Source: a virus
IMG/VR virus record: IMGVR_UViG_3300032288_001679
Span: 1 to 23,727 of that record
DNA: 23,727 nt
Strand: one strand, 5' to 3'
This document shows positions 1-23,727 of this stretch, in pieces. The first letter of the stretch is position 1. Every line of letters starts with the position of its first letter. The notes under the pieces are model-generated. The model was given only the letters and a program-made list of their open reading frames with translations. It ran no database searches and had not been told where the DNA came from. Position numbers and translations under genes: made by a program.

Positions 1-1468
1 CCGCAATTAGTTGAACACTAAATGCTTGTTCTACTACCTTTAATTCTTTTTCAGCACTTGCTGCTAATTGCTCTGTAGTATATCCCATGGTAGCAATTAC
101 TTGCTGTGCTTGTGATCCATCTCTAATAATGTTTTCAAACAATGCACCTAAACGAGCATATTGGTACTTACCAAAAAGAGTTTCTAAAACTTGTTGTTGC
201 TGAAATTCTCCAAGTGTTGATAATGCTTTTGAAAATGTTGTAACAATTCCCATTAAATCGCCTTGGTTTTGTTGAACTATAGATTTAATATTTATACCTA
301 AAGCACCAAGTTGTTCGCTTGCTTCTTTGCTTGGATTTATCAAAGATCCAAGACCTGACTTTAATGCGTTAGCACCTTGTTCAGCACTTACTCCACCTTC
401 TTGCATTGCTGCTAAAAACACGGTTAAATCTTTTACATCTCCACCCAATCCTTGAATTACTGGGGCTACTCTAGGAATTGCACTAGCAATATCTTGTAGG
501 CTTACAACTGTTTGGTTTTCTACCATGTTTAGATAATTAATAGTATTTGATAATTCTTGTCCAGATAATCTAAAAGCACTTTGTAGTGCAATAGTTGTTT
601 CTAAGGCAGCATTTTGATCCATTTGACCTAGTGTTGCTAATCTTGTTGATTCAGTTACAGCATCTGTTAGTTCACCATTTCTTCTACCAGCGGCTGCTGC
701 TTGTGCTGCAAGAGACATGGTATCTTTTACCGCAACTCCATATTTAGTAAACTCTTTACTTAGTCCTTCTACTGCTTTTAAATTATCTTGTAATTCTTTT
801 GGAGTTGTAAAAATATCTCCATAAACTTTTCTAAATGCAACTGATTGCATTTCTAAATCTCTAAATACTCTACCTGCTGTTGATCCAAAAATTGTAAGTG
901 GTACTGTAAACCCAACCATAAGTTGACGACCAGCCCATTGAACATTCTTACCAAAATTAATTAATTGAGTTGTACCTTGTCTAAACATAGACGATAGGAT
1001 TTGCATTCTTTGTGTCGATACAGCAAGTTCAGATGAGAATGCTGAAAGAGGTCTAATTGCAAGTGCTTCTTGCATGCCCTTTGCGGATTTCCCAGTTGCA
1101 ATAAACTGGGTTTGCATAGTACGTGCACGTTCTGCAGCCAGAGCAAAAGTCTCTGCGGCCATTGCACTTCTTTTATTAAAGGCGGCACTAAAAAATTGTC
1201 CTAGTGTTGCTTGGCCTTTTCTAAGTGTTGAATCAAGAGCAGCAGCAGAAGTCTGCATCTTAACCATTTCGGCCCTGAACATTCCAGTGCGATTAACGGC
1301 TGATGCAAGACTTTCTGCCCAAACTTTTGAAGCCTGACCTTGAGTTTTTTGATTTCTATTTAAAGTAAGATTAAAAGCATTAATTTGCTGTTGTAATCTT
1401 CTAAGTTCAGCAGCAGCACCGCTAGTGTTAATGTCAACATCAATACTAGTTTTAATAATCTCTGCCAC
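1..1468 (-). CDS. Tape measure protein, N-terminal 489 residues (runs off left edge)
   Basis: An open frame starts at a GTG (1468-1466) and continues without a stop to the left edge. The GTG overlaps the TAG of the tail chaperone frame by one base (TAGTG) and is preceded by a GAGGTG ribosome binding site. The first ~180 residues are rich in Ala, Gln, Arg and Ser and look helical or coiled-coil (for example VWAESLASAVNRTGMFRAEM). From about residue 180 the sequence reads RQLMVGFTVPLTIFGSTAGR and then an Ala/Leu-rich stretch (TKYGVAVKDTMSLAAQAAAA), as in TP901-type tape measure proteins. Such proteins set tail length and are threaded through the tail tube. Position right after the major tail protein and frameshifted chaperones supports the call. 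The C-terminal part, including any membrane or peptidase segment, lies outside the window. Confidence 0.93.
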   Translation of the reverse strand, partial: MAEIIKTSIDVDINTSGAAAELRRLQQQINAFNLTLNRNQKTQGQASKVWAESLASAVNRTGMFRAEMVKMQTSAAALDSTLRKGQATLGQFFSAAFNKRSAMAAETFALAAERARTMQTQFIATGKSAKGMQEALAIRPLSAFSSELAVSTQRMQILSSMFRQGTTQLINFGKNVQWAGRQLMVGFTVPLTIFGSTAGRVFRDLEMQSVAFRKVYGDIFTTPKELQDNLKAVEGLSKEFTKYGVAVKDTMSLAAQAAAAGRRNGELTDAVTESTRLATLGQMDQNAALETTIALQSAFRLSGQELSNTINYLNMVENQTVVSLQDIASAIPRVAPVIQGLGGDVKDLTVFLAAMQEGGVSAEQGANALKSGLGSLINPSKEASEQLGALGINIKSIVQQNQGDLMGIVTTFSKALSTLGEFQQQQVLETLFGKYQYARLGALFENIIRDGSQAQQVIATMGYTTEQLAASAEKELKVVEQAFSVQLIA

Positions 1469-1839
1469 TAATCAATCACCTCGTAGTCTAGACCTTCTCC
1501 AATTCCAAACCCTGCTCTTTTAGCAGCGTGTCCTTTAAGGGACACAATATCATTTGGATCCGAAGTTCTACCACCACTAAAAGCCTTTGCCTTTATTCTT
1601 TCCCAGGCATCTTGACTTTCGGACGAACTGCCTTTATCTATATCAACACCTTGCATTGCGGCCAAGAATTTTCTATTTTCATAGTCTTCTTTATTCTTGG
1701 TATTTATTATCGCTACCAATTCTGGTATTGATATACTTTCTTCCATCTCTTCATAATTCTTCCAGAACCCTAGAAGAAATACTCGAGACTCTAGGTCAGC
1801 GAGATCTAGTTCGTCCCAACTAGAGCCGCTGCCAGTGCG
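1468..1839 (-). CDS. Tail assembly chaperone, frameshifted T part (gpGT C-terminus)
   Basis: This frame is read only after a -1 ribosomal shift from the upstream chaperone gene at CCCAAAC (1839-1845). It is open upstream of its first ATG (1746): the codons between the slip site and that ATG give RTGSGSSWDELDLADLESRV and then FLLGFWKNYEEMEESISIPE, with no stop. The joined product is complement(1839..2141) plus complement(1468..1839), 101 + 123 = 224 residues. No good ribosome binding site precedes ATG 1746, so independent initiation is less likely than frameshifting. In lambda-like siphophages the G and GT proteins coat the tape measure protein during tail assembly. The frame ends one base into the tape measure start, the usual position. 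Confidence 0.88.
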   Translation of the reverse strand, partial: RTGSGSSWDELDLADLESRVFLLGFWKNYEEMEESISIPELVAIINTKNKEDYENRKFLAAMQGVDIDKGSSSESQDAWERIKAKAFSGGRTSDPNDIVSLKGHAAKRAGFGIGEGLDYEVID

Positions 1840-1845
1840 TTTGGG
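1797..1845 (-). promoter_or_regulatory. Programmed -1 frameshift site with downstream stem
   Basis: On the minus strand CCCAAAC lies at 1845-1839, in the 0-frame phase C CCA AAC needed for a tandem -1 slip to CCC AAA. After a 7-base spacer, CAGCG (1831-1827) can pair with CGCTG (1801-1797). Inside that, TCTAGTT (1824-1818) can pair with AACTAGA (1811-1805) around a 6-base loop. Slippery heptamer, spacer and stem match the usual stimulatory layout. The G frame stops 11 codons after the site, inside the stem. Confidence 0.85.
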
Positions 1846-2141
1846 TCGTTCAACTTAATACCCGCAGCCACTTCAATGATCTTGTAAACTGTTGGCAAGT
1901 CTACAATTTCTTCTAATTTTTCTTTTGTTGCAAGTTCTGGATTATATTGTTTCATTGCAATTACTGCACAATCTAACAATAGATCCATAGACTTGATGTT
2001 ATCTTCAGCAACTTTTTCATCTGAAATTTTTTGGAATTCTTTCATAAAATCTCTTAAAACTTTAATTTTAAGTGGTTTCATTTCTAGTTTTGTTCCGTCT
2101 TGTAACTCTACTTCTACAACTTCATAAACACTTGTAGCCAT
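1806..2141 (-). CDS. Tail assembly chaperone (gpG-like)
   Basis: This 111-residue soluble protein begins at ATG 2141 behind a strong AAGGAGG site. It is acidic and mostly helical (LRDFMKEFQKISDEKV; LLLDCAVIAMKQYNPELATK), as gpG-type chaperones are. It lies between the major tail protein and the tape measure gene, where siphophages keep this protein. The last codons contain the slippery heptamer that lets some ribosomes enter the T frame, so this short form should be the abundant product and the 224-residue fusion the minor one. Family assignment rests on position, size and the frameshift, not on a sequence motif. Confidence 0.87.
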   Translation of the reverse strand: MATSVYEVVEVELQDGTKLEMKPLKIKVLRDFMKEFQKISDEKVAEDNIKSMDLLLDCAVIAMKQYNPELATKEKLEEIVDLPTVYKIIEVAAGIKLNDPNALAAALVGTN

Positions 2142-2169
2142 TAATAAGCCTCCTTAAGACTCTATAAAA

Positions 2170-2178
2170 ATTATAGCA
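2170..2178 (-). promoter_or_regulatory. Extended -10 promoter for chaperone and tape measure genes
   Basis: The minus strand reads TGCTATAAT (2178-2170), a perfect -10 hexamer with the TGn extension. No good -35 box is found 17 bases upstream (TTTATT). It lies between the terminator at 2218-2241 and the chaperone start at 2141, so it would restart transcription for the tail genes. This is a visual match only. Confidence 0.5.
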
Positions 2179-2217
2179 TAAATAGGGTTTAAAATAAAGA
2201 CTTTATATATCACAAAA

Positions 2218-2241
2218 CCCACCCCCCTTTAAGGGGATGGG
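2218..2241 (-). terminator. Intrinsic terminator after the major tail protein gene
   Basis: Read on the minus strand, CCCATCCCC (2241-2233) pairs with GGGGGTGGG (2226-2218), a 9-bp stem including one U-G pair and a 6-base loop. TTTTGTG follows directly. It sits 25 bases past the major tail protein stop codon. Confidence 0.85.
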
Positions 2242-2265
2242 CTAAGTGTTTATGAAATTGTATTA

Positions 2266-2943
2266 CTATGCGTTTGTACGATCAACGATCTTACCATAAG
2301 ATCCGTTAGATGCTGAAAGCAAACGGAAGGTTACTTCAAACATAGAAGGTGTATCACGTTTTGCAGAAACTGTAACATTCTCAATTGAGAGTGCACGGTT
2401 TGCAACGTAAACACGTTCTTTAGAAACGTTTGGATCACCAGTTCCTGGACCAACTGCAACGATTGCTCGTTCCAATGGTACGTCACCGATATCACCAGAC
2501 TTCAAGTCTAGGACTTGTCCGTTAGATGTTGAAGATGAACCTGATAGATCATCATCGTCTGCAGCGATAGCAGTTACAAGGTTTTCCAAAGTTGCTTCAG
2601 CAAATGCTTTTACTAAACTTACTGACATACCTTGTTTGTACAGACGTGCAACGTCTAGCAATTGATCAACTTGAACTTCACCAAAATCTGGTTGGAATTG
2701 CATTTCCAAACCATTCATGGTGTAGCCAACGTTTTGCCAGTATGCTGCGTCTCCTGATCCTGATGATAAAGTTTCTTTGAAACTTGTAGCAGACACGAAT
2801 GCTGGAAGACCTGCTGTACTTGCTGTGTTTGCAGAGAATTTATATGCAGATACTGAGTCGTACCATTCTAGTGAATAATCACCAATGAATAATGCGGCAG
2901 CACCTACAATGATTTGTTTAGAATCTCCACGAGTATAAGCCAT
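2266..2943 (-). CDS. Major tail protein
   Basis: The 225-residue product starts at ATG 2943 with a strong AGGAGGG site 8 bases upstream and ends at TAG 2266. It is moderately acidic and rich in beta-forming, Ser/Gly/Ala-rich sequence, with a low-complexity loop (AADDDDLSGSSSTSNG, about residues 127-142) and a C-terminal strand-rich part (VTVSAKRDTPSMFEVTFRLL). These features fit a siphophage tail-tube subunit, which polymerises into hexameric rings. Position after the tail completion gene and before the chaperone pair is the standard order. The own terminator and strong ribosome binding site fit a high-copy structural protein. The assignment comes mainly from context. Confidence 0.85.
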   Translation of the reverse strand: MAYTRGDSKQIIVGAAALFIGDYSLEWYDSVSAYKFSANTASTAGLPAFVSATSFKETLSSGSGDAAYWQNVGYTMNGLEMQFQPDFGEVQVDQLLDVARLYKQGMSVSLVKAFAEATLENLVTAIAADDDDLSGSSSTSNGQVLDLKSGDIGDVPLERAIVAVGPGTGDPNVSKERVYVANRALSIENVTVSAKRDTPSMFEVTFRLLSASNGSYGKIVDRTNA

Positions 2944-2990
2944 ATTTATTTCCCTCCTCTAGTTTTTAATAGTGGGGGCGTTCCTCACTT

Positions 2991-3590
2991 CTAATTATAA
3001 CTACCGTTTACAAGGTGATAATCGGCTTTAATTATAATATCCTGAGAGAATACATTTCTTTGATCATCTAAGTTTGTAGCATCTTTCATATAAGTAGTCT
3101 GATAGGCATTAACGCAATGAAGCATAATTCTATGATGCCCCCCATAATATTCCCTCATGAAGGAATTTATGTCTTCTGCTGCTGCATCTTCTCTATCTAT
3201 AATTTCTACTAGTTTGTTGGTTATAGCCCTAGTTACGCCGTAATCATCAGTGCTTACCTTAAACCTAGATTGAATACCTTTCATTGGGTAGAAGTATCTA
3301 GTATTTCCTGATCTTTGTTTAATAAAGTCATCATAGATAATTACTAAATTATTCTCTACCTCAACTTCTGGCAACTGAGTTCCAGCATTAGTAATAGGAT
3401 AAATAGGAACTACTGTCCTTCCATTTGTATCTTTAATTCTTCCATATTGATCAAATCCATCGTTTTGAATTAATTCATTAAATGCATACTTTAAAATATT
3501 TAAGGTTGCATCTTGTGCAGCAACACTAGCGGACATTGTCCAGAACTGTGGACTAGCAGCAGTTGGAATTATGATTGGGAAATTAGCCAA
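2991..3590 (-). CDS. Tail completion/terminator protein
   Basis: This 199-residue protein uses a TTG start (3590) that overlaps the preceding gene by 8 bases. An AGGAG site lies 9 bases upstream of the TTG, and no in-frame ATG fits better. The centre (VENNLVIIYDDFIKQRSGNTRYFYPMKGI, positions about 78-106) and later part (NKLVEIIDREDAAAEDINSF) match the alternating strand-helix pattern of small tail terminators that cap the tail tube. It is followed directly by the major tail protein, as expected for this role. Sequence identity to a named family is not recognised, so the call is from order, size and fold impression. Confidence 0.68.
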   Translation of the reverse strand: MANFPIIIPTAASPQFWTMSASVAAQDATLNILKYAFNELIQNDGFDQYGRIKDTNGRTVVPIYPITNAGTQLPEVEVENNLVIIYDDFIKQRSGNTRYFYPMKGIQSRFKVSTDDYGVTRAITNKLVEIIDREDAAAEDINSFMREYYGGHHRIMLHCVNAYQTTYMKDATNLDDQRNVFSQDIIIKADYHLVNGSYN

Positions 3591-4275
3591 TTAAATCATC
3601 TCCTGGAATATTAGCAATCCATTGAGTTGCTGAGTTTTTACCAATAGTTTTTGCATTAGGGCTTTTCGCTGCTACTCTAACATTTTTTTTATATTCTTTT
3701 GCATCTTCAAAATGCTTATAAAACCTTATAGATCTTAAATAAATTTCTTGAAAGTAGTTTAAATAAAATTCATTAAAGGCATTAACAAAAGCACCTCTAA
3801 CTGCTTCTCCACCAGGATTAGCAATCGTGATAGGTCCCTTTCTAAAATATTCTTGACCATCTATTTCAAAGAATAACGCTTGTGCCTCATCTTCTGTAAT
3901 AGTAACAGTTTCTCCTAATTCCATAATAGTTGCTTTGTCATAAAATGGTTCTTTTGATCCATCTTTAATACTATCTGATTGTAGTAATTCAGCAGATACT
4001 TCAGATCCAGATGCTATAGATTTTAGTCTTAACTGAAATAGTCTTGATGATGGATCTCCTATTTGACCCCATTCATATACATGATGTAGCATACCTGGAT
4101 GTAAACGAGCAAGGCCATCAAGGTATTGATAAAATACATTAACACTTGTTGTAGCCATTTTTGTAGCAATCTTTGCCTTACTTTGTTTTGTCTCAGTTAT
4201 AAATCCATCTGAATAATCTATAATATTATTAATTGTCTTGCTTAATTTTTTAGTATCAAACTTTACTTTAATCAT
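3583..4275 (-). CDS. Head-tail joining protein (HK97 gp10-like neck protein, probable)
   Basis: The 230-residue product starts at ATG 4275, sharing one base with the upstream stop (TAATG), which suggests translational coupling. The N-terminal segment (MIKVKFDTKKLSKTINNIID) and the helix after it resemble HK97 gp10-type tail completion proteins, which often begin with a short strand and a long helix. The remainder holds a beta-rich centre (about residues 90-160) and a basic tail (KKNVRVAAKSPNAKTIGKNS). It is longer than a typical gp10 (~130 residues), so an inserted domain is likely. It would sit at the head-tail interface. Confidence in the exact neck role is moderate. Confidence 0.6.
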   Translation of the reverse strand: MIKVKFDTKKLSKTINNIIDYSDGFITETKQSKAKIATKMATTSVNVFYQYLDGLARLHPGMLHHVYEWGQIGDPSSRLFQLRLKSIASGSEVSAELLQSDSIKDGSKEPFYDKATIMELGETVTITEDEAQALFFEIDGQEYFRKGPITIANPGGEAVRGAFVNAFNEFYLNYFQEIYLRSIRFYKHFEDAKEYKKNVRVAAKSPNAKTIGKNSATQWIANIPGDDLIG

Positions 4276-4730
4276 TAATATAGTACCTCTTGTTGCTTCT
4301 TTGATCTAGCAAGAAATGCTCTATAAAATTCAACTTTATGATTAAAATCATAGTTAGGAACAAATGTTTTTATTTCAAATTGTACCCTTTTACCAAGTAT
4401 GTCTTCCCAAACATAGTCTCCATTAGAATCTTTAATATCTGTTATAAGTATTTCAGTTATAGGATAAAATGTTCCATTTTTCTTTTTTTGAAGATTTTCT
4501 CCAGTTCTAAAGGCTATATCAGAATTAAGTTCGAATAATGAATTTGTATTTTTAATTTCAGCATTTAAACTAGTACCTACTGATGTTATTGATATAGCAG
4601 AACATTTTATAGTTCTATCATATACCCAAGATTTTTTCATTACCCCAAGTTCATCCTGTTTACTATCTGCATAATAAAGTTCAGCAGTCATTGGGTAAAA
4701 GATATCTTTAAGACTAGAGGTAGGAAGCAT
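4275..4730 (-). CDS. Head closure protein (head-tail connector, probable)
   Basis: A 151-residue protein starts at ATG 4730, overlapping the previous stop by one base (TAATG). It is strand-rich (YPMTAELYYADSKQDELGVM; DYVWEDILGKRVQFEIKTFV), in keeping with the small beta-barrel head-closure proteins that seal the portal-adaptor complex. The gene lies second after the capsid gene in a tightly packed run of four neck genes with 1-, 1- and 8-base overlaps. Its role is inferred from this conserved order, adaptor then closure then neck then tail terminator. No catalytic motif is visible. Confidence 0.6.
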   Translation of the reverse strand: MLPTSSLKDIFYPMTAELYYADSKQDELGVMKKSWVYDRTIKCSAISITSVGTSLNAEIKNTNSLFELNSDIAFRTGENLQKKKNGTFYPITEILITDIKDSNGDYVWEDILGKRVQFEIKTFVPNYDFNHKVEFYRAFLARSKKQQEVLY

Positions 4731-5617
4731 TACAACACTCCAGGAAGAATTGGCTTTTGGTATCTCTCCAGTATTCTATCTACTATACGATTTCCAGTAC
4801 TATCCTTTGCATAGCCTTTTGAAAATTGAATTTTAAAATCATCATTATCAAATGATTCAATATACTTATTTACATATTTAAGATTATCTTCAACAATATC
4901 TTGAACTAATATTTGTGCTGCTTCTTGAATATCTTGTGGAATAACCTTCCATCCATATTCTGCATCTACTAAATATTCATACCCATCAGCAAATTCAATA
5001 TCTAGATATCTATCTCTCCATACAACTGTATATTCTGCTCTATTATTAGCATCTGATTTATTATATACAATTGCACTAAGTTGTCTTTTATAAACATACT
5101 CTTGATCTTTATCATATAAGTTTGGATCTCTGTCAAAGAAGGCTTCGTTATTTTCTAAAATACTGTAAATCTTTCCAGTAATTAATTCATCTATTAAAAG
5201 TTCATCTGATCCAGTTCCAATAAATTCTTTTTTCTTTCTTAGGTAATCAAATCCTCCAGTATAAGAATCTATAATGTATCTGGATAGTCTTTCATACTCT
5301 GTTGCTTGAGCAGTTGTTATTTTAAATGCTGAAGCCAATGATGCTATATTTGCATATGGTCTAACTAAGTCTATATTGAACATTTTAACCAAGTCTTCAG
5401 ACTGTAATTCTTTTACTGAAGCAGCAAGTTTTGCTGTATATGGTATAAAGTACTCTGGCAAGGAAAATACTGCAGTTCCAGAAGTTAATGCTGTGGCAGA
5501 TGCAGAGTATTCTTCTCCAGTAATTAAATCATTAAGTTCGATTAAATAGTTAGTGCTTGCAGTTAAACCTGAAACAGATGCACTTAATACACCACTGTTA
5601 TAATTTAAAATTTCCAT
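4730..5617 (-). CDS. Head-tail adaptor with extra N-terminal beta domain
   Basis: The product has 295 residues from ATG 5617, behind an AGAGGTG site. Residues 1 to about 70 are repetitive and strand-forming (SGVLSASVSGLTASTNYLIE; TALTSGTAVFSLPEYFIPYT), like a small Ig-like or beta-sandwich domain. From about residue 85 a helical portion (ASAFKITTAQATEYERLSRY) fits the helical bundle of gp6-type adaptors that dock on the portal ring. Typical adaptors have 100-200 residues, so the N-terminal domain is an addition, possibly exposed near the neck. It is the first gene after the capsid gene, the usual adaptor position. It has its own promoter candidate after the capsid terminator. Confidence 0.65.
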   Translation of the reverse strand: MEILNYNSGVLSASVSGLTASTNYLIELNDLITGEEYSASATALTSGTAVFSLPEYFIPYTAKLAASVKELQSEDLVKMFNIDLVRPYANIASLASAFKITTAQATEYERLSRYIIDSYTGGFDYLRKKKEFIGTGSDELLIDELITGKIYSILENNEAFFDRDPNLYDKDQEYVYKRQLSAIVYNKSDANNRAEYTVVWRDRYLDIEFADGYEYLVDAEYGWKVIPQDIQEAAQILVQDIVEDNLKYVNKYIESFDNDDFKIQFSKGYAKDSTGNRIVDRILERYQKPILPGVL

Positions 5618-5633
5618 TGTGCACCTCTAAATT

Positions 5634-5642
5634 ATTATATCA
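5634..5642 (-). promoter_or_regulatory. Extended -10 promoter for the neck and tail genes
   Basis: TGATATAAT (5642-5634) is a perfect -10 with a TGn extension, 16 bases before the adaptor start and just after the capsid terminator. No -35 match is present. The surrounding 16 bases ATAAATGATATAATAA are identical to those upstream of the protease gene (8128-8136), which supports a real shared element. Confidence 0.52.
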
Positions 5643-5656
5643 TTTATAAATAAATA

Positions 5657-5682
5657 AGAGGGGAACATTTCTGCTCCCCTCT
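5657..5682 (-). terminator. Intrinsic terminator after the major capsid gene
   Basis: AGAGGGGA (5682-5675 on the minus strand) pairs perfectly with TCCCCTCT (5664-5657), an 8-bp stem with a 10-base loop. It is followed by the T-rich TATTTATTTAT. It lies 19 bases past the capsid stop codon. The T tract is interrupted, so some readthrough is possible. Confidence 0.75.
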
Positions 5683-5700
5683 ATAATTGATCAGTACAAA

Positions 5701-6678
5701 TTATGCACTGTATGCAACTGCGTCAGTTTCTTCGATTTGAACTCCGAAACGTAAGAATACTGTATATTCTACAGTGTCTTTCTTAGGTTTGAATTCACGA
5801 TGAACTGTTACGTCTCTTTGGAAACCCCAAATACGGTTTTCAGGGAATGTCAAGACGACACGGTTTGTTGGCATCAATGGAACTTCAAGCAATGGAAGAC
5901 CCAATACTCTGTAAGAGATTGGCATTCCAAGGATTTGTGGTTCTTGTCCACCAACTACACGTTCTACGATTCTTTCGCTGTTCAGGTTACCTGAAGAGCC
6001 AAGACCGTTGATGATTCCTGATACTGTTTCTGAATCAGCATAGAACTTCATGTTTGAACGTGCTGCACGGAACTTACGTGGCATTGCAAGAACTAATGCT
6101 TGCAAATCTTCTACGTCTGTACCAAATGCTGCACTGTGTCCGTTGTTTTCTTTAGCAGTAAAGCCTTGCATGATGTTTAGGAATGCATTGGAACCTGTTC
6201 CAGTTCCGTTGATTGCTAGATCTTCTAAGTCGTTTGCAAATGCACGAGTCATTGTACGTACTAAGTGATCTTCTAATCCTGCACCTTCTAAGTTATCTTC
6301 TAGTGCTTCACTTGCTACTTCCCAGTCAAGACGAATTTTCTTTGTAGAAATTTCGACCTTTGTGAAGGTAACGCCAGCGTTTGTGTAAGTTGCATCTGCT
6401 TGAGCAGCGGCACGGATTACACGTTCTCCAACGTTTAGTTTTTCAAGTTCTGCAGCGTTTGTACGCATTGTTACTCTGCGTCCGTCACGTGCTAGTACTT
6501 GTTGTTCGAATATGTATTCGATAAATTGGCGTGATTGCTCAGGAGAAAGAATACCACCGTCATCAGTGGTAGATCCAACTACTCCAAGGTCGCCAGCGGC
6601 TGGGGATGTTACTCCACCAATACCACCTGAGACAATGGAACCTGTTGCAGCAGCCTTATTTAAAATATCTTCTGCCAT
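5701..6678 (-). CDS. Major capsid protein, HK97 fold
   Basis: This 325-residue protein starts at ATG 6678 with GGAGGTG 8 bases upstream and ends at TAA 5701. A Gly/Ala/Ser-rich N-terminus (about 1-45) precedes EQSRQFIEYIFEQQVLARDG, a typical start of the long spine helix region. KKIRLDWEVASEALEDNL and LEDHLVRTMTRAFANDLEDL, followed by AINGTGTGSNAFLNIMQG, are characteristic of HK97-type capsid proteins, as is the C-terminal GFQRDVTVHREFKPKKDTVE and the VEYTVFLRFG strand. It follows the protease-scaffold gene directly. Base composition is richer in G and C than in the neighbouring genes by eye, as expected of a highly expressed gene. Confidence 0.94.
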   Translation of the reverse strand: MAEDILNKAAATGSIVSGGIGGVTSPAAGDLGVVGSTTDDGGILSPEQSRQFIEYIFEQQVLARDGRRVTMRTNAAELEKLNVGERVIRAAAQADATYTNAGVTFTKVEISTKKIRLDWEVASEALEDNLEGAGLEDHLVRTMTRAFANDLEDLAINGTGTGSNAFLNIMQGFTAKENNGHSAAFGTDVEDLQALVLAMPRKFRAARSNMKFYADSETVSGIINGLGSSGNLNSERIVERVVGGQEPQILGMPISYRVLGLPLLEVPLMPTNRVVLTFPENRIWGFQRDVTVHREFKPKKDTVEYTVFLRFGVQIEETDAVAYSA

Positions 6679-6701
6679 AATAATTTCACCTCCCAGTGAA
6701 T

Positions 6702-7307
6702 TTAGCGATATAGGTCAGCGGAATTGAGGAAACGCCCGCCCCACATTGCTTTTTTTGTTATTTTTTCTTCTTGAACGACCCCGCCTAGGTCGCCAGATTT
6801 ACGGACAGCGGTTTCGTCTTCTAGACCGTCAACACGCTTTCCAAACTCATCTACATTGCCCTTAATGCCTTTAATTTCCTCTTGTGCGGAAGCAATGTCT
6901 TTCTTTAGTGATGCCACTGTTTCGTTTAGTGACTTAATTGTAGTCACCAAGTCTCCAAGTACTGAAGCAACTGTATTTTGAACCTCATCAACAGATTCTT
7001 GTACTGTATCTACAGCCTTTGCTAAATCAACGTCTTCGCTTTTTACGCTTTTTTCAGTTTCTTCAGCAGGAGTGGCGGCATCTTCGGCTGGGGCTGCTTC
7101 TTCAGCAGGTGCTGCTTCTTCAGCAGGTGCTGCTTCTTCAGCAGGTGCTGCTTCTTCAGCAGGTGCTGCTTCTTCAGCAGGTGCTGCTTCTTCAGCAGGT
7201 GCTGCTTCTGCAGGTGCTACTTCTTCAGTAGGTGCTGCTTCGCCCTCAGACTTTACAATGTTTTCATCTGCAACCTTAACGATTGCATCTACATTTTCAT
7301 TTGCCAT
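6702..7307 (-). CDS. Scaffold protein from an internal in-frame start (predicted)
   Basis: Inside the protease gene, AAGGAGGGG (7322-7314) stands 6 bases before an in-frame ATG (7307). This ribosome binding site is stronger than that of the full-length gene. The predicted 201-residue product begins MANENVDAIVKVADENIV and contains the EAAPAE repeat, the coiled coil (TIKSLNETVASLKKDIASAQ) and a basic C-terminus (KITKKAMWGGRFLNSADLYR). Scaffold proteins are typically helical with a basic C-terminal capsid-binding end. The arrangement copies lambda C/Nu3, where the scaffold is made from an internal start in the protease gene. The same start gives a scaffold without the protease, so most copies would be non-catalytic. 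The product is inferred from sequence alone. Confidence 0.72.
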   Translation of the reverse strand: MANENVDAIVKVADENIVKSEGEAAPTEEVAPAEAAPAEEAAPAEEAAPAEEAAPAEEAAPAEEAAPAEEAAPAEDAATPAEETEKSVKSEDVDLAKAVDTVQESVDEVQNTVASVLGDLVTTIKSLNETVASLKKDIASAQEEIKGIKGNVDEFGKRVDGLEDETAVRKSGDLGGVVQEEKITKKAMWGGRFLNSADLYR

Positions 7308-8087
7308 TTTGTTCCCCTCCTTAATAGGATTGTCAGCCTTGGTTACTTTTTCACCAAGTCTAATTTTCTGCGACTTTAATAAATCTTTGATCGCAGAATT
7401 CTTTTCAGTATCATTTGATTCAACGAAGCCAATATTGCTCATGCCTTTATCGCATGATGGACAAAGAGAGTCCTCGTCTTTAGAAAGTCTAACTAGGGAA
7501 TCAGATTCGCACCAGTAAACATTTTCAAGATCAACTTTACTAATTATACCGTCAATTTTATTTTTGCCATCTACTTTTTCAATAGAGACGATATTGGCAA
7601 ATTGGTTGGCTGGATTATCTACCAGCGAGAGTTCGTGGAGGTCGTAATCTTTAATAACTCTAACGGACTTATCCATCTTTTCATCGTAAACTTGTTCAGA
7701 ATCTTTAATGCTACCACCAATAGAGAAACCAGTAAGAGTGCCATCAAGAACCTTTTCCCAAGTATCTTGAGCACCTTTAGAAATGTATGCATTTACAAAT
7801 ACTCCATTATAGAATTTATCTTCATCTTGATTATAAAATTTATCTGATTTAAATGACACCATTCTACCTACCGCTACTGGCATGTGCATTTCACGGATAT
7901 TGCCACGAAAGTTTTCAAAAGCCTTTACGCTTACTTCAGTTGGAACAATATCTGCTTGTTTGTCGACATTATCAAGGGTTGCGAAACCAGACACAATACG
8001 CTTTTCTTTATCGACTTTAGCAATTGGCATTGACAACTTGATACTGTTGTCTTCTGAGTGCCAAAATGCTTTATGCAAATTTGTCAT
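6702..8087 (-). CDS. Prohead maturation protease fused to scaffold region
   Basis: The full product has 461 residues from ATG 8087 (GAGGT just upstream). Residues 1-170 are a U35/XkdF-type serine protease: VSGFATLDNVDKQADIVPTE, candidate catalytic His68 (REMHMP), candidate Ser122 (TGFSIGG), and DLHELSLVDNPANQFANI near 149-166. Cys193, Cys209 and Cys212 (CPSC) may form a metal site. From 261 comes a scaffold-like half with APAEEA repeats (about 285-335) and a long coiled coil (about 350-430). The protease cuts capsid and scaffold during head maturation. A strong internal start at Met261 predicts that the scaffold half is also made alone. Confidence 0.88.
   Translation of the reverse strand: MTNLHKAFWHSEDNSIKLSMPIAKVDKEKRIVSGFATLDNVDKQADIVPTEVSVKAFENFRGNIREMHMPVAVGRMVSFKSDKFYNQDEDKFYNGVFVNAYISKGAQDTWEKVLDGTLTGFSIGGSIKDSEQVYDEKMDKSVRVIKDYDLHELSLVDNPANQFANIVSIEKVDGKNKIDGIISKVDLENVYWCESDSLVRLSKDEDSLCPSCDKGMSNIGFVESNDTEKNSAIKDLLKSQKIRLGEKVTKADNPIKEGNKMANENVDAIVKVADENIVKSEGEAAPTEEVAPAEAAPAEEAAPAEEAAPAEEAAPAEEAAPAEEAAPAEEAAPAEDAATPAEETEKSVKSEDVDLAKAVDTVQESVDEVQNTVASVLGDLVTTIKSLNETVASLKKDIASAQEEIKGIKGNVDEFGKRVDGLEDETAVRKSGDLGGVVQEEKITKKAMWGGRFLNSADLYR
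7093..7200. repeat. Six perfect 18-bp tandem repeats in the scaffold gene
   Basis: The unit GCTGCTTCTTCAGCAGGT occurs six times without change, with degenerate copies on both sides (about 7066-7233). It encodes a six-residue APAEEA-type repeat on the minus strand. Perfect conservation at DNA level suggests recent expansion and likely copy-number variation. Confidence 0.95.
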
Positions 8088-8127
8088 ACTACCTCTATTA
8101 TAATAAGTGTTTATAGGTACTTTTCTT

Positions 8128-8136
8128 ATTATATCA
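8128..8136 (-). promoter_or_regulatory. Extended -10 promoter for protease, scaffold and capsid
   Basis: TGATATAAT (8136-8128) lies 40 bases before the protease ATG and 2 bases before the portal stop codon. It has the TGn extension and no -35 match. It shares ATAAATGATATAATAA with the element at 5634-5642. A second TATAAT lies closer to the gene (around 8098) but would start transcription inside the ribosome binding site. Confidence 0.52.
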
Positions 8137-8137
8137 T

Positions 8138-9691
8138 TTATTGTTGTTGTCTACCCTCGCCCTGTGCTGCACGTCCAGTTGTAGTGGATGTTGAGTCAGC
8201 GGCGTTGGCTGTTCTTTCTTGATCCCTAGTTCTATTCTCTGTAGCCTGAGCCATCTGTTGAGCAGCCTGTTGAGCATTAAGAACGATAGGCTCTGATCCT
8301 CCAGGTCTTACAGGATATCCCATTCTTTCACGAACTTCGTTAGGAACTATAACTTGCATACGTAAGTATCTTTCATCTATTTGACTTTGTGTTTGTTCAT
8401 CAGTTAGAGTTAATTCATTAAACTTTAACAGTAGTACATCAGTTTTTTCCTTGATAATTTTATTAATAGTTTTTTCTAGATTTCTTTGTGCTGGTCTTGC
8501 AACCTGCTCTTTAAAAGTTCTATCTGCCACTAATGCTGAGGCAATAGATACTCCAGCACCCCCTCCAACTTTGGAATATGGAACTTGATGAGCCATAAGG
8601 ATGTCGTCTCTATTTGATTTACGGTATTTTTCAAATGATCCATCTTGAATACCATTCTCAATTGGTTCAAGTTTAAAATCTACCTTATTATCTGGTCCAT
8701 CGCCAGGCAGTGGTATATAAAGTGTTCTATGATTTTGTCCACGAAGTCCTGCTTGCATGAATCTAAAGAATTTATCTTCTGCTTCTGGACTTAATTTTGC
8801 ACCTTTAACAACTGCAATATATCTAGGTACAGCCTTATTTTCAAAATAGTCTACATTGTATTTTGCAGATAATTCATTTCCAACCATAGATGTTGCTGCT
8901 GATACCGTATCTGGAATTCCATAATATGAGTTTTTTGGAGAGTACTTTTTAATATGGATTAGTTCGTTTGGTCTTGCATCACTTGTTACTGGGTTTTGAT
9001 TAGTACCTTGAAAGTTTCTAAAGAATACTACTCTTTGGTTTACTATCTGAATGTATCCATCACGCATGCGGCGAACACGAATTGTTGTTGATGGGATGTG
9101 TCCAATATATCCAATTTCACCATTGATCTTTCTACCAATTTCGATATAACCATTTCCTGTACTTTCTACATCTGTAAAAACCTTTTCTAGAACATGTGTA
9201 AATGTATCTTCATCATTTAAACTTTCTAACCAGTCTGTCATTTGAGCCTTTGCTCTTTGAATTTTTCTTTGTGCTCTCATTAAAGAGTCTTCATTTGGTG
9301 CTTCTTCTAATCTTGCCATTGTAGAATCTGTAATTTCAAAACTATACCCAAGGCCAACTGTGTTTGACACCTTTGCATTAATTGCTGCATGATTGGCATA
9401 TGAGTTTTCATAAAAATATGCTAGTTCATCTAAGTTATATGGTGGAACAACAACATCAAATAAGCCGTATGCTGTAACCATATCTTGTTCTGGGAATAGT
9501 TGTTTAGATCTAGCATCTTCAACACCCATAAATGCTTTATTAACAGTTCTTACAATTTTACGTTTAAAGTTGTGGCTAATGCCATCATAGGTCTTTACTA
9601 ATTCTGCTCCAGTATTAAAAGAGTCTACTTTTTCTCTTTTTTCAACCTTGTCTAAATTATCTATTCTTGCTATTGCTTCGTTATCTTCCAT
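8138..9691 (-). CDS. Portal protein
   Basis: A 517-residue protein starts at ATG 9691, overlapping the preceding gene by 11 bases, with AAGGA about 10 bases upstream. The sequence has the hallmarks of siphophage portals: VSNTVGLGYSFEITDS near 105, DVESTGNGYIEIGRKINGEI near 168-187, IHIKKYSPKNSYYGIPDTVS near 246-265 and the SAKYNVDYFENKAVPRYI segment. The C-terminal 50 residues are a Gln-rich, Ala/Thr-rich disordered tail (AQQAAQQMAQATENRT). Twelve copies would form the ring through which DNA enters and leaves the head. Protease and capsid genes follow in the usual order. Terminase genes normally lie directly upstream but are replaced here by a small unknown gene and a LamG gene. Confidence 0.93.
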   Translation of the reverse strand: MEDNEAIARIDNLDKVEKREKVDSFNTGAELVKTYDGISHNFKRKIVRTVNKAFMGVEDARSKQLFPEQDMVTAYGLFDVVVPPYNLDELAYFYENSYANHAAINAKVSNTVGLGYSFEITDSTMARLEEAPNEDSLMRAQRKIQRAKAQMTDWLESLNDEDTFTHVLEKVFTDVESTGNGYIEIGRKINGEIGYIGHIPSTTIRVRRMRDGYIQIVNQRVVFFRNFQGTNQNPVTSDARPNELIHIKKYSPKNSYYGIPDTVSAATSMVGNELSAKYNVDYFENKAVPRYIAVVKGAKLSPEAEDKFFRFMQAGLRGQNHRTLYIPLPGDGPDNKVDFKLEPIENGIQDGSFEKYRKSNRDDILMAHQVPYSKVGGGAGVSIASALVADRTFKEQVARPAQRNLEKTINKIIKEKTDVLLLKFNELTLTDEQTQSQIDERYLRMQVIVPNEVRERMGYPVRPGGSEPIVLNAQQAAQQMAQATENRTRDQERTANAADSTSTTTGRAAQGEGRQQQ

Positions 9692-10046
9692 TGTTATTCA
9701 TTCCTTTTTGTGCTAACATCCATGCACCAATATCTGTTTCACTAGGGATTAGTCCATCTTTCATTCTATCTATTTGTTCTTTATGTTCTTCATCTGAAAC
9801 TCTATTCACTCCAGCCATAAATTGAACTTTACCCGCTGGTGCGTTGTAGTGTTGAGCGGCCTGTCTTATTTTTGCCATCTTTTCTAAGTCGTATGGTCTA
9901 CCTGGAATATTCATGATATTTCCTTTTCCATCACCATAAGGTTTATTATCAAAATCGCACATCCAGACATATATACCCCAGTCTGATTGTTTTTCTATTA
10001 CAGTTATCTTTGGTTTACCATTATTTTTTAATTTTCTTTGATTCAT
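9681..10046 (-). CDS. Unknown 121-residue protein before the portal gene
   Basis: This soluble protein is not recognised. It starts at ATG 10046 with no visible ribosome binding site, but a promoter immediately upstream predicts a transcript beginning at or next to the ATG, which would make it leaderless. The N-terminus is basic (MNQRKLKNNGKPKITVIEKQ). The middle is aromatic-rich (DWGIYVWMCDFDNKPYGDGK), and a helix follows (DLEKMAKIRQAAQHYNAPAG). Its last 11 bases overlap the portal start, so its translation probably couples to the portal. Possible roles include a DNA packaging or portal-associated protein. It is far too small for a terminase large subunit and lacks Walker motifs. Confidence 0.8.
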   Translation of the reverse strand: MNQRKLKNNGKPKITVIEKQSDWGIYVWMCDFDNKPYGDGKGNIMNIPGRPYDLEKMAKIRQAAQHYNAPAGKVQFMAGVNRVSDEEHKEQIDRMKDGLIPSETDIGAWMLAQKGMNNNGR

Positions 10047-10053
10047 GTCAACA

Positions 10054-10081
10054 AGTATACCATATTATACTGGTTTGACAA
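10054..10081 (-). promoter_or_regulatory. Promoter for the portal-capsid operon
   Basis: TTGTCA (10081-10076), a 16-base spacer and TATACT (10059-10054) differ from the sigma-70-type consensus by one base in each box. The expected transcript start falls at about 10047, directly at the ATG of the 121-residue gene (10046). The promoter overlaps the 3' end of the LamG gene (stop 10065). Confidence 0.6.
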
Positions 10082-13000
10082 GACTTGTCTCCCACACTAC
10101 ATCAGTAAATATATCAGCACCATCGGAATTAATCAATACATTTGCATTATCTTCTACTACCACTCCTGATATACCAGAGTATGATCTTATTATGTTTTCT
10201 CCATCTATTGCAAATCTAAATAATTCTGTAGGTGCATAAATATCTGCCCATGTAGAAACAATCCAGTCTTCCCATTGATTCTCTACTGTTATTGTTTCAG
10301 TTTCTGTAACTAACTCTGTAAACCTAGTTTCTTGCCAATTTCTACTGCCAGTTGTATAGTTTGAGGCAAATTGAGGTTTTTCATAGATTGCAATATTATT
10401 GTATAAAGATCCTTCATATAATTCTAAAGTTCCAGAGGTTGATGGCGATTGTATGTCTACCCCAAAGACTGCAATTATGGCAGTCCATTGTAGTGGATTA
10501 ATTATAGGATTTTTAATTAAATATCCATCTTGATAAAATTTGATATCTCCAATTTCAGCATTTAAGATATCTGATATATATCCAGTTTCAACATCGTATG
10601 CTTTAATTATTCCTCTTTTACCATTGTCTATTGGTTCTAAGAAAAAGTCATATGTTTTATCAATTGTAGATACCCTTGCTATTTTTTGTGTAGAGTTTAT
10701 AGTTATATCTTTGTTATACATCATCCAAAATTGAATACCGCCCAAATAGTATGAGGACTTTTTGGTTTTATTAATAGGCATAGATATTGCTCTTTCTGCC
10801 TGAGAGTTATAAGGTAATAAGCCTATTCCAGAATTACCAGTTAGGTATAAGTATGGAGTTGTTTCTGCAGATACAACAAATGGATTTTTATCTTTAAATG
10901 AATATGTTCTATTATATCTAGATATTGGATAAATCTTATTTCCACTTCTTGAACTTATTTCAGTAAACTTCTTTTCGTCTGTTACTAATGATGATAAAAG
11001 CATTTTTCTAATTTGTAAAGACTTATTGCTTATACCCTCAACTTTTGCTTCTATATGCATAGTTATGTAGTAATCTTTAAAATCAACTAATTCTTTAGGT
11101 GGAATTATAATTGTTCCATCGACTACCTCAAATTTTGTTTCAATAACATCCGTAGTATTGTCAAAATCTAAAACCCTATTAAATCCTATTTCTTGAATAT
11201 TAACATAATTTGAATAAGGAATTTTTCCAGCATTGTCAATATGTTGAAGAGTGATATATGTCTTAACTAAATCTGATGTGTTATATACACTTGCTGAAGG
11301 ATTTGTTAATATCTGTGTTGGAATGTCGATATTAAATTGGATGGTATCTAGATCAAGGTACTTTAACCCACTAGCACTTATTACTTCTTTTCCAAAATAT
11401 GACAAAGGCATTGAATCTTCCCAATAACCAGCACAACTAACATCTAGGTTTAAATAGTTTGGACCAAGTATTGGCTTAACTGTGTAGTTTCCAATATATT
11501 CAATATTAGAAAGTGAAACATCTGTCAATGCAAAACCTTCAGAGTCAAATAAATTATAAGTATCTTTATCGTTAAAAAATACATTGTTAAAGGTAAACTG
11601 ATACATTCTCCAACTATATGTTGACTCTCCGTGACCTAGTAGACTTAAAGACACATTTTGTGGATTGGCAAAAAAGTTACCAAGGGTGTCTGGGTACGAA
11701 ATTCTTAATTTATCAATATCAATACCTGCTATAAAATCAGATGACTCATCTACTGATATTGTTTTAATAACTTCATTGTTATACACATATTTTAGTCCAC
11801 TTACATCTATTGTTACTTTAAAAATATTAGAGTTTAAAGCATTATAAAAGTACATTAAAACTTCTGGCGATCCTGTATTAGGAAGTTCTGCTGCTGTTTG
11901 AAAAACTCCATGTAGTGATGCTACTTTATTTTGAATTGGATTAATATTATCAAACTCAATAGAAGCGTTAATATCTGCATACCCTAGATTTGGCTTAAGT
12001 GTAAAAAATGGTGCAGATCCTGATTGAATAAGAAAGTTATCTATATAGATATTGTTTACAGCATTTTCATTAGATATACTTATATCTTGCCACGATTCTG
12101 ATAATATTTCGTACCAAGTGTAATAATCATATTCTGACCAACCTTGAGATTCTATAGTTGTAGTAATGGTTTGTGCTTCTCCTACAAATCTTAGTTCTGG
12201 GGATGCGTAATTTTTAAATCCGAGGTATTTTGAGTTTGGTTCAAGATTATTAAAGTATCCAGAGTTCCATGGATTCATATCTGGATAATTAATTACACTA
12301 GAATATCTAGCAAATGGAAAGTCAATATAATAAGACTCTCCATTAAATCCTGATGTAATTGATTCTGCTGGTAATACTGCTTGAGCATATATAAATCTTC
12401 TTTTAGCCATTTGATCTGGTACTAAGTATGGATATATAGATATACAGTCAATATCAAAAGGCTTTATATATTCATGTCCATAAAAACCTAACCAATCATA
12501 TGACTCATAAGGGAAATCTAATTCATCTAGATTTACTTCTAATTCAATAACAACGTCTCCATTAATTAAAACTGTTATTAAAGAAAGTCCATATCTTATA
12601 TCCAATAGCATAGGCCTATACCATTTACCTATAAAATAAGACTTGCTATACTTACCTATATTTAAAGTTAAATATTCATTATCTACATATATACCATCTT
12701 TAGATGAAATGGGTCCAAATATCTTAGTTGTTAAGTTAGTGTTTGGATTTACTCTTAGCCAAAATTCTACCGTTAAATTTTTATATTTACCACTTTGATT
12801 TAAAAATCCTTTTCCTGGAAAAATTAACGATGGTAAATTTTCTACATTTGAACCTTCAATGCTTGTTATATTATTAGATCCATATATCATTGATAGATTG
12901 GTATTTTTTGCTAATAACTTATTATCATTTATAATTGCATAAGCCGTATCTTGATCTTGAAATCCATATGCATCTAATGGATAGACCTTAAATCCTGTTT

Positions 13001-13652
13001 GAGGTAGGATATCTTTAATAATTTGATTACCTAATTCTTCTTCGACTATACCAACACCTTGATATAAGTATTCTTCTGACCATTGTGCCACTGAAGTATT
13101 ATTGAACATTACTTTAAATTCTTCTTCTGATCCTGTTTCTTCAAAATAATTAACTTTTATAAATGGTGTAATATAGTCAAAACTTTCTGGTAGTAAAGAA
13201 GTATGTCTTATTGATTGCCATGGTCCACTTCCTAAAGAGGTGACTATTGAACTTTCACTAGTATCAACAGACCCACTTGTGTATATAAATCCAACTTCAA
13301 ATTGTTCAACTAAAGCACCGTATTGATAAAGCCATGTTGCTATACAAATACTATCTTTAGATTGATCAAGATCTGACATATATATTGGTGACGCATTAAT
13401 TTGAACTGTAGTAACGCTTGCACTGGAGGTTTTAACTAATACTGCTCTATTGCCATCTGGAAATGGATTATTATTTGGGTCTGCAAATATAGGATCCCAT
13501 TCTCCATTACTATCTAAAATATCCCAATTTGTTAAATAGTAGTTGGATGCAGTTAAAACAGTCTTGAAATAGTTACTATCATCAAGGCTCCACAATGCTA
13601 GTGGGTGTTCTGCAAAAACTCTAGAAGCGTAAAGATTAGAAACTTTGGCCAT
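10065..13652 (-). CDS. Large LamG-like structural protein (minor tail or fibre)
   Basis: The 1195-residue product starts at ATG 13652 behind GAGGT. It opens with ASRVFAEHPLALWSLDD, a start I associate with LamG/concanavalin-like phage structural proteins. A LamG-like sandwich is visible around residues 280-420 (NLTVEFWLRVNPNTN; LITVLINGDVVIELEVNL; GFYGHEYIKPFDIDCISIYP). A second occurs near 970-1100 (GGIQFWMMYNKDITINSTQK; LYNNIAIYEKP). The rest is strand-rich with many Tyr, Asn and Ser residues and no membrane segment. Such domains bind glycans, so a receptor-binding or virion-surface role is likely. Its place between the reductase and the portal is unusual, since these genes more often follow the tape measure. 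Confidence 0.8.
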   Translation of the reverse strand: MAKVSNLYASRVFAEHPLALWSLDDSNYFKTVLTASNYYLTNWDILDSNGEWDPIFADPNNNPFPDGNRAVLVKTSSASVTTVQINASPIYMSDLDQSKDSICIATWLYQYGALVEQFEVGFIYTSGSVDTSESSIVTSLGSGPWQSIRHTSLLPESFDYITPFIKVNYFEETGSEEEFKVMFNNTSVAQWSEEYLYQGVGIVEEELGNQIIKDILPQTGFKVYPLDAYGFQDQDTAYAIINDNKLLAKNTNLSMIYGSNNITSIEGSNVENLPSLIFPGKGFLNQSGKYKNLTVEFWLRVNPNTNLTTKIFGPISSKDGIYVDNEYLTLNIGKYSKSYFIGKWYRPMLLDIRYGLSLITVLINGDVVIELEVNLDELDFPYESYDWLGFYGHEYIKPFDIDCISIYPYLVPDQMAKRRFIYAQAVLPAESITSGFNGESYYIDFPFARYSSVINYPDMNPWNSGYFNNLEPNSKYLGFKNYASPELRFVGEAQTITTTIESQGWSEYDYYTWYEILSESWQDISISNENAVNNIYIDNFLIQSGSAPFFTLKPNLGYADINASIEFDNINPIQNKVASLHGVFQTAAELPNTGSPEVLMYFYNALNSNIFKVTIDVSGLKYVYNNEVIKTISVDESSDFIAGIDIDKLRISYPDTLGNFFANPQNVSLSLLGHGESTYSWRMYQFTFNNVFFNDKDTYNLFDSEGFALTDVSLSNIEYIGNYTVKPILGPNYLNLDVSCAGYWEDSMPLSYFGKEVISASGLKYLDLDTIQFNIDIPTQILTNPSASVYNTSDLVKTYITLQHIDNAGKIPYSNYVNIQEIGFNRVLDFDNTTDVIETKFEVVDGTIIIPPKELVDFKDYYITMHIEAKVEGISNKSLQIRKMLLSSLVTDEKKFTEISSRSGNKIYPISRYNRTYSFKDKNPFVVSAETTPYLYLTGNSGIGLLPYNSQAERAISMPINKTKKSSYYLGGIQFWMMYNKDITINSTQKIARVSTIDKTYDFFLEPIDNGKRGIIKAYDVETGYISDILNAEIGDIKFYQDGYLIKNPIINPLQWTAIIAVFGVDIQSPSTSGTLELYEGSLYNNIAIYEKPQFASNYTTGSRNWQETRFTELVTETETITVENQWEDWIVSTWADIYAPTELFRFAIDGENIIRSYSGISGVVVEDNANVLINSDGADIFTDVVWETSLVKPV
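10077..10089. promoter_or_regulatory. 13-bp dyad overlapping the -35 box (possible operator)
   Basis: GACAAG-A-CTTGTC is a perfect inverted repeat centred at 10083. One arm covers five of the six bases of the TTGTCA -35 box of the portal-operon promoter. A one-base centre cannot form an RNA loop, so a protein-binding site is more likely than a hairpin. It also codes for the end of the LamG protein. Confidence 0.35.
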
Positions 13653-13667
13653 ATCAACCTCTAATCT

Positions 13668-13676
13668 ATTTTAGCA
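13668..13676 (-). promoter_or_regulatory. Possible extended -10 promoter for the LamG gene
   Basis: TGCTAAAAT (13676-13668) has a TGn extension and a -10 hexamer with one mismatch. It lies in the 29-base gap between the reductase stop and the LamG ATG, about 16 bases before the start. No -35 match is found. Confidence 0.38.
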
Positions 13677-13681
13677 CGTTG

Positions 13682-15622
13682 CTATTTACTAATATCAACT
13701 ATTTCGCATACCCCTGCAACGCATGAAAGTTCTTGTGTTCCAGTAGTACCGTCTTCTTTTTCGTAAATAGAAAGCATTTCCCACTGAATATTTGAAGGTG
13801 ATTTTTTTACCCAGTCTTCGTACTCATCTTTAGAAATTTCTTGATATGGGGCTTGTTTATATGTATGCTCACTTGCTGGTAAGAAAGATACGCCACCAAT
13901 TGAATCAAAGTTATCAAAAACCCATGCACCAACCTTTAACCATTCATCTTCATGAACATTGATAGTAACACTAGGGTTATGTTCTGTCCAATAAGTTCTA
14001 TATATCTTCCACATTTCTAGATGATCTATGGCTGTTAAATCTTTTGTTACAGTTGCATTTTTTGGAGCCTTTTGAGGAAAATAAAACACTGTTGTTTCTT
14101 CTGGCTTCATAACATCAGGTTCGTATGCAACTCCTGAGTCTTTTAAAAATTGTGTTAATGGATCTTTATTATCTCCACGAACACTTCTTAAATAGTATTC
14201 TGAATACCACGGATGAATACCACTTGACACCCCGACCAGTTGACTTACAGTGCCAGAAGGCTTAACGCAAGTAATAGATACAGATGGATTAATGTTTAAT
14301 TTTTTTGCTTCATTATCATTTACCTTAACTGATTCTAGTCTCATGTTAGTCAACAACTGTTCTAATGCTTTTCCTGCAGTTGAAGTAATTTTATTTCCAT
14401 AAATTCCTGTTAAAGATACGCCAAGCAATCTTTCTTCTTCACAATTATCTTTCCATGTTTTACGAAGATATTTAAAGTTTGTCAATGTTGATTGCCATGT
14501 TCCAAGAATTGTGGCTAGTCTAACCTTTTCTAGTAATTCTTCTCTAGTATCTTCTGCTGAGATAACAACTTCTGTTAAATTACAAAATTCATTTGGACGA
14601 AGAATAATCTCACCACATGGATTTGTTCCAGAAACTAAAGATGCATCTCTTCTTCCAAAAGATTCAACATGTTTACGAACTGATCCTATATTATAAATTC
14701 CTCTTTCGCCAGATTTTGATTCGTAAAGATTTCTCCACTCACGTAAAAATTGAGCAGTGTTTGGTTTAGTATTATAAACGGCTGAGTTGTTTGCTAAAGC
14801 ACGTTGTGGTTGAGTTTCCCACCATTGTCCACTTTTTGCTTTTGCCATTTCAAAATCATCAAGGTTTGATAGAGATATTAAAGCAGAACGGCGTACTCCT
14901 CCTACTACTACAACTTCACCTACTTTACACATTAGGTCATGTGCTTCTACTGGTTTTAATCTACGACCAGCAGCGTTTTTAAAAGTATCCACTGTAAATG
15001 TAAATAAAGTGCTAAGTGGTCCTGGACCAGAGGCACGGCCACCAAAAGTCTTCAATCTTGCACCTGCTGGACGAACTTTTGACATATCCCATTGTGGAAC
15101 TTGTCCTTGAGATAATAGTGCAATTAATTCTTTAAATGCCTTTGCCCATCCTAATTTAGAATCTTCTACAATAATTGTTGTTGCTGTTTGACTAAATGAT
15201 TCTGCAATAATCGGAAGTTCATCTGTATATTTTGATTCAACACTAAAGCCAACACCTGTTCCGTTCATTAAAACATACATTGCCTCATCAAATGCACGTA
15301 GACTATCAACTGCAATAAATGAACAATTATATGCAGCAATATGATCACGCTCTAATGCTGGACCTGCTGTCATCAAGGCTCTCATTGAAGGCATAATTCT
15401 ATGATTTAAAATTGCATCTTTTACTTCATCAAAAATTTTAGCATTTGGGCTATATCCATAATTTAATATTAAATGATCTTTCATGAAATTGACATAGCGA
15501 TCTACGGTTTCTACCCAAGTTTCTCTTCTATTTTTTTCTTCTACCCACCTTGCATATCTTGAAATATGAATAAAATTCTTATATGGATCTGTAATTGATC
15601 CGTTTTCGTTAATAAATGACAT
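13682..15622 (-). CDS. nrdJ: Adenosylcobalamin-dependent ribonucleoside-triphosphate reductase (class II)
   Basis: The enzyme converts ribonucleotides to deoxyribonucleotides for phage DNA synthesis, using vitamin B12 to generate a thiyl radical. All catalytic parts are visible (numbered from ATG 15622, 646 residues). Cys100 (AYNCSF) and Cys347 (FCNLTE) form the active-site pair. Asn334, thiyl Cys336 and Glu338 lie in NPCGEI. Cys634 and Cys639 form the C-terminal CVAGVC relay. VKPSGTVSQLVGVSSGIH is also typical. The 11-residue step from Cys336 to Cys347 equals that of the Lactobacillus enzyme. Length is below the usual ~740, mostly between Cys100 and Cys347. A TTG at 15634 abuts AGGAG directly, so ATG 15622, 12 bases after AGGAG, is the better start. 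Confidence 0.94.
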   Translation of the reverse strand: MSFINENGSITDPYKNFIHISRYARWVEEKNRRETWVETVDRYVNFMKDHLILNYGYSPNAKIFDEVKDAILNHRIMPSMRALMTAGPALERDHIAAYNCSFIAVDSLRAFDEAMYVLMNGTGVGFSVESKYTDELPIIAESFSQTATTIIVEDSKLGWAKAFKELIALLSQGQVPQWDMSKVRPAGARLKTFGGRASGPGPLSTLFTFTVDTFKNAAGRRLKPVEAHDLMCKVGEVVVVGGVRRSALISLSNLDDFEMAKAKSGQWWETQPQRALANNSAVYNTKPNTAQFLREWRNLYESKSGERGIYNIGSVRKHVESFGRRDASLVSGTNPCGEIILRPNEFCNLTEVVISAEDTREELLEKVRLATILGTWQSTLTNFKYLRKTWKDNCEEERLLGVSLTGIYGNKITSTAGKALEQLLTNMRLESVKVNDNEAKKLNINPSVSITCVKPSGTVSQLVGVSSGIHPWYSEYYLRSVRGDNKDPLTQFLKDSGVAYEPDVMKPEETTVFYFPQKAPKNATVTKDLTAIDHLEMWKIYRTYWTEHNPSVTINVHEDEWLKVGAWVFDNFDSIGGVSFLPASEHTYKQAPYQEISKDEYEDWVKKSPSNIQWEMLSIYEKEDGTTGTQELSCVAGVCEIVDISK

Positions 15623-15653
15623 TAATAAATACAACTCCTAATTTTTGATTTTA

Positions 15654-15662
15654 TGGGATAAT
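15654..15662 (+). promoter_or_regulatory. Possible extended -10 promoter for the small plus-strand gene
   Basis: TGGGATAAT lies in the gap between the divergent reductase and small cysteine-containing gene, 35 bases before the latter's ATG. It has a TGn extension but no clear -35. It faces the reductase promoter and nearly touches it. Confidence 0.35.
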
Positions 15663-15665
15663 AGT

Positions 15666-15694
15666 ATTGTACACTACTTTATGAGAGGAATCAA
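15666..15694 (-). promoter_or_regulatory. Promoter for the ribonucleotide reductase gene
   Basis: TTGATT (15694-15689), a 17-base spacer and TACAAT (15671-15666) match the sigma-70-type pattern. The -10 context GTGTACAAT also occurs in a very similar form (GTGTACAAT) at the holin promoter. The reductase ATG lies about 44 bases downstream of the -10. Confidence 0.65.
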
Positions 15695-15697
15695 GAT

Positions 15698-15922
15698 ATG
15701 TTGTCGATACAAGAAGTTCATTTTTATAATGATTTAGCAGAAAAGGGTATTGTGAAAAAAATCACATGTCCTTTTAATGAGACTGATATTATTGTTACTA
15801 AATTTAAAGATGATAAAGTATATTTTGATTGTATAACATGTGATTCTATTTTTTATCCAGGAATAAATGTTATTGATAATATTAAAAATTCTATTGAAAA
15901 GTTCAAATATAAACAATTATAA
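15698..15922 (+). CDS. Small unknown protein with three cysteines (possible zinc-ribbon remnant)
   Basis: A 74-residue protein on the plus strand starts at ATG 15698 with GAGAGGA 7 bases upstream. Cys24 (TCPF), Cys45 and Cys48 (CITC) resemble part of a zinc ribbon, but only three Cys are present and a fourth ligand is not obvious. The N-terminal part is mixed polar and the C-terminal end basic (NIKNSIEKFKYKQL). It is divergent from the reductase and lies 86 bases before the lysin, which has its own promoter. Function is unknown. It could be a small regulator or a redox or metal-binding accessory protein. Confidence 0.75.
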   Translation: MLSIQEVHFYNDLAEKGIVKKITCPFNETDIIVTKFKDDKVYFDCITCDSIFYPGINVIDNIKNSIEKFKYKQL

Positions 15923-15939
15923 CAATTTTTTATAAATAC

Positions 15940-15968
15940 TTGATTTTGAGGAATATTCGGGTTATACT
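15940..15968 (+). promoter_or_regulatory. Promoter for the lysin gene
   Basis: TTGATT (15940-15945), a 17-base spacer and TATACT (15963-15968) form a good sigma-70-type promoter. The start codon is 41 bases downstream of the -10. A strong AAGGAGGT ribosome binding site lies at 15995-16003. Confidence 0.72.
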
Positions 15969-16008
15969 AGTTAGGTATCTAAAAATGGCTTCTTCAAGGA
16001 GGTAACTT

Positions 16009-16518
16009 ATGAAGAAAGTATTATTAGCATTAATAGCATTTATTGTTGTTGGAACTTCTATAAATCGACTGGATAGGTCACATATTTTATACCCCGCAGA
16101 ACCGTTAGTGGTCGTCCCAGAAGGACAGACCACTTCAAGTGTTTTAGGGGCCGTACAGGCCGCTAGAGAGGCTTCTAGCACTACTGCAGCACGTTCTAGG
16201 GCTAGATTTGAAGATCCTAAATCAGATAAGGCTATTTCTGCTTATCAAGAGTATTTAAGAGATGTGGTTCCAGATAATGAAGAAGCCTGTTATTTTAACA
16301 TTGTTGATAAAGAAAGTGATTGGAATCCGCTTGCTCAAAATCCTAAATCAACAGCATTTGGAATAGGTCAATTTTTAAATAGTACATGGGGATTGGTAGA
16401 TCATAAAAAGACTAAAAATCCATATGATCAAATTGATGCTATGGCTAAATATGTTAAATTAATTTATGGTGATGGATGTAATGCTTGGCATTTTAAAAGC
16501 CAACATGGTTGGTATTAA
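16009..16518 (+). CDS. Secreted or membrane-anchored lytic transglycosylase (lysin)
   Basis: The 169-residue protein starts at ATG 16009 after AAGGAGGTAACTT. A signal peptide or signal anchor (KKVLLALIAFIVVGTSI, residues 2-18) precedes a polar, Ser/Ala-rich linker (about 38-75). The SLT lysozyme-like domain follows: KESDWNPLAQNPKSTAFGIG with candidate catalytic Glu102, GIGQFLNSTWG (118-128), and the end CNAWHFKSQHGWY. The last motif is typical of actinobacterial transglycosylase-like proteins. Cys94 and Cys157 could form a disulfide outside the membrane. The enzyme would cut peptidoglycan glycan strands. The gene is on the opposite strand from most of the phage and meets the glycosyltransferase tail to tail with a 4-base overlap. 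A virion-associated lysin is an alternative. Confidence 0.88.
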   Translation: MKKVLLALIAFIVVGTSINRLDRSHILYPAEPLVVVPEGQTTSSVLGAVQAAREASSTTAARSRARFEDPKSDKAISAYQEYLRDVVPDNEEACYFNIVDKESDWNPLAQNPKSTAFGIGQFLNSTWGLVDHKKTKNPYDQIDAMAKYVKLIYGDGCNAWHFKSQHGWY

Positions 16519-17606
16519 AGTTCTCTAATTTCTCTATAAACTTTATCCCATTCAAGACCTCTTGTCTGAATGCTATGAAATTCTTTTACTAATTTATAGT
16601 TATTTTGTCTCTCAATATTTCTTGTTTTAGGATTCTTTAAATCTTCTAAATGAGATAGCCATTGGTCCTCTGTCTTTGCAACCCTTCCAATCCCATATTC
16701 ATTATATAAAAATGAGTATTCTTCCATATCTTCTGCAATAAATGGAACGCCAGCAGCAGCATATTCAAGACCTTTAATAAAAGATTTAGCACGATTAAAC
16801 TCTACCTCGTTTAATGGAACAAGTCCAATATCTATTCTTTTAAACATGTTCTCATAAGAAAGTATTGGCTGCATACCTTCTGAAGAAAATAATTTGGGTG
16901 GTATATTCATTTGTTCTTGAACTGTTGGAGCATTAATAATGTGCCCAGAGTGATGGAATCTTAAATTGTTTTTTTCAATAAAGTTTCCCATAAATCCAGA
17001 AAGGGTTTCTAAATCATTAGATCTCCAAGGTGTTGCCCCTACCCATCCAACTATAGGAAATAATCCTGACTTATCTTTTCTCATATGAAAATGTTGAAAG
17101 TCTATAGAATTACGAACCATATATACTGGTTTTCCTGGATACTTTTTTTCATAAAATTGTTTTAGAAATGGGGTAGATGTTATTAAAGCATCTGCTAATT
17201 CCATACCCCTAAAATAATGTTCACGATTATTTTTAGGATTATTTTTAGGATCAGTTGAGGCATATGCCATATTTGTTTTTTCTAAACCTTCGTGAAAATC
17301 ATCAACATCTATAACTATCTTTTGACCTATTGCTTGAGCCTTTGGGATATTATCAACTATTTGTTCTAGCATCATAAGTTTTAATACAACTATATCCCAA
17401 CCATGAATTGCCTTTTTATCTGGAATTAGTAGTCCGAATCCATGATCTTCTGTAAATGCTGGAAAACCCATTCCTGTTTCCCAATCTCTTTCTTTTAATT
17501 GTTGCATAGGTAGAAAGCATCTATACCAAGCACAACCATTTGGTTGTAATGGTTTAGTACCCCATGACCAATCATAGGTTAAGAAACATATTGTAGGTTT
17601 TGCCAT
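16515..17606 (-). CDS. GT-B fold glycosyltransferase
   Basis: This 363-residue protein starts at ATG 17606 (weak AGAAAG upstream) and ends in a 4-base overlap with the lysin. The N-terminal half holds PTICFLTYDWSWG, then DVVLK-like and DVDDFHEGL (100-108). The C-terminal half starts near 185 (PIVGWVGATPWRSNDLETL), and the sugar-nucleotide site appears as IDIGLVPLNEVEFNRAKSFI then KGLEYAAAGVPFIAEDMEE (278-296). These are GT-B, GT4-like signs. It would move a sugar from a nucleotide donor to an acceptor in the cytoplasm. It follows a cluster of dioxygenases, so a hydroxylated acceptor is conceivable. A terminator lies just upstream, and no promoter is seen between them, so expression may rely on readthrough. 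Confidence 0.86.
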   Translation of the reverse strand: MAKPTICFLTYDWSWGTKPLQPNGCAWYRCFLPMQQLKERDWETGMGFPAFTEDHGFGLLIPDKKAIHGWDIVVLKLMMLEQIVDNIPKAQAIGQKIVIDVDDFHEGLEKTNMAYASTDPKNNPKNNREHYFRGMELADALITSTPFLKQFYEKKYPGKPVYMVRNSIDFQHFHMRKDKSGLFPIVGWVGATPWRSNDLETLSGFMGNFIEKNNLRFHHSGHIINAPTVQEQMNIPPKLFSSEGMQPILSYENMFKRIDIGLVPLNEVEFNRAKSFIKGLEYAAAGVPFIAEDMEEYSFLYNEYGIGRVAKTEDQWLSHLEDLKNPKTRNIERQNNYKLVKEFHSIQTRGLEWDKVYREIREL

Positions 17607-17626
17607 ATCAAACTTTCTATTAGAAA

Positions 17627-17650
17627 AGGGGGCAGAGTTAACTACCCCCT
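17627..17650 (-). terminator. Intrinsic terminator after the holin-like gene
   Basis: AGGGGG (17650-17645 on the minus strand) pairs with CCCCCT (17632-17627), with an inner two-base pairing around a short loop. TTTTC follows. It lies 11 bases past the holin-like stop codon and ends 20 bases before the glycosyltransferase start. Confidence 0.75.
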
Positions 17651-17661
17651 AGTTTTAAGAC

Positions 17662-17904
17662 TTACTTCTTTTTAGGAGCAGCCTTTGGTGCTACAGCACC
17701 GATACCAAACTTGGTATCTTTTGGATTAACTGCACGGATAACTACCCATGCTGCTGCAGTCACTGCTGCATTTAGTACGTTACCAACTACATCGCCTGTT
17801 AAAGCAGATACGTCTGCACCTGATTCAACAAACTTACCAATTAAGGTAATTAAAAAAGCGTTTAGAGCAGAACTCAAAACTGCTTTATTTAGTACTGATT
17901 CCAT
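17662..17904 (-). CDS. Holin-like small membrane protein
   Basis: The 80-residue protein starts at ATG 17904 with a very strong AAAGGAGG site. Two hydrophobic segments are visible, VLSSALNAFLITLIGKFV (about 9-26) and VGNVLNAAVTAAAWVVIRAV (about 40-59), separated by a short acidic loop, and the C-terminus is basic (APKAAPKKK). Two membrane helices with a charged tail is a standard small-holin layout, which would form lesions letting lysin reach the wall. It has a strong private promoter and a terminator, consistent with timed, monocistronic expression. The lysin is 1.1 kb away on the other strand. A non-lytic small membrane protein cannot be excluded. Confidence 0.68.
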   Translation of the reverse strand: MESVLNKAVLSSALNAFLITLIGKFVESGADVSALTGDVVGNVLNAAVTAAAWVVIRAVNPKDTKFGIGAVAPKAAPKKK

Positions 17905-17930
17905 AATGTCCTCCTTTAGAACATATATAT

Positions 17931-17959
17931 ATTGTACACCCCTGCAAGAGTGGTGTCAA
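17931..17959 (-). promoter_or_regulatory. Strong promoter for the holin-like gene
   Basis: TTGACA (17959-17954) is a perfect -35 box. A 17-base spacer leads to TACAAT (17936-17931), one base from the -10 consensus. The -35 box overlaps the end of the preceding dioxygenase gene. It is the best promoter match in the window. Confidence 0.8.
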
Positions 17960-18534
17960 TCCTTATACCAAAATCCTGGACTCATATATTTTAAGCCTTT
18001 TGTCACTATCATAGATTCATGGTAGTATGGGGCAACTGATGGAAATGCTATTAAACTTCCTGCAGATGGTTTAATTACAACACCTTGATCTTTAAAACTC
18101 AACTCTCCACCATCATAATTATCATTGATATATAAAACTACAGATAAAACAGGAGATCTTCCATCATCATAAGAATCAACATGTGGTCCCATTTGTTTGC
18201 CAGTTGAATACTTTGCTATAGATATTGGTGTTAAATATCCTAAATCTATATTATGCTCTTTTGCATAATCTTTTGATGCATTTGATATAGCATTTCTGAC
18301 TTGCTTATTTATAGATATTAATACTTCATTAGTTTCATCTATAATTGATTCATTAATAAATTTTTGATACCCAAAATTATATGATTTATCGGACGCATGC
18401 CATTGCTTCCATTTAGTTATAGATGTATTATTATTTAAAAATTTATCAGACTCTTCTATATCTTTTATTAAAGCATATGGTTTATCAATTATTCCTTCAT
18501 AATAATGAATTTTATCAAATTTAGTTATTTTCAT
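17956..18534 (-). CDS. 2-oxoglutarate/Fe(II) dioxygenase (K-type, last of the array)
   Basis: The product has 192 residues from ATG 18534. A TTG at 18546 would add four residues but is less likely. The iron-binding triad is His118, Asp120 (MGPHVDS) and His172 (YYHES). Lys182, ten residues after the distal His, is the likely 2-oxoglutarate contact. VLYINDNYDGGELSFKDQ and KPSAGSLIAFP are standard P4H-family features. These enzymes use O2 and 2-oxoglutarate to hydroxylate a substrate, in the cytoplasm here since no signal peptide is seen. The start overlaps the preceding gene by 14 bases. The sequence is closest to the second domain of that gene (GPH-DS, SP---V, KP-AGS). Substrate unknown. Confidence 0.88.
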   Translation of the reverse strand: MKITKFDKIHYYEGIIDKPYALIKDIEESDKFLNNNTSITKWKQWHASDKSYNFGYQKFINESIIDETNEVLISINKQVRNAISNASKDYAKEHNIDLGYLTPISIAKYSTGKQMGPHVDSYDDGRSPVLSVVLYINDNYDGGELSFKDQGVVIKPSAGSLIAFPSVAPYYHESMIVTKGLKYMSPGFWYKD

Positions 18535-19654
18535 CTTTAAATCCAAACAATAGTATCGATATCTTGCTTCCTGCTGTAATTAAACTTGGTAAGTGACTAT
18601 ATGGCTCAACACATGGATATATTAAAATACTTCCAGCGATAGGTTTTAACGTTAGATCTTGCTTGTCAAATATTAATTCTCCACCAGAATAATTATCATT
18701 TAAGTCAATCATAACTGTTATATATGGAGATTTAGCGTCCCCATGTGAATCAGTATGTGGTCCCAAATGTTTTCCTGGATATGATCTATGTATTACCATA
18801 TCTGTAAATTTTGTTATTTTTATATTATTTTTTGTTTCATAATCATTTATACAGTCTTTTAAAATATTCTTTATTTCTTCTATTTCTAACTTTTTATACT
18901 CAGTAAATTCATAAGTATTTACTTCGTATGCTTGACCTTCAGTGGCTTTTGTTGGATAAAACTTCCATGGGCTTCCCATATCTTCTATTTTATCTAAAAT
19001 GTTTTGAGGATTTTTAATAACATTTTTATAATAAAAAATTTTTTTATTAGTATACAAATCATTAGTATAATCTTGTTGTTTAAATTCTTTTATTTCATTA
19101 TTCCACCAGGAAACTATTGTATATCGTGTTTCATTTTTTACTTCATTTACTCCATGTATATTACTATGATCTCCTGGAAAAGTTAATATAGAGCCAGATT
19201 GTGGCTTTATTTTTAAATCATGTTGTGGAAAGTATAGTTCTCCACCATTATAGTTATCATTTAGATAAAGAATTATTGTATATTTATTTGTACTATTTTG
19301 ATTTGGATTACCGTCCAAGTCGCTGGTATCGGAATGTATTTCTACCATTCCACCCTTATCCCATTTTTGTGCATGATAGGTTACCCCAGTAAATTTTTGA
19401 TTAAATGTTTCTTCTATAGCATCTTTAAATCTATAATTAATATTCTCAAAAATGTTTTTTTCTAGTCCATAGTTTTCTAATTTTTTATCATAAAAAGATA
19501 GTGGCATTCCATAGCATTTTGTAAAACTTTCATTAAATACAATCCACTTTTCTGGCTGAGAATCAAGATATTTTATAATTAATTCAGACTCTTTTTTAGA
19601 AATAAAATTTTTAATCTCAACAATATCGTGTTTATGATATATCACATCAGACAT
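18521..19654 (-). CDS. Tandem two-domain 2-oxoglutarate/Fe(II) dioxygenase
   Basis: This 377-residue protein carries two complete dioxygenase domains. Domain 1 (about 5-190) has His107, Asp109, distal His167 and Arg177, with HAQKW, NKYTIILYLNDNYNGGELYF and GDHSNIHGV. Domain 2 (about 200-375) has His300, Asp302, distal His354 and Lys364, with LGPHTDSHGDAKSP and IDLNDNYSGGELIFDKQD. The 2-oxoglutarate-binding residue lies exactly 10 after the distal His in both, Arg in the first and Lys in the second. Domain 1 resembles the preceding gene and domain 2 the following one, so the gene may be a fusion made after duplication. ATG 19654 has no clear ribosome binding site. It starts 15 bases after the previous stop. 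Confidence 0.88.
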   Translation of the reverse strand: MSDVIYHKHDIVEIKNFISKKESELIIKYLDSQPEKWIVFNESFTKCYGMPLSFYDKKLENYGLEKNIFENINYRFKDAIEETFNQKFTGVTYHAQKWDKGGMVEIHSDTSDLDGNPNQNSTNKYTIILYLNDNYNGGELYFPQHDLKIKPQSGSILTFPGDHSNIHGVNEVKNETRYTIVSWWNNEIKEFKQQDYTNDLYTNKKIFYYKNVIKNPQNILDKIEDMGSPWKFYPTKATEGQAYEVNTYEFTEYKKLEIEEIKNILKDCINDYETKNNIKITKFTDMVIHRSYPGKHLGPHTDSHGDAKSPYITVMIDLNDNYSGGELIFDKQDLTLKPIAGSILIYPCVEPYSHLPSLITAGSKISILLFGFKDENN

Positions 19655-19668
19655 AGTATTTCAATCTA

Positions 19669-20349
19669 CTAAGCAAGTTGGTTACCTTTAGCCCATTCCT
19701 CTTTTTGAAGTGCCTGCTCTTCTCTAATATGTTTAATTTCTTCATCCCAAGCATCTAAAGTTTCTTTACTATATTCTGCATCAGCGTAATCCCAAAATGA
19801 AACCATTGTATATCTAGTTCCTTTGGTTATTTCTTTAACTCCATGGATATTCTCATGTCCTCCAGGAAACATAATAAAAGAATATACTGGTGGCTTAAAT
19901 TCTAAATTATGATCTGGAAAATATAATTCTCCGCCTTCATAGTCATCGTTTAAATATAAAATTCCAACATATTTATTAATATGAAAAGCATTAGGATTTC
20001 CTTCATGATCTGAATTATCAGAATGTGGTGCAGCAAAACCTCCGACCTTCCATTTTTGTGCATGAGAAGTATTTGCCCTTAATTCTCTTTCAAAAAACAT
20101 TTCACATGATTGTTTGAATCTATTTTTTAAATTATCAAAAAATTTAGGATCTAATCCAAGTTCTATAAGTCTTTGATCGTGTGGTGCTAAACCCATTCCC
20201 AAAGAATTGTAAAATGCAATGTCTCCCCATATTTGTGCTTGAGATTCAAAATATTTAATCATAGACTTTGCTTCTTGTTCAGTAACAAAGTTATCTAATC
20301 GTGCTATATCATCTTTATAAAATTTAAGATCGTTTTTATTTAAAATCAT
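19669..20349 (-). CDS. 2-oxoglutarate/Fe(II) dioxygenase (R-type)
   Basis: The 226-residue enzyme starts at ATG 20349, overlapping the preceding gene by 14 bases. Iron ligands are His109, Asp111 and His169. Arg179 is the 2-oxoglutarate contact. Signature segments are SHAQKW (95-100), NKYVGILYLNDDYEGGELYF (125-144) and ENIHGVKEITKGTRYTMVSF. The N-terminal part (GMGLAPHDQRLIELGLDPKF) aligns well with domain 1 of the next gene, so the two are close relatives. The C-terminal ~40 residues are a charged helix (KETLDAWDEEIKHIREEQAL) absent from the others. No signal peptide. Likely soluble hydroxylase; substrate unknown. Confidence 0.9.
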   Translation of the reverse strand: MILNKNDLKFYKDDIARLDNFVTEQEAKSMIKYFESQAQIWGDIAFYNSLGMGLAPHDQRLIELGLDPKFFDNLKNRFKQSCEMFFERELRANTSHAQKWKVGGFAAPHSDNSDHEGNPNAFHINKYVGILYLNDDYEGGELYFPDHNLEFKPPVYSFIMFPGGHENIHGVKEITKGTRYTMVSFWDYADAEYSKETLDAWDEEIKHIREEQALQKEEWAKGNQLA

Positions 20350-21124
20350 ACTTCTTCATATCCCTCTCTATTCTTTCATCTTCCATTTTACCCCATAATT
20401 CTTCTCCATATTTTTCTTTACCCTCGTGCCACTCTTTAGAACCTGGATCAAAGAACTGATAAAAACATCTTATTAAATATCTGGCATTGCCATCTATTCT
20501 TTTTACACCATGTAAATATGGGTGATCTTCAGATAAAAAATCTGGATGCCCTGATGGAAATACTAAAACATCTCCAGCAACAGGCTTGTAGTCTATATAA
20601 TCTTTTCCTATCTTAAAACTAATCTCTCCGCCTTCATAGTCATCATTTAAATACATTGTACATGTTAATCCAAATTTATATCCTGGAACACCTTTCATCC
20701 AGGGCACGTAGTCTGTATGTCTTGACATACTCATACCACTTCCAACTCTTCCGTCTTCCTTGCCATCTGGAGTGTATCTTGAAAATGATGGACCCATAAG
20801 TTTCCAATCTTCTGGAACCTCTAAGTTATATTCTTTTAAAAAATTAGAAGTACTATCAAAAAATGCTTTTTTAACTAATTCTAAATAATGAACTTCTTTT
20901 ATTAGTTTTTCATCTTGTATTCCTGAATTAATTGCATCATTGTTTATTTGATATACATATGTTCCAAAAAAACTCCATGGCTTCCAATCTTTAAAAAGAT
21001 AAGAAGTGTTTGGATCTTTTTCAGATTTTTTTAATATTTCTACTAATTCATCGTGACCTGGCAATAAATTTTTATATATATGTATTTTAGGAAATAACTT
21101 AATATATTCCATATTAATCCCCAT
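20336..21124 (-). CDS. 2-oxoglutarate/Fe(II) dioxygenase, longer form
   Basis: The 262-residue product starts at ATG 21124, overlapping the previous gene by 11 bases. ATG 21112 (MEYIKLF) is an equally possible start, with GGGGA 7 bases upstream. Iron ligands are His136, Asp138 (SRHTDYV) and His205 (YLHGVKR). Arg215 follows at +10. CTMYLNDDYEGGEISFKIGK and KPVAGDVLVFPSGHPDFL are typical. The HxD segment includes an extra loop (PWMKGVPGYKFG) and the C-terminus an extra charged extension (SKEWHEGKEKYGEELWGKME), so this member is more divergent from its neighbours. It may act on a different substrate in the same pathway. Confidence 0.88.
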   Translation of the reverse strand: MGINMEYIKLFPKIHIYKNLLPGHDELVEILKKSEKDPNTSYLFKDWKPWSFFGTYVYQINNDAINSGIQDEKLIKEVHYLELVKKAFFDSTSNFLKEYNLEVPEDWKLMGPSFSRYTPDGKEDGRVGSGMSMSRHTDYVPWMKGVPGYKFGLTCTMYLNDDYEGGEISFKIGKDYIDYKPVAGDVLVFPSGHPDFLSEDHPYLHGVKRIDGNARYLIRCFYQFFDPGSKEWHEGKEKYGEELWGKMEDERIERDMKKYDFK

Positions 21125-21797
21125 GCTCTACTATTGTCCAAAAAAATGGTAGTGTATATCTTGTTCCAGATGTTACTTCTCTAACCCCATGTATATAATT
21201 CATATCTCCTGGAAAAAAGTATGCAGCACCTGCTTTAGGTTTAAATTCAATATTATGTTGAGGAAAGTACAACTCTCCTCCTTCATAATCATCATTAAGA
21301 TACATTAAGCCAGCAATATCATAATATGGAAAATTGTTTGGCTTGCCACTATTCTCTCCCTCATGCAATTCCTTATCTGCGTGTGGTAGTTGATAGTTGC
21401 CTGGAAACCATCTTACAAAGGCAGGAAATGTTGGTACGGCATTAACATTAAGATGAGAATCAACTTTTTCTTTAAATCTTACCAACAATTCAACAATTTT
21501 ATTTCTTACAGCATTTTCTGAGTCTTGTTGTGATATTTCTTTTTGATTTGCTACACGGTTAGCCCAAAAACTAGCATCATAAATCATTACTCCGTCTTCA
21601 TCATAAACGCTTTCGTCTTTATGCCAATTTTCTAAATTAACAGCAAAGTTATATAAAAGTTCTTTATCTTCTTTAGTCATGAAATCTTCCAAACTAACAA
21701 TATTATCTTTTGATACACCAAAGAATCCAGATGGGGTGATAGATACCCTATTTTTATCTGTTTCTTGCATTAGTTTTTCTAATTCTTCTATATTCAT
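21114..21797 (-). CDS. 2-oxoglutarate/Fe(II) dioxygenase (R-type)
   Basis: A 227-residue enzyme starts at ATG 21797 without an obvious ribosome binding site. Iron ligands are His139, Asp141 (LPHADKE) and His203 (NYIHGVRE). Arg213 binds 2-oxoglutarate. The core (IAGLMYLNDDYEGGELYFPQ and FKPKAGAAYFFPGDMNYIHG) is nearly the same as in the genes downstream. The N-terminal half is helical and acidic with little match to its relatives. It follows the unknown pair after a 19-base gap. Likely a soluble hydroxylase; substrate unknown. Confidence 0.89.
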   Translation of the reverse strand: MNIEELEKLMQETDKNRVSITPSGFFGVSKDNIVSLEDFMTKEDKELLYNFAVNLENWHKDESVYDEDGVMIYDASFWANRVANQKEISQQDSENAVRNKIVELLVRFKEKVDSHLNVNAVPTFPAFVRWFPGNYQLPHADKELHEGENSGKPNNFPYYDIAGLMYLNDDYEGGELYFPQHNIEFKPKAGAAYFFPGDMNYIHGVREVTSGTRYTLPFFWTIVEHGD

Positions 21798-21816
21798 AAT
21801 TTTATTTTACCATGTT

Positions 21817-22551
21817 CTATTCGTATGATCTTCTATGCCAATCAACATTTTTATATACCCCGCCATCAGGTATTCTATATTTAGCAGCATTATTTATATT
21901 TTTTTGAGGTATCATCATTGGATCTTCAATAACAATAGAAGACTTCCAATTCTCTCGTTTAAATGGAAATATCTGTACAAATGGGGTTCCTTTTGGTATT
22001 ACTCCAGTCCAACCCTCTCTTAAGAAAAATGGTAGATTTCCATTAAGATTAACAACATCATTATCTATAACTCCTGAAGTATTAATAAATGGTAAATCAA
22101 ATCTATTAAATGGAGTTGTATATAAAGCACTATATCCAGTTGGTAGAATGGTTCCCCAATCTATGAACCAAGCAAAGTGGTCCAAGTAGTATCCATCTGG
22201 TTGATAAAACCCAAGCATTGGAGTTCTTTCGCTACAAAAACTTTCATTCTTAACGTCATTTATTTTATGACGAATATCTCCCTGTTCATCTAAATAAAAT
22301 TCTATATCGCATGGCGTATACATAAAATATCCAGTCATCATTGCATCCATAAATGGCATGCATGCTTTCCAACTAGAAATTTTTCCACCATCTTGATCTT
22401 TATAATATTCTCCAGTATCTGGATTGGTAATAAACCTTTCTGCTTTTGTATACCATTCAGGCATTGTTTTAGAAGCAGGAGATGGTTTAGTATTTGTTCT
22501 CTCGCTTTGCCAAAATCTATTACTGATAAATTTTATTTCTTGACTATCCAT
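21817..22551 (-). CDS. Unknown protein, possibly DUF6065-like, related to the next upstream gene
   Basis: The 244-residue protein is best started at ATG 22551, which has AAAGGAG 6 bases upstream. An ATG six codons earlier (22569) lies before that site and is less likely. It has no membrane segment or known catalytic motif. It is aromatic-rich and beta-looking: MTGYFMYTPCDIEFYLDEQG, HFAWFIDWGTILPTGYSALY, and the end motif IPKGTPFVQIFPFKRENW. The upstream neighbour shares this plan (GY---PVDVSF and GEPFATIIP), so the two are probably diverged paralogs. A DUF6065-type family is suspected from memory only. It starts 8 bases inside the upstream gene and sits among dioxygenases, so co-function with them is plausible. 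Confidence 0.78.
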   Translation of the reverse strand: MDSQEIKFISNRFWQSERTNTKPSPASKTMPEWYTKAERFITNPDTGEYYKDQDGGKISSWKACMPFMDAMMTGYFMYTPCDIEFYLDEQGDIRHKINDVKNESFCSERTPMLGFYQPDGYYLDHFAWFIDWGTILPTGYSALYTTPFNRFDLPFINTSGVIDNDVVNLNGNLPFFLREGWTGVIPKGTPFVQIFPFKRENWKSSIVIEDPMMIPQKNINNAAKYRIPDGGVYKNVDWHRRSYE

Positions 22552-23254
22552 TGTTTCTCCTTTTATCATTAATAGTTAACTTTAAAGATTTTACTTCATG
22601 ATCTCCTATAGAAATGTCATTATGATCTGTTGCGTTTCTATACCAGTTTGTCCATTCACCCTTTTTATTAAGTTCATATGCTGCCCTACCTCTTTCTTCA
22701 TTATTTTTATACCATTCATTATCCATATTAAAATCATTTAAATTAAGTTCTATATTTGACATGTCAGTTAAAGAAATTGGAATGATAGTTGCAAATGGCT
22801 CCCCTGCTTTTATTGTTATAACAGTATTTGGTTTTAATATTCTTATAGCAGATGGAAACTCTTGATCAAAAAATGATGTACTAATTATAGTAGTAAATGT
22901 TTGATATAAATCATTAAATAAATTAGGAACTGGCATATGTAAAAAACTAATATTTTTATCAGATTTTATAACTATACCTGTTTTAAAACTAATAGTTGCA
23001 TTGGCTCTAGAATTACTTATAAATTCTTCTCCAGATATAACATTTACATGTTCTGCAGATGAGTTATTTATACCATCCCATATAAAACTAACGTCTACTG
23101 GCAAAGATAATTCATACCCTATTGTATTTGCTAGGCTTACTGGAAAACATTTATATGCATGTTTTTCTCCAGTATTTTCCATCCAATCTCTTTTAATTCT
23201 AGTTTGTTTAATATTTACAGATTGATTTTGACAGTATACTTCTATGGTAGACAT
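22544..23254 (-). CDS. Unknown protein, paralog-like partner of the next gene
   Basis: The 236-residue product starts at ATG 23254, sharing a base with the preceding stop (TAATG). It is predicted soluble, with a strand-rich core: NTIGYELSLPVDVSFIWDGI (about 46-65), ATISFKTGIVIKSDKNISFL (about 87-106) and IKAGEPFATIIPISL (about 158-172). The last segment lines up with GTPFVQIFPFKR of the following gene, as does the GY---(P)-D(I/V)-F region, suggesting a shared fold such as a jelly-roll. The C-terminal 60 residues are polar. The function is not recognised. Its location inside the dioxygenase array is the only functional clue. Confidence 0.76.
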   Translation of the reverse strand: MSTIEVYCQNQSVNIKQTRIKRDWMENTGEKHAYKCFPVSLANTIGYELSLPVDVSFIWDGINNSSAEHVNVISGEEFISNSRANATISFKTGIVIKSDKNISFLHMPVPNLFNDLYQTFTTIISTSFFDQEFPSAIRILKPNTVITIKAGEPFATIIPISLTDMSNIELNLNDFNMDNEWYKNNEERGRAAYELNKKGEWTNWYRNATDHNDISIGDHEVKSLKLTINDKRRNNG

Positions 23255-23727
23255 TAGTCTTCCGTATTACTATATATCTCTGGTGTATGATACTTTGCAC
23301 TATAATCAAGCATCGTTACCAATGAATATTTTATACCACTAGTTACTTTTTCAGCAACGTGTGGGTACATAAAGTTTGACGGAAATACATACATATCTCC
23401 AGCCTTTGGTTTAATTTTTAGTCCTTGTAATCTAAAAGATAACTCTCCACCTTCATAGTTATCATTTAAGTAACACACTAAAGATACGGTGCAGTTATAT
23501 GAATATCCATGGTCATGATGTTCCATAAAATGTTGACCTTCGCCATATCTAATAAAGTTAAATGCTTCCCAATATTTTAAGTCCATGATATTAAACATAG
23601 ATCTATAATGATCCACTGCTGCTGCTTTTCTGTCGTAACATTGCTGCCAAATTTTTGCTAACTCTTTATATGCAACTGAGCCATCGTCTATTAAGTCTGA
23701 TTTTTTATATTTAAAGTCAACACAGTC
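23254..23727 (-). CDS. 2-oxoglutarate/Fe(II) dioxygenase, C-terminal 157 residues (cut by right edge)
   Basis: The frame is open from the right edge (beginning DCVDFKYKKSDLIDDGS) to the stop at 23254, so the start lies outside the window. A GTG at 23616 is an internal codon, not a convincing start. Within the visible fragment the iron ligands are His70, Asp72 (MEHHDHG) and His123 (YPHVAEK). Lys133 follows at +10. VSLVCYLNDNYEGGELSFRL and KIKPKAGDMYVFP are typical of P4H-type dioxygenases. With Lys as the 2-oxoglutarate contact it groups with the last enzyme and domain 2 of the fusion rather than with the Arg-type members. It is the first visible gene of the array. Confidence 0.9.
   Translation of the reverse strand, partial: DCVDFKYKKSDLIDDGSVAYKELAKIWQQCYDRKAAAVDHYRSMFNIMDLKYWEAFNFIRYGEGQHFMEHHDHGYSYNCTVSLVCYLNDNYEGGELSFRLQGLKIKPKAGDMYVFPSNFMYPHVAEKVTSGIKYSLVTMLDYSAKYHTPEIYSNTED

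Follow-up and report, generated by a model that had tools for sequence, protein, structure and literature searches.

A dioxygenase gene cassette beside tail fibres with proline-phenylalanine repeats in uncultivated phages suggests hydroxylation of the attachment fibre

Introduction

What viruses do with prolyl-hydroxylase-like enzymes is an open question: their role "remains cryptic" (PMC9301287) and is unknown in the chloroviruses (PMC7019647), while phage 2-oxoglutarate (2OG) oxygenases are mostly filed as auxiliary metabolism. The closest described systems are of four kinds: the viral prolyl 4-hydroxylase of PBCV-1 (vCPH; PDB 5c5t), a single gene in an algal virus; the cyanophage, pelagiphage and PHROG_61 2OG-Fe(II) oxygenases, with several genes per genome; the double-domain prolyl hydroxylases OGFOD1 and Tpa1; and the prolyl 4-hydroxylases (P4Hs) acting on hydroxyproline-rich repeat proteins such as extensin and collagen. 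For PBCV-1, attempts to find hydroxyproline in virions failed (PMC7019647), and cyanophage dioxygenases have been proposed to act in nitrogen signalling or DNA repair (PMC3037559). Here we examined a run of such enzymes in an uncultivated freshwater-type phage, the window analysed being a whole IMG/VR virus contig of 23,727 bases (IMGVR_UViG_3300032288_001679). In contrast to vCPH, to which it is related in sequence and fold, the run is a multi-enzyme block of a widespread type that in tailed phages almost always lies directly behind a tail-fibre gene carrying Pro-Phe repeats. The cyanophage, pelagiphage and PHROG_61 enzymes belong to the same superfamily, but their best matches are only about 24-35% identical to the core enzymes described below, and in the two cyanophages checked, with 8 and 11 dioxygenases, the genes are dispersed along the genome and no Pro/Phe repeat is present. 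OGFOD1 and Tpa1 carry two tandem DSBH domains, of which only one is catalytic, with ribosomal protein Rps23 as the substrate, whereas both sites are intact in the phage fusion protein. The extensin and collagen systems offer a functional parallel, a Pro-rich tandem repeat beside P4H-type enzymes, but the repeat units found here (PPFF, PPYF, FF[SA]PPG) are neither collagen nor extensin, and their hydroxylation has not been shown.

Dioxygenase genes of the window

The first-pass annotation described seven dioxygenase domains in six adjacent genes at 17956-23727, all with intact active sites, and this observation is confirmed, with two corrections of detail. Every residue listed is correct: the H/D/H/(R or K) set lies at 70/72/123/133 in the edge fragment, 139/141/203/213, 136/138/205/215, 109/111/169/179, 107/109/167/177 and 300/302/354/364 in the fusion, and 118/120/172/182 in the last gene (numbered from ATG 18534), with the R or K exactly ten residues after the distal His in all seven. 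All six proteins exceed the Pfam gathering score of the prolyl-hydroxylase-like family PF13640 (2OG-FeII_Oxy_3; 35.8-82.4 bits against 27; E 5e-23 to 2e-8), which rules out a chance match. None looks decayed: there are no internal stops, and dN/dS is 0.03 to 0.31 against relatives at 67-96% amino-acid identity, indicating purifying selection. Across all loci collected, 946 of 967 domains keep H, D/E, H and R/K.

All genes lie on the minus strand and are described here in the order of transcription. Gene e (23254-23727; orthogroup 48, a core member; PF13640 E 2e-15; H70 D72 H123 K133; dN/dS 0.03) shows 157 residues, its N-terminus being cut by the contig end. It is followed by two genes that are not dioxygenases and that interrupt the run, so that the six genes are not all adjacent as had been stated: D1 (22544-23254) is a DUF6065 protein (PF19541, 97.5 bits, E 1.1e-27; phrog_7084), and D2 (21817-22569) is a DUF6065-like protein that has no Pfam hit up to E 1 but matches phrog_7084 at E 4.6e-35. 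The model of D2 (pLDDT 92) has a predicted dUTPase-like fold; its top 50 Foldseek hits are of the dUTPase / dCTP deaminase fold, but with a best E of 1.8e-3 and a TM by query of about 0.3, and as the catalytic motifs were not examined, membership in that group is left undecided. Then come dioxygenase A (21114-21797; orthogroup 27, a core member; E 4.9e-10; H139 D141 H203 R213; dN/dS 0.08), and the accessory dioxygenases B (20336-21124; orthogroup 8; E 2.3e-9; H136 D138 H205 R215; dN/dS 0.07-0.16) and C (19669-20349; orthogroup 34; E 1.7e-8; H109 D111 H169 R179; dN/dS 0.05-0.07). The next gene (18521-19654) is a fusion of two dioxygenase domains of orthogroups 34 and 53 (two PF13640 stretches, E 4.8e-23; both sites intact), represented by an unfused single domain in one relative, locus L018. 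The last gene of the array is the accessory dioxygenase Z (17956-18534; orthogroup 57; E 4.9e-12; H118 D120 H172 K182; dN/dS 0.13), beyond which lie a small holin-like gene and a glycosyltransferase (16515-17606). Neighbouring genes overlap or lie within 19 bases of each other, from which we infer that the block is one transcription unit.

Relatives and the upstream tail-fibre genes

That the array might be an assembly artefact had been named beforehand as a finding that would overturn the observation, and comparison of homologous neighbourhoods speaks against it: the same order is found in independent contigs (our loci L006 at 100%, L007-L009 at 88%, L010 at 79% and L012-L018 at 75%). The same comparison gives the second correction, as the statement that the array continues past the right edge holds only for the missing 67 or so N-terminal residues of gene e. 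In L009, L010 and L018, whose gene B is 88%, 79% and 75% identical, gene e is complete (224 aa; L009:7395-8069) and is the first dioxygenase, and past it these relatives carry tail-fibre genes with (PPFF)n repeats. In L009 an fn3 tail protein (L009:6665-7351) ends 43 bases upstream of gene e and reads fn3-VPFFPPFFPPFFPPFFPPYF-S74 chaperone, while the gene before it (L009:5803-6663) reads fn3-PPFFPPFFPPFFPPFFPPFFPPFFPP-HINT. Distant arrays (L022, L027, L029, L073, L083) have fn3 proteins with longer repeats of the same kind; no collagen-like Gly-X-Y substrate was supported, the fibres seen carrying PPFF-type repeats instead. Repeat codons vary at synonymous sites while Pro and Phe stay, and the repeat varies as PPFF, PPYF, PPHF and FF[SA]PPG yet keeps PP next to aromatics. 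Many repeats end the protein, whereas others are followed by HINT-like or S74 domains. For the HINT domain of the neighbouring fibre in relatives, a PDB profile hit to the bacterial intein-like domain 2lwy was obtained at 1e-9, with Cys1 invariant and the C-terminal Asn nearly so, but the block-B His is mostly Gln, and these mixed signs do not settle whether it is a HINT (intein/hedgehog) domain; its cleavage is uncertain.

A tblastn search with the module proteins found no close homologue in 50,697 phage records; among cultured phages there was no match for the repeat-HINT fibre or for D1, and only distant matches for the rest. Nor did we find a report of the association described below in a literature search that left out most subscription papers and preprints.

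Association of array and repeat

To test the link we scanned viral contigs for DNA encoding PPxFPPxFPP, a pattern that knows nothing of dioxygenases, and for an S74 tail-fibre motif as a control, and ran a dioxygenase profile built from the array on both sets (gene calls were simple longest-ORF calls). Of loci of at least 5 kb, 71/96 repeat loci against 4/104 control loci hold one or more dioxygenase domains (Fisher p 2e-27) and 44/96 against 0/104 hold three or more (p 1e-17), amounting to 28.4 against 0.55 domains per 100 kb. Single-linkage clustering merged 68 loci into one mosaic group, and greedy dereplication was therefore used; at 95, 80 and 70% identity it keeps the difference (p 2e-25, 1e-23 and 4e-16). 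In 63/65 loci the nearest dioxygenase gene is downstream of the repeat, at a median of 631 bp. Because the profile came from these phages, the test was repeated with Pfam PF13640 on whole contigs, which gave 29 of 29 repeat-selected contigs of 35-113 kb (chosen for length, and some already known to be positive from their loci) against 0 of 29 controls of 21-453 kb. The control set is not habitat-matched, the portal set described below being closer to that. Of 24 repeat loci without a dioxygenase nearby, 11 have one elsewhere on the contig, so that 13 of 89 dereplicated repeat loci still show no PF13640 domain, all 13 being fragments under 40 kb. Bacterial genomes contain chance matches of the pattern without arrays.

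In the reverse direction, among array loci found through dioxygenase queries, 49 of 53 with at least 2.5 kb of upstream flank contain a Pro/Phe repeat, including FF[SA]PPG variants that the scan pattern would miss, whereas 0 of 35 loci with fewer than three domains do. The four exceptions (L098, L137, L138 and L141) are arrays of 3 domains. Given these and the two repeat-free cyanophages mentioned above, the link is specific to this cassette and not to phage dioxygenases in general.

A natural experiment is offered by relatives with nearly the same portal, which share the same backbone and among which fibre repeat and array come and go together. Of 32 such contigs over 15 kb, 5 have repeat and array, 4 have dioxygenase genes without the repeat but at or within about 2 kb of a contig end, 23 have neither (including 87- and 81-kb contigs), and none has the repeat alone (Fisher p about 6e-4). 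In array-free relatives the same site, beside the conserved glycosyltransferase, holds other fibre-like or unassigned genes. Fibre and enzymes thus appear to move as a unit, of which the glycosyltransferase is not a part: hydroxylation followed by glycosylation by its product was considered and dropped from the cassette, since that gene and, in several, the holin-like gene are also present in array-free relatives. Homologues of the portal are found in 22 of 34 long module contigs at 56-63% identity, so that many loci share a deep common backbone, although 12 show no such homologue.

Composition of the cassette

Orthogroups 48 (gene e) and 27 (gene A) are the common core; where both occur, 48 is upstream of 27 in 105 of 106 loci, with a DUF6065-like gene between them in 105 of 106. 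The other dioxygenases vary, and arrays reach 12 domains in 20.8 kb, so that the long run of the window is not unusual for this group. Recent tandem duplication of one enzyme was rejected, as the domains are 20-46% identical and each window domain is closer to a same-position gene in distant phages than to its own neighbours. Some accessory orthogroups track the repeat letters (OG4 occurs in 7 of 13 His-containing and 0 of 49 other repeat types, and OG26 follows Tyr), although these links are not corrected for relatedness. Array size does not scale with repeat length. Some arrays also hold a short-chain dehydrogenase or a TauD-type oxygenase.

Enzyme type

Among solved structures, a profile of these proteins best matches Bacillus P4H (1.5e-14), P3H1 (3e-14), PiuC, PBCV-1 P4H and procollagen lysyl hydroxylase. 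The fusion was the only one of the six dioxygenase proteins to be modelled (pLDDT 86.7); its two domains have the double-stranded beta-helix fold, with Foldseek matches to P4H structures at E 1e-7 to 1e-9. OGFOD1/Tpa1 is its best whole-length fold match, and algal P4H with (Ser-Pro)5, vCPH, P3H1 and PHD2 match by domain. By sequence and by fold the closest characterised enzymes are peptidyl-prolyl hydroxylases, although hydroxylation of peptidyl proline was not assayed here. The TET/JBP profile (PF12851) does not reach its cut-off in any of the proteins, the best score being that of the fusion, at 30.3 bits against 34.9, while PF13640 scores 82.

Discussion

We consider it more likely than not, with moderate confidence, that the window holds most of a fibre-hydroxylation cassette, ordered in the direction of transcription as tail-fibre gene(s) with a Pro/Phe tandem repeat towards the C-terminus, dioxygenase e, one or two DUF6065-like proteins, dioxygenase A, and a variable set of further dioxygenases. 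In this view, during infection these prolyl-hydroxylase-type enzymes would bind Fe(II) and 2-oxoglutarate and hydroxylate the repeat of the fibre (Pro first; perhaps the neighbouring Phe, Tyr or His) before assembly, turning a very hydrophobic stretch into a stiff, soluble, receptor-facing tip; hydroxylated proline would make such a stretch more soluble and stiffer, and HINT-like or S74 domains, if they self-cleave, would leave the repeat as the tip. Our analysis demonstrates the intact active sites, the purifying selection, the gene order, and a strong, reciprocal and mobile association of array with repeat. We infer, on the other hand, that the repeat is the substrate, which residues are hydroxylated, how labour is divided among the enzymes, what role DUF6065 plays (its dUTPase-like appearance does not obviously fit), and that the window's own fibre, before which the contig ends, carries the repeat as those of its relatives at 88%, 79% and 75% do; no activity, hydroxyproline or virion data exist for any of these phages. 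The first-pass interpretation is partly supported: several different hydroxylations in one pathway fit the same-position relationships, the intact sites and the tightly packed, conserved block, but the view that substrates cannot be read from sequence is too pessimistic, as the constant neighbour, a tail fibre with Pro/Phe repeats, names a candidate substrate. If the proposal is true, it would mean a post-translationally hydroxylated phage adhesin, a new Pro/Phe repeat class of fibre, and a ready toolbox of peptide hydroxylases with natural substrates encoded next door. A bolder form is possible but, in our view, less likely than not: a dedicated adhesin-maturation system in which up to 12 differentiated dioxygenases each act on their own position of a Pro/Phe/Tyr/His repeat to produce a multiply hydroxylated fibre tip, in some phages exposed by a self-cleaving HINT or S74 domain, with the enzyme repertoire co-evolving with the repeat letters.

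Other explanations were weighed and appear unlikely. Tail-fibre regions are exchange hot spots, and the dioxygenases might merely travel with this fibre type while acting on host proteins or on 2-oxoglutarate/nitrogen signalling; the block is indeed swapped at one genomic site, Bacillus P4H, a near relative, modifies elongation factor Tu according to the title of PDB entry 5v7y, and a role in nitrogen signalling has been proposed for the cyanophage enzymes (PMC3037559). However, the link is to one repeat type, ordinary S74 tail-fibre neighbourhoods having almost no dioxygenases, and it recurs over diverged loci and in the 12 of 34 contigs without a detectable homologue of this portal. Slightly less likely still is that the array makes or decorates a small molecule or surface glycan attached to the fibre or the host envelope, as a cyanophage cluster with 2OG enzymes has been read (PMC7824862) and as the short-chain dehydrogenase or TauD-type oxygenase of some arrays might suggest, since the core cassette has no sugar or scaffold-making genes, the glycosyltransferase next to the window array is equally present in array-free relatives, and the nearest solved enzymes act on peptidyl residues. 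Least likely of all is nucleotide or DNA base hydroxylation, with dioxygenases acting like TET/JBP and DUF6065-like proteins handling nucleotides. It draws on the resemblance of the DUF6065-like model to dUTPase and dCTP deaminase, on a haloarchaeal virus homologue that lies near thymidylate synthase, and on the weak, sub-threshold Tet_JBP similarity of the fusion, but it does not explain the repeat association, and the PDB profile hits to TET (8e-5) are many orders of magnitude weaker than those to P4H.

Other features of the locus and its relatives

Tail fibre proteins of related phages carry fn3, a Pro/Phe repeat, and a C-terminal HINT-like (intein/BIL) domain, as seen in the loci L009 (5803-6663), L027 (1963-3342), L029 (4929-6248), L083 (658-1962), and L185. 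In this domain Cys1 is invariant and, in most, a terminal Asn is present; the block-B His, however, is mostly Gln, so that activity is uncertain. In one contig, L029, repeat-HINT fibre genes (4929-6248 and 16314-18080) are situated on both sides of a 12-domain dioxygenase array. In the bacterial genome collection, the loci that combine a Pro/Phe tandem repeat with several dioxygenase genes are L489, from a Verrucomicrobiales MAG, and L545, from a Chitinophagaceae MAG; both probably represent phage sequence binned with the host.

One or two copies of DUF6065-like proteins, encoded in the window at 21817-22569 and 22544-23254, are part of nearly every array. The one that was modelled gave a confident structure, with a predicted and remote dUTPase/dCTP-deaminase-like fold. 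A DUF6065-like homologue in haloarchaeal tailed viruses (L562, Halorubrum tailed virus HRTV-7, 7851-8741) lies near thymidylate synthase and a family B DNA polymerase, with no annotated dioxygenase nearby.

Elsewhere in the window, the glycosyltransferase at 16515-17606 (phrog_7162) is conserved at the same place in relatives with and without the dioxygenase array. The gene at 13682-15634 encodes a phage ribonucleotide reductase that matches phrog_367 and shows similarity to the class II (B12-dependent) insertion domain, while the protein encoded at 6702-8087, between the portal and major capsid-like genes, carries an (EEAAPA)n low-complexity repeat in its middle.
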